DNA of 64,000 nt, taken from positions 310,001 through 374,000 of the forward strand of contig NZ_CAKAKO010000001.1 in the NCBI RefSeq assembly GCF_916700565.1, in the 5' to 3' direction. This document shows, in pieces, positions 1-64,000 of the stretch. Numbering within the stretch: the stretch's first letter is position 1; each line of letters begins with the position of its first letter. Origin of the DNA: Xenophilus sp. Marseille-Q4582 (GTDB lineage: Bacteria > Pseudomonadota > Gammaproteobacteria > Burkholderiales > Burkholderiaceae_C). Made by a program: the position numbers and the translations under genes. Under the pieces are notes generated by a model, which saw only the letters and a program-made list of their open reading frames with translations, ran no database searches and was not told the DNA's origin.

Positions 1-2
1 TG

Positions 3-848
3 GGCCTCACGCGGGCGCGCGTGTCCACCGTCGTGCAGCAGCTGGAGGCCGAATTGGGCACGCGCCTGCTGCAGCGCACCACGCGCAGCGTGCGCGTGAC
101 GCCCGACGGGCAGCTCTTCGCCGAGCGCGCGCAGGCGCTGGTGGGCGACGCGGACGAGCTGCAGGCCCTGTTCCAGCGCCAGCCTGCGGCGCTGCGCGGC
201 CGCCTGCGGGTGGACATGCCGGGCCAGATGTCCAGCCAGGTGCTGATCCCGCGCCTGCCCGAATTCCTGGCCGCCCATCCGCAGGTCGAGATCGAGCTGA
301 GCAGCACCGACCGCCGCGTGGACCTGGTGCATGAAGGCTTCGATTGCGTGATCCGCGCCGGCGCGCTGCGCGAATCGGGCCTGGTCGCGCGGCCGCTCGG
401 GTTGCTGCCGCAGATCAATGTCGCCAGCCCGGCCTACCTGGCCGCCTTCGGCCTGCCGCGCACGCTGGACGACCTGGCGCATCACCGCATCGTGCGCTAT
501 TCGTCCACGCTGGGCGGCGCGGCGGCCGGCTGGGAATATGTCGAAGGCGGCGAGCCGCGCATGCGGCCCATGGCCGCCGTGCTCACGGTGAACAACACCT
601 TCGCCTACGAATCGGCCTGCCTCGCGGGCCTGGGCCTGATCCAGGCGCCCGCGCTGGGCCTGCGCGAGCTGATCGATGCAGGCCGGCTGGTGGAGGTGCT
701 GCCCGCGCACCGGCCCGAGCCGCTGCCCGTGACGCTGCTCTATGCGCACCGCCGCCAGGTCGCGCGGCGCGTGCAGGCCTTCATGGACTGGGTGGCCGGC
801 GTGATGGCCGAAGTGCTGGCGCCGGCGGCGCCGCCGCCACGCGCCTGA
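3..848 (+). CDS. LysR-family transcriptional regulator, 5' end cut by the window
   Basis: This is the last 281 residues of a LysR-type regulator whose start lies before base 1. The first visible residues (TRARVSTVVQQLEAELGTRL, then LLQRTTR) are the second half of the winged helix-turn-helix with its recognition helix. The rest is the periplasmic-binding-protein-like effector domain, ending about 15 residues before the stop in an Ala/Pro-rich tail. Such proteins usually regulate a divergently transcribed target, which would lie outside the window. The effector cannot be told from sequence. The next gene is convergent, so it gives no clue to function. Confidence 0.9.
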   Translation, partial: GLTRARVSTVVQQLEAELGTRLLQRTTRSVRVTPDGQLFAERAQALVGDADELQALFQRQPAALRGRLRVDMPGQMSSQVLIPRLPEFLAAHPQVEIELSSTDRRVDLVHEGFDCVIRAGALRESGLVARPLGLLPQINVASPAYLAAFGLPRTLDDLAHHRIVRYSSTLGGAAAGWEYVEGGEPRMRPMAAVLTVNNTFAYESACLAGLGLIQAPALGLRELIDAGRLVEVLPAHRPEPLPVTLLYAHRRQVARRVQAFMDWVAGVMAEVLAPAAPPPRA

Positions 849-866
849 GCGGCCACCGTCCGGCCG

Positions 867-2252
<1,386 letters not shown>

Positions 2253-2292
2253 TGAACTTCCTTGTTGAGTGAATCGTGAAGCGCGGGGCCGC

Positions 2293-4269
2293 TCAGATTG
2301 CGCAGTCCCACGGCGCGGACAGGCGCATGGCGGCGTTGATGATCCCGACCATCGAGTAGGTCTGCGGGAAGTTGCCCCACATCTCGCCCGTCACGGGGTG
2401 CGTGTCTTCCGACAGCAGCCCCAGCGGATTGCGCGCGGCCAGCATGGTCTCGAAGATCTGGCGCGCTTCTTCCTTGCGGCCGATCTTGGCCAGCGCGTCG
2501 ATGCGCCAGAAGGTGCAGATGTTGAAGGCCGTCTCGGGCTTGCCGAAGTCGTCGGCCGCCTCGTAGCGGCGCATGTACGGGCCGTCGCACAGCGTCTTCT
2601 CCATCGCGTCCACGGTGGCGATGAAGCGCGGGTCGCGCGCGTCGATCAGGCCCACTTCCACCATCAGCAGGATGCTCGCGTCCAGCTCGTGGCCGCCGAA
2701 GCTCTCGGCGAAGGCCTGGCGCTTCTCGCTCCAGGACTTGCTGAGGATTTCCTCCTTCATGCGCGCCGCATGGCCGTGCCAGTAGGCGGCGCGCTCGGGC
2801 AGTTCCAGGGCGCGCGCGATCTTGGCCAGCCGGTCGCAGGCGGCCCAGCTCATGAGCGCTGAACTGGTGTGCACACGGGCGCGCGTGCGCAGCTCCCACA
2901 TGCCGGCGTCGGGCGTGCCGTAGACGCGGATCGCCTGCTCGCCCACCGCCTCGAGGTGCGGGAACTCGGCCCGGCCGGCGCGATGCAGCAGCCGGTGGTC
3001 GTGGAAGGACTGGGCCGCGCCCAGCACGATGTTGCCGTACACGTCGTGCTGGAAATGTTCCTGCGCCTGATTGCCCACGCGCACCGGGCCCATGCCGCGG
3101 TAGCCCGGCAGGTGCGGCGCGACGGACTCGGGCAGCTCGCGCTCCAGGCCGATGCCGTACAGCGGCTGGATGTGCTCGCCGTGCGATCCGATCACCACGT
3201 TGCCGAGCCAGCGCAGGTAGTCCTCCATGGTGCCCACTTCGCTGAGCGAATTGAGGGCGCGCACCACGAAGAAGGCATCGCGCAGCCAGCAGAAGCGGTA
3301 GTCCCAGTTGCGCTGGCTGCCCGGTGCCTCGGGAATGCTGGTGGTCATCGCGGCCACGATGGCGCCCGTGTCCTCGTACAGCGACATCTTCAGCGTGATG
3401 GCGGCGCGGATCACCGCGTCCTGGTACTCGAAGGGAATGGCCAGGCGCTTGCTCCAGGTGCGCCAGTAGGCGATGGTCTCCTGCTCGAAATGGCGCGCCG
3501 TGTCGGCGATGCCGTCCAGCAGCGTCTCGTCGGCGCCCAGCAGGAAGTTGTGCTCGCGCGAGAGCACGAAGGGCTGCTGCGACAGCAGGTGGGAGATGGG
3601 CGCGTCGCTGTTCAGGCGCAGCGTCTGGTCCGGCCCGATGTAGCGGATGTGGTTGCTGCCGCGCGTGATCTCCACCGGCCCGGTCGCGCCCCACTGGAAG
3701 CGCGGCGCCAGCCGCACGCGGATGCGCGGCGTGCCCGCGACGGGGCGCACGCGCCGCACCAGCGTGAGCGGACGGAAGTAGCGCGAGCGGCTGTAGAAGC
3801 GCGGCGCGAAGTCGGTGATCTCCAGCCCCTCGCCGCGGCGGTCGAAGAGCTGCGTGCGCAGCACGGCCGTGTTCGGCTCGTACCACTGCTTCGCATGGTC
3901 GAAGTCCTCGATCTCGATGGCCCATTCGCCGGCATCCGCGCCCGGGTGCAGCAGGGCGTTGAACACCGGGTCGCCGTCGAAGCGCGGCAGGCAGCACCAC
4001 ACGATGCGCCCGCGGCCGTCGACCAGCGCGCTGAAGGCGCAGTTGCCGATCACGCCCACATCGAGCGAGGGCTCGGCCGGCGGGCCGAAGCCCGCGTCGG
4101 CCGGCCGGCCCCGCGGCGCCGGCGGCAGGGCGGCTGGCGCGGCCGGCACGGCGGCCGTGTCGGGCGCGTCGGCGGCCCCGGCCAGGGACTGGCCGGCCCG
4201 GTCTTCGGGGTCGCGAGGGGTCTGGACGTGCGGATCGCTGTGGGGTGCGGGACGGTCGTCGGGGCTCAT
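2293..4269 (-). CDS. Glycoside hydrolase family 15 protein (glucoamylase/trehalase-like)
   Basis: A 658-residue protein of the bacterial GH15 type, which covers glucoamylases and some trehalases with an (alpha/alpha)6 barrel. An N-terminal Pro/Ala-rich stretch of about 65 residues precedes the beta-sandwich domain (IGNCAFSALVDGRGRIVW). The barrel carries the hallmark NWDYRFCWLRDAFF. No signal peptide is evident, so it is probably cytoplasmic. It lies between otsB and otsA, 22 bases after otsB. Family members hydrolyse alpha-glucosidic bonds by inversion; whether this one acts on trehalose, glycogen or maltodextrin is not decided by sequence, though the context favours trehalose or glucan turnover. 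Confidence 0.9.
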   Translation of the reverse strand: MSPDDRPAPHSDPHVQTPRDPEDRAGQSLAGAADAPDTAAVPAAPAALPPAPRGRPADAGFGPPAEPSLDVGVIGNCAFSALVDGRGRIVWCCLPRFDGDPVFNALLHPGADAGEWAIEIEDFDHAKQWYEPNTAVLRTQLFDRRGEGLEITDFAPRFYSRSRYFRPLTLVRRVRPVAGTPRIRVRLAPRFQWGATGPVEITRGSNHIRYIGPDQTLRLNSDAPISHLLSQQPFVLSREHNFLLGADETLLDGIADTARHFEQETIAYWRTWSKRLAIPFEYQDAVIRAAITLKMSLYEDTGAIVAAMTTSIPEAPGSQRNWDYRFCWLRDAFFVVRALNSLSEVGTMEDYLRWLGNVVIGSHGEHIQPLYGIGLERELPESVAPHLPGYRGMGPVRVGNQAQEHFQHDVYGNIVLGAAQSFHDHRLLHRAGRAEFPHLEAVGEQAIRVYGTPDAGMWELRTRARVHTSSALMSWAACDRLAKIARALELPERAAYWHGHAARMKEEILSKSWSEKRQAFAESFGGHELDASILLMVEVGLIDARDPRFIATVDAMEKTLCDGPYMRRYEAADDFGKPETAFNICTFWRIDALAKIGRKEEARQIFETMLAARNPLGLLSEDTHPVTGEMWGNFPQTYSMVGIINAAMRLSAPWDCAI

Positions 4270-4291
4270 GCGGCGGTCGGGACTTGCACGG

Positions 4292-5089
4292 TCAGGAAGC
4301 GGCGGGTACCGCGCGCGCGGCGTCGGGCTGCGCAGGAACCAGCGCGTTGCGGATCGCCTGCAGCCAGGCCATCACGTCGCGCGGCGACGCCAGCCGCACC
4401 TGCGCGCGCGTGCTGCCCTCGCCCACCTTGTAGCCCAGGCCGCCGCGGGCCTGCACCACGGCGAAGCCGCTTTCGTCGGTGGTGTCGTCGCCCGCGAAAT
4501 AGGGGCGGCGGCCCGCGAAGGGCGCCTCCTTCAGGAAGGCGTCGATGGCGATGCCCTTGTTGACGCCGGCGGGCTTGATCTCGACCACGCACTTGCCGTG
4601 CAGCAGCTCCAGCGCCGGGTCGGTGCCGACGGCCGCGCCCATGGCGTCCAGGCACAGGCTTTCGAGCTGCGGCGCCAGCCGGTAGTGCAGCGCGACGGCC
4701 GCATGCTTGCGTTCCACCAGCAGGCCCGTGTGGCGTGCCGCCAAGGCGTTGGCCTCGTCGAGCACGCGGCGCAGGTCGGCGGGCGGCTGCTCGTGCAGGC
4801 CGCCCTCGGCATCGCGGCGCTGCGCGCCATGCTCGCCCGCGGTGGGCAGGCGCAGCGGGGCGAGGAAGCGGTCGAGCACGTCGATGGGGCGGCCCGACAC
4901 CACCGCCACGGCGCCTTCGAGCAGGTCGTGCAGCTCGATCAGCAGCGGCACCATGCCCTCGGGCACGCGCACCGCCTCGGGGGTTTCGGCGATGGCGACC
5001 AGCGTGCCATCGAAGTCCAGGAACAGGGCCGCGTCGCGCCCCGGCAGAGTGGGGGGGGTGTTCATCTGCATCGCCGGGCACCTTAGCAC
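4292..5089 (-). CDS. otsB: Trehalose-6-phosphate phosphatase
   Basis: OtsB is a HAD-superfamily phosphatase that removes the phosphate from trehalose-6-phosphate. The 265-residue protein shows HAD motif I (LFLDFDGTLV, nucleophile Asp), the Ser-Gly pair VVSGRP of motif II, and the metal-binding motif GDDTTDESGF near residue 205. It is the first gene of the otsB-GH15-otsA set. The chosen start gives an N-terminus (MLRCPAMQMNT) a little longer than needed; the internal Met at residue 7 or 9 is an alternative. Short intergenic gaps of 22 and 40 bases suggest one transcript. Confidence 0.95.
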   Translation of the reverse strand: MLRCPAMQMNTPPTLPGRDAALFLDFDGTLVAIAETPEAVRVPEGMVPLLIELHDLLEGAVAVVSGRPIDVLDRFLAPLRLPTAGEHGAQRRDAEGGLHEQPPADLRRVLDEANALAARHTGLLVERKHAAVALHYRLAPQLESLCLDAMGAAVGTDPALELLHGKCVVEIKPAGVNKGIAIDAFLKEAPFAGRRPYFAGDDTTDESGFAVVQARGGLGYKVGEGSTRAQVRLASPRDVMAWLQAIRNALVPAQPDAARAVPAAS

Positions 5090-5222
5090 GCACGATGCCA
5101 GGTTCGCGTCAGCCGGGGGCTACTTCCGCGAACGGGCCCGGCCGAAACGGGGCCGCGGCGGCCGGCGATCGTCGCAAAGGGGCGGCCGATGGCGGCCTGG
5201 CGCCTGCGTTGCCGGCGCCCGC

Positions 5223-6485
5223 TCAGGCGGCATCCGCCTGCAGCGCCGCGCGCACGGCGGATGCCCGGGCGGCATGGATGGCCGCGCCGATCTGCGGGCC
5301 CTTGCGCCCCTTTTCCTGCGCCGCGCGGGCGATGGGGGCGGTGTCCACCGCACGCGCGGCCGCCAGCGCCCGCAGCAGGCGCGCGCGCTGCGGATAGGCG
5401 CTGTCTTGCAGCCCCAGCCGACCGCGCGCATCGCACTCGCAGGCCAGCAGCACGTCCTCGAAGCGCTGCGGCTTGCGGATGGCGTCGCAGCGCTCCAGCA
5501 GGCGCAGCACGCCTGCGGCATCCAGCGAATCGCTGCGATGGATGTTGCCGTGCTCACGCGCCACCACGTCGGCCAGTTCGCGGATGTCCACCGGCACGCG
5601 CCAGCGTTCGCACAGGCCGACCAGCAGCCGCGCACTGCGCTGCTCATGGCCGATGTGGCGCGGCAGCACGTCGGCGGGCGTCGTGCCCTTGCCCAGGTCG
5701 TGCGTCAGGCAGGCGAAGCGCACGCCCAGCGGGGCCTGCAGCTGCGCCGCCATGTCCAGCACCAGCATCAGGTGCACGCCAGTGTCCACTTCGGGGTGGT
5801 GCGCGGCCGGTTGTGGCACGCCCCAGAGCCGGTCCACCTCGGGCAGCAGCACGGCCAGCGCGCCGCATTCGCGCAGCAGCTCGAACATGCGCGAGGGCTT
5901 GGCTTCCATCAGGCCGCGCGCCAGTTCCTGCCACACGCGCTCAGGCACCAGCGCGTCGGCCTCGCCGGCCTCGACCATGCCGCGCATCAGCGCCATCGTT
6001 TGGGGCGCGACGCCGAAGTCGGCAAAGCGGGCGCCGAAGCGCGCCAGCCGCAGGATGCGCACCGGGTCTTCGCGAAAGGCCTCGGTCACATGGCGCAGCA
6101 CCTTGTGCTGCAGATCGCGCCGGCCGTGGAAGGGGTCCACCAGCGCCTCGGCCGGCAGCGGCTGCACATCGGCCAGGGCTGCGGGCAGCGCGATGGCGTT
6201 GATGGTCAGGTCGCGCCGCGCCAGGTCTTCTTCCAGCGTCACTTCGGGTGAGGCATGGACCACGAAGCCGCGGTAGCCGGGCGCGCTCTTGCGTTCGGTG
6301 CGGGCCAGCGCGTACTCCTCGCGTGTCTCGGGGTGCAGAAAGACCGGGAAGTCACGCCCCACGGGCAGAAAGCCGGCATCCAGCATCTGTGGTGGCGTGG
6401 CGCCCACCACCACCCAGTCGCGGTCGCTGCCGGGCTGGCCAAGCAAGGCATCACGGATGGCGCCGCCGACGAGGTAGGTATTCAT
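5223..6485 (-). CDS. cca: Multifunctional CCA-adding enzyme (tRNA nucleotidyltransferase)
   Basis: Class II CCA-adding enzyme that builds or repairs the 3' CCA of tRNA; the gammaproteobacterial type also has phosphatase and phosphodiesterase activity. The start [16 protein letters not shown], followed by the DRDWVVVG catalytic carboxylates, identifies the polymerase head. The ERxxxA-type LARTERKS and the [10 protein letters not shown] segment follow. An HD phosphohydrolase domain (THDLGKG, then RHIGHEQRS) occupies about residues 225-330, so this is the long HD-containing form at 420 residues. It stands alone on the minus strand. The 133 bases between it and otsB hold nothing recognisable. Confidence 0.95.
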
Positions 6486-6529
6486 GCCGCGAGTTTAGGA
6501 ATGCGTGCGTGGGTGGGGACGGTCCCATG

Positions 6530-6553
6530 AAAAAGGCGCCCCGGGGGGCGCCT
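6530..6553 (-). terminator. Rho-independent terminator after the small secreted protein gene
   Basis: On the minus strand a GC stem of about 9 bp (AGGCGCCCC / GGGGCGCCT) is followed by five T. It lies about 20 bases past the stop of the gene at 6575-6928 and before cca. Confidence 0.8.
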
Positions 6554-6574
6554 GGTTCAAGCCTGATGATGGCT

Positions 6575-6928
6575 TTACTTCTTCGGCTCGCCGGCCTCGC
6601 CCATCTGGGGAAGCTGCGCGGCCTTGTTGGCCGCAGCGACTTCCTTGCGCTTCTGAGCCCGTTCTGCCTTGCGCTCTTCGCGGGTGCCGCTGACCGCACG
6701 CGGCTGGCTTGGCGTGGCCTCGCCGCCTGGCGCGACTTGTCCCTTCTTCTGGGCCTCTGCTGTTGCAGAGAGTCGTTCTTTCCGGGATTCTGCGCGTTCG
6801 GCGCGGGTGGTCGGTGCCGAAGGCATGGCCTTGGCTTCTTCGGCGTTCTGCGCCAACGCCGGCGCGGCAGCGCAGAGCATCGTGACGGCAATGGCAGCAG
6901 CTGCTGCTTGCAGGGACTTGGACTTCAT
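6575..6928 (-). CDS. Small secreted Lys/Arg/Glu-rich protein of unknown function
   Basis: A 117-residue protein with a signal peptide (MKSKSLQAAAAAIAVTML, cleavage likely after APALA) and a highly charged, probably helical or disordered mature part with repeated ERAE/ERKAER patterns. I do not recognise a named family. The start at 6928 is set by a GGAGATT ribosome-binding site 6 bases upstream and by the signal peptide; an upstream in-frame ATG at 7039 would hide the signal. A clear terminator follows the stop. It is probably periplasmic and monocistronic. Confidence 0.75.
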   Translation of the reverse strand: MKSKSLQAAAAAIAVTMLCAAAPALAQNAEEAKAMPSAPTTRAERAESRKERLSATAEAQKKGQVAPGGEATPSQPRAVSGTREERKAERAQKRKEVAAANKAAQLPQMGEAGEPKK

Positions 6929-7035
6929 GGAATCTCCTGAAATTTCGGGTTGCGCTGCCGCCTGATCGGAAGGCAGCCGCTTTATCTTAGCGTTGCCGGC
7001 GACCCTGCCGCAAAACGGTGATTCAGGAATCCAGT

Positions 7036-7719
7036 TCAATTGCGTGATGTGCGGTACGGTTCGTCCATGGGGATGAAGTCGTGCTCCTGCAGGGCTTCAT
7101 CGATCCAGGCCTTGATGCCCGGCAGCGCGAGCAGCCGCGTGATGTAGGCGTCGACGACCGGCGGTACGGGCAGGGCGTAGGTGCGGATGCGGGTGGCCAC
7201 GGGCGCGTAGTACGCGTCGGAGATGCCGAATGCACCAAAGAGCATCGGGCCGCCATGCGCAGCCAGCAGGCCGCTCCACATCTGCACGATGCGCTGCAGG
7301 TCGGCTGCCACGCCGGGTTCGTCGCGCATCAGGCGGGCGCCCACCTCGGGCAGGTGCGCCTCCAGGTTCATGCCGCAGTGGCTGCGCAGCGCGCCGAAGC
7401 CGGCATGCATCTCGGCGCAGACGCTGCGGGCACGGGCGCGCGCGGCCCGGTCCGCGGGCCACAACTGCTTGTCGGGAAAGCGCTCGGCCAGGTATTCGGC
7501 GATGGCCAGCGTGTCCCACACGGCCAGCTCGCCATCCACCAGCACCGGCACCTTCTGCACCGGACTCACGGCGGCGAGGGCGGTCTTGAACTGCGATTCG
7601 GCCTCGAAGGAGTCGAAGCGCACCATGACTTCCTCGAAGGGGATGCCGGCCTGCTTCATCAGCACCCAGGGGCGCATGGACCAGGAGGAGTAGTTCTTGT
7701 TGCCGATGTAGAGCTTCAT
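7036..7719 (-). CDS. Glutathione S-transferase family protein
   Basis: A 227-residue soluble protein with the thioredoxin-like N-terminal domain (MKLYIGNKNYSSWSMRPW, then VQKVPVLVDGELAVWDTLAI) and an all-helical C-terminal domain. The SSWS segment places the likely catalytic Ser near residue 12, and VPVLVDG contains the cis-Pro that binds glutathione. The substrate is unknown; the family conjugates glutathione to electrophiles or acts in thiol redox chemistry. It is bounded by the small secreted protein and the MgtC-like gene, with no sign of shared function. Confidence 0.92.
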   Translation of the reverse strand: MKLYIGNKNYSSWSMRPWVLMKQAGIPFEEVMVRFDSFEAESQFKTALAAVSPVQKVPVLVDGELAVWDTLAIAEYLAERFPDKQLWPADRAARARARSVCAEMHAGFGALRSHCGMNLEAHLPEVGARLMRDEPGVAADLQRIVQMWSGLLAAHGGPMLFGAFGISDAYYAPVATRIRTYALPVPPVVDAYITRLLALPGIKAWIDEALQEHDFIPMDEPYRTSRN

Positions 7720-7842
7720 GACGATGTTCCGCAGGTGCGACGCAGGGACGGGAGCGGCATGCTAGCGCCCTGCGGGCCCGCCGTTGATGCTGCTTTCGCG
7801 CGCCTTTGATGCCGGATGCGCGGATGCGACCTTGCCCGCGGT

Positions 7843-8406
7843 TCAGCGGGGCGGGGGCGGCGCGTCGTCGGGCCGGGTGATCAGGTGCGCCATCGCCTCG
7901 TCGCGCGGCGGGCCGCTGACGCGCTCGATCAGCGCCACCAGCCGCGGCACCAGCGCCAGCACCGCCAGCGCCAGCAGCGCGCTCAGGATGGCGGTCACCT
8001 CTCGGCCCAGCCCGCAGGCCATGCCGATGGCGGCCGTGAGCCAGAGTCCGGCCGCGGTGGTCAGGCCCTGCACATGGCCTTCGCCCTGGCCGTGCTTGAG
8101 GATGGTGCCGGCGCACAGGAAACCCACCCCGGCCACCAGGCCCTGGATCACGCGGCTCATGTCGGCGGGCACGATGCCGCTTTGCTGCGGCACCAGCACG
8201 AACAGCGCCGCGCCGATGGAGACCAGCATGTGCGTGCGCACGCCCGCCGCCTTGCCCTGGTGCTCGCGCTCGAAGCCGAGGATGAAGCCCAGCAGCGCCG
8301 CCAGCAGCAGCCGGATGCCGATGCGCACCAGCTGGGCCAGGTCGGGCACATCGGAGAACTCGGCGGCCACCACGTCGGTGACCGCGTCCCAGGCGGAATC
8401 GGCCAT
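7843..8406 (-). CDS. MgtC/SapB family inner-membrane protein
   Basis: A 187-residue membrane protein with four to five hydrophobic segments and the family core (LGFILGFEREHQGKAAGVRT, then GLVAGVGFLCAGTILK). MgtC proteins are linked to growth at low magnesium and to intramacrophage survival in pathogens; in environmental bacteria the role is less clear, and regulation of ATP synthase and phosphate uptake has been reported for some members. This one has the membrane domain only and lacks the cytoplasmic ACT-like C-terminal domain of Salmonella MgtC, so SapB-like is a better label. Confidence 0.88.
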   Translation of the reverse strand: MADSAWDAVTDVVAAEFSDVPDLAQLVRIGIRLLLAALLGFILGFEREHQGKAAGVRTHMLVSIGAALFVLVPQQSGIVPADMSRVIQGLVAGVGFLCAGTILKHGQGEGHVQGLTTAAGLWLTAAIGMACGLGREVTAILSALLALAVLALVPRLVALIERVSGPPRDEAMAHLITRPDDAPPPPR

Positions 8407-8519
8407 GCAGCGCGCAGCGGAGTCGAGGTCGCCGCAGTGTGGCGCCGGGCCGCGCCGGCCCGTGTAGGCCGGAAGCGGAAGTTGCGGCGCCGCCGGGGTG
8501 GCGGCCGCTCAGCGCGGCT

Positions 8520-9200
8520 TCAGGCGGCCGCGGAGGGCGCCGGCGCAGCGGGCTGGGCGGGCGCCGCGGGGGGTGCAGGGGCGGTGGCCGCCGCCGGCGG
8601 CGCCAGGCCCACCGTGTCCGGCAGCCGCGGGGCGCGGCCGTGCCAGCGGCGCACGGCGCGCTGGAAGAACAGGCTGTTGGGCACGCGCAGCGTGGTGCCG
8701 CCGGTGCTGGCGCCGCTTTCCTCCAGCGTGGTGAAGACCAGGTTGATGTCCAGCACCCGGCCCTTGAGGCCGGGCTTCTCGCCGTTTTCCAGCAGCTCCA
8801 CGGTGTCGCCCGGCCAGAACATGCGCGTGGTGAAGATCAGGAGCGTGCAGAAGATGTTGGACAGCACGCTCCAGGCCGCGAAGAAGGCCACGGCGCCCAC
8901 GGCCGCGAAGCCGGTGAAGGCGGTCCACAGCACGGTGCCCGACACGCCCAGGCGCTCCAGGCTCCACAGCAGCGCGCCACCGTAGATCAGGAAGCCCAGC
9001 GCGCGCCGCGTGATCATGGCCACGTCGCCCGGCAGGCCATAGCTTTGCGTCACGCGCAGGATCAGCCGGCGCAGAAGGCGGTACACGCCCCAGGCGACGA
9101 GCAGGATCAGCACCACCTGCGTGGCGGGAATGATGATCTCCAGCCACTCGATCATCCAGGGCGGCAGCTGGGCGCGCAGGTTCTGCAGGGTGCGGTTCAT
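8520..9200 (-). CDS. Small mechanosensitive ion channel (MscS family)
   Basis: A 226-residue protein with one to three N-terminal membrane helices followed by the MscS pore helix and beta domain (FFAAWSVLSNIFC, then MFWPGDTVELLENGEKPGLKG). These channels open under membrane tension to release solutes during hypo-osmotic shock. The last 35 residues are an Ala/Pro-rich tail (AAPAPPAAPAQPAAPAP) in place of the full alpha/beta C-terminal vestibule, so it is shorter than E. coli MscS (286 residues). The trehalose genes at 867-5089 are also osmotic-stress genes but are not co-transcribed with it. Confidence 0.88.
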   Translation of the reverse strand: MNRTLQNLRAQLPPWMIEWLEIIIPATQVVLILLVAWGVYRLLRRLILRVTQSYGLPGDVAMITRRALGFLIYGGALLWSLERLGVSGTVLWTAFTGFAAVGAVAFFAAWSVLSNIFCTLLIFTTRMFWPGDTVELLENGEKPGLKGRVLDINLVFTTLEESGASTGGTTLRVPNSLFFQRAVRRWHGRAPRLPDTVGLAPPAAATAPAPPAAPAQPAAPAPSAAA

Positions 9201-9320
9201 GGGGCGAAGAAAGCAGGTCGCCGTGTCGGGCCGGCACGGAGCGGGCGTGGTGGGCGTATCTGGCCGCGCCCGCCCGCTTCAGGGCGAAAGGGGGCCGGGA
9301 AAAAGCCGCTCACCGGCTGC

Positions 9321-11342
9321 TCAGGGCAGGTCCTTGTTCGGCTCCGGCTCGGCCGCGTTGCGCGGCCCCACGGTGCCCAGGCGGGCGCGCAGCGACTGCG
9401 GCTGGCCCGTGATGAGCGCCGCATAGTTGGTGGTGTTGGCCAGCACCTTCTTCACGTAGTCGCGCGTTTCGGCGAAGGGCACGTTCTCGGCCCAGATGGC
9501 GGCGTCCAACACCGGGCCGTTGCGCCAGGCGCGCGGGCGGCCCGGGCCGGCGTTGTAGGCGGCGGCGGCCAGGGGCATGGAGCCGTCGAAGTCGTCCAGC
9601 GCGAGCTTCAGGTAGGCGGTGCCGATGGTGATGTTGGTGTCGCGGTCGTTGATCTGGCTGGGCGTGAAGCCCGTGAGGCCGATCTTGTTGGCCGTCCAGC
9701 GCGCGGTGGCGGGCATGACCTGCATCAGGCCCGAGGCGCCCACGTGCGAGCGCGCGTCCATGATGAAGCGGCTTTCCTGCCGGATCAGGCCGTAGACATA
9801 GGCCGGGTCCAGGCCGATGGCGCGGCTCTTGGCGATCACCGCGTCGTGGAAGGGCATCGGGAAGCGCTGCTCGGCATGGATCACGCCCTTGGTGCGCTCG
9901 CTGGTGTTGATGCAGCGGTCCCAGACCTCGCGCTGGCAGGCCAGATCGGCCGCGGCCAGCAGCGCACGGTCGTCCATGCCGCCCGGGTCGTGCAGATTGG
10001 TGGCGTAGTTCCATTCGCGCACGCCTTCGCTGCGCAGGCCCATCGCGATGGCGTACAGCCCGCGCTGCAGCGAGGGGTTGGCGCGCGCGGCGGCGCGTTC
10101 CTCGGCCGTGAGCGGCGCGGGCGGCGTGGCGGCCTGCGCGAGCTGGCCCAGGTCTTCCAGCGCGAGCAGCTCGTAGAAGCCGCGCGTGCCGGCAATGCCC
10201 TGCAGCATCTCGCGCGCCTCTTCGCGGCGGCGCTCGCCGCCCTGCTGGTTCAGCGCGCGCGCCTTCCAGTAGATCCAGGCCGGGTCCTGCTTCGCCTCGT
10301 CGCTCATGGCGTCGTGGGCGGCGCTGACCTCCTTCCACTGGCCGGTGCGCAAGGCCGCGCGCACCTTCCAGGCCAGCATCTCGTCGCTCAGATCGGCGTT
10401 CTTCGTCACGTTCGCGAAGTAGCTGCCGGCCAGTGGCGAGAGCTTGCCGGCCGCCTGGCGGCCGATCGTGCCCCAGACCCAGTTGCGCTCCTCGGGCGTG
10501 AGCATCGGCCCCCACTTGCTGTCGAGCTGGCGTGCCGCGGCATCGGGGTCGGCCACGGCCATGCGGATCAGCGCGAAGACCACGATTTCCTTGCGCGCCC
10601 GGCTGGCCGCCGAGGCGCTGCCCAGCAGGAACTTGGTCGGGCTGGCGTTGGCCTGGTCGAAGGCGGCCAGCGCGTCGGGCGCCACCAGGTTCACCGCGGC
10701 GCGCGCGGCGCCGGGGCGGTTGGCTTCCATGGCCAGGCGGGCCTTGATCCAGGCGTCCTGCTCGCGCAGGGCGCGGCTGGCGATCAGGCGGTCGGCGGCC
10801 GTGAGGCAGCCGTCGTCCAGATCGCGCTGGGCGTGCCAGTTGCGGCGCACCACGGCGGCGCGCTCGGGCGCCACCTGGCCGGTGCGCAGCGCGTCCACCA
10901 GCACGGCGTAGCACTGCACCTCGCGGTCGTCGTTCATGCGGAAGGCCGGGTGCAGCTGCGCGAATTCGTCCCACTGCCGGCGCTGGCCCAGCAGCAGCAG
11001 CCAGTCGTTGCGCAGGCGGTCTTCCTGGTAGCTGCCGGCCCATCGCGCCAGGAAGGCCTGGACCTCGGCACTGCTGGCGTCCTGCAATCGGGCGCGCAGC
11101 TCCCAGTAGGCGGCCCACGGTTCCAGCGGATGGCCCGCGGCCTGCGGCAGCAGGGCCGCGAGCCGCGCCTTGTCGCCGCGCGTGAAGGCCTGCTTCATCT
11201 GCGTGATCACTTCGTCGCCCGCGCCTTGGGCATGAACGGGCAGCGCTGCCGGACTGGCGGCGAGCACGACGGTGGACAGGAGTGCGGCCAGATGGGGGCG
11301 GAGACCGCCGCGGCGGGGTGCCAAAATGCTTGGGAATCGCAT
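9321..11342 (-). CDS. slt: Soluble lytic murein transglycosylase
   Basis: A 673-residue periplasmic enzyme that cleaves peptidoglycan between MurNAc and GlcNAc with formation of 1,6-anhydro-MurNAc. It has a signal peptide (about 40 residues, ending in ALPVHAQ), a long alpha-superhelical U/L region, and the C-terminal lysozyme-like domain with catalytic Glu in LIRQESRF, followed by GASGLMQVMPATA and AAAAYNAGPG. Length agrees with Slt70. The start at 11342 was chosen because it opens the signal peptide; the frame stays open much further upstream but there it runs antisense to the cyclo-ligase gene. The two starts are divergent and only 9 bases apart. Confidence 0.95.
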   Translation of the reverse strand: MRFPSILAPRRGGLRPHLAALLSTVVLAASPAALPVHAQGAGDEVITQMKQAFTRGDKARLAALLPQAAGHPLEPWAAYWELRARLQDASSAEVQAFLARWAGSYQEDRLRNDWLLLLGQRRQWDEFAQLHPAFRMNDDREVQCYAVLVDALRTGQVAPERAAVVRRNWHAQRDLDDGCLTAADRLIASRALREQDAWIKARLAMEANRPGAARAAVNLVAPDALAAFDQANASPTKFLLGSASAASRARKEIVVFALIRMAVADPDAAARQLDSKWGPMLTPEERNWVWGTIGRQAAGKLSPLAGSYFANVTKNADLSDEMLAWKVRAALRTGQWKEVSAAHDAMSDEAKQDPAWIYWKARALNQQGGERRREEAREMLQGIAGTRGFYELLALEDLGQLAQAATPPAPLTAEERAAARANPSLQRGLYAIAMGLRSEGVREWNYATNLHDPGGMDDRALLAAADLACQREVWDRCINTSERTKGVIHAEQRFPMPFHDAVIAKSRAIGLDPAYVYGLIRQESRFIMDARSHVGASGLMQVMPATARWTANKIGLTGFTPSQINDRDTNITIGTAYLKLALDDFDGSMPLAAAAYNAGPGRPRAWRNGPVLDAAIWAENVPFAETRDYVKKVLANTTNYAALITGQPQSLRARLGTVGPRNAAEPEPNKDLP

Positions 11343-11351
11343 CGAGGGATT

Positions 11352-11969
11352 ATGGACAAAGCACACGGTGATGAACGCGCGGCAACGGCTTCCTTCCTCA
11401 AGGGACAATTGCGGGCAGCGCTGATCGAGCAGCGCCTGAACCTGCCCGACCGGCTGCAGCGGGCCGAAATGCTGCAGCGGGTGATGCGCATCTGGCTGGT
11501 GGGGCGGTCCGACACCGTGATCGGCGCCTACTGGCCCATCAAGGGGGAATTCGATCCGCTGCCGGCGCTGCACCGCTGGAAGGAAGACGGCGAGCTGCTG
11601 GCCGAGCCGCAGCGCCGCCGCATCGGGCTGCCGGTGGTCAACCGCGAGCACAAGACGCTGACCTTCCACGCCTGGTACCCGGGCTGCCCGATGGAGAACG
11701 ACGCCTACGACATCCCCAAGCCCAAGGACACCGAGCTGATCGTGCCCACGCTGCTGTTCGTGCCCTGCCTGGGCTACAGCGCCGGCGGCTACCGGCTGGG
11801 CTATGGCGGCGGCTTCTACGACCGCACGCTCGCGGCGCTGGAGCCGCGGCCCTTCACCGTGGGGCTGGGCTTTGGCCAGGGCTTCATCGAGAACTTCGAG
11901 CCCGAGCCGCACGACCTGCCGTTGGACGCCATCCTCAACGACCACGGCGTGGTCTGGCCGGTGGGCTGA
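11352..11969 (+). CDS. ygfA: 5-formyltetrahydrofolate cyclo-ligase
   Basis: Converts 5-formyl-THF to 5,10-methenyl-THF with ATP, returning stored folate to one-carbon metabolism. The 205-residue protein carries VIGAYWPIKGEFDP and the ATP-binding, family-defining GYGGGFYDR near residue 155. The start ATG at 11352 has a GAGGGA ribosome-binding site 3-8 bases upstream and lies 9 bases from the divergent slt start, so the promoters of the two genes must overlap. In many proteobacteria this gene sits beside 6S RNA; I do not see 6S RNA here. Confidence 0.95.
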   Translation: MDKAHGDERAATASFLKGQLRAALIEQRLNLPDRLQRAEMLQRVMRIWLVGRSDTVIGAYWPIKGEFDPLPALHRWKEDGELLAEPQRRRIGLPVVNREHKTLTFHAWYPGCPMENDAYDIPKPKDTELIVPTLLFVPCLGYSAGGYRLGYGGGFYDRTLAALEPRPFTVGLGFGQGFIENFEPEPHDLPLDAILNDHGVVWPVG

Positions 11970-12008
11970 TCGCCGGCCGGCGCACGGGCGCGCGCGGCCA
12001 GCGGCGCC

Positions 12009-12485
12009 TCAGGGCCGGATGCCCAGGCGGCGCAATCCGAGGTTGGCCACGAACAGCGGGCCCACGTAGAGGTATTGCAGGTCCTCGAAGAAGGAGGGCT
12101 TCTTGCCCTCGATGCGGTGGCCGATGAACTGGAAGATCCAGCCGACCACGAAGAGCGCCGCCGACACCGGCAGCACCCATTCGCCCAGCGCATGCACGAT
12201 GGCCAGCAGCGCGGCCGTCCACAGCAGCATCACGCCCAGGAAGACCGGCGAGCGCAGCAGCGCGTAGTAGACGAGGCTGGCGGCAATGAAGGCGTAGGCG
12301 GCCCAGGGATGCAGGGCATGGAGCATGCCCACGATGCTCAGCATGATGGCCGGGATGGCCCCCACGTGGATCCGTTCGTTGGTCGGGTGGCGGTGGCTCT
12401 CGCCGTAGTGGGCCAGCAGGCGGTCCACGCGGCGGGCCGGGCCGGCGGCAGACCGGCCTTCCAGCGGGGCGGTTGGGGTGTCCAT
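12009..12485 (-). CDS. Mpo1-like / DUF962 membrane protein
   Basis: A 158-residue polytopic membrane protein. The Mpo1 family (yeast YGL010w) are Fe(II)-dependent dioxygenases of 2-hydroxy fatty acids. Visible marks are HRHPTNERIH (HPxN motif), four hydrophobic segments, and the C-terminal GHRIEGKKPSFFEDLQYL. The start at 12485 has a good AAGGAGA site 8-14 bases upstream; the frame is open far upstream but without homology. It is convergent with the cyclo-ligase gene. Enzymatic activity in bacteria is inferred from the family. Confidence 0.85.
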   Translation of the reverse strand: MDTPTAPLEGRSAAGPARRVDRLLAHYGESHRHPTNERIHVGAIPAIMLSIVGMLHALHPWAAYAFIAASLVYYALLRSPVFLGVMLLWTAALLAIVHALGEWVLPVSAALFVVGWIFQFIGHRIEGKKPSFFEDLQYLYVGPLFVANLGLRRLGIRP

Positions 12486-12716
12486 GCGCTTGTCTCCTTT
12501 CTCTTGTGGAATGCGCCACAGGCTACTCGTGGGGCGGGCCCTGTGCAATAGATCACCGGATCCCGCGCCCGTGCGTGCCTTGTCCATCAGCGCGCACCGA
12601 GTGAGAACTTTTTGTTTCTGCCTATTGACCGTGCGGGGCACACTTGCAGCCGCTGTCGCGGAGTTGCGGCCGGCCTTCGCAGGCCCTCCGGCACAGGCCA
12701 TCAGGGAGCACGAAAA

Positions 12717-13046
12717 ATGAACCAATTGATCGTGACCGGGCGTCACCGTGAACGCCAGACGATTGCGCTCAACCGCGCACGCATGACCATCGGCCGCGCC
12801 CAGGGCAGCGACCTGCTGCTGGACACGCCACTGGCCAGCCGCCTGCATGCGCTGCTGTCGGTGCGCGAGGACGGGGTGTACGTCAGCGACCTCGACAGCA
12901 GCAACGGCACCTACCTCAATGGCCGCAAGATCGATCGGGCGCAGCTGCGCCACCGCGACGTGATCCGCGTCGGCGACTGCGACATCCGCTACGTGGAGCA
13001 TCAGGCCGAGGCGCGCGACCCGCAGGACGTGGTCACGGTGCGCTGA
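12717..13046 (+). CDS. FHA-domain protein, single domain
   Basis: A 109-residue protein that is essentially one forkhead-associated domain, a phosphothreonine-binding module. Key residues are present: MTIGRAQGSDLLLD (the Arg of the GR motif), ASRLHALLS (Ser and His of SxxH) and DLDSSNGTYLNG (Asn of the NG motif). The start is fixed by GGGAG at -12 and by the first beta strand (NQLIVTGR). Partners are unknown; a Ser/Thr kinase and PP2C phosphatase pair lies at 53825-55771 and could act on its targets, but there is no physical link. Confidence 0.9.
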   Translation: MNQLIVTGRHRERQTIALNRARMTIGRAQGSDLLLDTPLASRLHALLSVREDGVYVSDLDSSNGTYLNGRKIDRAQLRHRDVIRVGDCDIRYVEHQAEARDPQDVVTVR

Positions 13047-13079
13047 GCGTCCCGCCTTCTCTGTGGCCTCCGACCCGAC

Positions 13080-13111
13080 AAGGGCCCGCTGCCTTCCGGC
13101 AGCGGGCCCTT
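13080..13111. terminator. Bidirectional terminator-like hairpin between FHA gene and ftsY
   Basis: A perfect 14-bp stem (arms AAGGGCCCGCTGCC and GGCAGCGGGCCCTT) with a TTCC loop lies 33 bases after the FHA stop and about 50 bases after the convergent ftsY stop. It lacks a long T tract, but the position and strength suit termination from both sides. Confidence 0.75.
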
Positions 13112-13162
13112 GCGCTGGGGGCATTCGGCCTGGCCCGCGCGTGTTGCGCTGGGCGCGGTGCC

Positions 13163-14258
13163 TCAGCCGATCAGCGCCTGCGCGAATTCGCGCGCGCTGA
13201 AGGTTTCGAGGTCTTCGAGCTTCTCGCCCACGCCGATGAAGTAGACCGGCACCGGGCCGCCCTTGCGCTCGCTGCCCCAGCGCGCGATGGCGCACAGCAC
13301 GCCGCCCTTGGCCGTGCCGTCCAGCTTGGTCACGACCAGGCCCGTCAGGCCCAGCGCCTCGTCGAAGGCCTGCACCTGGTTCAGCGCGTTCTGGCCCGTG
13401 TTGCCGTCGATCACCAGCAGCACTTCATGCGGCGCCGTGGCATCCGCCTTGGTCACCACGCGCTTGATCTTCCTGAGTTCGTCCATCAGGTGCAGCTGCG
13501 TGGGCAGGCGGCCGGCCGTGTCGACCAGCACCACGTCCTTGCCGCGGGCGCGGCCGGCGTTCACGGCGTCGAAGCTCACGGCGCCCGGATCGCCGCCTTC
13601 TTGGCTCACGATCTCCACCAGGTTGCGGTCGGCCCAGACGGCCAGCTGCTCGCGCGCAGCGGCGCGGAAGGTGTCGGCCGCGGCCAGCAGCACGGTGCAG
13701 TTCGCCTGCGCCAGGTGCTTGGTCAGCTTGCCGATGGAGGTGGTCTTGCCCGCCCCGTTGACGCCCGCGACCATGATCACGGTGGGTGTGTGCCGGCCCA
13801 CGGTCAGCGGCTTTTCCAGCGGCTGGAGCACTGCGGCCACCGACTCGACCAGCTGCGCGCGCACGGCGGCCGGCGTGGTGGCACTGGTGCGCCAGACGCG
13901 GTCTTTCAGGTCCTGCAGGATGTGGGTGGTGGCCGGAATGCCCGTGTCGGCCATCAGCAGCGCGTCTTCCAGCTCTTCGTACAGCGCGTCGTCGATCTGC
14001 GCGTTCACGAACACGGCCTGGATGCCGCTGCCGGTCTTCTTGAGCCCCGACTTGAGCCGGTCCATCCAGCCCTGGCGTTCGGTGCTGGCGACCGGTGCCG
14101 GGGCCGCCGCGCGCGCGGCAGCCGCAACAGGCGAAGGCAGCGGGGCGGGGACCGGGCCGGGGCCGGGGCGGCGCGTCCGTCACCGCGGCCGGGGCGGATG
14201 CCTCGGCCGGCGCGGCGTCGGCAGGCGGCGGCGCTTTTTTCTTGAAGAAGCTGAACAT
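13163..14258 (-). CDS. ftsY: Signal recognition particle receptor FtsY, reading frame shifted in the N-terminal domain
   Basis: FtsY is the SRP receptor GTPase that docks translating ribosomes at the inner membrane. The NG domain is intact in 13163-14065: GVNGAGKTTSIGKL (P-loop), DTAGRLPTQ and TKLDGTAKGG. The usual start MFSFFKKK is at 14258 but in another frame; that frame gives an Ala/Pro-rich A-domain start and then loses similarity. The NG frame upstream of its first ATG (14065) reads as a normal A-domain tail (STERQGWM) back to a TGA at 14180-14182. One extra base, or two missing, within the G-rich run 14139-14178 explains both frames. This may be a sequencing or assembly error in an essential gene; otherwise a 300-residue product starting at 14065 would be made. 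Confidence 0.85.
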
Positions 14259-14270
14259 TCGGGCGTTTCT

Positions 14271-14287
14271 AGAATCCACGGGATTCT
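14271..14287. promoter_or_regulatory. Inverted repeat between ftsY and the M16 peptidase gene
   Basis: AGAATCC-ACG-GGATTCT is a perfect 7-bp inverted repeat filling most of the 29 bases between the divergent starts of ftsY (14258) and the peptidase (14288). It overlaps a TAGAAT (14270-14275) that could be a -10 element for the peptidase. It could be an operator or a chance palindrome. Confidence 0.35.
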
Positions 14288-15772
14288 ATGAAACACCCCT
14301 CGCCACGCCCTTCGGTGGCCGGCGTGGCAAGGCAGGCGGCGCTCGGCGCGGCCCTGGCCTTGGCCGCTCCGGCTTTGCTGGCCCAGGCGCCCGCAGCCCC
14401 GTCTTCCTCTTCGGCCGCCCCCGCGGCCGCCTCGCGGCCGGTCTGGTCGCCGCCGCAGCAGTTCACGCTGGCCAACGGCATGACGCTGATCGTGCAGCCC
14501 GACCGGCGCGCGCCCACCGCGGTGCAGATGCTGTGGGTGCGCGTGGGCTCGATGGACGAGGTGGACGGCACCACCGGCGTGGCCCATGTGTTGGAGCACA
14601 TGATGTTCAAGGGCACGCCCTCGCTCAAGCCCGGCGAGTTCTCGCGCCGCGTGGCGGCGCTGGGCGGGCGCGAGAACGCCTTCACCTCGCGCGACATGAC
14701 CGGCTACCACCAGCAGATCCCGGTCGAGCGGCTGGAAGAGATGATGAAGCTGGAGGCCGACCGCTTCGCCAACAGCCAGTGGCCCGACGAGGAATTCAGG
14801 CGCGAGATCGAGGTGGTCAAGGAAGAGCGCCGCATGCGCACCGAAGACCAGCCCCGCGCGCTGCTCGGCGAGCAGCAGAACGCCGTGACCTTCGTCGCCT
14901 CGCCCTACCGCCGCCCGGTGGTGGGCTGGATGAGCGACCTGGAGGCCATGACGCCGCAGGATGCGCGTGATTTTTTCCAGCGCTGGTACGTGCCGGCCAA
15001 TGCGGCGCTGGTGATCGCGGGCGACGTGGACGTGGAACACGTGCGCGCGCTGGCCGAACGGCATTACGGCCGCATCCCGGCGCGTGCCGTGCCCGCGCGC
15101 AAGCCGCAGATCGAACCCGAGCAGCGCGGCCTGCGCCGGCTGGCCTTCAAAGCGCCGGCCGAGCAGGCGTACGTGTCGCTCGCCTTCCGCGTGCCGCAGA
15201 TCGACCCGCAGAATCTGGATACGCCGACCGACGCCTGGGCGCTGCTGGTGCTGTCGGCCGTGCTCGACGGCTACACCGGCGCACGGCTTTCGCGCGCGCT
15301 CACGCAGGGGCCCGACCGCGTGGCCGACAGCGTGAGCGCCTGGTACGGGCTGGTGGGCCGCGGCCCGCAGCTCTTCGGCCTGAGCGGCGTGCCTGCCGCG
15401 GGCAAAACCCCCGAAGCCGTGGAAGCTGCGCTGCGCGCGCAGGTGGCGCGCATCGCGCAGGACGGCGTGGGCGAGGCCGAGCTGGCGCGCGTGAAGACCC
15501 AGTGGGTGGCCAGCGAAACCTACAAGCGCGATTCCGTCATGGCGCAGGCGCGCGAACTCGGCAGCAACTGGATCCAGGGCCTGCCGCTGGACGCCAGCGA
15601 ACGCATGATCGAAAAGCTGCGCGCCGTGACGGCCGCGCAGGTGCAGGCCGTGGCCGCCAAGTACTTTGGCGACGACCAGTTGACCGTGGCCACGCTGTGG
15701 CCCCAACCCGTGGACCCGAAGGCTGCGCGCGGGCGCGGCTTTGCGGCTCCCGCTGGTGGAGAGATGCAATGA
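14288..15772 (+). CDS. M16 family zinc metallopeptidase, catalytic member
   Basis: A 494-residue periplasmic peptidase of the pitrilysin/processing-peptidase family. A signal peptide (ARQAALGAALALAAPALLAQ) is followed by the M16 N-domain with the inverted zinc motif HVLEHMMF (HxxEH) near residue 99 and the distal ligand region REIEVVKEERRMR near residue 180. The second, inactive M16 domain fills the rest. Its stop overlaps the start of a second M16 gene (ATGA), and the two probably form a heterodimer like other paired bacterial M16 proteins. The substrate is unknown. Confidence 0.93.
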   Translation: MKHPSPRPSVAGVARQAALGAALALAAPALLAQAPAAPSSSSAAPAAASRPVWSPPQQFTLANGMTLIVQPDRRAPTAVQMLWVRVGSMDEVDGTTGVAHVLEHMMFKGTPSLKPGEFSRRVAALGGRENAFTSRDMTGYHQQIPVERLEEMMKLEADRFANSQWPDEEFRREIEVVKEERRMRTEDQPRALLGEQQNAVTFVASPYRRPVVGWMSDLEAMTPQDARDFFQRWYVPANAALVIAGDVDVEHVRALAERHYGRIPARAVPARKPQIEPEQRGLRRLAFKAPAEQAYVSLAFRVPQIDPQNLDTPTDAWALLVLSAVLDGYTGARLSRALTQGPDRVADSVSAWYGLVGRGPQLFGLSGVPAAGKTPEAVEAALRAQVARIAQDGVGEAELARVKTQWVASETYKRDSVMAQARELGSNWIQGLPLDASERMIEKLRAVTAAQVQAVAAKYFGDDQLTVATLWPQPVDPKAARGRGFAAPAGGEMQ

Positions 15773-17202
15773 GCGCGCGGCAGTCTTTCCGCATGACGGG
15801 CGCCCGCGCCTTGCTGGGCGCTTGGGCGCTGGCCTGCGCTGCCGTGGCGCAGGCGGCGGTGCCCATCGAGCACTGGCAGCTGCCCAATGGCGCCAAGGTG
15901 TACCTGGCGGCCACCGACGCACTGCCCATCGTCGACGTGCAGATCGACTTCGATGCCGGCAGCCGGCGCGACCCCGCCGCGCAGACCGGCCTGGCTGGGG
16001 TGACAGCCGGCATGGTGGAGAAGGGGGTGATGGCGCGCGAGTGCCCGACGCCGGGCCGCCCCCAGGCGGGCACCGCCCCCTCGGGGGGCAGCGAACCACG
16101 CGAAGCGGGGAGTGTGGGGGCTTGTGTCAGCGAGCCGGCGCTGGATGAGAACCAGCTCGGCGAAGCCTGGGCCGACCTGGGCGCCGACTTCGGCGTGGGC
16201 GCCAGCAGCGACCGCATGAGCTTCACCCTGCGCACCTTGTCCGAGCCCGCGCTGCTGGACCGCGCGGTGGCGCTGGCGGCACGCCAGATCGGCGAGCCGG
16301 CCTTCCCCGACGAGGTGTGGACGCGCGAGCGCCAGCGCCTGACGGCCGCGCTGCGCGAATCGCTGACCCGGCCCGGCCCGCAGGCCGGCCGCGCCTTCAA
16401 CCGCCTGGTGTACGGCGGCCATGCCTACGGCGCCGAGGCGACCGAGGCCACGCTGGCGGCCATCGACACCGCGGCGATGCGCGCGCGCCATGCGCAGACC
16501 ATCGTCCCTTGCCGCGCCAAGCTCAGCATCGTGGGCGCCGTCACGCGCGCGCAGGCCGAGCAGATCGCGAGCCGGCTGCTGGCGCGCCTGCCCCAGCAGG
16601 CCTGCCCGGCGCTGCCGCCGGTGGCCGAGGTGCCCGCGCTGGCGAAAGCGCAGGAGGAGCACATTCCCTTCGAGTCGGCCCAGGCCCATGTGTGGATCGG
16701 CCAGCCGGGCTATCCGCGCAACGATCCGCGGCATTTCGCGCTCACGCTGGGCAACTACATCCTGGGCGGCGGCGGCTTCGTGTCGCGCCTGACCGAAGAG
16801 GTGCGCGAGAAGCGCGGCCTGGCCTACAGCGTGTACAGCACCTTCTCGCCGGGCCTGCATGCGGGCGCCTTCCGCATCGGCTTCCAGACCCGGCCCGACC
16901 AGGCCACGCAGGCGGTGCAGGTGGCGCGCGAGGTGCTGCAGAAGTTCGTCGCCGACGGCCCGACCGAGGCCGAGCTGCAGGCGGCCAAGGACAACCTCAT
17001 CGGCGGCTTTCCGCTGCTGCTGGACAGCAATGCGAAGCTGCTATCCAACGTGGCCAACATCGCCTGGAACGACCTGCCGCTGGACTACCTGGACACCTGG
17101 ACGGCGAAGATGAACGCCGTGACGGTGGCGCAGGTGCGCGAGGCCATGCGGGCCGTGCTGCAGCCCGAACGCATGGTCACCGTGGTGGTGGGCGGCCGCT
17201 GA
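15769..17202 (+). CDS. M16 family peptidase-like protein, non-catalytic partner
   Basis: A 477-residue periplasmic M16 homologue with a signal peptide (ALLGAWALACAAVAQA). At the position of the HxxEH zinc motif it has GLAGVTAGMVEKG, so it lacks the metal site, as is normal for the non-catalytic subunit of paired M16 proteins. The C-terminal domain has the GGGGFVSRLTEEVREKRGLAY (shortened here to its core FVSRLTEEVREKRGLAY) substrate-contact segment. Residues about 91-121 (16039-16131) are a Gly/Pro/Ser-rich insertion that looks like a translated intergenic repeat rather than part of the fold. Translation is coupled to the upstream gene by a 4-base overlap. Confidence 0.92.
   Translation: MSARQSFRMTGARALLGAWALACAAVAQAAVPIEHWQLPNGAKVYLAATDALPIVDVQIDFDAGSRRDPAAQTGLAGVTAGMVEKGVMARECPTPGRPQAGTAPSGGSEPREAGSVGACVSEPALDENQLGEAWADLGADFGVGASSDRMSFTLRTLSEPALLDRAVALAARQIGEPAFPDEVWTRERQRLTAALRESLTRPGPQAGRAFNRLVYGGHAYGAEATEATLAAIDTAAMRARHAQTIVPCRAKLSIVGAVTRAQAEQIASRLLARLPQQACPALPPVAEVPALAKAQEEHIPFESAQAHVWIGQPGYPRNDPRHFALTLGNYILGGGGFVSRLTEEVREKRGLAYSVYSTFSPGLHAGAFRIGFQTRPDQATQAVQVAREVLQKFVADGPTEAELQAAKDNLIGGFPLLLDSNAKLLSNVANIAWNDLPLDYLDTWTAKMNAVTVAQVREAMRAVLQPERMVTVVVGGR
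16039..16131 (+). repeat. Repeat-like GC-palindromic segment inserted in frame in the M16 partner gene
   Basis: About 93 bases that translate in frame as a low-complexity stretch. The DNA contains the hairpin GCCCCCTCGGGGGGC (16075-16089) and a tail with CGCGAAGCGGGG...GTGGGGGC, the style of the short palindromic repeats seen between genes at 25114-25131 and near 46500. Conserved M16 sequence resumes at SEPALDENQLGEAW. The exact borders are estimates. Confidence 0.6.
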
Positions 17203-17455
17203 AGGCCGACCAGTCCGCGCGCGGCGTCCTCCGCGCGGAACGCGCGCGGTCCTACGCCCGCTGACGCGCGCCAGCGGCTGCGCGCGGGTCGCGCCGGGCC
17301 CAAGCTTCAGCCCATTCCGTGGCGCAGCGCAGGCGTCGCTGCCCTCTGGCCGGTTCGCCGCTGCCAGGGCCGGCCCGCCGCGCGGGCGACGGGGCGCCGC
17401 CGCCTTCGCGGCCTCCCGCCGCCCGGCGATGCGCCGCTTTTCCAAGGAGCCCCGC

Positions 17456-18010
17456 ATGACCTCCCGTCCATGCCCATTCCATCCGCTGCCGCTGGCCGCC
17501 GGCTTCGTGGCCCTCGCGCTGCTCGGCGGCTGCGACCGGCCGGCCGAGGCGCCGGCCGCCAGCGCGCCGCCGGCCGCCCAGCCGGCGCCCGCCACACCCG
17601 GCGAGAAGCTCGACGATGCCATCGCGCGCACGCAGGAAGCCGCCCGGAAGGCGCGTGATATCGCCGCCTCCACCGCGGCGGACGTGCGCGCCGAGGCTGG
17701 CCCCACCGCCGCGCGCGCCGGCGAGGCGCTGAAGGAAGCCGGCGCCGATGCCCAGGCCGCGCTGAAGACGGCTGGCAGCGCGATCGGCCGGCAGGTGGAC
17801 GACGCGAGCCTCACGGCCGCCGTGTCGGCGCAGCTGGCCAAGGACCCGGAACTCAGTGCCCTGCGCATCGACGTGGACACGAAGGGCGGCGTCGTCACCC
17901 TGAACGGCGCGGCACCCAGCGAAGCGGCCAAGGCGCGCGCCGGGCAGGTGGCGAAGGCAGTGGCGGGGGTCACGGGCGTGGACAACAGGCTGCAGGTGCG
18001 GCCGTCCTGA
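17456..18010 (+). CDS. BON-domain lipoprotein
   Basis: A 184-residue lipoprotein. The signal peptide ends in the lipobox LLGGC (Cys at about residue 27), followed by an Ala/Pro linker, a helical Ala/Lys-rich stretch (about 50-110) and one BON domain (SLTAAVSAQLAKDPELSALR ... VVTLNGAAPS ... GVDNRLQV). BON domains bind membranes or polymers and occur in osmotically induced OsmY-like proteins. The start at 17456 follows an AAGGAG site at -6 to -11. The 253 bases before it (17203-17455) contain only very GC-rich sequence with short inverted repeats. Confidence 0.88.
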   Translation: MTSRPCPFHPLPLAAGFVALALLGGCDRPAEAPAASAPPAAQPAPATPGEKLDDAIARTQEAARKARDIAASTAADVRAEAGPTAARAGEALKEAGADAQAALKTAGSAIGRQVDDASLTAAVSAQLAKDPELSALRIDVDTKGGVVTLNGAAPSEAAKARAGQVAKAVAGVTGVDNRLQVRPS

Positions 18011-18053
18011 CGAGCGCGCGCTGCCGAGCCCTCGGGACGGCCGATCCTGCGCA

Positions 18054-18073
18054 GCCATCTTTCGCAAGATGGC
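18054..18073. terminator. Hairpin between the BON lipoprotein gene and the LysR gene
   Basis: A perfect 8-bp stem (GCCATCTT / AAGATGGC) with a TCGC loop sits between two convergent genes. No T tract follows, so it is a candidate bidirectional terminator or transcript-end stabiliser only. Confidence 0.5.
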
Positions 18074-18124
18074 ACGGCCGCCGGCCCGCCCGATGGTTCG
18101 TTGCTGCCGATGCGAACCCGTGCT

Positions 18125-19030
18125 TCAGTGCAGCGCGGCGCGTGCGCCCGCCAGCACGGCGCTCGTCAGCCCTTCCAGCAAGGAGGACGCGGCGCGCGCA
18201 TGCTGCCAGTACAGGCGCACGTCCAGCGTCGCGCCCGACACCAGTTCCACCAGCGCGCCGCTGTCCAGCAGCGGCCGCACCAGCGCCTCGGGCTGCATGC
18301 CCCAGCCCATGCCGGCCAGCGAGGCCTCGATGAAGGCCTGCGTGGACGGCAGCGCATGCCGCGGCAGCTCCACCGCGCGGCGGCACTGGCGGCGCACCCA
18401 GCGCGCCTGCAGCTGGTCCTTGCGGTCGAAGATCAGGCTGGGTGCCTCGGCCAGGGTGCGCGCGTTCACGCCGTCGGCCGAAAAGTGCCGGGCCACGAAG
18501 GCCGGGCTGGCCGTGGCCACATAGCGCATCGCGCCCAGCGGGCGGCTGTTGCAGCCGGCGGCCGGCGCGGCCATCGCCGTCACGGCGGCCAGCACGGCGC
18601 CGCTGCGCAGGCGCTCGGCCGTGTGGTCCTGGTCGTCCACCGCCACCTCCAGCAGCACCGGTGCTTCGGCCGCGAAGCGGGCGGCGGCTGGCGCGAACCA
18701 GGTGGCCAGGCTGTCGGCGTTGACGGCCACCGGCAGCGTCACGCGCCGCAGCCGGGGCGCCAGCGGGTCGACCGCCGCGACGGGCAGCACTTCGCGCAGC
18801 TCGTGCTCCATCAGCCGCACCTGGTCCACGTGCCGGCACAGGCGCTGCCCGACCTCGGTGGCGTGGCAGGGCTGGCCGCGCACCACCAGCGCGCAGCCCA
18901 CGCGCTCTTCCAGCTGGCGGATGCGCTGCGAGACGGCCGAGGGCGTGACGTGGAGCGCGCGGGCGGCACGCTCGAAGCTGCCCTCGCGCACCACGGCGGC
19001 AAGGGCGGAAAGGGCGGCGTAGTCGAGCAT
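18125..19030 (-). CDS. LysR-family regulator of the ArgP/LysG type
   Basis: A 301-residue regulator with the N-terminal winged helix (ALSALAAVVREGSFERAARA, then VTPSAVSQRIRQLEERVG) and an effector domain. The start MLDYAALSALAAVV and overall length match the ArgP (IciA)/LysG group, which senses lysine or arginine and controls a basic amino-acid exporter. The divergent gene is a LysE/ArgO-type exporter, which fits exactly. The 76-base gap between them holds a perfect 13-bp inverted repeat, probably the operator. Confidence 0.93.
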   Translation of the reverse strand: MLDYAALSALAAVVREGSFERAARALHVTPSAVSQRIRQLEERVGCALVVRGQPCHATEVGQRLCRHVDQVRLMEHELREVLPVAAVDPLAPRLRRVTLPVAVNADSLATWFAPAAARFAAEAPVLLEVAVDDQDHTAERLRSGAVLAAVTAMAAPAAGCNSRPLGAMRYVATASPAFVARHFSADGVNARTLAEAPSLIFDRKDQLQARWVRRQCRRAVELPRHALPSTQAFIEASLAGMGWGMQPEALVRPLLDSGALVELVSGATLDVRLYWQHARAASSLLEGLTSAVLAGARAALH

Positions 19031-19043
19031 GGGTAGATTAGGA

Positions 19044-19073
19044 AAACTGAATCGGCATTAGCCGATTCAGTTT
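19044..19073. promoter_or_regulatory. Perfect inverted repeat in the regulator-exporter intergenic region
   Basis: Arms AAACTGAATCGGC (19044-19056) and GCCGATTCAGTTT (19061-19073) are perfect reverse complements separated by ATTA. It starts 14 bases from the regulator start and ends 33 bases before the exporter start. This is the expected place for a LysR-type regulator binding site shared by both promoters. It could also form an RNA hairpin in the regulator leader. Confidence 0.7.
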
Positions 19074-19106
19074 GTCTGAACCGCTCGCAGCCCGCAACAT
19101 GCGGGC

Positions 19107-19742
19107 ATGTCGCACGCTTTCGATCTCGCTTTCACCCAGGGCTTTGCGCTGAGCCTGGGCCTCACGGTGGCCATTGGCGCGCAGAACGCCTTCGTGCTGC
19201 GCCAGGGGCTGCGGCGCGAGCACGTGCCGGCCATCGTGCTGTTCTGCGTGGCCATGGATGCGGTGCTGGTCGCCGCCGGCGTAGGCGGCATGGGCCGCGT
19301 GCTGGCCGGGCACCCGGGGGTGGCGCGAGCGCTGGCCGGCGCGGGGGCTGCCTTCCTGGCCGGCTACGGCCTGTGCGCGCTGTGGCGCGCGCGCCGGCCC
19401 GCCGCCGGGCTGGTGGGCGCCGGCGCGGGCGCGGCAGGCCTGTCGCGCCCGGCCGCGCTGGCGCAGGCCGCGGCCTTCACGCTGCTCAACCCGCACGTGT
19501 ACGTGGACACGCTGCTGCTGGTGGGCAGCGTGGGGGCGCAGCAGGTGGGCGCCGCGCGCGCGGCCTTCGTCGCCGGCTCCGTGCTGGCCAGCGCCCTGTG
19601 GTTCACGACGCTGGGCTTCGGGGCGCGCTGGCTGGCGCCGCTGTTCGCGCGGCCACGCGCCTGGCAATGGCTGGACGCGGGCGTCGGCCTGGGCATGCTG
19701 GCCCTGGGCGCCGGCGTGGCGCGGCAGGCCTGGGGCGGCTGA
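19107..19742 (+). CDS. LysE/ArgO-type amino-acid exporter
   Basis: A 211-residue inner-membrane protein with about six hydrophobic segments. The N-terminus (FTQGFALSLGLTVAIGAQNA) with the GAQN signature and the FVLRQGLRREHV that follows are typical of the LysE/ArgO branch, which exports lysine, arginine or toxic analogues such as canavanine. Divergence from an ArgP/LysG regulator supports induction by internal basic amino acids. Which amino acid is exported cannot be read from the sequence. Confidence 0.94.
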   Translation: MSHAFDLAFTQGFALSLGLTVAIGAQNAFVLRQGLRREHVPAIVLFCVAMDAVLVAAGVGGMGRVLAGHPGVARALAGAGAAFLAGYGLCALWRARRPAAGLVGAGAGAAGLSRPAALAQAAAFTLLNPHVYVDTLLLVGSVGAQQVGAARAAFVAGSVLASALWFTTLGFGARWLAPLFARPRAWQWLDAGVGLGMLALGAGVARQAWGG

Positions 19743-19764
19743 CGGCGGGCGTTAAGCTCGGTCC

Positions 19765-20403
19765 ATGCCCCGCAAGCCTGTCCGCGCCCCCACCTCCGCC
19801 GCTGCCGCCGCCCGCACCGCCCCGCACGAGGTGCGCATCATCGGCGGCCAGTGGCGGCGCAGCCGCCTGCCCGTGGCCGACCGCCCGGGTCTGCGGCCCA
19901 CGCCCGACCGGGTGCGCGAAACGCTTTTCAACTGGCTGGCCAGCCGCGCCGGCGCCGGCGGCGGCGAGCTGCCGGGCTGGCATTGCCTGGACCTGTTCGC
20001 GGGCACCGGTGCGCTGGGCTTCGAGGCCGCCTCGCGCGGTGCGGCCTCGGTGCTGCTGTGCGAGCACGAGCCGTCGCTGGTCGCGCAGCTGAAGGCCACG
20101 CGCGAGCGCCTGGGCGCCGAGGCGGTGCAGGTGCAGCGCGGGGACGGCGTGGCGCAGCTCGAACGGGCCGCGCCGGCCAGCCTGCATGTGGTCTTCGTCG
20201 ATCCGCCCTTCGATCAACTGGCGCTCTACCAGCGCGCATTGCGGGCCGTGAAGCCGGCGCTGCGGCCCGAAGGCGTGGTCTACCTGGAGTCGGACCGCGC
20301 GTGGGACGAAGAGGCCCTGGCGCCCCATGGCCTGCAGGTGCTGCGCCACCTGCGCGCGGGCGCCGTGCACGCGCATCTGCTGGCGCCCCTGCCGGCCGCC
20401 TGA
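19765..20403 (+). CDS. rsmD: 16S rRNA (guanine966-N2)-methyltransferase
   Basis: RsmD methylates G966 of 16S rRNA in the assembled 30S subunit using S-adenosylmethionine. The 212-residue protein has the family start VRIIGGQWRRSRLPV, the RPTPDRVRETLFNWL segment, the SAM-binding motif DLFAGTGALGFEAASRGA (near 75) and the catalytic motif DPPF (usually DPPY/F). It lies 22 bases after the exporter gene and 81 bases before coaD; rsmD-coaD is a widely conserved pair. Confidence 0.96.
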   Translation: MPRKPVRAPTSAAAAARTAPHEVRIIGGQWRRSRLPVADRPGLRPTPDRVRETLFNWLASRAGAGGGELPGWHCLDLFAGTGALGFEAASRGAASVLLCEHEPSLVAQLKATRERLGAEAVQVQRGDGVAQLERAAPASLHVVFVDPPFDQLALYQRALRAVKPALRPEGVVYLESDRAWDEEALAPHGLQVLRHLRAGAVHAHLLAPLPAA

Positions 20404-20484
20404 ACGGCCGGGACTGCGGCGCTGCAGCATGGCGTACATAATGCGCCGGCAAGAGACACCCCGGCCCCCAGAGGAGGACTCCCC

Positions 20485-20988
20485 ATGACAGCCGATGTGA
20501 TCGCGGTCTATCCCGGCACCTTCGATCCCATGACGCTCGGCCACGAAGACGTGGTCCGGCGCGCCACCCAGTTGTTCTCGCATGTCATCGTCGCGGTGGC
20601 CGCGGGGCACCACAAGAAGGCGCTGTTCTCGCTGCAGGAGCGCATCGACATGGCGCGGGAGGTGGTCAAGCCCTATGGCGACCGCGTGGTGGTCGAGAGC
20701 TTCTCGGGCCTGCTGCGCGACTTCGTCGTCGCGCGCGGCGGCAAGGCCATGGTGCGCGGCCTGCGCGCCGTGACCGACTTCGACTACGAGTTCCAGCTCG
20801 CGGGCATGAACCGTTCGCTGATGCCCGAGGTGGAGACGGTCTTCCTCACGCCCAGCGACAAGTACCAGTTCATCTCCAGCACCTTCGTGCGCGAGATCGC
20901 GATGCTGGGCGGCGAGGTCGACAAGTTCGTCTCGCCCTACGTGCAGCAGCAGCTGGCCGCCAAGGTGGCCAGCCTCGGCAGAAGCTGA
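20485..20988 (+). CDS. coaD: Phosphopantetheine adenylyltransferase
   Basis: Catalyses the penultimate step of coenzyme A synthesis, joining 4'-phosphopantetheine and ATP to dephospho-CoA. The 167-residue protein has the nucleotidyltransferase motif [19 protein letters not shown] with the TxGH-like signature, and the C-terminal [15 protein letters not shown] strong GAGGAGG-type ribosome-binding site precedes the ATG, and CATAAT about 45 bases upstream could be a -10 element, so coaD may have its own promoter as well as reading through from rsmD. Confidence 0.97.
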
Positions 20989-21005
20989 TCCGCCCAGCAC
21001 CGCGC

Positions 21006-21665
21006 ATGGCAGACCTGCCGCGCCTGCACGCCCTGGGCGACGCGGCATTGCTGTGCGAGCTGCCGCCGCCCGCCACGCTGGCCGTGCAGCGGCGCCTGTG
21101 GGCGCTGGCGCGCGAGGCCGGCGCCTGGCCCGGCGTCGGCGAGGTGCTGCCGGGCATGAACAACCTCACCTTGCTGTTCGACCCCGAGCAGGTGGACGCT
21201 GCCGTGCTGGCGCAGCGCGTGCGGGCCCGGTGGCCCGAACTGGCCGCGGCCCCGGGCGCCGATGCGCGCACGGTCGAAGTGCCGGTGGACTACGGCGGCG
21301 AGCACGGCCCCGACCTGCATGACGTGGCGCGCCACACGGGCTTGTCGCCGGCCGAAGTCGTGAAGCGCCACAGCGCGGGCGAGTACGTGGTCTACCTGCT
21401 GGGCTTCCTGCCCGGCTTCGCCTTCATGGGGGGCCTGGCGCCCGAACTGGCCACGCCGCGTCGCAGCGAGCCGCGCACGGCCGTGCCGGCGGGCTCGGTG
21501 GGCATCGGCGGTGCGCAGACCGGCATCTATCCCTCGCCGTCGCCCGGCGGCTGGCAGCTCATCGGCCGCACGCCGCTGCAGCTCTTCGATCCGCAGGCCG
21601 CCTCGCCCACGCTGCTGCGGCCCGGCGACCAGGTGCGCTTCGTGGCGCAGAGCATCACGCTGTGA
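21006..21665 (+). CDS. pxpB: 5-oxoprolinase subunit B
   Basis: PxpB is one of three subunits of the prokaryotic ATP-dependent 5-oxoprolinase, which opens 5-oxoproline (pyroglutamate) to glutamate. The 219-residue protein is KipI-like: LHALGDAALLCELP at the N-terminus, DYGGEHGPDLHDVARHTGLS in the middle, and the tight FLPGFAFMGGL / GIYPSPSPGGW pair near the C-terminus. The pxpB stop overlaps the pxpC start. The order pxpB-pxpC-pxpA is the standard one. Confidence 0.95.
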   Translation: MADLPRLHALGDAALLCELPPPATLAVQRRLWALAREAGAWPGVGEVLPGMNNLTLLFDPEQVDAAVLAQRVRARWPELAAAPGADARTVEVPVDYGGEHGPDLHDVARHTGLSPAEVVKRHSAGEYVVYLLGFLPGFAFMGGLAPELATPRRSEPRTAVPAGSVGIGGAQTGIYPSPSPGGWQLIGRTPLQLFDPQAASPTLLRPGDQVRFVAQSITL

Positions 21666-22693
21666 ACGCGAAGGCGCAGGCCCCCGTGCTCACCCTGCTC
21701 AGGCCCGGCTTGCTCGCCTCCGTGCAGGACCTGGGGCGCCCCGGCCATCGGCAGCTGGGCGTGTGCCCGGGCGGCGCGCTCGACACGCTGGGCCTGACGC
21801 TGGCCAACCGCCTGGTGGGCAACCCGGCCGGGGCCGCCGGGCTGGAGCTGACGATGGGCGGCTGCGCGCTGCGCTTCGAACAGGACACGCGCATCGCCCT
21901 GGCCGGCGACGATTTCGACGCGCGGCTCGACGGCGCGCCCGTGCATCCGCTGTGGAGCCTGCCCGTGCGCGCCGGCCAGACCCTGGTGCTGGGCGGTGCC
22001 AACCGGCGGCGCGACAAGGCCGGCGTGCGCAGTTGGCTGGCCGTGGCCGGCGGCATCGACGTGCCGCTGCGGCTGGGCTCGCGCAGCACCGACCTCAAGG
22101 CCGGTTTCGGCGGGCTCGAAGGGCGGGCGCTGCGCAAGGGCGACGCATTGGCCGTGGGGCCCGTGGTGCTGAGCGAGGCCCAGCGCGCGAGCGCGCCTTT
22201 CGGCGTGCGCGGCCCCGAAGCCTGGGAGGCGCCTGCGCCGGCCGGCGCGACCGCGAACACGACCGTCCTGCGCGTGCTGCCCGGCCCCGAAGCCCACCAG
22301 TTCGACGACGCCGTGCGTGCGCAATTCCATGCCGCGCCGTGGCGCATCACGCCGCAGAGCAACCGCATGGGCAGCCGGCTCGAGGGCCCGGCGCTGGTGC
22401 GGCGCGAAAGCGGCGACATGCTGTCCTCGGCCGTGATTCCGGGCACGGTGCAGGTGCCGCCTTCGGGCCAGCCCATCATCCTGATGGGCGATGCGCAGAC
22501 CACGGGCGGCTACCCGCGCATCGCGGTCGTGATCCGCGCCGACCTGTGGAAGCTGGCCCAGGCGCCGCTGGGCGGGCGGCTGCGGCTGGTGGCGGTCGAT
22601 ACGGCACAGGCGTTGGCAGCCTGGCAACGGCAGCGCCGGTACCTGGCGCAGATCGAAGCGGCGCTGGCGCTGCGCGACTGGCCCTTGGCCTGA
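21662..22693 (+). CDS. pxpC: 5-oxoprolinase subunit C
   Basis: PxpC (KipA-like, biotin-dependent carboxyltransferase fold) is the partner of PxpB in 5-oxoprolinase. The 343-residue protein starts at GTG and begins with [20 protein letters not shown], a family mark, followed by the [13 protein letters not shown] segment near 120. [12 protein letters not shown] and the substrate-loop [12 protein letters not shown] near the C-terminus complete the match. It overlaps pxpB by 4 bases (GTGA) and is followed by pxpA after 100 bases. Confidence 0.95.
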
Positions 22694-22793
22694 GCGCCGG
22701 GTCGGGTCGGCGCTAGACTGGCCCGAAGCGTGCAGCCGCACCGCACGCCCCCGTGTGATTCATGACGCGCCCCTTCAGGCATCAGGAAGCCCC

Positions 22794-23534
22794 ATGTCCA
22801 TCGACCTCAACGCAGACCTCGGCGAAGGCGCCGGCAACGACGAAGCGCTGCTGCAGCTGGTGAGTTCGGCCAACATCGCCTGCGGCTGGCATGCCGGGGA
22901 CGCGAAGACCATGCGCCAGTGCGTGCGCTGGGCCCTCCGCAACGGCGTGGCCATCGGTGCGCACCCGAGCTTCCCGGACCGCGAGAACTTCGGCCGCAGC
23001 GCCATGCAGCTGCCGCCCGAGGAGATCGTGGCGGGCATGCTCTACCAGATCGGCGCGCTGGCCGCGATCGTGAAGGCCGAAGGGGGGCGGCTCGCGCACG
23101 TCAAGCCGCATGGCATGCTTTACAACCAGGCCGTGAAGGAGCCTGAACTGGCCGCCGCGCTGTGCGAGGCCGTGCGCCTGGTCGACCCCGCGCTCAAGTT
23201 CTTCGGGCTGGCCGGCAGCGGCATGATCGACGCGGCGCGCCGCGCCGGGCTCACGCCGGTCGAGGAGGTGTTCGCCGACCGCGGCTACCTGCCCGACGGC
23301 AGCCTGGTGCCGCGCGGCCAGCCCGGCGCGCTGATCGAGGACGAAGAGGCCGCGCTGGCCCAGACCCTGTCGCTGGTGCGCGACCGGGCGGTGACGGCCA
23401 TCGACGGCAGCCGCGTGGCCGTGAACGCGCAGAGCGTGTGCCTGCATGGCGACGGTGCGCATGCCCTGGCCTTCGCGCGCCGCATCCGGGAACGGCTTAC
23501 GGCCGAGGGCATTGCCATCGCGCCGCTGCCGTGA
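22794..23534 (+). CDS. pxpA: 5-oxoprolinase subunit A (LamB/YcsF family)
   Basis: PxpA is the third 5-oxoprolinase subunit, a LamB/YcsF-family TIM-barrel-like hydrolase. The 246-residue protein shows DLNADLGEG at the N-terminus, [13 protein letters not shown], the [14 protein letters not shown] segment and [12 protein letters not shown]. An in-frame ATG at 22755 exists, but the ATG at 22794 has a ribosome-binding site (AGGAAG at -5 to -10) and matches the family start. Confidence 0.95.
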
Positions 23535-23542
23535 GACCGGGC

Positions 23543-24217
23543 ATGGCGATGCGGGTGTTGCTGACCGGCTTCGATCCCTTCGAGGGCGCGGCCGTCAACC
23601 CGTCCTGGGAAGCGGTGCGCGCGCTCGATGGCTGGCGTTTCGGCGCCGGCGCCCGCGCGGTGGAGGTGCATGCGCGGCGCATGCCCTGCGCCTTCGGCGC
23701 CGCGCTGACGGCCCTGGATGCGGCGCTGGCGCAACTGCAGCCGCATTGCGTGATCGCGGTGGGGCAGGCCGGCGGGCGCAGCGCCTTCACGCCCGAGCGG
23801 GTGGCCATCAACCTGGACGACGGCCGCATCTGCGACAACGCGGGCTGCCAGCCCATCGACCAGCCCGTGGTGCCGGGCGCACCGGCTGCGTACTTCGCCA
23901 CCTTGCCGATCAAGGCCATCGTGCAGGCCGTGCGTGCCGCGGGCCTGCCGGCCGAGGTGTCGAACACGGCCGGCACCTTCGTGTGCAACCACCTGTTCTA
24001 CGGCCTCATGCACCGGCTGGCGCAGCCCGATGCGCAGAGGCAGGGCGTGCGCGGCGGCTTCATCCACATTCCCTACCTGCCCGAGCAGGCCGCCCACCTG
24101 CCCGGGCCGCCGCCCGCGATGGCGCTGGCCGACGCCGTGGCGGCCCTGCGCATCGCGGTGCAGGTGAGCGTCGCGCAGACGCAGGACCTGAAGCTCGCCG
24201 GCGGCGCCCTGCACTGA
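23543..24217 (+). CDS. pcp: Pyroglutamyl-peptidase I
   Basis: Pcp removes N-terminal pyroglutamate from peptides, releasing the 5-oxoproline that PxpABC consumes; the two activities form one short pathway. The 224-residue cysteine peptidase (C15) has LTGFDPFEGAAVNPS at the start, GQAGGRSAFTPERVAIN around the usual catalytic Glu region, catalytic Cys in NTAGTFVCNHLFYGL and His in FIHIPYLPEQ. At the position often written GLAGGR-x-x-x-x-E the Glu of FTPERV is the likely catalytic residue. It follows pxpA by 8 bases, so it is surely co-transcribed. The start may be 23543 or the ATG two codons later. Confidence 0.95.
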   Translation: MAMRVLLTGFDPFEGAAVNPSWEAVRALDGWRFGAGARAVEVHARRMPCAFGAALTALDAALAQLQPHCVIAVGQAGGRSAFTPERVAINLDDGRICDNAGCQPIDQPVVPGAPAAYFATLPIKAIVQAVRAAGLPAEVSNTAGTFVCNHLFYGLMHRLAQPDAQRQGVRGGFIHIPYLPEQAAHLPGPPPAMALADAVAALRIAVQVSVAQTQDLKLAGGALH

Positions 24218-24250
24218 GCGCCCGTGCAGGCTGCCCGCGGGGCCGGGCAC

Positions 24251-25093
24251 TCAGTGCGCGTCGCGGAAGACCTGCCGGATGAACACCTTCTCGGCTTCGG
24301 CCAGCTTGCGCCCCAGCGTGCCATAGACATGCTGCAGCAGCGCCTTGTCCACGGCGGCGTCGATGCGGTGGGTGCTCGGGTCCACCACCTGCGCCAGCGG
24401 CATCGCCAGCTGCGCCGCGAAGGCCTGCACGGCGGCGGCGATCTGCGCCTTGGTGTCGGTGTCCAGCGGCGGGGCGGGCGTGCGCGCGTCGTGCAGGTAC
24501 TGCGTGTAGGCCGGCGCGGCGGCGGCGCCGGGCACGTAGCGCACCACGGCCTGCAGTTCCGTGCGGCCCAGCCGGCCCACGCGGTCGGCGCGCGTGGTGA
24601 TCTCGAAGCTCTGGTGATGCGCCACGCCGGCGGCGAGGTCTTCCACGCCCAGCACGGCGATGCGCACGCCGCGCCGCTGCGCCAGCTCCATGCCCACGGC
24701 CAGGTCGCTGTCGCCCGTGACCAGCACGGCGTCGCAGATGGCGTGGTGCGTGGTCAGCTCGATCAGGTCGCTCACGATCAGCGAGTCCACGCCCTTCTGG
24801 TGGCCGCGCCAGTCGATGGTGCCCGCGCGGAACTGCAGGTCGTCCACCTGCATGATGGCCTTCTGCTGCGCGGTGAAACCGTGCGCCATCACACCGTCGT
24901 ACCAGTAGATGCGCAGCAGTTCCTTGCCGGCCAGGTCGAGCGTGGCGCGCGACTGCGCCAGCAGCAGGTCCATCAGTGCGGCCGGGTCGGGAATGTCCAG
25001 GTCCGCGCGCGAACTGCTGGCGCGCTGGCTCAGCATCTCGACGGCCTGGCGCAGCAGGTAGCCGGCGTCGACCATCACCACATAGCGATTCAT
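24251..25093 (-). CDS. NYN-domain (PIN-like) predicted ribonuclease
   Basis: A 280-residue protein with the NYN/LabA-type PIN-like fold in about residues 1-185. Metal-binding acidic residues appear at RYVVMVDAGYLLRQ (Asp9), QKGVDSLIVSDLIELT (Asp) and AVLVTGDSDLAVGM (two Asp). The C-terminal part (to 280) is a separate, mainly helical region without a recognised family. NYN proteins are predicted RNases acting in tRNA or mRNA turnover; no bacterial target is clear here. It is convergent with pcp and separated from the next minus-strand gene by 268 bases. Confidence 0.85.
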   Translation of the reverse strand: MNRYVVMVDAGYLLRQAVEMLSQRASSSRADLDIPDPAALMDLLLAQSRATLDLAGKELLRIYWYDGVMAHGFTAQQKAIMQVDDLQFRAGTIDWRGHQKGVDSLIVSDLIELTTHHAICDAVLVTGDSDLAVGMELAQRRGVRIAVLGVEDLAAGVAHHQSFEITTRADRVGRLGRTELQAVVRYVPGAAAAPAYTQYLHDARTPAPPLDTDTKAQIAAAVQAFAAQLAMPLAQVVDPSTHRIDAAVDKALLQHVYGTLGRKLAEAEKVFIRQVFRDAH

Positions 25094-25113
25094 GAGGGCT
25101 CCAGAAACGGTAA

Positions 25114-25131
25114 GCCCCCTGAAGAGGGGGC
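25114..25131. repeat. Short GC palindrome of the repeat type also seen at 16075
   Basis: GCCCCCT-GAAG-AGGGGGC is a perfect 7-bp inverted repeat followed by CAGTGCGCGG. It is just upstream of the NYN gene start and resembles the hairpin inserted in the M16 partner gene. The 268 bases from 25094 to 25361 hold this repeat and the terminator at 25281-25303 but no gene. Confidence 0.55.
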
Positions 25132-25280
25132 AGTGCGCGGCGCGGGTAGAAGGTAGGCGCGCTGCGACGGCGCATTCTAGGCAGCCCGCGGTGCTGCCGG
25201 CCCGGCGCAGCCCCGAAGCCTGAAGGGTTGCAAAGGCGCGGGCGATGGGCGCGCCGGGCGGCCGTGGCCGGCGGGCCCAA

Positions 25281-25303
25281 GAAAACCGCGCCCGCAGGCG
25301 CGG
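25281..25303 (-). terminator. Rho-independent terminator after the ABC binding-protein gene
   Basis: On the minus strand the stem CCGCGCC/GGCGCGG (loop TGCG) is followed by TTTTC. It lies 58 bases past the stop of the second binding protein and would end the importer operon. Confidence 0.75.
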
Positions 25304-25361
25304 CCTGCTCGGGCGTGGCGCAGCGCCTCAGGGGGCGCCGCGGCGCACGGCCGCTGCCGGC

Positions 25362-26846
25362 TCAGGCCCAGGAGAGGGCGGCCAGGTCGTTCACGAAGAT
25401 CGGCATGTCCTTCCAGAGGCCGCGCACGCCCTTCTTGGCCACGGTGGGCCACAGCGGCTGGTACAGGAAGCCGTTGGCCGCGTCGTTGGCCAGCATGCGC
25501 TGGGCGTCGCCCAGCAGCTTGGCGCGCTCTTGCTCGCTCGGCGTGTTCTGGATCTTGGTGAACAGGTCGTTGAAGGCCTTGGACTGGTAGCCCCAGTAGT
25601 AGTCGGGCTTGGTGTAGTTGTCCAGGTCGAAGGGCTCGACATGCGAAATGATGGACAGGTCGTAGTTGTGGCCGCCCCCGTAGGTGTTGGACAGCCACTG
25701 GGCCCATTCCACGTTCTGGATCTTGACGTTGATGCCCACCTTGGCCAGCTGGGCCACGATGATCTCGCCGCCCTGGCGCGCGTAGGGCGGCGGCGGCAGC
25801 GTCATGGTCAGTTCCAGGGGCAGCTTCACGCCGGCTTCGGCCAGCAGCTTCTTGGCCTTGTCCACGTCGTGCGGGTTGATGCCCGTGGTGTCCACGTAGC
25901 CCAGCGCGCCGGGCACGTAGTGGCTGCCGATGGGCACGCCGAAGCCGTCGGCCGCGCCTTCGATGAAGGCCTTGCGGTCCAGCGCGGCCAGGATCGCGCG
26001 GCGCACGCGCACGTCGCTGAGCTTCCTGTTGTTGATGGCCAGGATGGTCTTGGCGCGCGAGCCGCTGCTCAGGACCTGGAACTGCGGGTTGTTGCGGAAC
26101 TGCGCCACCACGCGCGTGCCGATACGCGGGAAGGCGTCGATGTCGCCGGCCATCAGCGCCGCGGCCTGCGCGGCCGGATCGGACACGAAGCGGAAGGTCA
26201 CGCGGTTGAGCTTGGCCAGCTTGGGATCGCGGAACGTGTCGCTCTTGACCAGGATTGCGGACGAGCCCTTGTTCCAGCGCTCCAGCTTGTAGGGGCCGGT
26301 GCCCACGGGCGCGGTGGCGTTCGTCTCGGCGCTCTTGGGCTCCACGATGGCGGCCGTGGCCTGGCCTAGCACGAAAGGCAGGTTGGGGTCGATCTCGCTG
26401 TTGATCACGACCACCGTGTGCTCGTCCACCGCCTGCGTCGACAGCTTGGAGAAGCCGCGCTTGTCCTTGTTGGTGCTCTTGTCGGCCTTGGCGCGGTCCA
26501 GGCTGAACTTCACCGCCTGCGCATTGAAGGGCTCGCCATTGCTGAACTTGACGCCGCGGCGCAGCTTGAAGGTGTAGGTCTTGAGGTCGGGCGAGACCTC
26601 CCAGCTTTCGGCCAAGAGCGGCGTGACGCTGCCGTCGGAATTGATCTTGGTCAGCGTCTCGAAGATGTTGTACTGCGTGATCTCGGCGATGGCGGCGGCG
26701 GCACCGGCCGTGGGATCCAGCCCCGGCGGTTCCAGGGCCATGCCCAGCACGAGGGCATCCTTGCGGCTCTGGGCCATGGCGGCGGGCACGGCGGTGGCCA
26801 GTGCCGTGGCGGCGGCCGAGGTGAGAACGGTGCGGCGGTTCAGCAT
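25362..26846 (-). CDS. ABC transporter periplasmic substrate-binding protein, dipeptide/oligopeptide type (second copy)
   Basis: A 494-residue SBP_bac_5-family protein. The signal peptide MLNRRTVLTSAAATALATAV has a twin-Arg-like NRRTVLT, so Tat export is possible. The mature protein shows LGMALEPPGLDPTAGA, TYTFKLRRGVKFSNGEPF and DYYWGYQSKAFNDLF. It is a close paralogue of the protein encoded at 27033-28535: many segments are nearly identical, including the DYYWGYQS part. Both share one downstream terminator. The start at 26846 was chosen over 26897 because it opens the signal peptide and has GGAG upstream. Confidence 0.93.
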   Translation of the reverse strand: MLNRRTVLTSAAATALATAVPAAMAQSRKDALVLGMALEPPGLDPTAGAAAAIAEITQYNIFETLTKINSDGSVTPLLAESWEVSPDLKTYTFKLRRGVKFSNGEPFNAQAVKFSLDRAKADKSTNKDKRGFSKLSTQAVDEHTVVVINSEIDPNLPFVLGQATAAIVEPKSAETNATAPVGTGPYKLERWNKGSSAILVKSDTFRDPKLAKLNRVTFRFVSDPAAQAAALMAGDIDAFPRIGTRVVAQFRNNPQFQVLSSGSRAKTILAINNRKLSDVRVRRAILAALDRKAFIEGAADGFGVPIGSHYVPGALGYVDTTGINPHDVDKAKKLLAEAGVKLPLELTMTLPPPPYARQGGEIIVAQLAKVGINVKIQNVEWAQWLSNTYGGGHNYDLSIISHVEPFDLDNYTKPDYYWGYQSKAFNDLFTKIQNTPSEQERAKLLGDAQRMLANDAANGFLYQPLWPTVAKKGVRGLWKDMPIFVNDLAALSWA

Positions 26847-27032
26847 GTGAGGTCGATCTCCGGAGGGAAAGAGAAGCACGAGCATGAACAGTGCCATGCC
26901 CGCTTGCTACGAGTACTTACATGCTAGCGCAGCCGCGGCCGAAGGCGCAGCGGGTTTCCGGGGAGTCCTGTCCCCCAGGCTTCAGTGACGCACGCCACGG
27001 GCCCCGCCACGCGGCCCGCACCGGCCCGGCGA

Positions 27033-28535
27033 TCAGCTCCAGGAGAGGGCTGCGAGGTCGTTCGCGAGGATGGGCAGGTCCTTCCACAGCCCGCGCAGGC
27101 CGCGCCGCGCGACGGTGACGAACTGCGGCTGGAACAGCCAGGCATGCACCGAGTCCTCGGCCAGCAGGCGCTGCGCCTCGCCCAGGTAGCGCAGGCGGTC
27201 GGCCTCGCGCGGGCTGGTGCGCGCCTTCTCGAACAGTTCGTTGAAGCGCGGCGACTGGTAGCCCCAGTAGTAGTCGGGCTTGGCGAAGTTGTCCAGGTCG
27301 AAGGGCTCGACGTGCAGGATCAGCGTCAGGTCGTAGTTCTTGTTGCCATAGGTGCCGCTGAGCCACTGCGCCCATTCCACGTTCTGGATCCTGGCGACGA
27401 TGCCGATCTTGGCCAGCTGCGCCGCGATCAGCTCGCTGCCCTGGCGCGCATAGGGCGGTGGCGGCACCACGAAGTTCAGCTCCAGCGGCGTCTTCACGCC
27501 GGCCTCGGCCAGCAGGCGCCTGGCCTTCTCGAGGTCGAAGGGATTGACGCCCGTGGTGTCCACGTAGCCGGGCAGGCTGGGCACGTAGTGGCTGCCGATG
27601 GCCACGCCCCGGCCGTCCATGGCCGCGGCGATCACCGCCTGGCGGTCGATGGCGGCGGCGATGGCGCGGCGCACGCGCACGTCGTTCAAGGGGGCCTTCT
27701 TGTTGTTGATGGCCAGGATGGCTTTGCCCAGCGAGTTGTTGATCAGCACCTGGAAGCGCCTGTCGCGCTCGAACTGCGGCAGGCTGCGCGAGACCGAGGC
27801 ATGGGGAATCAGGTCGATGTCGCCGGCCAGCAGCGCCGTGGTCTGCGCCGGGGCCTCGGAGACGAAGCGGAAAGTCACGCGGCGCAGCGCCACCTTGTTC
27901 GCGTCGCGCCAGGCGGGCCATTTGTCCAGCGTGAGCGAGGCGCCCTTGCTCCAGCTGCCGAAGATGTAGGGACCGGTGCCGACGGGCTTGCTGCCGTTGG
28001 TCTCGGCACTCGAGGGCTCGACGAGGATGGCCGAGGCCTGGCCCAGCTGGAACAGGAAGTTCGGATCGATTTCCTTGCGCAGCAGCACCACGGTATGCGG
28101 GTCCACCACCTGCACCGTGAAGCCCGCGAACAGGCGCCGGTCCTTGTTGGTGCTTTTCTCGCCCACGGCGCGCTCGAAGCTGTACTTGACCGACTGCGCG
28201 TCGAAGTCCACGCCGTTGTGGAACTTGACGCCGCGGCGCAGCCTGAAGGTGTAGGTCTTGAGGTCGGGCGAGACCTCCCAGCTTTCGGCCAGCAGCGGCG
28301 TGACGCTGCCGTCGGCGTTGATCTTGGTCAGCGTCTCGAAGACGTTGTAGAGCACCACCTCGGCGATCTCGGCGCCGGCCTTGGCCGTCGGGTCCAGGCC
28401 CGCGGGCTCCAGCGTGAGGCCGATGACGACGGCGTCCTTGCCGCGTGTCTGCGCCAGGGCGGGCAGGGCGAGGGGAAGCACGGACGCGGCAGCGGCACTG
28501 GCGGCGGTCGCGAGAAGGGAGCGGCGATGGAACAC
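27033..28535 (-). CDS. ABC transporter periplasmic substrate-binding protein, dipeptide/oligopeptide type (first copy)
   Basis: A 500-residue SBP_bac_5-family protein for peptide, glutathione or similar import. I chose a GTG start at 28535, giving VFHRRSLLATAASAAAASVL with an RR-x-x-L Tat-like signal; an ATG at 28637 would add 34 residues without a plausible signal. Mature marks are IGLTLEPAGLDPTAKAG, TYTFRLRRGVKFHNGVDF and LDNFAKPDYYWGYQSPRF. It follows the two ATPase genes and is paired with the paralogue at 25362-26846. Confidence 0.92.
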   Translation of the reverse strand: MFHRRSLLATAASAAAASVLPLALPALAQTRGKDAVVIGLTLEPAGLDPTAKAGAEIAEVVLYNVFETLTKINADGSVTPLLAESWEVSPDLKTYTFRLRRGVKFHNGVDFDAQSVKYSFERAVGEKSTNKDRRLFAGFTVQVVDPHTVVLLRKEIDPNFLFQLGQASAILVEPSSAETNGSKPVGTGPYIFGSWSKGASLTLDKWPAWRDANKVALRRVTFRFVSEAPAQTTALLAGDIDLIPHASVSRSLPQFERDRRFQVLINNSLGKAILAINNKKAPLNDVRVRRAIAAAIDRQAVIAAAMDGRGVAIGSHYVPSLPGYVDTTGVNPFDLEKARRLLAEAGVKTPLELNFVVPPPPYARQGSELIAAQLAKIGIVARIQNVEWAQWLSGTYGNKNYDLTLILHVEPFDLDNFAKPDYYWGYQSPRFNELFEKARTSPREADRLRYLGEAQRLLAEDSVHAWLFQPQFVTVARRGLRGLWKDLPILANDLAALSWS

Positions 28536-28691
28536 GGAGATCGGTCTTTCTGGGCGGGATGCAGGACGCCCGCACTGCCGAGCCGGGGCCGGCCGTGTGG
28601 GCGTCGGCATCATGCGCAAGGCCGGGGCCCTGCGCAACCAGATGCTTATGACCGAATCATCCGTGGCTCGCCGCTGCCCCGCGCCCGTGCG

Positions 28692-29521
28692 TCAGCGGTG
28701 CAGTACGCCGCCCGCGGGCGTGTGCTGCACGGCGTCGAGCAGCGAGCGCGTGTACGGGTGCTCGGCATGGGCGAAAAGCTGCCGCGGTTCGCCGCGCTCC
28801 ACGATGCGGCCCTTGAGCACCACGCACACCTCGTCGCACAGGTGGTTGACCACCGCGAGGTCGTGGCTGATCAGCAGGTAGCTGATGCCGAACTGCTGCT
28901 GCAGGTCCTGCATCAGGTTGAGCACCTGGGCCTGCACCGACACGTCCAGCGCGCTCACCGGCTCGTCGGCCACGATGAGCTGGGGCCGCGTGATCAGGGC
29001 CCGCGCGATGGCGATGCGCTGGCGCTGGCCGCCCGAGAATTCGTGCGGGTACTTGTCGAGGTCGGTCGGCCGCAGGCCCACGGCGGCCAGCGACTCGGCC
29101 GCGCGCTCGCGCTGCTCGGCGCGCGTGCCCTCGAGCAGCGCTTCCAGCGGCTCGGCCACGATGCTGGCCACGGTCTGGCGCGGGTCCAGCGAGCCGTACG
29201 GATCCTGGAACACCATCTGGAAGTCGCGCCGCGCGCGGCGCAGCTCGGCCGCCGGCAGGCGGTGCAGGTCGCGGCCCAGCAGCTTCACGCTGCCCGAGGT
29301 GGGCGTGTCCAGCGCCATCACCAGGCGCGCGATGGTGGACTTGCCCGAGCCCGACTCGCCCACGATGCCCACGCTGCGGCCGGGCTGCACGTCGAAGCTC
29401 ACGCCGTTGAGGGCCCGCACCAGGGGCGGCGGCGCGAAGACCTTCTCGCGCGGCAGCGGGTAATGGCGCACCAGGTCGCGCACCTCGAGCAGGGGCGCGG
29501 CGGGGTTCGTGTTCACGCTGC

Positions 29522-29525
<4 letters not shown>
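28692..29525 (-). CDS. Peptide ABC transporter ATP-binding protein (DppF/OppF type)
   Basis: A 277-residue ATPase subunit. Walker A is GESGSGKST, the Q-loop FQDPYGSLDPRQ, the signature SGGQRQRIAIARAL, Walker B LIVADEPVSALD and the H-loop LISHDLAV. It starts inside the stop of the preceding ATPase gene (ATGA overlap), so the two ATPases are translationally coupled. The C-terminal HPYTRSLLDAV is normal; the Cys-rich extension seen in many DppF/OppF proteins is short or absent. Confidence 0.95.
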
Positions 29526-30523
<998 letters not shown>

Positions 30524-30548
30524 CGGGGGAGTCTGTTTTTCTTGTCGT

Positions 30549-31442
30549 TCAGCGTGCACGGGCCAGGCGCGGATCGAGCAGATCGCGCAGGCCGTCGCCC
30601 ATCAGGTTCAGCCCCAGCACGGCCAAGGCGATGGCCACGCCGGGCCAGACGGCCAGCAGCGGCTGCTGGAACATCAGCGTCTGCGCCTCGCTGAGCATGC
30701 GGCCCCACGAAGGCTGCGGCGGCTGGGTGCCCAGCCCCAGGTAGGACAGCGCGGCTTCGGCCAGGATGGCGATGGCGAAATAGGTCGTGGCCTGCACCAG
30801 CAGCACGGTGGACACGTTGGGCAGCACGTGCTTGAAGGTGATGGCCCAGGGCCCGCGGCCGCAAGCGCGTGCGGCGGCCACGTATTCGCGCGCCCACACG
30901 GCGTTGGCGGCGGCGCGCGTGACGCGCGCGAAGATCGGGATGTAGTTGATGCCGATCGCGATGATGGCGTTGACCATGCCCGGGCCGAAGACGGCCGTCA
31001 TCATGATGGCCAGCAGGATGGCCGGGAAGGCCAGCGAGAAGTCGGTCAGCCGCATCACGATCTCTTCGGTCCAGCCGCGGCGCGCCGCGGCCAGCAGGCC
31101 CAGCGCCGTGCCGCCGACCAGGCCGATGCCCACGGCGATGAAGCCCACGATGATGGAGGCGCGCGCGCCCACCAGCAGCAGCGAGGCCACGTCGCGGCCG
31201 TAGGCATCGGTGCCGAGCCAGTGCTGGGCCGTGGGTCCCTGCAGCTTGTTGGCCATGTCCATGTCGTAGGGCGACCAGGGCGTCCAGACGAAGGAGAGCC
31301 CGGCGGCCGCCAGCAGCAGCAGCGTGAAGAGGCCGCCGATGACGAAGCTGCGGTGGCGCAGCGCGCGCTGCCAGAAGCTGACCGTGCTGCGCGGTGCCGC
31401 GGCCGAAGGAAGGGCGGAAGTGCTCGTGTTCAGGGTGCTCAT
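30549..31442 (-). CDS. Peptide ABC transporter permease (DppC/OppC type)
   Basis: A 297-residue inner-membrane permease. The N-terminal tail and first helix (RHRSFVIGGLFTLLLLAAAG) are typical of DppC, with an OppC_N region, then WLGTDAYGRDVASLLLVGAR and the EAA loop EYVAAARACGRGPWAITFKH, which contacts the ATPases. Six membrane segments can be seen. The start at 31442 lies 17 bases after the stop of the DppB-type gene; a frame open far upstream is antisense noise. Confidence 0.94.
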   Translation of the reverse strand: MSTLNTSTSALPSAAAPRSTVSFWQRALRHRSFVIGGLFTLLLLAAAGLSFVWTPWSPYDMDMANKLQGPTAQHWLGTDAYGRDVASLLLVGARASIIVGFIAVGIGLVGGTALGLLAAARRGWTEEIVMRLTDFSLAFPAILLAIMMTAVFGPGMVNAIIAIGINYIPIFARVTRAAANAVWAREYVAAARACGRGPWAITFKHVLPNVSTVLLVQATTYFAIAILAEAALSYLGLGTQPPQPSWGRMLSEAQTLMFQQPLLAVWPGVAIALAVLGLNLMGDGLRDLLDPRLARAR

Positions 31443-31459
31443 GGATTCGCTCACGCTGC

Positions 31460-32419
31460 TCAGATGTCGGAAGCCTTGATGCGCGGGTCGATGACGGCGT
31501 AGAGCACGTCCACCACGAAGTTCACGATCACGACGAAGGCGGCCAGCAGCATCACGCAGTTGCGCACCACCGCGAGATCGCGGTTGCTGATGGCCTGGAA
31601 GATGAGGCGGCCCAGGCCCGGCAGGTAGAACACGTTCTCCACCACGATGGTGCCGGCCAGCAGTTCGGCGAACTGCATGCCCATCACCGTGATGACCGGG
31701 ATCAGCGCGTTGCGCAGCACGTGCAGCCACAGCACGGCGCGCTGCGTGACGCCCTTGGCGCGCGCGGTGCGCACGAAGTCCTCGCGCATCACCTCGAGCA
31801 CGGCCGAGCGCGTGATGCGCGCGAGGATGGCTGCCTGCACCACCGCCAGCGACAGTGCGGGCAGCAGCAGCGACTTGAGCGCGTTCATGCGATCCTCGGC
31901 GCTCTCGCCCCAGCCGTCGAAGCCGCCGGCCGAGAACCACTGCAGCTTCACCGAGAAGAGCAGGATCAGCATGATCGCGAACCAGAAGTTGGGAATGGCG
32001 ATGCCGACCTGCGTGAGGCCCATCAGGCCCACGTCGCCCAGCTTGTTGTGGCGCGCCGCGGCCGTCACGCCCACCACCAGCGCCAGCACCGTGGTGAAGA
32101 ACATGGCCATCACGGCCAGCGGCACGGTGAGCGTGAGGCGCTCGAGGATCAAATCGAGCACCGGCGTGCCGTAGGTGTAGCTGTCGCCCAGGTTGCCCGT
32201 CAGCAGGCCCTGGACCCAGGTCCAGTAGCGCGTCCAGGCCGGCTGGTCCAGGCCCAGCTGCGTGGCTAGGGCCGCCACGGCCTCGGGCGAGGCGTCGGGG
32301 CCCATGAGGATCTGCGCGGCATTGCCGGGCAGGATCTCGAGCACGAGAAAGACGATGATGGAGGCGCCGATCAATGTGCCAACGAGGGTGGCCAGGCGCT
32401 TGAGAAGAAACAGGCTCAT
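31460..32419 (-). CDS. Peptide ABC transporter permease (DppB/OppB type)
   Basis: A 319-residue permease and the first gene of the importer operon (permease, permease, ATPase, ATPase, two binding proteins). The N-terminal helix (LFLLKRLATLVGTLIGASII) and the short ILPGNAAQILMG are the usual DppB start; the EAA loop reads DFVRTARAKGVTQRAVLWLH. About six membrane segments are visible. The start at 32419 was preferred to 32473 because the added residues show no similarity. Confidence 0.94.
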   Translation of the reverse strand: MSLFLLKRLATLVGTLIGASIIVFLVLEILPGNAAQILMGPDASPEAVAALATQLGLDQPAWTRYWTWVQGLLTGNLGDSYTYGTPVLDLILERLTLTVPLAVMAMFFTTVLALVVGVTAAARHNKLGDVGLMGLTQVGIAIPNFWFAIMLILLFSVKLQWFSAGGFDGWGESAEDRMNALKSLLLPALSLAVVQAAILARITRSAVLEVMREDFVRTARAKGVTQRAVLWLHVLRNALIPVITVMGMQFAELLAGTIVVENVFYLPGLGRLIFQAISNRDLAVVRNCVMLLAAFVVIVNFVVDVLYAVIDPRIKASDI

Positions 32420-32475
32420 GAGAAAAACGGGAAAGGCTGCGGCCCGGTGCGACAGCGCACCGGCCGGTGGCATGA

Positions 32476-32874
<399 letters not shown>

Positions 32875-32929
32875 AGCGCTGCGGGCGGGCTGCAGGCACG
32901 GCGCGCCGATGCGCCGCCGCGATGCATCT

Positions 32930-33394
32930 TCAGCGGCCACGTTCGCGCTTCGCAGGCCGCGGGCCCCGGGCCGTGAAGCTCTCGTTGCTGGGCAGGCGCC
33001 CCTTCTCGGTCTTCGGCCGCTTGAGGCGCTTCATGCGGCCTCGCTTCTCGTCCTCCTCGTCTTCGCCATCCTGCGCACTCCACGGCGACCTGTGCTCGAT
33101 CACCGCGGGCCCGCTCCGCGCGGCCACGGCTTCGCGGCGTTCGCGTTCGCGCGCCATCGCGTCGGCCTGCGCATGGGTGCGCCGCGTGGCGGCCTCGGCT
33201 TCGGCGCGCGCGTCGTCGGTGGGCCGATCGGCCGGTGCGATCTCCCGGCCCATGGCGCAAGGCTGGTCGGTGTACTGGCTGCCGCAGCGCCAGATGCGCG
33301 CGCCGGACTGCCCCGCCGAGGGCAGGGGACACAAGCCCAGGAGGGCGGTCAGCAGCAGCGTGCGGCGCTGCGAATCGGTGCGAGTCGCATGCAT
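32930..33394 (-). CDS. Exported DUF4124-like protein
   Basis: A 154-residue protein with an N-terminal signal (QRRTLLLTALLGLCPLPSAG) and a short cysteine-bearing segment IWRCGSQYTDQPC that resembles the N-terminal part of DUF4124 proteins. The remaining 100 residues are highly charged (Arg/Glu/Ala-rich), with an acidic EDEEDEK patch and a basic RGRMKRLKRPK patch. The start at 33394 has a strong GGGAGG site at -6 to -11. No function is known for the family. Confidence 0.72.
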   Translation of the reverse strand: MHATRTDSQRRTLLLTALLGLCPLPSAGQSGARIWRCGSQYTDQPCAMGREIAPADRPTDDARAEAEAATRRTHAQADAMARERERREAVAARSGPAVIEHRSPWSAQDGEDEEDEKRGRMKRLKRPKTEKGRLPSNESFTARGPRPAKRERGR

Positions 33395-33518
33395 GGGCCC
33401 TCCCTGGGTCCTGGCGTCGAAGGCGCCGGTGATGGAGGACATGCTGAACGCAAACGGAGGCGGCCGCAAGGGCCCCCTTCACGGATTGCGCGGCAAATGC
33501 ACGGGATCGCGGGCGCCG

Positions 33519-34196
33519 TCAGCCGCCCTCGGCCGGTGCGCGCGCGCCGGTGTCGGCCGCCGCGGGCCCGGGCAGGTCCTGGGCCGGGGCGGGCGGCTCC
33601 CTGCGCGGCGGCTTGGGCCGCGGGGGCTTGCTGGTGTGGATGTGGGCCGTGGCCTTGTCCATTTCACCGCGCACCAGCGGCGCCGCGGCGTGCAGCGTGC
33701 GCGCGATGGCGTCGTCGATGGCCTCGCGGTGCTCGCGCAGCGGCTTCCTGAGCACCCAGCTCACGACCTCGGACTTGGTGCCCGGATGGCCAATGCCCAG
33801 TCGCAGCCGCCAGTAGTCGCCGGTGCCCAGCTGGGCGTGGATGTCGCGCAGGCCGTTGTGGCCCGCATGGCCGCCGCCGAACTTGAGCTTGGCCTGGCCC
33901 GGCAGCACGTCGAGCTCGTCATGCACCACGAGAATTTCTTCGGGCGCGATCTTGTAAAAGCGCGCCAGGGCCGCGACGGACTTTCCCGACAGGTTCATGA
34001 AAGTCTGGGGTTCCAGCAGCCACACCGTCTGGCCCGCGATCTGCGTGCGCGCGACCAGGCCGTGGTAGCCGCGCTCGGGCACCAGCTGGGCCTGGGCGTC
34101 GCGCGCGAGCGCGTCGATCCACCAGAAGCCCGCGTTGTGGCGTGTGTCTTCATACTCCGGGCCGGGATTGCCCAGGCCGACGAACAGCTTGATCAT
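33519..34196 (-). CDS. pth: Peptidyl-tRNA hydrolase
   Basis: Pth frees tRNA from peptidyl-tRNA dropped off ribosomes. The 225-residue protein shows [20 protein letters not shown] with catalytic His20 (in TRHNAG), [20 protein letters not shown] and [14 protein letters not shown] Pro/Lys/Ala-rich tail of about 30 residues after the catalytic domain ([17 protein letters not shown]) is longer than usual. It lies downstream of rplY and prs, a common arrangement, with a terminator between rplY and pth. Confidence 0.96.
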
Positions 34197-34318
34197 GGAG
34201 CGGGATTATCCGGGCCGGCGAGGCGGGGCAAGGCGCATCGGACGGAGGACGGGGGGAGGCTGCGCCCTCGTGTGTGCAGCGCGTGCGCCGCGGGCCGCGG
34301 GATGCAGGGCGCGCCAAC

Positions 34319-34343
34319 GAAAACGGCCCGCCGAAGCGGGCCG
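34319..34343 (-). terminator. Rho-independent terminator after rplY
   Basis: On the minus strand CGGCCCGC-TTCG-GCGGGCCG is followed by TTTTCGTT. It lies 35 bases past the rplY stop and about 120 bases before pth, so pth is expected to have its own promoter in 34197-34318. Confidence 0.85.
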
Positions 34344-34378
34344 TGACGCGAGCACCCCAGGGGGCGCCGTCGCGCTGA

Positions 34379-35011
34379 TTACTTCTTCTTCTTGCCCTTG
34401 GCAGGCTCGGCGGCTGGCGCAGGAGCGGCGGCAGGCGCTTCTTCTTCCACGACCGGCGCCACGGCGGAGGCCACCACGGGGTTCGGCTTGCCGTGCAGGA
34501 TGACCTTGGCGCCCTTGGGCAGCTTGAGGTCGCTCACGTGCACGGTGGCTGCGTTCGTCAGGCCCGACAGGTCCACCTCGATGAATTCGGGCAGGTCGGC
34601 TGGCAGCACGCTGATTTCGATTTCCGTCATCACGTGGTTCACCAGGTTGTGGTGCAGCTTCACGGCTTCGGATTCTTCCTCACCCTTGAAGTGCAGCGGC
34701 ACCTTCACCGTCAGGCGGGTGCGGGCGTCGACGCGCTGGAAGTCCACGTGCTGGACCAGTTGCTTGAAGGGGTGGTATTGCACGTCACGCAGCAGCACCT
34801 TGCTGACGTTGCCGCCCATTTCCATTTCCAGGATGGAGGAGTGGAAGGCTTCCTTCTTCAGGGCGTGCCACAGCGCGTTGTGGTCGAGTTCGATCAGTTG
34901 CGGCTGTTGGCCTTCACCACCGTAGACGATGCCCGGCGTCTTGCCGGCATTGCGCAGACGGCGGCTCGCACCCGTACCCTGCTTGGCGCGCTCGAAAGCG
35001 ACGAATTTCAT
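34379..35011 (-). CDS. rplY: 50S ribosomal protein L25/general stress protein Ctc
   Basis: L25 binds 5S rRNA in the large subunit. The 210-residue protein is the long Ctc form: N-terminal 5S-binding domain ([21 protein letters not shown], here cut to its core [18 protein letters not shown]) and the C-terminal beta domain ([20 protein letters not shown]), with an acidic/Ala tail ending in KGKKKK. The start at 35011 is the family start ([10 protein letters not shown]) with an adjacent GAGAA; an ATG at 35080 would add an unrelated extension. The leader contains a terminator-like hairpin at 35081-35108. Confidence 0.95.
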
Positions 35012-35080
35012 AACGTTCTCCAGAAGGAACCGGCCGCGACCAGCCGGGTTCCGTTTCGACAAAGGCCCCGCAGGGCCCAC

Positions 35081-35108
35081 AAAAAAGGAGCGGCGAAGCC
35101 TGCTCCTT
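35081..35108 (-). terminator. Terminator or attenuator between prs and rplY
   Basis: On the minus strand the stem AAGGAGC/GCTCCTT (10-base loop) is followed by TTTTTT. It lies 70 bases before rplY and about 110 bases after prs. It would stop or attenuate transcription entering rplY. Confidence 0.65.
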
Positions 35109-35110
35109 CA

Positions 35111-35214
35111 AGACCGCACGCAACAGCGTGCAGTGCGGTCTCTTTTGCGGCCCGGGCCGGCAAAGCCGGCCCGGGTCGCACGGACTGTCCACTCACTCGT
35201 GATCGAAGATCACG
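35111..35214 (-). promoter_or_regulatory. Cluster of three further hairpins in the prs-rplY spacer
   Basis: Three separate inverted repeats follow each other: CGTGATC/GATCACG (35198-35214), CCCGGGCCGGC/GCCGGCCCGGG with a 3-base loop (35151-35175) and AGACCGCAC/GTGCGGTCT (35111-35141). The first lies 6 bases past the prs stop. Together with the attenuator they fill most of the 209-base spacer. Confidence 0.55.
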
Positions 35215-35220
35215 AAGTGC

Positions 35221-36195
35221 TCAAAAAAGGTTGTCCTGCTCCGAGAACAGGCTCATCACCGACTCGCCCTTGGCGATGCGCTGGATCGTCTCGGCGAACA
35301 GCGGGGCCACGGACAGCTGGCGGATCTTGCCGCAGCTGGCGGCCGCATCGGACAGCGGAATCGTGTTGGTCACGCAGACTTCGTCCAGCGCCGTGCCCTG
35401 GGCGATGCGCTCCATGGCCGGGCCCGAGAACACCGGGTGCGTGCAGTAGGCGTAGACCTTCTTGGCGCCGCGCTCCTTGAGCACCTCGGCCGCCTTCACC
35501 AGCGTGCCGGCGGTGTCGATCATGTCGTCCATGATCACGCAGTTGCGCCCATCGATCTCGCCGATGACGTTCATCACCTCGCTCACGTTGGCCTTGGGAC
35601 GGCGCTTGTCGATGATGGCCAGATCGCAGTTCAGCTGCTTGGCCAGCGCACGGGCGCGCACCACGCCGCCCACGTCGGGGCTGACCACGATCAGGTCTTC
35701 GTAGTTCTTGGCGCGCAGGTCGCCCAGCAGCACCGGCGAGGCATAGATGTTGTCGACGGGGATGTCGAAGAAGCCCTGGATCTGGTCGGCGTGCAGGTCC
35801 ATGGTCAGCACGCGGGCGACGCCCACGGTCTGCAGCAGGTTGGCGACGACCTTGGCCGAGATCGGCACGCGCGTGGAACGCACGCGGCGGTCCTGGCGGG
35901 CGTAGCCGAAGTAGGGGATCACGGCGCTGATGCGTTCGGCCGACGAGCGCTTGAGCGCGTCGACCATGATCAGCAGTTCCATCAGGTTCTCGTTCGTGGG
36001 CGCGCAGGTGGACTGCACGACGAACACATCGCGGGCCCGGACGTTCTCGTTGATCTCGACGGTGACCTCACCGTCGGAGAAACGGCCGACGCGCGCGGCG
36101 CCGAGCGGCGAACCCAGGTGCTGAGAGATTTCTGCGGCCAGGCCAGGATTGGCATTGCCGGTGAAAACCATGAAGTCAGGGTGATGCGCCTGCAT
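35221..36195 (-). CDS. prs: Ribose-phosphate pyrophosphokinase (PRPP synthetase)
   Basis: Makes PRPP from ribose-5-phosphate and ATP for purine, pyrimidine, NAD, His and Trp synthesis. The 324-residue protein is class [32 protein letters not shown], the ATP-binding [11 protein letters not shown], the Mg/ribose-P loop [14 protein letters not shown] and the PRPP motif [13 protein letters not shown]. The start at 36195 gives [11 protein letters not shown], which matches betaproteobacterial Prs; the Met at residue 9 is an alternative. It is preceded by tRNA-Gln, and this ispE/tRNA-Gln/prs/rplY/pth order is common in the order. Confidence 0.97.
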
Positions 36196-36278
36196 GCTTG
36201 CTTCTCGGCAGTCTGAGAGAGTGGGCCTGTAGGCCCTGGCGCGGAGCCGTGGGCCGCTTTCGCGAAAGGAAAAATCTT

Positions 36279-36355
36279 TGGCAGGGGAAGAAGGATTCGA
36301 ACCTTCGCATGCCGGAATCAAAATCCGGTGCCTTAACCAGCTTGGCGACTCCCCT
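36279..36355 (-). tRNA. tRNA-Gln (anticodon UUG)
   Basis: A 77-base cloverleaf on the minus strand including the encoded CCA. The acceptor stem is AGGGGAG paired with TTCCCCT (one G-U pair). The anticodon stem is CCGGA/TCCGG with loop TTTTGAT, so the anticodon is TTG. The T arm GAAGG-TTCGAAT-CCTTC is perfect. It lies between ispE and prs in the same orientation. Confidence 0.96.
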
Positions 36356-36422
36356 ACACAGGAGACAGGCCTGGCGGCCTGCCACCGATGAATGTCGCAT
36401 TCAACCGCTTGCGGCTGAATCT

Positions 36423-37298
36423 CTAGCCCACCCAACCTGCCAGAGGATGGACTGCCAGATTGCTACAAATCCGCAATTGCCAATCCGGAGGCGGATTATG
36501 CAACAACGTGCTCTGCGGCAAGTTCAACTTCGCGAAGACCGCGCTGCCAGATCCGGTCATCCGTGCATCCAATCCTTGGGAGCCGAGCCACTCGAGGGCT
36601 TGGCTCACCTGCGGATTGAGCCGCTGGGCCACCGGCTGCAGATCGTTCCGACCAAAGCCAAAAATCTCGTTCTTGAGCTTTAGGCTTTGTGCTGTGTCGT
36701 TCTCAGCGAAGCCATAGAGTATAGCAGCAGGTGTGGCGCGCTGCAGATCGTCCGCAGAAAAAATTTTTGCAGTCGCCAGGCCGGTGGGCGGCTTGAGCAC
36801 CGCGAACTGCGCGGCCGGCAAGGTGACGGGCGTGATCTGCTCGCCCACGCCTTCCACCCAGGCGTTGCGGCCGCGCAGGAAGAAAGGCACGTCGGCGCCG
36901 AGCGCGAGGCCGATGCGCTCGAGCCGCGCCAGCGGCAGGTGCAGGCCCCACAGCCGGTTGAGCGCCAGCAGGCAGGTGGCCGCATCGGAAGAGCCACCGC
37001 CCATGCCGGCTTCGGCCGGGATGCGCTTCATCACGCCGATGTGCGCGCCCTGGCCGGGTGCTGCGAAAGCCTGCAGTGCGCGCGCGGCGCGCAGCACCAG
37101 GTCGTCGGGCGGCAGGGAGGGGCCCAGGTCCTCGCGGCTGAGCTGCCCGTCCTGGCGCAGTTCCACATGCAGTGTGTCGCACCAGTCGATGAGCATGAAC
37201 ACCGACTGCAGCAGGTGGTAGCCGTCGTCGCGCCGGCCCGTGATGTGCAGGAAGAGATTGAGCTTGGCCGGCGCGCTGAGCTCGTACAGGGCCTTCAT
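36423..37298 (-). CDS. ispE: 4-diphosphocytidyl-2-C-methyl-D-erythritol kinase
   Basis: IspE phosphorylates CDP-ME in the MEP isoprenoid pathway. The 291-residue GHMP kinase has [20 protein letters not shown] at the N-terminus (substrate Lys and Asn), the ATP-loop [20 protein letters not shown] near residue 97 and the C-terminal [10 protein letters not shown]. Its ATG overlaps the lolB stop (ATGA), a very common pair. The last 100 bases of the gene are noticeably less GC-rich than its neighbours. A weak hairpin (36399-36420) follows the stop. Confidence 0.96.
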
Positions 37299-37840
37299 GG
37301 CGTGCCCGGCGGCGCGGCCGCCGCGGGGAGCCGGGACGGCGCGGGCTCGAAGACCAGGCGCAGCTCCGCCGTGGGCAGGGGCGACTCGCGCACCGCCTGC
37401 AGGCGCCCTTCGCCCACCTGGGCGAGCTGCGGGCGCCAGCCGGGCACGGGCGTGGCACGGCCGGCCAGCCAGTCGAACAGCGCATCCACGGGCAAGGCCG
37501 CACCGGTCACGCGGGCCAGCAGCAGGTCGATGGAGGCTTCGCGCTGGATGCGCTGGCCGTCCTGCAGAGAAGCGGTGCCGGGCGACCACTGCAGCACGCC
37601 CAGCGTGTTGCCGATCGGGGTGCTCAGCTTGAGTTCGCCCTGGCCCGGCGCGCCACGCAATTCGAAGATCGCCGAGAAGCTCTGCGGCGGGTCGCTGTCC
37701 ACGCGCAGCGCCAGGCGGCCGCTCCATTCGCCGCCGCCGATGGGCGCGCGCGTCCCGGGCGGACGGGCGGTGCTGCACGCACCCAGCCACAGCGGCAGGC
37801 TGGCGCTGGCCAGCACGAGCTGACGCCGGCGCACCGTCAT
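37295..37840 (-). CDS. lolB: Outer-membrane lipoprotein LolB
   Basis: LolB receives lipoproteins from periplasmic LolA and inserts them in the outer membrane. The 181-residue protein has a lipobox LGAC (Cys at about residue 22) and the LolB core EWSGRLALRVDSDPPQSFSA, ELKLSTPIGNTLGVLQWSPG and a LRLVF strand near the end. The C-terminus ends in an Ala/Pro-rich tail. It overlaps ispE downstream and the TPR gene upstream by 4 bases each, so the three are translationally coupled. Confidence 0.92.
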   Translation of the reverse strand: MTVRRRQLVLASASLPLWLGACSTARPPGTRAPIGGGEWSGRLALRVDSDPPQSFSAIFELRGAPGQGELKLSTPIGNTLGVLQWSPGTASLQDGQRIQREASIDLLLARVTGAALPVDALFDWLAGRATPVPGWRPQLAQVGEGRLQAVRESPLPTAELRLVFEPAPSRLPAAAAPPGTP

Positions 37841-39612
37841 GGCGAAACGCGCAGGCGCTTGAGGGTCTCCTGCAGGGTCTCGTTGTCCGCATCCGCAATC
37901 TTCGCCTGCTTCCAGATGCTGACGGCGCGCTCGCGGTCGCCCTGCGCCCAGAGCACTTCGCCCAGATGGGCGCCGATCTCCGGATCGGGCCGCTTCTGGT
38001 AGGCCGCTTCCAGGATGCGCAGCGCCTCGGCCGTGTTGCCCAGCCGGAACTCGACCCAGCCCAGGCTGTCGGCGATGAAGGGATCGTCGGGCGCCAGCTC
38101 GACGGCCTTGCGGATCAGCGTGCGCGCCTCGTCCAGGCGCGTGTTGCGGTCCGCGAGGGAGTAGCCCAGTGCGTTGTAGGCATGCGCGTTTTCCGGCTGC
38201 AGCGCGATCACGCGGCGCAGGTGCCGCTCCATCTCCTCGTTGCGACCCAGCTTCTCGGCCGTGAGCGCCAGGTCGTACAGCAGGTCCGCGTCCTCGGGGT
38301 CGGCGCGCTGGCCCTCGGCCAGCAGATCGTAGGCGGCCTGGTGCTGGCGGGCATCCCGCAGCAACTGCACTTCGGTGGCGAAACGCTGCTTGCGCTCGGC
38401 GACGGTGCGCGCAGGCAGCTCGCGCAGCAGCGCGCGGGCCTGCTGCAGTTGGCCCTGCCGTCCGAGCAGCAGGGCTCGGCGCGTCTGGGCCTGGAAGAGT
38501 TCTTCGGCGCCTTCGATGCGGCCCAGCCACTGTTCGGCTGCGGCGTAATCCTTGCGGCGCTCGGCCAGTTGCGACAGCTGCAGGTAGGCCTGGGCCATGC
38601 CGCGGCGGCGCTCGTCCGCGTCGCGCTGCGCGGCCGCCAATTCCAGGTAGCGCTGCAACGAGGCCTGCGCCGCATCGTCCTCGCGCAGCTGGCCTTGCAG
38701 CGTGCCCAGCATCAGCCACGGGTCGGGCAAGGCGGGGTGCGCCTCGGTCACGGCCTTCAGCTGCGTGCTGGCCTCGGCATAGCGCTGCGCGCCCACCAGC
38801 CAGCGCGCGAAGGCGACGCGCGCTTCGGGCAGGGCCTCGGGGCTGGCCAGGTACTGCTTGACCAGCACCTCGGCCTGCGGGCGCTGCGGGTCCATCAGGT
38901 CCATGGCCAGCACGACCGGGCCATCGGCCTTGGGGTCGGCGGCGGCCCCGCGCTGCGCCGCGTCCAACGCGCCGTCCAGGTCGCCGGCCAGCTGGCGCAC
39001 GCGGCCCACCGTGGTCCATGCCAGGGCCGCGGTGATGGGGTTGCGCAGGTCGTCGGCCAGCGCCTGTTCGAGCACCTGCGCGGCCAGCTTCTTGTCTTGG
39101 GCGCGGCCGAAGCTGCGCGCCAGCACCGTGAGCAGCACCGGCCGCTCGATGACGGGCGTGGCCGCCAGTTCGGCCCGCAGCGGCTCGACGGTCTCGCCCA
39201 GCCGCCCCAGCGCGATCAGCACCTGCAGCTCCAGGCGCCGCGCGTCGCGCGAATCGGGGATGGCGGTCTTCCACGCGCGCGCCGCGGTGAGCGCGGCCTC
39301 GGGTGAACGGCCCTGGATCGCAGCCTCGGCGGCCCGCTGGAACAACTGCGCATTGCCGGAGCGGCGCGCCGCATCCAGCAGCAGGGCGAAGCTTTCGGCC
39401 GGATCGCCGCTGCGTGCGCTGATCTCGCCCAGCAGCACCTCGTAGAAGAGCTGCGCCGTCATGGCCGACGGGCGCGCCGGTTCGGGCGCGGGGGCCGCGG
39501 CCGCCGCCGGCGGGACGGGCCCGGGGGGCGGCGCCGGCTGGGCCTGGGCCGCACCGGCCGCGAGCAGCCAGACGGCCAGGGCCAAACCGTGTCTGCGGGG
39601 CATGAAACTCAT
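37837..39612 (-). CDS. Tetratricopeptide-repeat protein, exported
   Basis: A 591-residue protein with a signal peptide ([18 protein letters not shown]) and a Pro/Ala linker, then many TPR-like helical pairs; the clearest are near the C-terminus ([36 protein letters not shown]). TPR solenoids mediate protein-protein contacts. Position directly before lolB and ispE is conserved in Burkholderiales. The likely location is the periplasm or outer-membrane inner face, and a role in envelope assembly is inferred. The start at 39612 or the Met three codons later is possible; an ATG at 39630 is less likely. Confidence 0.88.
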
Positions 39613-39774
39613 CGATCCATAATAATGCAAGGCCTGCGGGGCCCGCCCCCTGGCGGCCGGGTGGGCTTGCCCCGTCTGAGGCCTCTTTCACCCCACTCGA
39701 AGACGGACTCGCAACCGTTGCCGCGCGACCGGCGGGGCGCGCGTCGCATCCCTGTCCAGCCGCTCTCTTCCACC

Positions 39775-40590
39775 ATGCCAGAGCTTCCCGAAGTCGAGGT
39801 CACGCGCCGTGGCTTTGCCGACCGCATCGCCGGTGCGCAGGTACTCGCCGTGCGCCTGGGCAAGCCGCTGCGCTGGGCGCTGTCGGTGGCGCCCGATGAA
39901 CTGGTCGGCCGCCAGGTGCTGGGCGTGCGGCGGCGCGGCAAGTACCTGCTGATCGACCTGAACGAGGGCCTGCTGCTGCTGCACCTGGGCATGTCGGGCA
40001 GCCTGCGTTTCGATCCCGAACTGCCGCCTGCCGGCGCGCATGACCATTTCGACCTGCTGACGTCGGCCGGCACGCTGCGCCTGCATGACCCGCGGCGCTT
40101 CGGGGCGGTGGTCTACGTGCCGCACGAGGATTGCGCGCTCGCGCGCAAGCTGCTCGGGCACCTGGGCATGGAGCCGCTGGGCGCGCATTTCGACCTCGAT
40201 GCCTTCCATGCCGGGCTGCGGCGCCGGCGTGCGCCCGTCAAGCAGGTGCTGCTGGCCGGCGACGTCGTGGTGGGCGTGGGCAACATCTACGCTTCCGAGG
40301 CGCTGTTCCTGGCTGGCATCCGCCCCACCACCGTGGCGTCGCGCATCTCGCGCCCGCGGGCGGCGCGGCTGCATGCCGCGGTGCGCGACGTGCTCGGCCG
40401 CGCCGTGGCGCGCGGCGGCAGCACGCTGCGGGACTTTTCGGGTGTGGACGGGCAAGGCGGCTACTTCCAGCTCGAAGCCATGGTCTACGGCCGGGCGGGC
40501 CAGCCTTGCCGCATCTGTAGTACTTCCGTGCGCATCTTGCGCCAAGGCCAGCGATCCACCTTCTTCTGCCCCGTTTGCCAGAAGCCCTGA
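39775..40590 (+). CDS. mutM: Formamidopyrimidine-DNA glycosylase
   Basis: MutM (Fpg) excises 8-oxoguanine and formamidopyrimidines and nicks the abasic site. The 271-residue protein has the catalytic N-terminus [13 protein letters not shown] (Pro1 nucleophile after Met removal, Glu2), [12 protein letters not shown] near residue 170 and the C-terminal zinc finger C-x2-C-x16-C-x2-C (CRICS ... CPVCQK). It is divergent from the TPR gene. With mutY at 42646 it covers two of the three steps of the 8-oxoG defence. Confidence 0.97.
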
Positions 40591-40681
40591 CGGGGCCGAA
40601 CGGTGGCACAGTGGCGTCTGAATGGCAGACCGGGGCGGCCGGCTGCGGATATATTTTGAAACAACTTCTGACGCACACACC

Positions 40682-42649
40682 GTGAGCCGCTCCTTCGACC
40701 AGCAATTCGACCAGCACGGGGCCTGGCGCCGCAACTTCGCGCATCGCCTCAAGTGGCTCGGCAGCTGGCTGCGCGACAACGACCTGCTCGATGCCGCCGT
40801 CGGTGAGCGCCTGCGGGAGCTGGAGTCGCAGATGCGCACCAGCAAGGTCCGGGTGGCTTTCGTGGCCGAGTTCTCGCGCGGCAAGTCGGAGCTGATCAAT
40901 GCCATCTTCTTCGCCGGCTACGGGCGCCGCGTGATGCCGGCCAGTGCGGGGCGCACCACCATGTGCCCCACCGAGCTGGGCTATGACCCGGCCATCCGGC
41001 CCTGCCTGCGGCTGCTGCCCATCGAGACGCGGCTGGAATCGGCCTCGCTCGACACCTGGCGTGGCCAGCCCGAGCGCTGGACCGAGATCCCGGTCGACGC
41101 GGACGACGCCGACCAGCTGGCGGCTGCCATGCACAAGGTGGCCGAGGTGGAGTGGGTGCCGCTCGCGCAGGCGCGCGCCCTGGGCTTCTGGCGCGACGAC
41201 AAGCCCGAGGACAACCCGGTGGCCGACGCCGAAGGCCGCGTGGAGGTGCCGCGCTGGCGCCATGCCGTGCTCAATATGCCGCACCCGCTGCTGGAGCAGG
41301 GCCTGGTGATCCTCGACACGCCGGGCCTGAACGCGATCGGGGCCGAACCCGAACTGACCGTGAGCCTGATTCCGCAGGCACATGCCGTGGTCTTCATCCT
41401 GGGCGCGGACACGGGGGTCACGCGTTCGGACCTGGCCATCTGGCGCGAGCACCTGGTCACCGAGGGCGACCCGAGCGAGACGCGCCTGGTGGTGCTCAAC
41501 AAGATCGACACGCTCTGGGATTCGCTGAGCCAGCCGGGCCAGATCGATGCGCAGATCGAGCGCCAGTGCGCCAATTCGGCCGAAGTGCTGGGCGTGCCGC
41601 GCAGCCGGGTGCTGCCCGTGTCGGCGCAGAAGGGCTTGCAGGCCAAGATCGAACACCATCCGGCGCTGCTCCAGTCCAGCCGCCTGCCCGCGCTGGAGCA
41701 GGCCCTGGGCGAGGGCCTGCTGGGGCGGCGCGAAGCCGTGCTGCGCCGGGCCGTGGACGCGGGCGTGGCCGCGCTGCGCGCCGAAGCCACGCGCGTGCTG
41801 CAGGTGCGCCAGCGCGACCTGGCCGAGCAGGTGCTGGAACTGCAGGGCCTGCGCGGCAAGAACGGCGCGGTGATCCGCCACATGCGTGGCCGCATCGAGC
41901 AGGAGCAGGCAGATTTCGAATCGAGCAGCGCGCGCATCCTCGCGCTGCGCTCGGTGCAGTCGAAGATGATGCGCGAAGTGCATGCCGTGCTCGGCGTGAC
42001 GGCGCTCAAGGAAGACATGGCCCGGCTCGCGCAGGCGCTGCGCGCCTCGGGCCTGAAGCTCAACGTGCGCAAGGTCTACGGCAGCACCTTCGACGCGCTG
42101 CGCCGCAACCTGCATGACGTGCAGGCGACGATGGCCGAGATCCAGACCATGCTCAACGGCACCTTCCGCCAGCTCAATGCCGAACACGGCTTCTCGCTGC
42201 AGGCGCCGGCCGAGCCCGATCTGCGCGAGTTCGAAGCCGAACTGAGCCGCATCGAGCAGAGCCACCTGCACTACCTGGGCGTGGGCAACGTGCTGCGCCT
42301 GGCGCAGACCGAGTTCTGCCACAAGCTGGTGCGCGCGCTGGCCAGCCGCGTGCGCGCCATCAACGACGCCGCCGTGGCCGAGGTGGACCGCTGGAGCAAG
42401 GCCGCCAATGCGCAGCTGGACGTGCAACTGCGCGAGCGCCGCCGCAGCTTCGTGCGCCGCCTCGAATCCGTGGAACGCGTGCAGTCCGCGGCCGGCAACC
42501 TCGATGAGCGCCTGGAAGAGATCGCCGTGCAGGAACAGGGCCTGGGCGCGTTGCAACAGCGGCTGGGCGAGCTGACCGCATTGCTGACCAGCCAGGAGCC
42601 GTCGACGCCTGCCGCCGAAGCGGCCTTCGGCCAGTTGCGCGTCGCGTGA
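40682..42649 (+). CDS. Dynamin-like GTPase
   Basis: A 655-residue large GTPase of the bacterial dynamin superfamily. The G domain has G1 EFSRGKSELINAI, G2 Thr in GRTTMCPTE, G3 DTPGLN and G4 NKID; a long helical C-terminal half with coiled-coil character follows. No obvious transmembrane paddle is seen. Dynamin-like proteins remodel or protect membranes. I prefer a GTG start at 40682 (SRSFDQQFDQHGAW) because the upstream 20 codons to an ATG at 40622 look unrelated; neither has a clear ribosome-binding site. Its stop overlaps the mutY start (GTGA). Confidence 0.88.
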   Translation: MSRSFDQQFDQHGAWRRNFAHRLKWLGSWLRDNDLLDAAVGERLRELESQMRTSKVRVAFVAEFSRGKSELINAIFFAGYGRRVMPASAGRTTMCPTELGYDPAIRPCLRLLPIETRLESASLDTWRGQPERWTEIPVDADDADQLAAAMHKVAEVEWVPLAQARALGFWRDDKPEDNPVADAEGRVEVPRWRHAVLNMPHPLLEQGLVILDTPGLNAIGAEPELTVSLIPQAHAVVFILGADTGVTRSDLAIWREHLVTEGDPSETRLVVLNKIDTLWDSLSQPGQIDAQIERQCANSAEVLGVPRSRVLPVSAQKGLQAKIEHHPALLQSSRLPALEQALGEGLLGRREAVLRRAVDAGVAALRAEATRVLQVRQRDLAEQVLELQGLRGKNGAVIRHMRGRIEQEQADFESSSARILALRSVQSKMMREVHAVLGVTALKEDMARLAQALRASGLKLNVRKVYGSTFDALRRNLHDVQATMAEIQTMLNGTFRQLNAEHGFSLQAPAEPDLREFEAELSRIEQSHLHYLGVGNVLRLAQTEFCHKLVRALASRVRAINDAAVAEVDRWSKAANAQLDVQLRERRRSFVRRLESVERVQSAAGNLDERLEEIAVQEQGLGALQQRLGELTALLTSQEPSTPAAEAAFGQLRVA

Positions 42650-43749
42650 CGGCCCGCTCTTGCGCCGCGGGCGTGCAGGCCCGCGCGGCCGCCATCGCCG
42701 CCGAATTCGCCCCGCTGCTGGTGGCCTGGCAGCGCAGCCATGGCCGCAGCGGCCTGCCCTGGCAGAACACCCGCGACCCCTACCGCGTGTGGCTGTCCGA
42801 GATCATGCTGCAGCAGACGCAGGTCGCGACCGTGCTGGGCTACTACGCGCGCTTCCTGGATCGCTTCCCGGACGTGGCCGCGCTGGCCGCCGCCAGCGAG
42901 GACGAAGTGCTGGGCCTGTGGAGCGGGCTGGGCTACTACAGCCGCGCCCGCAACCTGCACCGCTGCGCGCAGGACGTGGTCGCGCGCTTCGGCGGCCGCT
43001 TTCCCGCGCGCGCGCAGGAACTCGTCACGCTGCCCGGCATCGGCCGCTCCACGGCGGCGGCGATCGCGGCCTTCTGCTTCGGCGAGCGCGTGGCCATCCT
43101 CGATGGCAACGTGAAGCGCGTGCTGTCGCGCGTGCTGGCCTTCGATGAAGACCTGTCGCGCAGCGCGAACGAGAAAGCGCTGTGGGAGGCCGCGCAGCTG
43201 CTGTTGCCGCCCGAAGGCGATGCCGAGGCCATGGCGAGTTACACGCAGGGCCAGATGGACCTGGGGGCCACCGTCTGCCTGCCGCGCCAGCCGCAATGCT
43301 TGATCTGCCCCGTGCAGGGCCTGTGCCGGGCGCGTCTGGCAGGCCAGCCCGAGCGCTTCCCGGTGAGCGAGCGCCGCCTGCGCCGCAGTGCGCTGAGCCT
43401 GTGGCTGCTGCTCGCGCGCCGTGGCGATGGCGCCGTCTGGCTGCACAAGCGGCCGGCGCGGGGCATCTGGGCCGGGCTGCACAGCGTGCCCGTGTTCGAA
43501 AGCCCGGACGCGCTGGAGGCGGCTCTGCGCCCGGCGCTGCGGCCGTCGGCCCTCCACCGGCCCGCCTTCCTGCATGTGCTCACGCACAAGGACTTGCACC
43601 TGCATCCGGTGGCGGTCGCCGTGCCGACGGGCGAGGCGCGGCCGCCGGCGACGGAAGGGGAGGGCCGCTGGGTGCCGGTCCAGGAGTGGCCGGGGCTCGG
43701 CCTGCCGGCGCCGGTCCGGCGGCTGCTCGAAGAAGACGGGCCGGGCTGA
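42646..43749 (+). CDS. mutY: A/G-specific adenine glycosylase
   Basis: MutY removes adenine misincorporated opposite 8-oxoguanine. The 367-residue protein starts at GTG overlapping the dynamin-like stop. It has WLSEIMLQQTQVATVLGYY with catalytic Glu, the helix-hairpin-helix LPGIGRSTAAAIAAFCFG followed by LDGNVKRVL with catalytic Asp, and the [4Fe-4S] ligands C-x6-C-x2-C-x5-C (CLPRQPQCLICPVQGLC). The C-terminal NUDIX-like domain for 8-oxoG recognition is present. Coupling to a dynamin-like GTPase is curious but may only reflect gene packing. Confidence 0.97.
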   Translation: MTARSCAAGVQARAAAIAAEFAPLLVAWQRSHGRSGLPWQNTRDPYRVWLSEIMLQQTQVATVLGYYARFLDRFPDVAALAAASEDEVLGLWSGLGYYSRARNLHRCAQDVVARFGGRFPARAQELVTLPGIGRSTAAAIAAFCFGERVAILDGNVKRVLSRVLAFDEDLSRSANEKALWEAAQLLLPPEGDAEAMASYTQGQMDLGATVCLPRQPQCLICPVQGLCRARLAGQPERFPVSERRLRRSALSLWLLLARRGDGAVWLHKRPARGIWAGLHSVPVFESPDALEAALRPALRPSALHRPAFLHVLTHKDLHLHPVAVAVPTGEARPPATEGEGRWVPVQEWPGLGLPAPVRRLLEEDGPG

Positions 43750-43787
43750 TCCGCTACGCGCACGTCGGGCCGCGCCGCGGCGGGGGG

Positions 43788-44663
43788 CTACTCGCCGTCC
43801 AGCTCCCGGTGCCGCTTGAGCGCGGCCCAGCGCTCGCCGAAGGCACGCGCCAGCTGTTCGACCAGGAACACCGAACGGTGCTGGCCGCCCGTGCAGCCGA
43901 TGGCCACCGTCACGTAGCTGCGGTGGTCGTTGGCGAGCGCGTCCAGCCAGTGGCCCAGGAACTGCTCGATGTCGGCGTACATGCGCGCCACCTCGGCGTG
44001 CTCGCGCAGCCAGTCGATCACGGGCGTGTCGCGCCCGGTGAGCGGCCGCAGATGGGCGACGTAGTGCGGGTTGGGCAGCATGCGCACGTCGAACACATAG
44101 TCCGCGTCCAGCGGCAGGCCGCGCTTGAAGGCGAACGACTGGAACACCAGCGTCAGCTGGCGCTGCGGCGCATCCAGCAGCGCCTTGATGTAGGTGCGCA
44201 GCTGCGCGGGCCGGATCAGGCTGGTGTCGATCACATCGGCGCCGTCGCGCAGGTCGGCCAGCAGCTCGCGCTCGAGCTCGATCGCCTGGATCAGCGCGCG
44301 CTCCTGCTCGGGGGCGTCCACGCGGCCTTCCTGGCGCGACAGCGGATGGCGCCGGCGTGTTTCCGAGAAGCGGCGCACCAGCGCCTCACTGGTCGAATCC
44401 AGGAACAGCGAGCGCAGCGCGATGCCTTCGTGGCGCAGGCCGGCCAACTGCTGCGGCAGGCTGGGCAGCGACACGCCACTGCGCACGTCGATGGCCACCG
44501 CCACGCGGCGCGCGCGCTGCGCCTTCTGCAGCGCGATGAAGGCGTCGAGCAGCTCCGGCGGCAGGTTGTCCACGCAGTAGTAGCCTGCGTCTTCCAGCGC
44601 ATTGAGCGCCACCGACTTGCCGGAGCCCGACATGCCGGTGATGAGGATCAGGTCCAGCGTCAT
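43788..44663 (-). CDS. rapZ: RNase adapter protein RapZ
   Basis: RapZ in enterobacteria binds small RNAs (GlmZ) and guides RNase E, controlling glucosamine-6-phosphate synthesis; in other species the exact role is less clear. The 291-residue protein shows the Walker [19 protein letters not shown], a Walker B-like [11 protein letters not shown] and the C-terminal [16 protein letters not shown]. It overlaps recN by 4 bases (rapZ starts inside the recN locus end), so recN-rapZ are probably one transcript. Confidence 0.95.
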
Positions 44664-46387
44664 GGCGTGGCCTTGGCCTTGCGCCGCGGGGGCGCCTGTG
44701 TGCCGGCCGGCTCGGCCGTCGCCGTCAGCATCTCGCGCGCATGCGCCAGCGAGGTGGCCGAGATCCGTTCGCCGCCCAGCATGCGCGCGATCTCCTGCGT
44801 GCGCGCCTCGCCGTCGAGCGGACGCACGGTGCTTTCGGTGCGCGGCCCTGCGCTGCCGTCCACGCCTTCGGCCGGCAGGGCGCGCTTGGCCACCTGCAGG
44901 TGGTGGTCGGCGCAGGCCGCCACCTGCGGCAGGTGGGTGACGGCCAGCACCTGCCGGTCGCGGCCCAACTGCTGCATGAGCCGGCCCACGGTCTCGGCCA
45001 CGGCCCCGCCCACGCCCGAATCCACTTCGTCGAAGATCAGCGTCTGCGCATTGCCCAGCCGGCTGGTGGTCACGGCAATCGCCAGCGCGATGCGCGAGAG
45101 CTCGCCGCCCGAGGCCACCTTGCCGATCGGCCGCGGCGTGCTGCCGGCATGTCCGGCCACGAGGAAGGCGATGTCTTCCAGCCCGGCCCGGCCCGGCTGC
45201 GCCGCCGGCTGCAGGCTGACCTCGAAACGGCCGCCTTGCATGCCCAGGCCCTGCATGGCCCGGCTGACGGCGTCGGCCAGCTGCGGCGCGGCGCGCTTGC
45301 GCTGCGCGCTCACGGCCTGGGCCGCGCGCCGCCAGCGCTGCTGGCTCTGCTGCTCGGCTGCCTGCAGCGCGTCCAGGTCAGCCTGCGCGTCCAGCTGCGC
45401 CAATTCGGCCTGCCACTGGGCCAGCAGCGCGGCCAAGTCGGCCGGCGTGCGCTTGTAGCGGCGCGCGAGCGACATCCACAGGCCCATGCGCTCGTCGAGC
45501 ACGGCCAGTTGCTGCGGGTCGGTGTCGGTGCGGCGCAGGTACGCGTGCAGCGAATGCGCGGCGTCGGAGGCCTGGGCGATGCTGGAGGCCAGTTCGTCGG
45601 CCAGCCCCTGGAATTCGGGTTCCAGGTGCTGCTGGTCCTGCAGCAGCGCCAGGGCGCGGTTCAGGGCGGCCAGCGCGCCGCCGTCCTCGTCTTCCAGCGC
45701 GGCGCTCGCGCCCTGCGCAGCGTCGATGAGGCCTTGCGCATGGGACAGCCGCGTGTGCTGGGTCGACAGCTCTTCCCACTCGCCTTCCTGCGGCGCCAGC
45801 TTGGCCAGCTCGCCGATCTGCCATTGCAGGCGCTCGCGCTCGCGCTGCAGCGTGTCCTGCGCGCGCTGGGCGCTTTCCAGCGCCTGCGCGGCCTGGCGCC
45901 ATTGCTGCCAGGCGCCTTCCATGTCGGCTCCGTCCACGCCCGCGTAGGCGTCGAGCAGGCCGCGCACCGAGTCGGCGCGCGTGAGGCTCTGCCAGGCATG
46001 CTGGCCGTGGATGTCCAGCAGCTGCTCGCCCAGCTCCTTGAGCTGGGTGGCGGTGGCGGGGGCGCCGTTGATCCAGCCGCGGCTGCGGCCCTGCGTGTCG
46101 ACGGTGCGGCGCAGCAGCAGCGCGTCGCCGGCCTCGAAGCCGCCTTGTTCGAGCCAGCCCTGCAGGCCGGGCACGGGGTCGAACTCGGCCGCCACGTCCA
46201 GCCGCTCGGCGCCTTCGCGCACGGCGCCGGCGTCGGCGCGGTTGCCCAGCGCCAGTTGCAGGGCGTCGATCAGGATGGACTTGCCGGCGCCGGTCTCGCC
46301 GGTCAGGACGGTGAAACCGTCCTGCAGGTCCAGCTCCAGCGAACGAACGATGACGAAATCGCGCAGGGCGATTCGACGCAAAGCCAT
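44660..46387 (-). CDS. recN: DNA repair protein RecN
   Basis: RecN is an SMC-like ATPase for double-strand-break repair. The 575-residue protein has the N-terminal Walker [17 protein letters not shown], a long coiled-coil middle (about 155-370, rich in Gln/Ala/Leu), and the C-terminal signature [14 protein letters not shown], Walker [13 protein letters not shown] and [14 protein letters not shown]. The nadK gene lies upstream with 181 bases between; that spacer contains repeat-like sequence but no SOS box that I can identify with confidence. Confidence 0.96.
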
Positions 46388-46429
46388 GTCAGTCTTCCAA
46401 GGTTCAGGGCTCGGTGCGAACTGCGTGAA

Positions 46430-46568
46430 GCGGGCGACTCAAGCCGACCCGCGCAGCGGAGTCTTCAGGGCGCCCGAGGAACTGGCCCTGCCAGGCCTCG
46501 GGGTGCGCCCCCTCCCGCCGAAGGCGAGGGAAAGGGGAAGCCGCGAAGCGGCCGAGGGGTGTTTCATC
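46430..46568. repeat. Repeat-like GC-rich spacer between nadK and recN
   Basis: The spacer holds CCGAAGGCGAGGGAAAGGGG and AGCCGCGAAGCGGCCGAGGG, the style of short imperfect palindromes found between genes in this chromosome (compare 16039-16131). GCCGC-GAA-GCGGC is a clear hairpin near 46540. No gene is visible in 46388-46568. Confidence 0.45.
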
Positions 46569-47471
46569 TCAGTTGTCGCCCTTGTTCCAGTGCATCTTGC
46601 GGCGCAGCGTGTCGAAGTAGCTCCAGCCGCGCGGATGCAGGAAGCGCACGTGGAATTCGGAGCGCCGCACCACGATCCGGTCGCCCTGGCGCAGCGAGGC
46701 CAGTGACTGCATGTCGAAATTGGCACTCGCGTCGCGGTCGTTGACCACCTCGATGGTCACGTCCTCGGCATCGGGCAGCAGGATGGGGCGGTTGGACAGG
46801 GTGTGCGGCGCGATCGGCACCATCACCCAGCCCGGAATGGACGGATGCAGCAGCGGGCCGCCGGCCGAGAGCGCATAGGCCGTGGAGCCCGTGGAGGTGG
46901 CGATGATCAGGCCGTCCGCGCGCTGGTTGGCCACGAAGGCGCGGCCCACCGACACACGCAGTTCCACCATGCCCGAGGTCGCGCCGCGGTTGACCACCAC
47001 GTCGTTCATGGCCAGCGCCTCGAACACCTCCTCGCCGTCGCGCACCACCCGCGCCTGGATCAGGCTGCGGTGGTCCTCGTCATATTCACCGGCCAGCATG
47101 GGCCGCAGCGTGTCCGAGTACTCGTCGAGCGCGATGTCGGTGATGAAGCCGAGCCGGCCGCGGTTGATGCCGATCAGCGGCACGCCGTAGGGCGCCAGCT
47201 GCCGGCCGATGCCCAGCATCGTGCCGTCGCCGCCGACGACCAGGCCGAGGTCGCATTGCTCGCCGATCTCCTCCACGCTCAGCACGGGATGGCGGCAGCT
47301 GCGTGGCGGCTCGGCGCTTTCGTCGCAGCCGCAGCTCGTGCGCTCCAGCACCACTTCGCAGCCCTGCGCGGCCAGGAAGTCGCCGATCTCGTCGATGACG
47401 GGATCGTGCGCACGCGCGCCCTGCGGCTGGTACTTGCCAATGAGGGCGACGCGGCGGAACACGGAAGTCAT
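46569..47471 (-). CDS. nadK: NAD kinase
   Basis: NadK phosphorylates NAD to NADP. The 300-residue protein has VALIGKYQ near the start, the [13 protein letters not shown] motif (about residue 75), the catalytic loop [11 protein letters not shown] and the substrate segment [15 protein letters not shown] chose ATG 47471; the TTG two codons upstream is less likely. It is divergent from hrcA with 84 bases between; nadK next to hrcA is a common arrangement. Confidence 0.96.
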
Positions 47472-47503
47472 GCGCAAATTAAAACATCTTTGCGTGACCC
47501 GAT

Positions 47504-47521
47504 GCCCGGGCTACACCGGGC
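47504..47521. promoter_or_regulatory. Hairpin in the nadK-hrcA divergent region
   Basis: GCCCGG-GCTACA-CCGGGC is a perfect 6-bp inverted repeat midway between the two starts. No CIRCE element (TTAGCACTC-N9-GAGTGCTAA) is seen here, so hrcA autoregulation through CIRCE is not supported in this region. Confidence 0.35.
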
Positions 47522-47555
47522 GGTGCCGGCGCCGCCAGTCTCCTAGAATTTCGGC

Positions 47556-48563
47556 ATGCTGGATGACCGCGCCAAGTTGCTGCTCAAGACGCTGGTGGAG
47601 CGCTACATCGCCGACGGCACGCCTGTCGGGTCGCGCACGCTGTCGCGCGCGCCGGGGCTGGAGCTCTCGCCGGCCACCATCCGCAACGTGATGGCGGACC
47701 TGGAGGATCTGGGCCTGATCGCCAGCCCCCACACCTCGGCCGGCCGCGTACCCACGGCGCGGGGCTACCGCCTGTTCGTGGACACCATGCTCACGGCCCA
47801 GCGCACCCAGCTCGCGGCGCCCAGCCTGCCGGCCGACCAGCCGCAGAAAGTGATCGCCAATGCGGCGCAGATGCTGTCGAACCTGTCCCAGTTCGTGGGC
47901 GTGGTGATGGCGCCGCGCCGCGCGGCCGCCTTCCGGCAGGTCGAATTCCTGCGGCTGTCGGAGCGCCGGCTGCTGGTGATCCTGGTGTCCACCGACGGCG
48001 ACGTGCAGAACCGCGTGATCTTCACCGACCGCGACTATTCGCAGTCCGAGCTGGTCGAGGCCGCCAACTACCTGAACGCGCACTACAGCGGCCTGTCGAT
48101 GGAGCAGGTGCGCGACCAGCTGCAGAGCGAGATGGAAACGCTGCGCAGCGAGATCGCCACGCTGATGCAGGCGGCCGTGCAGGTGAGCACCGAGGCCATG
48201 AGTGCCGCGCAGGACGACGTGGTCGTGGCCGGCGAGCGCAACCTGCTGGCGGTGAGCGACTTTTCGAGCGACATGAGCCAGCTGCGGCGCGCCTTCGAGC
48301 TGTTCGAGCAGAAGGCGCAGCTGCTGCGCTTGCTCGACGTGTCGAGCAAGGCCGAAGGGGTGCGCATCTTCATCGGCGGCGAAAGCCAGGTCGTGCCCTT
48401 CGAGGAGCTGTCGGTCGTCAGCGCGAGCTACGAAGTGGACGGCGAGGTGGTGGGCACGCTGGGCGTCATCGGCCCCACGCGCATGCACTACGACCGCATG
48501 ATCCAGATCGTGGACATCACGGCGCGGCTGGTGGGCAATGCGCTGAGCCAGCCCAAGGGCTGA
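47556..48563 (+). CDS. hrcA: Heat-inducible transcription repressor HrcA
   Basis: HrcA represses groESL and dnaK operons at CIRCE sites and depends on GroEL for folding. The 335-residue protein shows [21 protein letters not shown], the winged helix [20 protein letters not shown] (about 22-41), then [19 protein letters not shown], and the GAF-like and dimerisation domains through [13 protein letters not shown] near the end. TAGAAT (47544-47549) lies only 6 bases before the ATG, so the message may be leaderless. The tRNA pair follows. Confidence 0.95.
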
Positions 48564-48567
48564 AGAG

Positions 48568-48596
48568 TTTTTCGGGGCGCAGGAATTCGGTATAGA
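48568..48596 (+). promoter_or_regulatory. Possible sigma-70 promoter for the tRNA-Ile2/tRNA-Arg genes
   Basis: TATAGA (48591-48596) sits about 16 bases before the tRNA and has TTTTTC (48568-48573) 17 bases upstream as a weak -35. This predicts a start near 48603. Confidence 0.45.
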
Positions 48597-48611
48597 ATGG
48601 CGGGCTTCGCC

Positions 48612-48688
48612 GGGCCGTTAGCTCAGTTGGTCAGAGCAGGGGACTCATAATCCCTTGGTCGCTGGTTCAAGTCCAGCACGGCCTACCA
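48612..48688 (+). tRNA. tRNA with CAU anticodon, best read as tRNA-Ile2 (lysidine type)
   Basis: A 77-base cloverleaf with encoded CCA. The acceptor GGGCCGT pairs with ACGGCCT (terminal G-U), the anticodon loop is CTCATAA (CAU) in stem GGGGA/TCCCT, and the T arm GCTGG-TTCAAGT-CCAGC is perfect. From memory of E. coli ileX, the anticodon-to-T-arm part (ending CTTGGTCGCTGG, TTCAAGTCCAGC) matches tRNA-Ile2 rather than elongator tRNA-Met. In that case C34 is changed to lysidine by TilS to read AUA. Automated tools often call such genes tRNA-Met. Confidence 0.9.
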
Positions 48689-48771
48689 AGTGACCTGGTG
48701 GTCCGGAGATCCAAAAAGAAAACAAGAAGATCTAGAGGAGTGCTGAAAAGCACGCTATACTAGATAGCTTA

Positions 48772-48848
48772 GCGGCTGTAGCTCAGCTGGATAGAGTACT
48801 TGGCTACGAACCAAGGGGTCGTGGGTTCGATTCCTGCCAGCCGCACCA
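48772..48848 (+). tRNA. tRNA-Arg (anticodon ACG)
   Basis: A 77-base cloverleaf with encoded CCA. The acceptor GCGGCTG pairs with CAGCCGC, the anticodon stem TTGG/CCAA holds loop CTACGAA, and the T loop is TTCGATT. ACG is expected to be edited to ICG to read CGU/C/A. TATACT at 48756-48761 could be a -10 element, but the two tRNAs may also share the upstream promoter. A small hairpin GTGCT-GAAA-AGCAC (48740-48753) lies between them. Confidence 0.96.
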
Positions 48849-48855
48849 AACGGAT

Positions 48856-48887
48856 AGCCCCGGAACAGTGATGTTCCGGGGCTTTTT
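48856..48887 (+). terminator. Rho-independent terminator after tRNA-Arg
   Basis: AGCCCCGGAACA-GTGA-TGTTCCGGGGCT is a perfect 12-bp stem followed by TTTTT, 7 bases after the tRNA. Confidence 0.93.
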
Positions 48888-48935
48888 CCTTTTCCGCTTC
48901 CATTTTTGCTTTCTCTTTTTGGGGGACGATCGGGT

Positions 48936-49493
48936 ATGAGCAAGGCCTTCACCAAGGAAAGCGACGCAGAGGACGACGAGCTCGATGCCGGGCTGCCGCC
49001 CCTGCCCGCCGGGGGCAAGAACTACATCACGCCCTCGGGGTACGCGCGGCTGCGCGCGGAACTGCTGGACCTGATGGACAACGAGCGGCCCAAGGTGGTC
49101 GAGGCCGTCCATTGGGCCGCCAAGAACGGCGACCGCTCCGAGAATGGCGATTACCTGTACGGCAAGAAGCGCCTGCGCGAGATCGACCGGCGAATCCGCT
49201 TTCTCACGCGCCGGCTCGAAATCGCCGAGGTGACCGACCCGTCGCTGCACCATGGCGGCGATCAGGTGTTCTTCGGCGCCACGGTGCGCTATGTCGACGA
49301 AGACGGGGCCGAGAGCGTCGTGACCATCCTCGGCATCGACGAAGCGCAAAGCGCGCAGGGGCAGGTGAGCTGGGTCTCGCCGGTGGCGCGCGCGCTGCTA
49401 AAGGCGCGCGTGGGCGACGTCGTGCGCCTGGTCACGCCCGCGGGCACGCGCGAGATCGAGGTGCTGTCGGTCGACTATCCGGCGCCGGGCTGA
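48936..49493 (+). CDS. greB: Transcription elongation factor GreB
   Basis: GreB rescues backtracked RNA polymerase by stimulating cleavage of the 3' RNA end. The 185-residue protein has YITPSGYARLRAELLDLM (coiled-coil tip side), the NGDYLYGKKRLREIDRRIRF segment, which is GreB-like (GDYxYGKK), and the C-terminal FKBP-like domain. The N-terminal extension of about 30 residues is acidic. The start at 48936 follows GGGGGACGA; an ATG at 48906 is possible but sits in the T-rich terminator trailer. Confidence 0.94.
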   Translation: MSKAFTKESDAEDDELDAGLPPLPAGGKNYITPSGYARLRAELLDLMDNERPKVVEAVHWAAKNGDRSENGDYLYGKKRLREIDRRIRFLTRRLEIAEVTDPSLHHGGDQVFFGATVRYVDEDGAESVVTILGIDEAQSAQGQVSWVSPVARALLKARVGDVVRLVTPAGTREIEVLSVDYPAPG

Positions 49494-49524
49494 GCCCGCG
49501 CCGCGCCAGGCCTGCCGGGCGGCC

Positions 49525-51783
49525 TCAGGCCGAGGGCAGGATGCGCCCGGCCTTGAGCACCGAGGGCGTGCGGCGCACGGCGCGCAGCACGTTGTCCATG
49601 TGCGCGCGGTCCTGTACCGCCACGACGAAGCGCAGCTCGATGGCGTCCTGCGCCGCGTCCTCGGGCATCTCCACGTGCGTGATGTCGGCTTCGGCGCCGG
49701 CCAGTGTGGCCGCCACGCGCGCGAGCACGCCCTTGTCGTTGCGCACGGCCACCAAGAGCCCGGTCTCGAAGGCGCGCACGGGTTCGTCCGCCCATTCCAC
49801 GCTGATGAAGCGCTCGCTGTCCTTGTGGTGCAGGCGTTGCGCGACGCCGCAGACGTCCACGTGCACGACCAGTCCTTCGCCATGGCCGAGGTACCCGACG
49901 ATGGCGTCGCCCGGAATGGGGCGGCAGCAGGGCGCGAAACGCACCGAGGAGTTCTCGCTGCCGTCCAGCGTGACGCCGCCCTGCGACACGGTTTCGTGCG
50001 CCGTGAAGCGCTCGCGCGTGAGCATCAGCGCGTCGGGGCGCTCGCCACGCTCGGCCATCAGCGCCATGAGCCGCTTGGCCACGATGGTGGCGATGCGGCG
50101 GCCCAGGCCGATGTCGGTCAGCAGTTCGGCGCGGTTGCGGTTGCCGGTGAAGCGCAGCAGCTTGTCCCACAGCGGCTGCTGCTCGGGCGTGTCCTCGGGC
50201 AGCCGGCCCAGGCCTTCGGCGCGCAGCGCCTGCGTGAGCAGCTTCTCGCCCAGGCCTTCGGACTCGGCCTGTTCCAGCGTCTTGAGGTAGTGGCGGATCT
50301 TGGAGCGCGCACGGCCCGTGCGCACGAAGCCCAGCCAGGCCGGGTTCGGCGTGGACACCGGCGCGGTGATCACCTCCACCACGTCGCCGTTCTTCAGTTC
50401 GGTGCGCAGTGGCACCTGCTCGCCGTTGATGCGGGCGGCCGAGGTGTGGTCGCCGATGTTGGTGTGGATCGCGTAGGCGAAGTCGACCACCGTGGCGCCA
50501 CGCGGCAGGGCCATGATTTCGCTCTTGGGCGTGAACACGTAGACCGCGTCGGGGAACAGGTCCACCTTCACGTGGTCCCAGAACTCGGCGGCGTCGCGCG
50601 TTTCGTCCTGGATGTCGAGCAGCGACTGCAGCCACTTGGCGCTCAGGCGCTCGGCCCCCGTGTCGGTGGTGTTCGACGCCTTGTAGAGCCAGTGCGCGGC
50701 GACGCCCGATTCGGCCACGAGGTGCATGGCCTCGGTGCGCAGCTGGAACTCCACGTTCACGCCCGAGGGGCCGACCAGGGTGGTGTGCAGCGACTGGTAG
50801 CCGTTGAGCTTGGTGATCGCGATGTGGTCCTTGAACTTGCCCGGCAGCGGCTTGTAGAGCTGGTGCAGGATGCCCAGGCCCGTGTAGCAGGCCGTGACGT
50901 TGGGCAGGATCAGCCGGAAGCCGTAGATGTCCGTCACCTCGGCGAAGCTCAGGTGCTTCTCGTCCATCTTGCGGTAGATGGAGTAGAGCGTCTTCTCGCG
51001 CCCGGCGATGCGCAACTGCATGTCGGCGGCCGCGAAAGCGGCTTCCACGTCGCGCTGCACTTTCTGGATCAGGTCGCGCCGGCGGTTGCGCGCCTTGGCC
51101 ACGGCCTTGGACAGGATGGCGTAGCGCCAGGGCCGCAGGTGGCGAAAGCACAGGTCCTGCAGTTCGCGGTAGGTCTGGTTCAGGCCCAGCCGGTAGGCGA
51201 TGGGCGCGTAGATGTCCAGCGTCTCGCGCGAGATGCGGGCCCATTTCTCGCGCGGCGCGTCCGACAGCGTGCGCATGTTGTGGGTGCGGTCGGCCAGCTT
51301 GACCAGGATCACGCGCACGTCCCGCGCCATGGCCAGCAGCATCTTGCGGAAGGACTCGGCCTGGTTTTCCTCGCGCGTGTTGAACTGCAGCTTGTCGAGC
51401 TTGGTCAGCCCGTCCACCAGTTCGGCCACCGGCGCGCCGAAGCGCTCGACCAGATCGGCCTTGGTGACGCCGCAGTCTTCCATCGCGTCGTGCAGCAAGG
51501 CGGCCATCAGGGCCTGGGCGTCCAGCTTCCATTCCGTGCACTGGGCCGCCACCGCGATCGGGTGGGTGATGTAGGGCTCACCGCTGTTGCGCAACTGGCC
51601 CAGATGGGCCTCGTCGGCGAAACGGTAGGCACGGCGGACCAGTTCGACGTCTTCCGCGCTCAGGTAATCCAGCCGGTCCAGCAGGGCCGCGAAGCTGGCA
51701 GCGGCCGCGTTGAGGGCCGCGGGCCGGCCCGACGGCAGGCTGCCGGCCGAAGGCCTGGACTCGGGTTGAACGACGGCACTCAT
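49525..51783 (-). CDS. spoT: Bifunctional (p)ppGpp synthetase/hydrolase SpoT
   Basis: A 752-residue RelA/SpoT homologue controlling the stringent response. The HD hydrolase domain has THPIAVA and LLHDAMEDCGVT (residues about 70-100), so it can hydrolyse ppGpp. The synthetase domain has YRKMDEKHLSFAEVTDIYGF and KLNGYQSLHTTLVGPSG (about 240-330). TGS (FTPKSEIMALPRGATVVDFA) and a C-terminal ACT domain complete it. The start at 51783 fits the family; a terminator separates it from the upstream rpoZ gene, so spoT needs its own promoter even though rpoZ-spoT adjacency is conserved. Confidence 0.96.
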   Translation of the reverse strand: MSAVVQPESRPSAGSLPSGRPAALNAAAASFAALLDRLDYLSAEDVELVRRAYRFADEAHLGQLRNSGEPYITHPIAVAAQCTEWKLDAQALMAALLHDAMEDCGVTKADLVERFGAPVAELVDGLTKLDKLQFNTREENQAESFRKMLLAMARDVRVILVKLADRTHNMRTLSDAPREKWARISRETLDIYAPIAYRLGLNQTYRELQDLCFRHLRPWRYAILSKAVAKARNRRRDLIQKVQRDVEAAFAAADMQLRIAGREKTLYSIYRKMDEKHLSFAEVTDIYGFRLILPNVTACYTGLGILHQLYKPLPGKFKDHIAITKLNGYQSLHTTLVGPSGVNVEFQLRTEAMHLVAESGVAAHWLYKASNTTDTGAERLSAKWLQSLLDIQDETRDAAEFWDHVKVDLFPDAVYVFTPKSEIMALPRGATVVDFAYAIHTNIGDHTSAARINGEQVPLRTELKNGDVVEVITAPVSTPNPAWLGFVRTGRARSKIRHYLKTLEQAESEGLGEKLLTQALRAEGLGRLPEDTPEQQPLWDKLLRFTGNRNRAELLTDIGLGRRIATIVAKRLMALMAERGERPDALMLTRERFTAHETVSQGGVTLDGSENSSVRFAPCCRPIPGDAIVGYLGHGEGLVVHVDVCGVAQRLHHKDSERFISVEWADEPVRAFETGLLVAVRNDKGVLARVAATLAGAEADITHVEMPEDAAQDAIELRFVVAVQDRAHMDNVLRAVRRTPSVLKAGRILPSA

Positions 51784-51827
51784 GGTGCCGACTTTAGCAA
51801 GACCGCCGGGCCGGCCGGGCCGGGCAC

Positions 51828-51852
51828 AAAAAAAGCACCGCAAGCGGTGCTT
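51828..51852 (-). terminator. Rho-independent terminator after rpoZ
   Basis: On the minus strand AAGCACCG-CTTG-CGGTGCTT is followed by seven T in total. It lies about 45 bases past the rpoZ stop and 45 bases before spoT. Confidence 0.9.
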
Positions 51853-51894
51853 CTTTCGCAGGGGGCCGGCAGGGCCCGCCGGCGCGGCCCGGGC

Positions 51895-52098
51895 TCAGCC
51901 CGGCACCTTCTTGAGCATCTCCAGGCCGATCTTGCCGTCGGCGATCTCGCGCAGCGCCGTGACGGCCGGCTTGTTCTTGCTCTCGATCTTGGGCGCATGG
52001 CCCTGGCTCAGCATGCGGGCGCGGTAGGTGGCGGCCAGCACGAGCTGGAAACGGTTGGGGATCTGCTCCAGGCAGTCTTCGACGGTGATGCGGGCCAT
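51895..52098 (-). CDS. rpoZ: RNA polymerase omega subunit
   Basis: The 67-residue omega subunit helps fold beta' and, in other proteobacteria, forms part of a ppGpp site on RNA polymerase. It has the family start [31 protein letters not shown] and [16 protein letters not shown]. It follows gmk by 24 bases and lies before spoT, as in many proteobacteria. Length is somewhat shorter than E. coli omega (91). Confidence 0.97.
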
Positions 52099-52122
52099 GG
52101 AATCTCTCTTGAGTGAGATGGA

Positions 52123-52755
52123 TCAGGAAATGTTCAGTGCCGCGAAGGTGTCGGCACGGGCGCGGCGCTGGGCAACGTAGCGCAGGCGCTGCGCATGAAC
52201 GATGGTCTTCAGATCGAAAAGCGCGCGCTCGAAAAGCTCGTTGATTATAACGAAGTCGAAGCGGCTGGCCTGGGCCATCTCCTCGGCGGCATTGGCCAGC
52301 CGCAGCTCGATGACCTCGGGCGAGTCCTCGCCGCGGCGCTCCAGCCGCGAACGCAGCTCTTCCCAGCTGGGCGGCAGGATGAAGATCAGCACGGCGTTGG
52401 CGAACACCTCGCGGATCTGCAGCGCGCCCTGGAAGTCGATCTCCAGCAGCACGTCGGCGCCCTGGGCCACGCGGTCCTCGATGGCCTTCTTGGAGGTGCC
52501 ATAGCGGTGGCCATGCACATGGGCCCATTCCACGAAGCCGTTGGCAGCCACCATGGCATCGAACTCGGAAGCCGAGACGAAGAAGTATTCGCGCCCGTGC
52601 TTTTCCTGGCCCCGCGGCGAGCGCGTGGTGTGCGACACCGACGGCTGCACGGCCGAATCCAGCTCCATCAGCGCCTTCACCAGGCTGGATTTGCCGGCCC
52701 CGCTGGGCGCCGCGACGACGAAGATGTTGCCTGGATATTCCATGGAGGGGCTCAT
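52123..52755 (-). CDS. gmk: Guanylate kinase
   Basis: Gmk converts GMP to GDP with ATP. The 210-residue protein has the P-loop [19 protein letters not shown], the GMP-binding [19 protein letters not shown] and [11 protein letters not shown]. The start at 52755 overlaps the yicC stop (ATGA); the in-frame Met four codons later (MEYPG) is an alternative. It is in an operon yicC-gmk-rpoZ. Confidence 0.96.
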
Positions 52756-53666
52756 TCGATGTTCTGGACCTGCTCGCGCATCTGCTCGATCAGCACTTTC
52801 ATGTCCACGCCGATGCGCGTCAACTCCAGCGCCGCGGACTTGGAGCCCAGCGTGTTGGCCTCGCGGTGCAGTTCCTGGATCAGGAAATCCAGGCGCTTGC
52901 CGATCTCGCCGCCCTGGGCGAGCAGACGCTCGATCTCGTCGAGATGGGCGTTCAGGCGCGTCAGCTCCTCGGCCACGTCGATGCGGATGGCGAAAGCCGT
53001 GGCCTCGGCCAGGGCGCGGTCCTGCGCGGCCTCGGGCGCGGCCTGGCCGGCCAGGCCCATGGCCTCGTTCCAACGCTCGAGGAAGCGGGCGCGCTGCTGC
53101 TCCACCAGGCGCGGCACGATGGGCTGGGCCTGCTGCGCCAGCGTGCGCAGGCTGTCCAGGCGGTCGCGCAGCATGGCGACCAGCTGCTCGCCTTCGCGGG
53201 CCCGGGCTTCGGTGAGCGCGTCCACCACCTGGGCGGCGGTGCCCAGCACGTCGAATTCGGCCGCCGGCGGCCGGGCGCCGTCATTGGCGGCCAGGCGCAG
53301 CACGTCGGCCACGCTCAGCTCGGCGGCGTGCGGAAGCCAGGCCTTGATCGCGTCCTGCGCGGCATTGAGGCGCTGCAGCAGCCGCGCGGAGGGCTCGGCG
53401 ATGCCGCCGGTGCCGCCGTTGTCGATGCCCGCGCGCAGTTCCACCTTGCCGCGCTTCAAGCGGCGCGTGAGCAGTTCGCGCAGGGCGGGCTCGTGCTGCC
53501 GCAGCTCTTCCGAGAGCTTGAAGCTCAGGTCCAGGAAGCGGCTGTTGACGGCCCGGATCTCCAGGCCCAGCCGCCCGCCGGGCGCGCTGCGCGCATCGCC
53601 GTCCTGGGGACTGCCGACAGGGCCGCTCTGGCCGCTGGCGTAGCCGGTCATGCTGTAGACTGCCAT
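52752..53666 (-). CDS. YicC-family endoribonuclease
   Basis: A 304-residue YicC/YloC protein; E. coli YicC promotes RyhB decay and related proteins show endoribonuclease activity. Visible marks are [13 protein letters not shown] at the N-terminus, [20 protein letters not shown] and the C-terminal DUF1732 region ending in [20 protein letters not shown] with an [19 protein letters not shown] helix. It is first in yicC-gmk-rpoZ. The start at 53666 gives the family N-terminus; an ATG-like site at 53762 does not. Confidence 0.93.
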
Positions 53667-53824
53667 GGAGCCTCGCCGTCCTTCCTCGGGTTGCGTGCCC
53701 GGCGCGATGGGCGCAGTTGCAAGGCCTGCACGGCCCGCGCCCCTGCGGGCGCCCAGGTGCAACCGGCAGAGGGCGGCCCCGCGTTCGCTTGCCGCTCCCC
53801 CGCCTTCGGGCGAAACTCCCGATT

Positions 53825-54832
53825 ATGTCAAAGGTCAAACCGTCGCCTCTGCTGCCTGACACGGTCATCGGCGGCTACCGCATCGTGCGCCGCCTGTCGG
53901 CCGGCGGTTTCGGCGTGGTCTATCTGGCGGTCGACCAGAACGGCCAGCAGGTGGCGATCAAGGAATACCTGCCGTCCTCGCTGGCCACGCGTGCGCCGGG
54001 CGAGCTGGCGCCGCAGGTGCCGCCCGAGAAGCTGTCGCTCTACCGCCTGGGCCTCAAGAGCTTCTTCGAGGAAGGGCGCTCGCTCGCGCAGATCTCGCAC
54101 GCCTCGGTGGTGAGCGTGCTCAATTTCTTCCGCGAGAACGAGACCGTCTACATGGTGATGAACTACCTGGACGGCGCCACGCTGCAGGACTTCATCGTCA
54201 CCGCGCGCGACCTGAAGAAGGCCAAGGTCTTCCGCGAATCGACGATCCGCTCGCTGTTCGACGAGATCCTGCGCGGGCTGCGCGTGGTGCACCAGCACAA
54301 GATGCTGCACCTGGACATCAAGCCGGCGAACATCTTCGTCACCGACGACGACCGCGCGGTGATGATCGACTTCGGCGCCGCGCGCGAAGTGCTGAGCAAG
54401 GAAGGCAACTTCATCCGGCCCATGTACACGCCCGGCTTTGCCGCGCCCGAGATGTACCGGCGCGATTCGTCCATGGGCCCGTGGACCGACATCTACGCCA
54501 TCGGCGCCTGCATGTACGCCTGCATGCATGGCTATCCGCCCAACGACGCGCCGCAGCGCATCGAGAAGGACCGCCTCTCGCTGTCGCTGTCGCGCCTGCG
54601 CGGCGTCTATTCGGACGACCTGATCGAAGTCGTCGAATGGTGCATGACGCTGGATCCGCTGTCGCGCCCGCAGTCCGTGTTCGCGCTGCAGAAGGAACTG
54701 AGCCGCGAAGGCGAGCGCCGCTACACGCGGTTGTCCGTGAGCGAAAAGATGCGCCTGTCCATCGACAACATGCGCGCTGCCGACAAGAAGCCGCTGCCCA
54801 AGGCCGTGGCGCCCACGACCCGTCCCTCCTGA
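53825..54832 (+). CDS. Serine/threonine protein kinase
   Basis: A 335-residue Hanks-type kinase. It shows the Gly-rich loop RRLSAGGFGVVYLA, the ATP Lys in VAIKEYLP, the catalytic loop HLDIKPANIF, MIDFGAAREV (DFG) and PGFAAPEMY (APE). The catalytic loop reads HLD where most kinases have HRD, so it is a non-RD kinase that may not need activation-loop phosphorylation. There is no transmembrane segment. The tail after about 290 is short and basic. A PP2C phosphatase gene follows after 39 bases, forming a kinase-phosphatase pair. Confidence 0.94.
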   Translation: MSKVKPSPLLPDTVIGGYRIVRRLSAGGFGVVYLAVDQNGQQVAIKEYLPSSLATRAPGELAPQVPPEKLSLYRLGLKSFFEEGRSLAQISHASVVSVLNFFRENETVYMVMNYLDGATLQDFIVTARDLKKAKVFRESTIRSLFDEILRGLRVVHQHKMLHLDIKPANIFVTDDDRAVMIDFGAAREVLSKEGNFIRPMYTPGFAAPEMYRRDSSMGPWTDIYAIGACMYACMHGYPPNDAPQRIEKDRLSLSLSRLRGVYSDDLIEVVEWCMTLDPLSRPQSVFALQKELSREGERRYTRLSVSEKMRLSIDNMRAADKKPLPKAVAPTTRPS

Positions 54833-54871
54833 GGTGATCGCGATGCTTTGCCGACCGATGCAGGTGTGCGC

Positions 54872-55771
54872 ATGAAGTTCTCCGTGTTCCAGGTCACGCG
54901 CAAGGGCGGCCGGCCGAAGAACGAGGACCGCATGGGCTACTGCTATACGCGGGAATCGGGCCTGTTCGTGCTGGCCGACGGCATGGGCGGCCACCCTGAA
55001 GGCGAGGTCGCGGCGCAGCTGACGCTGCAGACGATCGCCGCGCTGCACCAGCGCGATGCGCGTCCTGCGCTCAAGGACGTCAAGTCCTTCCTGGCCTCGG
55101 CCGTGATGAGTGCGCACCAGCAGATCATGCGCTACGCCAGCGCCAAGGCCATGCTCGACACGCCGCGCACCACCGTGGTGGCGGCCGTGCTGCAGGACGG
55201 CCGCGCGACCTGGATCCATTGCGGCGATTCGCGCCTGTACGTGGTGCGCGCGGGCCAGCTGCTCACGCGCACGCGCGACCATTCGCATGCGGAGCGCCCC
55301 CGCCCGCCGGGCAGCACCGAGCCCGTCAACCGCAACCTGCTGCTGACCTGCCTGGGCTCGCCCAGCACGCCGCTGTTCGAGGTGTCCCAGCCGCTGGAGC
55401 TGCAGCAGGGCGACCGGCTCATGCTGTGCTCCGACGGCATCTGGGGCGTGCTGGACGACGCGCTGATCGCCCGCACGCTGGCCAGCCGGCCGGTGTCCGA
55501 TGCGGCGCCCGAGCTGGTCGAAATGGCGCTGCGCCGCGGCGGCACCACGGGCGACAATGCCACGCTGATCGCCATCGAATGGGAAACGCCGGATGCGGCG
55601 GGCGGACGAGGCATCTCGACCGACACCATCAGCGACGACGTGTTTGCCTCCACCATCCAGGCTGGCATGCCCACCGACGGTGAGCTCGACGACCTGGACG
55701 ACGACGCCATCGAGCGCTCCATCGCCGAGATCAACGAGGCGATCCGGCGCTCGGCCGCAAAGCGCGGCTGA
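54872..55771 (+). CDS. PP2C-family protein phosphatase
   Basis: A 299-residue metal-dependent Ser/Thr phosphatase. Motifs for the two-metal site are NEDRMGY, LADGMGGHPEGE, CGDSRLYVV, CSDGIWGVLDD and GDNATLIAIE. The C-terminal 55 residues are acidic (DDLDDDAIERSIAEI) outside the catalytic core. It most likely reverses phosphorylation by the kinase just upstream. The start at 54872 (MKFSVFQVT) fits PP2C proteins of this type; a TTG 24 bases upstream is less likely. Confidence 0.93.
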   Translation: MKFSVFQVTRKGGRPKNEDRMGYCYTRESGLFVLADGMGGHPEGEVAAQLTLQTIAALHQRDARPALKDVKSFLASAVMSAHQQIMRYASAKAMLDTPRTTVVAAVLQDGRATWIHCGDSRLYVVRAGQLLTRTRDHSHAERPRPPGSTEPVNRNLLLTCLGSPSTPLFEVSQPLELQQGDRLMLCSDGIWGVLDDALIARTLASRPVSDAAPELVEMALRRGGTTGDNATLIAIEWETPDAAGGRGISTDTISDDVFASTIQAGMPTDGELDDLDDDAIERSIAEINEAIRRSAAKRG

Positions 55772-55906
55772 GCGCGCGGGCGGCGTTCATCGCCGCGACC
55801 GACAATCCACGGCTCGCCCGGCGCATGGGCGCGGCCGGCCGGCGGATGCCACGGGGCTGGCCCCTGGCACCTGCGTCCTGTTTCCCCTGATTTCCAGACT
55901 GTTGCC

Positions 55907-56638
55907 ATGACCCCTTTCCTCCGCTCCGGCGCGCGTGCCGCCGATCAGCTGCGTCCCGTGCGCATCACGCGCGGCTTCACCATCCATGCCGAGGGCTCGG
56001 TGCTCATCGAATTCGGCCAGACGCGCGTGCTGTGCACCGCCTCCGTCGAAGAGAAGGTGCCGCCGCACAAGAAGGGCAGCGGCGAAGGCTGGGTGACGGC
56101 CGAGTACGGCATGCTGCCGCGCGCCACGCACACGCGCGGCAGCCGTGAAGCGGCCAAGGGCAAGCAGAGCGGCCGCACGCAGGAGATCCAGCGCCTGATC
56201 GGCCGATCGATGCGCGCCGTGTTCGACCTGGCCGCCCTGGGCGAGCGCACCATCCACCTGGACTGCGACGTGCTGCAGGCCGACGGCGGCACGCGCACCG
56301 CGGCCATCACGGGCGCCTTCGTGGCCGCGCAGGACGCCGTGAACAAGCTGATCGCCCAGGGCCTTCTCACGGCCTCACCCATCAAGGACCACGTGGCGGC
56401 CGTGTCGGTGGGCATCGTCGAGGGGATGCCGCTGCTGGACCTGGAATACACCGAGGACTCGGCCTGCGACACCGACATGAACGTGGTGATGACCGGCGCC
56501 GGCCATTTCGTGGAAGTGCAGGGCACGGCCGAAGGCGCGGCTTTCACGCGCGAAGAAATGAACCAGCTGCTGGCCCTGGCCGAGAAGGGCATCGGCGAAC
56601 TGGTCATCGCGCAGCGCCAGTCGCTGGCCGCGGCCTGA
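55907..56638 (+). CDS. rph: Ribonuclease PH
   Basis: RNase PH is a phosphorolytic exoribonuclease that trims tRNA 3' ends and degrades structured RNA. The 243-residue protein shows [29 protein letters not shown], the phosphate-binding MLPRATHTR and [15 protein letters not shown], and [18 protein letters not shown]. Full length (E. coli K-12 carries a frameshifted copy). It heads rph-rdgB-hemW; rdgB follows after 10 bases. Confidence 0.97.
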
Positions 56639-56648
56639 GGACGGCGGC

Positions 56649-57251
56649 ATGAAGCTGGTCCTGGCCTCCAACAACGCGGGCAAGCTGGCCGAGCTGCAGC
56701 AGCTCTTCGCGCCGCTGGGCGTGACGCTGGTGCGCCAGGCCGAGCTGGGCGTGGGCGAAGCCGAGGAGCCCTTCCGCACCTTCGTCGAGAACGCGCTGGC
56801 CAAGGCCCGCCATGCGAGCGCCGCCACCGGCCTGCCCGCCATGGCCGACGACGCGGGCCTGTGTGTCGACGCCTTCGGCGGCCTGCCGGGCGTGGACACG
56901 GCCTACTACGCCACGCAGTTCGGCTACGCGAAGGGCGATGCGAACAACGTGCGCGCCCTGCTCGAGCAGATGCAGGGCGTGCAGCAGCGCCGCGCGGCCC
57001 TGGTCAGCACGCTCGTCGCGCTGCGCAGCGCCGACGACCCGGAACCGCTGATCGCCGTCGGCCGCGCCGTGGGCGAGATCACGCGCGCGCCCGTCGGCGA
57101 TAACGGCTTCGGCTTCGACCCGGTGATGTTCCTGCCCGAGCTGGGCCGCACCTTCGCGCAGTTGAGCGCCGAAGACAAGAACGCGCGCAGCCATCGCGGC
57201 CAGGCGGCCCGCGCCATGCTGGCGCTGATGCGCGAGCGGTGGATGGCATGA
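56649..57251 (+). CDS. rdgB: dITP/XTP pyrophosphatase (RdgB/HAM1)
   Basis: Hydrolyses dITP, ITP and XTP to monophosphates, keeping damaged purines out of nucleic acids. The 200-residue protein has the N-terminal ASNNAGKLAELQQLF, FVENALAKARHASAATG, ADDAGLCVDAFGGLPGVDTA and the C-terminal GFGFDPVMFLPELG and SHRGQA. It is between rph and hemW, and its stop overlaps the hemW ATG. Confidence 0.97.
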   Translation: MKLVLASNNAGKLAELQQLFAPLGVTLVRQAELGVGEAEEPFRTFVENALAKARHASAATGLPAMADDAGLCVDAFGGLPGVDTAYYATQFGYAKGDANNVRALLEQMQGVQQRRAALVSTLVALRSADDPEPLIAVGRAVGEITRAPVGDNGFGFDPVMFLPELGRTFAQLSAEDKNARSHRGQAARAMLALMRERWMA

Positions 57252-58507
57252 GCGCCTCGCCCGCGGTGTCCGTGCCGCTGCGCGCGGCCACGCCCGAGGG
57301 TGCGCCGCATGCGCACGACGTGATGCACTGGATGCGGCCCGGCACGCTGCAGTTCCAGGCGCTGCCACCGCTGTCGCTGTACATCCACCTGCCCTGGTGC
57401 CTGCGCAAATGCCCGTACTGCGATTTCAACTCGCACGAGTCGCGCACCGGCGCCGACGGGCTGCCCGAGGCGCAATACATCGATGCGCTGATCGCGGACC
57501 TGGACGCCTCGCTGCCGCTGGTGTGGGGCCGGCCCGTGCACAGCATCTTCATCGGCGGCGGCACGCCCAGCCTGTTCTCGCCGGCCGCCGTCGACCGGCT
57601 GCTCGGCGATGTGCGCGCGCGGCTCAAGCTGGAGCCCGGCTGCGAGATCACGCTGGAAGCCAATCCCGGTACCTTCGAGCGCCACCGCTTCCGCGCCTAC
57701 CGCGCGGCGGGCGTCACGCGCCTGTCCGTGGGTGTGCAGAGCTTCAACGACGCGCACCTGCAGGCGCTGGGCCGCGTGCACGACCGCGCGCAGGCCATCG
57801 CGGCGCTCGAAGAAGCGGCGCAGGCCTTCGACACCTTCAACCTCGACCTCATGTACGCGCTGCCGGGCCAGAACCTGGCGGGCCTCGACGCGGACCTCGA
57901 CCAGGCGCTGGCGCTTGCGCCGCCGCACCTGTCGGTCTACCACCTCACCATCGAGCCCAACACCTTCTTCGCCAAGCACCCGCCCGCGCTGCCCGAGGAC
58001 GACATCGCCTACGCGATGCTGGACCGCATTACCGAGCGCACCGCGGCGCACGGCCTGCAGCGCTACGAAGTGTCGGCCTATGCGCAGGACGGCCACCGCT
58101 GCGCGCACAACCTCAACTACTGGCAGTTCGGCGACTACCTGGGCTTGGGCGCGGGCGCGCACGGCAAGCTCACGTTCGCGCATCGGGTGCTGCGCCAAGT
58201 GCGCTTTCGCGAACCGCGCCTGTACATGGAACGCGCGATGGCGGGCAACGCCGTGGCGCAGGCCGAAGAAGTGGGCCGCGCCGACCTGCTTTTCGAATAC
58301 ATGCTCAACGCGCTGCGCCTGCGCGAAGGCTTTGCGCTGGCCCAGTTCAGCGAGCGCACGGGCCTGCCCGTCAGCACCATCCAGCGCCCCTTGCAGGAGG
58401 CCGAGCGCAAGGGCCTGATCGGGCGTGCCCTGCACCGCGTCTGGCCCACCGCGCGCGGGCTCGATTTCCTCAGCGACCTGCAGAGCCTTTTCCTGCCCGA
58501 GGAATGA
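57248..58507 (+). CDS. hemW: HemW-like radical SAM heme chaperone
   Basis: A 419-residue radical SAM protein formerly called oxygen-independent coproporphyrinogen oxidase-like. The cluster motif is CLRKCPYC within LYIHLPWCLRKCPYCDFNSH, followed by SIFIGGGTPSLFS and GVQSFNDAHLQALGRVH. It lacks the N-terminal part needed for HemN catalysis and so is better assigned to HemW, which handles heme. An N-terminal extension of about 35 residues is present. The start at 57248 overlaps the rdgB stop (ATGA). Confidence 0.93.
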   Translation: MSASPAVSVPLRAATPEGAPHAHDVMHWMRPGTLQFQALPPLSLYIHLPWCLRKCPYCDFNSHESRTGADGLPEAQYIDALIADLDASLPLVWGRPVHSIFIGGGTPSLFSPAAVDRLLGDVRARLKLEPGCEITLEANPGTFERHRFRAYRAAGVTRLSVGVQSFNDAHLQALGRVHDRAQAIAALEEAAQAFDTFNLDLMYALPGQNLAGLDADLDQALALAPPHLSVYHLTIEPNTFFAKHPPALPEDDIAYAMLDRITERTAAHGLQRYEVSAYAQDGHRCAHNLNYWQFGDYLGLGAGAHGKLTFAHRVLRQVRFREPRLYMERAMAGNAVAQAEEVGRADLLFEYMLNALRLREGFALAQFSERTGLPVSTIQRPLQEAERKGLIGRALHRVWPTARGLDFLSDLQSLFLPEE

Positions 58508-58554
58508 GGCAGCCGAGCCATGAGAGCAGCGAGGACGCCTAGAATGCGCGGCCC

Positions 58555-58642
58555 GGAGACTTGGGTGAGTGGTTTAAACCAGCAGTCTTGAAAACTGCCG
58601 ACGGGCAACCGTCCGTGAGTTCGAATCTCACAGTCTCCGCCA
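58555..58642 (+). tRNA. tRNA-Ser (anticodon UGA)
   Basis: An 88-base class II tRNA with encoded CCA. The acceptor GGAGACT pairs with AGTCTCC; the anticodon stem CAGT/ACTG holds loop CTTGAAA (UGA); a long variable arm (CGACGGGCAACCGTCC) follows; the T arm GTGAG-TTCGAAT-CTCAC is perfect. TAGAAT at 58540-58545 could be its -10. Gene order and sequence character change right after its 3' end. Confidence 0.96.
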
Positions 58643-58713
58643 GTTACCTAATAAAAACAACAGCTTAGGAATTTTTTTTGGGTTTGTCCCACAAAAAGTA
58701 CCACATAAAACAA

Positions 58714-58743
58714 GCCCACATCGGATCCCGATGTGGGCTTTTT
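58714..58743 (+). terminator. Rho-independent terminator downstream of tRNA-Ser
   Basis: GCCCACATCGG-ATC-CCGATGTGGGC is a perfect 11-bp stem followed by TTTTTC and preceded by an A-rich tract, so it could act on both strands. It lies 71 bases after the tRNA. Confidence 0.88.
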
Positions 58744-58819
58744 CTTTGGCTTTTTGCCGTTCAAGAGCGGCCACGATGCGTGCCGGCGCATGCGGCAAGA
58801 GCCATGAGGCCAGATCTTT

Positions 58820-58932
58820 CATCATCGCCTCGGCGGCGCTGGCCAAGACGCCGACGGCAGTTGCCGGAGCGGGCTGGCTTCGATACGCACCTGGTCAAGC
58901 CTGTGGACATCGCTGTGTTGCGGACCTTGCCT
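58820..58932 (+). pseudogene. Remnant of a response-regulator receiver domain
   Basis: The frame in 58859-58932 encodes RQLPERAGFDTHLVKPVD, the C-terminal signature of a CheY-like receiver (phospho-site Lys in LVKP followed by the alpha5 start). Just upstream another frame reads GQDAD, so the two parts are joined by small frameshifts, and no N-terminal half with the phospho-Asp is present. It is probably the tail of an eroded hybrid kinase or regulator gene. Confidence 0.6.
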
Positions 58933-59154
58933 CTGCCACGGCCGGGCGCAGTTGAGGCGAAGGGCACACAGCGTCAAGCAGTGGCAGGCTCCCCGGCCTG
59001 GAACGTGAACAGCTTCGGCGACGCCCTTTCATGCAAGAGTTGCATGATGCGCCACCGCCCACTGGACGGTCACGCAGCGCCCCGAGGCAGGCGGCCGGCT
59101 GAGCACTCCTGACCGCGCCGGCCGACGCAAGCCGGACATGTGCGGCATGCAAGC

Positions 59155-59604
59155 TCAGGCTCTGGCGCGCGGCTTCAAGCGGAAGCTGATGCCGAGCCGG
59201 TTGATTGCGTTCATCGCCGCAATGGTCAAGGTCAAGTCCACCAAGTCCTTCTCGCCGAAAGCGGCCAACGCGGCCGCATAGGCGGCATCAGAGGCATGCG
59301 TCTCGCTTACACGCGTGACCTCCTCAGACCAAGCCAGCGCGGCAAGCTCCTGCTCGGTAAAGAGGTACTGGGCCTCGTGCCAGACCGGGACCAGCATGAC
59401 CTTGTCGATCGACACGCCTTCCTTGATCAGATCGCGGGAGTGAATGTCGATACAGTGAGCGCACCCATTGATCTGCGACACGCGCAAGAACACCAAGTGG
59501 ACGAGCGTGCTCGGGAGATTCGTGTCGTTCACGACGTAGTGATGCAGGGTACCGACTGCCTTTGCACCTTCGGGGGAAACAGCAAACCAGTTCGCGCGAT
59601 TCAT
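59155..59604 (-). CDS. AhpD/carboxymuconolactone decarboxylase-family protein
   Basis: A 149-residue AhpD-like protein. The redox motif C-x2-C-x3-H is seen as CAHCIDIHSRDL (Cys48, Cys51, His55), the arrangement used for peroxide reduction by this family. LAALAWSEEVTRVSETHASD and AINRLGISFRL complete the fold. It is alone on the minus strand inside the gene-poor segment. Neighbours give no hint of its reductant or substrate; similar orphan genes are often regulated by oxidative-stress regulators. Confidence 0.9.
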   Translation of the reverse strand: MNRANWFAVSPEGAKAVGTLHHYVVNDTNLPSTLVHLVFLRVSQINGCAHCIDIHSRDLIKEGVSIDKVMLVPVWHEAQYLFTEQELAALAWSEEVTRVSETHASDAAYAAALAAFGEKDLVDLTLTIAAMNAINRLGISFRLKPRARA

Positions 59605-60099
59605 CAGAACAGTCCTTTCAGCATGTGGCGTTGATAGCCAGGGTCGGCTATTGAACCGAAGACGGATGACGTCTCAGCTTTGCGACATCCCTGAGTCGAC
59701 CGCCATCCGTCCTATGACCACCGCAACGTCCAGGATGGCTTTGAGTCAAATGAAGACTGTGAGCGGCCGGTCGCGCATCCAGCGTCGAAAGACTGTTTCC
59801 AGCGAGAGCAGACACTAGGGCCACCGACCAAGCCCGACGCGTTTCAGGAACGGCCGAGCAGCGGGAGTGTGCCCGAAGCGGACGTAGCACTTCTCCTATG
59901 CCGGTCGTTCGTTCGCGAATGCAGTTACATGACCGGATCAAGCCATACCGCAGCGCATCGAGAACGGCCTCACCCAGGCCGATGTGTACGGCGTTTCGGT
60001 GGGATCGGCCAGAACGTCAAGTCTTTCACCGCTGCGCGCCGCAACTCGATCGGCTCAGTGACGCAACTGAGCACTGACGCGGCTACGCCGGCAGTTCCG
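59605..60099. other. Non-coding or eroded segment
   Basis: About 495 bases without a supported gene. Short open frames exist on both strands, but none shows a known motif or a ribosome-binding site. The composition is less GC-rich than the core genome. It may hold the promoter of the AhpD-like gene at its left end. Confidence 0.5.
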
Positions 60100-60303
60100 C
60101 GGGACATCGTGCAGCGCTTTCTCTATCGCCGGGCCCGCAAGGTTGAACCATTGCGGCGTCAAATGAATGTGCAGCATGGCCTCGGGCGGGAAGGGCGGGC
60201 GGCCACGCTTGCCTTCGGGCAGGTACGGAAAGACCAGCGCCACCAGATCGGACCACGGCACCCTGCAATTCATCTTTTCGAGGAACTCGCGTGTTGATTC
60301 ATG
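60100..60303 (-). pseudogene. IS5-family transposase, N-terminal fragment
   Basis: The minus strand encodes REFLEKMNCRVPWSDLVALV and, later, PPEAMLHIHLTPQWFNLAGP and AIEKALHDVP, which match the N-terminal DUF772-type region of IS5 transposases. The DDE catalytic domain is missing, and the frame runs into unrelated sequence at about 60100. No inverted repeats can be recognised. This is a dead insertion-sequence remnant. Confidence 0.8.
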
Positions 60304-60367
60304 CCGCCGATCCTCTCTGCACTTCAGCCACACACCAAGCACCGGGGGCACACTGTGCAGATCTTCT

Positions 60368-61042
60368 TTAGAGGAACACGCTGCTCCACACTACCTTGCC
60401 CAACAGGTGAATTTCCTTTGTAGGCACGGTGAACTCACGGTGGCTGGGGTTGTCCGCCAAGACGCGCACAAGGGAGCCTACCTCTAACTGCAGTCTTCGC
60501 AGGAGCGTGACGTCACTGTCGCGCAACAAGTAAATGCCGTCGTCTTCGACACTGGTCTGCGACAGGTCGATGAGGACCACCGCCCCAGCGCGCAACGTGG
60601 GCGCCATGCTGTCGCCGCGCACCTCCATGGCAACCAGATTGCTGATATCCAACCCGTTCTTGCTCAACCAGCGGAAGCAAAAGGCTTGGGCGGAGAAGTC
60701 TGTGCCCTGCACTGGCGATACGACATCAGGCACAGCCCCCATGGGTAGCAATGGGAGTTTGCGCAAGGTTCCCCAACCCTGGCCCTCCTGCGCCTGCATG
60801 CTGCCGACTCCGGATGCCAACCACTCCACGGATGTCTGCGTGGCCTGGGCCAAGGCCAGCAGAACTTTCCGGGATGGATCACCGCCGCTCAGATAGCGGC
60901 TCAGTCCGCTCTGGGAGATCCCCGCCCTGCGCGCCAGAGCACTGGCATTGCCTGCCAGATCGACGAGTTGCCGAAGCCGGCCGATGAACGCCGGGTCCAC
61001 GGATTCATGTAAAGGCTCGGTCTCTGGCGTCAAAGTCGTCAT
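60368..61042 (-). CDS. LexA/CI-like XRE repressor with S24 domain
   Basis: A 224-residue phage-type repressor. The N-terminal helix-turn-helix is ALARRAGISQSGLSRYLSGG (about 35-54). The C-terminal S24 domain has MEVRGDSMAPTLRAG with Ser145 in the normal nucleophile position. The catalytic Lys expected about 37 residues later falls in LLRRLQLEV, where Arg182 seems to replace it, and no Ala-Gly or Cys-Gly cleavage site is seen in the linker. It may therefore be a non-cleavable S24 regulator. The start at 61042 fits; the region between it and the divergent permease gene holds repeated motifs. Confidence 0.9.
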   Translation of the reverse strand: MTTLTPETEPLHESVDPAFIGRLRQLVDLAGNASALARRAGISQSGLSRYLSGGDPSRKVLLALAQATQTSVEWLASGVGSMQAQEGQGWGTLRKLPLLPMGAVPDVVSPVQGTDFSAQAFCFRWLSKNGLDISNLVAMEVRGDSMAPTLRAGAVVLIDLSQTSVEDDGIYLLRDSDVTLLRRLQLEVGSLVRVLADNPSHREFTVPTKEIHLLGKVVWSSVFL

Positions 61043-61108
61043 GGCGATCCCCGGTGACAAGTGTGTGCCGATTTTAGAAAGAGTGCGCCGCTCCGCACAT
61101 TCGATATC

Positions 61109-61169
61109 CGCTTTTCGCTTTTATTTATGCGTTTATGTTCCTTTATCGTGCGTTCATTAACTCTATAGT
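61109..61169. promoter_or_regulatory. AT-rich divergent control region with direct repeats
   Basis: Two CGCTTTT units lie at 61109 and 61116, and two GCGTTYAT units at 61129-61136 and 61150-61157, exactly 21 bases (two helix turns) apart. TATAGT (61164-61169) has TTTATC 16 bases upstream and would serve the permease genes. The tract is far more AT-rich than the surrounding genome. It could be bound by the S24 repressor. Confidence 0.45.
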
Positions 61170-61175
61170 GATTGA

Positions 61176-61976
61176 ATGTTTCGCAATAAAGATATTTTAT
61201 CTGCGATTAGTCAACAGCAGATGCGCCCACTGAAGAGGCTGGCAATTCCGGCCCTTCTGATCTTGCTCTGGCAATCGCTGACATCGCTCGGAGTGATTCC
61301 AGCGGCCGTGCTTGCGTCCCCTTTGCGTTCGCTGGAAGCCGGCTGGGCGCTGGCCAGCAGTGGGGCACTGGGTGACGCTCTGTGGCTATCACTGCGCCGC
61401 TCTTTCAGCGGCCTGGCCCTGGGCGCCGCCGCCGGCCTGGCTGCAGGCGTGGTGGCGGGATACTGGAGCTGGGGCGAGAACCTGATCGACGCGAACATGC
61501 AAATGCTGCGCGCCGTGCCCTTCGTGGCACTGGCGCCCGTGTTCATTGCCTGGTTCGGCATCGGCGAGGGGGTCAAGGTGGCAATCATTGCGTTTGCCAC
61601 CCTGTTTCCGGTCTATGTCGGCACTTATGAGGGCATCCGCGGGCTGGACCGTGGACTGCTGGAAGTCGCCCGCGTCACCGGCATGCGAACCTGGGACACG
61701 GTGCGCGAAATCATCGTGCCTGGCGCCTTGGCCTCCATCCTGCAAGGCTTTCGTTACGCGCTGACGCTGTCGGTCATTGCCCTCGTGATCGCCGAGCAAA
61801 TCAATGTGACTGGCGGCCTGGGCGCTCTGGCCTTCGATGCCCGCAAGTTCATGCAGACCGACGTGCTGGCCTTGTGCCTGTTGCTGTATGCCCTGCTGGG
61901 CGTGGCTGCGAATGCGCTGGCCCGCACCCTGGAAAGGCGGCTGCTGGCGTGGCGCCGCGAGGTGCACGCTGTATGA
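61176..61976 (+). CDS. SsuC-type ABC transporter permease, first
   Basis: A 266-residue inner-membrane permease of the nitrate/sulfonate/taurine type. It has six or so hydrophobic helices, RLAIPALLILLWQSLTSLGV near the start and the cytoplasmic loop EVARVTGMRTWDTVREIIVP that docks the ATPase. The ATG at 61176 lies only 6 bases after TATAGT and lacks a ribosome-binding site; the Met at 61221 (MRPLKRLAIP) would also give a complete permease. Its stop overlaps the next permease gene. Confidence 0.88.
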   Translation: MFRNKDILSAISQQQMRPLKRLAIPALLILLWQSLTSLGVIPAAVLASPLRSLEAGWALASSGALGDALWLSLRRSFSGLALGAAAGLAAGVVAGYWSWGENLIDANMQMLRAVPFVALAPVFIAWFGIGEGVKVAIIAFATLFPVYVGTYEGIRGLDRGLLEVARVTGMRTWDTVREIIVPGALASILQGFRYALTLSVIALVIAEQINVTGGLGALAFDARKFMQTDVLALCLLLYALLGVAANALARTLERRLLAWRREVHAV

Positions 61977-62803
61977 CGGCCGGAAGCTCTATCTCATCGC
62001 CGTCTCCCCGCGCCACGCGCCCGCCCCTGACGACGTGGCGGCAGGCCTTGTGGCGCCGCCGCAGGTTCAGCGGTCCGTTGCTGGTGCTGCTGGCCTGGTG
62101 GCTGGTGGGCGCCGCCCAATGGTTGCCGGCCTCCTTGCTGCCTCCCCTGGGGTCTGTGCTCCAGGCGGCGACGGAGTCCATCGGCAGCGGTGCGCTGCCC
62201 GCAGCGGCGGCGATCTCGGGCGGCCGGTTGCTGGCCGGCTTCGTGTTGGGCAGTGGGCTGGGCATCGTGCTCGGCCTCGTCAGCGGCCTGTCGCGGCATG
62301 GGGAGGACCTGCTGGACAGCACGCTGCAGGGCCTGCGTGCCATCCCTTTCCTGGCGCTGGCGCCCTTCTTCTCGCTGTGGTTCAGCGTGGATGAGGTGGC
62401 CAAGGTCGCCCTCGTGGCCTTTGGCGCCACCTTTCCGGCCTACCTGGGCACCGTGGCCGGCATCCGCGCCACGGACGTACGGCTGGTGGAGGCGGCCCGC
62501 GTGTGCGGCCTGAGCGCCCGCGAGCGGGTGCGCGAAGTCATCCTGCCGGGCGCATTCCCGGAGCTCCTGACGGGGCTGCGCATCGGCTTCAGTTGGGCGC
62601 TCGCCGCCCTGGTCTCGGCCGAGCTGACCAGTTCGTCGACAGGCATCGGTACGCTCATTGCCGAAGCCCGCGAATACGTGCAGACGGAACTGCTGTTCGT
62701 TTGTGTTCTCACCTATGCCCTGCTGGGCCTGGCGGCTGACACCGGATTGCGCCTCGTCGCACGGTGGCAGATGCCGTGGCGGCGTGTGTTCGGCGGCCAA
62801 TGA
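61973..62803 (+). CDS. SsuC-type ABC transporter permease, second
   Basis: A 276-residue permease homologous to the one before it, so the transporter probably uses a heterodimeric channel rather than the usual SsuC homodimer. It has LLVLLAWWLVGAAQWLPASL at the N-terminus, EAARVCGLSARERVREVILP as the ATPase-docking loop and a C-terminal helix before VFGGQ. ATGA overlaps couple it both to the previous permease and to the ATPase gene downstream. Confidence 0.93.
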   Translation: MTAGSSISSPSPRATRPPLTTWRQALWRRRRFSGPLLVLLAWWLVGAAQWLPASLLPPLGSVLQAATESIGSGALPAAAAISGGRLLAGFVLGSGLGIVLGLVSGLSRHGEDLLDSTLQGLRAIPFLALAPFFSLWFSVDEVAKVALVAFGATFPAYLGTVAGIRATDVRLVEAARVCGLSARERVREVILPGAFPELLTGLRIGFSWALAALVSAELTSSSTGIGTLIAEAREYVQTELLFVCVLTYALLGLAADTGLRLVARWQMPWRRVFGGQ

Positions 62804-63558
62804 CCATGACTCCTGTTTCTGAACCCGCGGGCGCCAACACGTCCGGCCTCCCGTCGACCGTGGTCCTGCGCGGCCTGCATCGCCAGTTCGGTAGTCGCAA
62901 GGTGCTGCGTGGGGTGGATCTCTCGCTGCGCTGCGGCGAATTCGTCGCGCTGCTGGGCCCCAGCGGCTGCGGAAAGTCCACACTGCTGCGGCAACTGGCG
63001 GCGCTGGATCAGCCAGATGCCGGCTCCGTGCAGGTGCCGGCGCGCGTCGGCGTGGTCTTCCAGGATGCCCGCCTGCTGCCCTGGCGCCGCGTATGGCAGA
63101 ACGTGGTGATGGGCGTGGGCCGGGACCAGCACCGCGCCCATGCAGCGCTCGCCGAAGTGGGTCTGCAGGCCCGCGCCGAGGACTGGCCCGGCACGCTGTC
63201 CGGGGGCGAGGCGCAGCGGGTTGCGCTGGCCCGGGCGCTGGTCCGTGAGCCCGAACTGCTGCTGCTCGACGAGCCCTTCGCAGCGCTCGATGCCCTGACC
63301 CGGCTGCGCATGCATGCGCTGGTGCTGGCCCTGTGGCGGCAGCACCAGCCCACTGTGCTGATGGTGACGCATGACGTTGACGAAGCGTTGCTGCTGGCCG
63401 ATCGCGTGCTGGTCATGCGCGAGGGCCACATCGTGCGGGACCAGCCACTGGACGCAGCCCGGCCGCGCGATCGCACCACCGCGGAATTCGAACAACTGAG
63501 GCGCCAGCTGCTGGTTGAACTCGGTCTTGAGGCGTCTTCCGTGCACGCGCCGGCATGA
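62800..63558 (+). CDS. SsuB-type ABC transporter ATP-binding protein
   Basis: A 252-residue ATPase of the nitrate/sulfonate/taurine class. Walker A is GPSGCGKSTLL, Q-loop VFQDARLLPWRRVWQN (SsuB/TauB-like), signature LSGGEAQRVALARAL, Walker B LLLLDEPFAALD and H-loop VTHDVDEAL. The start at 62800 overlaps the permease stop (ATGA); the Met two codons later is possible. The following gene starts 45 bases after the stop. Confidence 0.94.
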   Translation: MTMTPVSEPAGANTSGLPSTVVLRGLHRQFGSRKVLRGVDLSLRCGEFVALLGPSGCGKSTLLRQLAALDQPDAGSVQVPARVGVVFQDARLLPWRRVWQNVVMGVGRDQHRAHAALAEVGLQARAEDWPGTLSGGEAQRVALARALVREPELLLLDEPFAALDALTRLRMHALVLALWRQHQPTVLMVTHDVDEALLLADRVLVMREGHIVRDQPLDAARPRDRTTAEFEQLRRQLLVELGLEASSVHAPA

Positions 63559-63603
63559 CGAACTGTCCCACCACCTTCCTTTTCCAATCCTGAGCTCACA
63601 CAC

Positions 63604-64000
63604 ATGAACACCGTTGCCAACTCGGCCGACACCCAGGCGCCCCTACAGGTCTGGTACTCCCGCTGCCCCGTGCCCACCCCGTTTGCCGTCGCACTCAAGC
63701 TGGGGTGGCTGCAGCACGCCCTGGAAGCGCAAGACGCGCCCGGCCGCTACGAATGGTGCTCGCTGGGCGACTCCCGCGACGAGCGCATCCGGGCGGCCCA
63801 CTACACGCACGCCCATGTCGATGTGTTCCGCCACGGCGGCAACATCCCGCCCATCTGGGCACGCGCCCACGGCGCGGACACGCGCCTGATCGGCATCTCC
63901 TGGGTCACCATGCGCCAGCAGGTGCAGGTGCTGGCGGACAGCGGCATTCGCAGTCCCGCGGACCTCAAGGGGAAGCGGCTGCTGATTCAGCGCAACGACA
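63604..64000 (+). CDS. DszB-like sulfinate desulfinase or ABC binding-protein homologue, 3' end beyond the window
   Basis: The first 132 residues of a protein in the periplasmic-binding-protein fold. No signal peptide is present (MNTVANSADTQAPLQVWYSR), so it is expected in the cytoplasm. Aligned by eye with Rhodococcus DszB (catalytic Cys27, His60, Arg70), this protein has YSRCPVP (Cys21) for YSNCPVP, HYTHAHVDVFR (His66, Arg76) for HFTYDQPAYTR, and GGNIPP for GGEIPP. The His-to-Arg spacing of 10 is the same. DszB converts 2-(2'-hydroxyphenyl)benzene sulfinate to hydroxybiphenyl and sulfite. A desulfinase role here is inferred; a binding-protein role would need an export signal. Confidence 0.8.
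   Translation, partial: MNTVANSADTQAPLQVWYSRCPVPTPFAVALKLGWLQHALEAQDAPGRYEWCSLGDSRDERIRAAHYTHAHVDVFRHGGNIPPIWARAHGADTRLIGISWVTMRQQVQVLADSGIRSPADLKGKRLLIQRND

Follow-up and report, generated by a model that had tools for sequence, protein, structure and literature searches.

A DszB-like protein in an SsuABC-type transporter operon of Xenophilus sp. Marseille-Q4582 is a candidate cytosolic sulfinate desulfinase

The protein P0001, encoded within an operon for an SsuABC-like importer, is probably (about three chances in four) a DszB-type desulfinase that acts on a sulfinate in the cytosol for sulfur scavenging and carries a pocket unlike that of DszB. Its gene starts with the ATG at 63604 of the window, which is the whole 64,000-nt stretch of DNA analysed (G000:C1:310001-374000 of a 5.54 Mb genome). 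The first 132 of its 368 codons, assigned to a DszB-like desulfinase gene by the open frame and by homology, occupy 63604..64000 on the forward strand; the frame is still open at the window end, and the rest lies outside. The host genome completes the protein to 368 aa at L005:3605-4711, ending at about 64710 on the window scale (position x of locus L005 corresponds to window position 59999+x).

Using HMMER, DszB (2de2) was found to be the top solved-structure match of P0001, covering residues 16-349 (E 3.9e-15, 58.9 bits), and 93 of the 312 positions aligned with the 2de2 letters (29.8%) were identical. Among the chains listed, 3e4r, named a nitrate transport protein, and the sulfonate-binding protein 2x26 matched only residues 77-132 (E 3.5e-5) and 78-134 (E 1.5e-4), respectively, and 3uif gave a partial match (E 0.24). 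P0001 is thus homologous to DszB (PDB 2de2, 2de3 and 2de4) over nearly its full length. The sequence-only reading had matched C21, H66 and R76 (codons 63664-63666, 63799-63801 and 63829-63831, forward strand) to DszB C27, H60 and R70, and the 2de2 alignment bore this out. S19 and G79 align with S25 and G73, the remaining two residues of the published active-site model, and all five modelled residues are kept, the Ser-His dyad included. The DFT study of DszB describes C27 as the proton giver, the Cys-to-Ser mutant being dead, and the H60-S25 dyad as stabilising the transition state, the loss in H60Q being only about 17-fold; it places R70, whose mutants are insoluble, in a conserved RXGG motif, has G73 form a hydrogen bond, and also treats a loop at 187-204 (PMC6100217). 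The mechanism is debated in the reports cited here, with C27 either donating a proton (PMC6100217) or reacting with the sulfinate (PMC12168087). Around these residues the pocket has changed: DszB Asn26 is Arg20 in P0001, residues 152 and 155 have no counterpart, and most positions read in 182-206 differ. Because of the missing 152 and 155 and the divergent 182-206 region, the substrate of P0001 cannot be transferred from that of DszB.

To our knowledge, DszB is the only one of the relatives compared by sequence whose activity is known. The triad residues are kept in nearly all compared rows of the broad DszB-like family, most members of which show 26-42% identity. An alignment of 37 rows, including P0001 and L033, a DszB homologue with 65.5% identity to 2de2, contained the Cys in 36, the His in 36 and the Arg in all 37, with a complete triad in 35; R76, G78 and G79 were invariant, and an Arg stood at the DszB Asn26 position in 32. 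These rows are the sequences fetched and kept, not every match; of the 101 plasmid records with a match five were used, and four more were added through a DszB query. Dropped from the count were L019, a copy interrupted by an in-frame stop, whose C21 and H66 columns hold T and R; the second L031 copy, split over two frames, with both its pieces; L024, a contig-end fragment; L008, with the C-terminal 74 residues only; L068 and L070, extra copies from genomes already represented, L070 being interrupted by an in-frame stop as well; and duplicates of genes already included. No triad residue is lost in the closest homologue, 72% identical to P0001, and the two rows that lost one (L026, Cys to Ser; L030_6069, His to Asp) each adjoin another family copy with the full triad. 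Judged from these alignments, the conservation of the triad is more than chance would give.

Family profiles and phylogeny likewise placed P0001 with DszB. Two family profiles were made from which P0001 and its Variovorax orthologue had been left out; on these, P0001 scored 361 and 358 bits, the best of 20 other binding-protein rows scored 63 and 58 bits, and the DszB homologue, which was excluded from the second profile, scored 190 bits on it. The family and DszB separated from the binding proteins with a support of 99/98, and the same split was recovered with an SH-aLRT of 98 after seven long-branch rows were removed. Approximately unbiased (AU) tests rejected the grouping of P0001 and its orthologue with the operon's exported SsuA clade (p-AU 2.5e-15) and with the P0003 clade (p-AU 2.1e-4). 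The AU test did not reject a tree in which the pair sits across the family branch, on the side of the binding proteins (p-AU 0.56), so that P0001 and the Variovorax orthologue may form the deepest branch of the whole group. Homology of P0001 to DszB is therefore stronger than its similarity to binding proteins: it does not nest in either of the two binding-protein clades tested, and its profile score is far from those of binding proteins, though the AU test also accommodates a basal place next to them.

The absence of a signal peptide from the N-terminus, as read from the sequence, was also upheld. An in-frame stop lies 15 codons upstream of the ATG, and no ATG, GTG or TTG occurs among these 15 codons, so no missed start with a signal is present there. 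In 38 rows matching the motif pattern (seven further listed lines did not), the family Cys stands 8-29 residues past the nearest possible start. In 15 of these 38 rows at most 30 open codons precede the Cys, leaving no room for a cleaved signal; in the other 23 the frame is long enough to allow a longer start. P0001 is accordingly predicted to be cytosolic. That it is an ordinary exported SsuA/TauA-type sulfonate-binding protein whose signal peptide was misplaced or lost is very improbable. The top NCBIfam match is SsuA_fam (96.8 bits), the relatives carry the annotation ABC transporter substrate-binding protein, and the AU test leaves the place beside binding proteins; yet 96.8 bits is far under the 163.5-bit cut-off (though the exported P0004, with 152.6 bits, is also just under it), no start codon lies upstream, the AU test rejects a place in the operon's SsuA clade, and the operon already encodes the exported P0004. 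An exported binding protein with a missed start was ruled out by the lack of an upstream start codon and the rejected SsuA-clade grouping.

The operon runs in the order permease, permease, ATPase, P0001, P0002, P0003, P0004; of its six joints, three are 4-nt overlaps and the others are spaced by 45, 53 and 34 nt. Upstream of P0001 on the forward strand lie an SsuC-like first ABC permease (61176..61976; PRK11365, 213.5 bits, below the cut-off of 347), a second ABC permease of the BPD_transp_1 type (61973..62803), and an SsuB-like ATPase (62800..63558; PRK11247, 245.5 bits, below the cut-off of 395) that overlaps the preceding gene by 4 nt. Directly after P0001, outside the window, follows P0002, an SsuD-like LLM monooxygenase of 381 aa that is nearest to alkanesulfonate monooxygenases (338.6 bits against a cut-off of 510). 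P0003, a signal-less SsuA-like protein of 304 aa (L005:5907-6821, about window 65906-66820 and thus outside it), and P0004, an exported SsuA-like binding protein of 324 aa (L005:6856-7830), score 86.4 and 152.6 bits on SsuA_fam, so that P0001, P0003 and P0004 are all beneath its cut-off. P0001 had been read as sitting in the binding-protein slot of the transporter operon. This was corrected, since P0004, with an N-terminus that looks signal-like by eye, lies three genes downstream at L005:6856-7830, and the importer is not without a binding protein.

A similar set of genes is present in two organisms. Variovorax boronicumulans has most of the operon including P0003, its P0001-P0004 and ATPase being 60-76% identical and its permeases lower, and a plasmid of Streptomyces sp. 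SAT1 encodes P0001-P0004 relatives (33-43% identical) in a different gene order with a single permease gene. A divergent regulator of 230 aa with an HTH and an S24-peptidase-like part (CI/LexA-like; 60368..61060, reverse strand) precedes the operon, as one does in Variovorax (L006, 57.7% identical). No RNA element reached the gathering score in L005 1-9000, and a sigma-70 scan of L005 950-1300 gave no promoter and two terminator-like matches. Upstream of the operon, window 60055-60351 (reverse strand) holds a truncated transposase N-terminus (DUF772), and farther upstream is a tRNA-Ser gene at window 58555-58642 (forward strand). No P0001 match occurred in the other 14 genus genomes searched, which points to a mobile or lost segment. 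At the other end of the operon, the 3′ end of the P0004 gene is overlain by a transposable element (L005:7805-8658) that encodes a DDE transposase and has inverted ends of 22 nt with 91% complementarity; the last P0004 codons are therefore element DNA.

The site of P0002 differs from that of plain sulfonate monooxygenases. Of the residues in the MsuD sulfonate site, P0002 retains the Trp and the Arg in the loop; it has Thr at the position of the sulfonate-binding Arg225 and RIGS in place of the RGGA loop, and both changes are common to the Variovorax orthologue. The Arg225 equivalent is present in the relatives from Streptomyces and Thioclava, whose loop reads RPGP, and the SsuD of the host genome has both the Arg and RGGA. 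These changes would fit a shift from plain sulfonates, for instance to sulfones, which would yield a sulfinate for P0001. A second ssu locus in the genome contains an SsuE gene, and this SsuE could be the source of reduced flavin. No DszC-like gene was found in L005, and of 20 PF08028 places in the genome the best 10 reach no more than 19-32% identity with DszC/ACAD references; with no DszC-like gene nearby, the imported compound would presumably already be oxidised.

These features are consistent with a route in which the SsuABC-like importer would bring an anionic organosulfur compound into the cell, the SsuD-like flavin monooxygenase P0002 would most likely cut a C-S bond, and P0001, an enzyme built on the periplasmic binding protein fold, would strip the SO2 group from the resulting or a directly imported sulfinate. 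By analogy with DszB, from which the steps and the desulfinase activity itself are extrapolated, the sulfinate would be held by Arg76, His66 and Gly79, Cys21 would pass its proton to the carbon bearing the sulfinate, His66 with Ser19 would carry the charge, and SO2 would leave to give sulfite for cysteine synthesis. The substrate carbon is likely aromatic or vinylic. An alkyl sulfinate, which the sequence-only reading had proposed alongside an aryl one, is less likely, because the mechanism favoured for DszB in the DFT work is an electrophilic aromatic substitution in which the Cys proton attacks (PMC6100217).

A binding-protein descendant need not be an enzyme, and P0001 might instead be a cytosolic, non-enzymatic protein that senses an imported sulfur compound or hands it over, for example to an SsuD-like enzyme. 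Its membership of the NMT1/SsuA superfamily would suit such a role, as would P0003, a second signal-less and triad-free SsuA-like protein in the same operon. This is unlikely all the same, as a binder has no evident reason to keep the Cys, His, Arg and Gly-Gly among the top conserved columns of the 37 rows, and P0003, which may be just such a binder, is without those residues. The clade of P0003 comprises four proteins (its own and those in L006, L036 and L091) whose start lies only a few residues from the first strand and which have the motif G-V/I-H; the other SsuA-like rows matched (12/12) have G-Y/F/H-Q-K, mostly behind a stretch that looks signal-like by eye. In Thioclava, the partners of the P0003-type protein are an SsuD-like LLM and a TRAP transporter.

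Turning from P0003 to the distribution of the proposed desulfinase, homologues of P0001 at E 1e-10 turned up in 16 of 399 taxonomic-family genomes, 5 of 369 from the class and 1 of 15 from the genus, with the host genome counted each time, and at E 1e-3 there were matches in 101 plasmid records. LLM-type monooxygenase genes lay near the DszB-like gene in 19 of 31 loci (1 of 20 arbitrary regions), ACAD (DszC-type) genes in 12 of 31 (2 of 20), and either of the two in 22 of 31 (2 of 20). The 31 loci include eight hand-picked plasmid loci and several from shared genomes; the comparison of 22/31 with 2/20 is tilted in favour of the test set, since these loci supplied a large part of the reference proteins, the proteins of a locus not being counted for that locus, and one of the two control matches (L122) resembles an organosulfur cluster. 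Neither gene type was present in 9 of the 31 loci, and seven frames from two of these nine contained no sulfur-linked gene (GGDEF, CrtC/lipocalin, PALP or no family). Rhizobium acidisoli has its LLM, DszB-like and ACAD genes in the dszABC order. The Sphingobium sp. TomTYG65 plasmid (L030) bears three DszB-like genes near ssu, LLM and sulfatase genes, one with His to Asp and one annotated soxB. Two further arrangements were observed: an SsuB-like ATPase frame of Agrobacterium larrymoorei (L008:7326-8222), the last 74 residues of which resemble the family C-terminus at 39% identity, represents a possible ATPase/DszB-like fusion, and a second DszB-like copy of Sinorhizobium meliloti ABS7 pSymA (L031:10267-11309) runs across two reading frames. 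For viral homologues, one scan with an 11-row alignment gave seven stretches fitting a pattern, none of which was confirmed.

The nine loci without monooxygenase neighbours, the unconserved pocket positions and the Arg at the Asn26 position in 32 of 37 rows, a hint that the substrate is more polar or anionic, could also be accommodated by a DszB-fold enzyme using the same residues for another reaction on a different C-S compound, perhaps with Cys21 as nucleophile. Retention of all five modelled DszB residues, Ser-His dyad included, and the SsuD-type enzyme encoded next to P0001 make this quite improbable.

P0001 is not a true DszB of the 4S operon (dszABC), which was ruled out by operon content and pocket positions: DszB is encoded with DszA and DszC, whereas P0001, about 30% identical to it, stands with SsuABC and an SsuD-like enzyme, no DszC-like gene occurs in L005, and the LLM protein is SsuD-like. 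By gene content, it is a DszB-like gene beside SsuABC- and SsuD-type genes, as described in Gordonia and Rhodococcus. The bdsABC genes of Gordonia terrae C-6, for a desulfinase, a DszC-like and an SsuD-like protein, lie beside SsuB-, SsuC- and binding-protein genes; GTC6_01585-01620, with adjacent locus numbers, were all reported up on benzothiophene versus sulfate, and extracts of E. coli with bdsABC, given NADH, FMN and DszD, converted benzothiophene to o-hydroxystyrene (PMC3868597). The Gordonia locus, likened here by gene content and not by sequence, includes the DszC-like gene that the P0001 operon lacks. On the Rhodococcus qingshengii IGTS8 chromosome, SsuA (peg4799), SsuB (4801), 'SsuA/DszB' (4802), SsuD (4804) and SsuA (4806) are listed as up in dibenzothiophene culture (PMC8557817); the likeness is drawn from these table entries, with peg4800, 4803 and 4805 outside them. 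Both loci are thus described as induced when a thiophene replaces sulfate (PMC3868597, PMC8557817). Since the Gordonia and IGTS8 loci have comparable genes, an operon of this kind is already in print, and of the proposal of a new aryl or alkyl desulfinase, the DszB type appears to hold, as suggested by residues, family, predicted location and neighbours, and novelty of kind falls away. Set against those published accounts, the P0001 operon appears to differ in having no DszC, in its altered SsuD-like site and in its second protein without a signal, and the breadth of the Cys-His-Arg family under a transporter name appears to go beyond them. The SsuABCD alkanesulfonate system shares the importer type, an exported SsuA-like protein and an SsuD-like enzyme; the P0001 operon differs in its two extra signal-less binding-protein-like proteins and in the Thr for Arg225 and RIGS for RGGA of its SsuD-like enzyme. 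In a sulfolane degrader, a DszA homologue is reported to end an ssu operon, DszB not having been found (PMC6395730). Our literature search, judged by title and abstract start of the entries listed, found no description of the wider Cys-His-Arg DszB-like family.

As a tentative extension, which we consider rather doubtful as a whole, the operon might encode two enzymes derived from binding proteins: P0001 would desulfinate a small, polar sulfinate of the aryl or vinyl kind, and P0003 would be, with Gly-Val/Ile-His at about the position of the DszB Cys, a second cytosolic catalyst or a chaperone coupled to the SsuD-like enzyme, which, having lost its sulfonate-binding Arg, would now open sulfones. 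Together they would constitute a module that desulfurizes a soluble organosulfur compound without DszC, and the wider family, found in rhizobia and Burkholderiales and annotated as transporter proteins, would be a large unrecognised set of desulfinases.

DszB has been studied chiefly for fuel desulfurization. The wide family delineated here keeps the DszB active site and not its pocket, often lies beside monooxygenase and importer genes, and offers many testable enzymes with differing pockets, as well as grounds to re-annotate 'substrate-binding proteins' that have no signal peptide. If the desulfinase assignment is true, enzymatic desulfination would be a common route by which soil and plant-associated bacteria gain sulfur.
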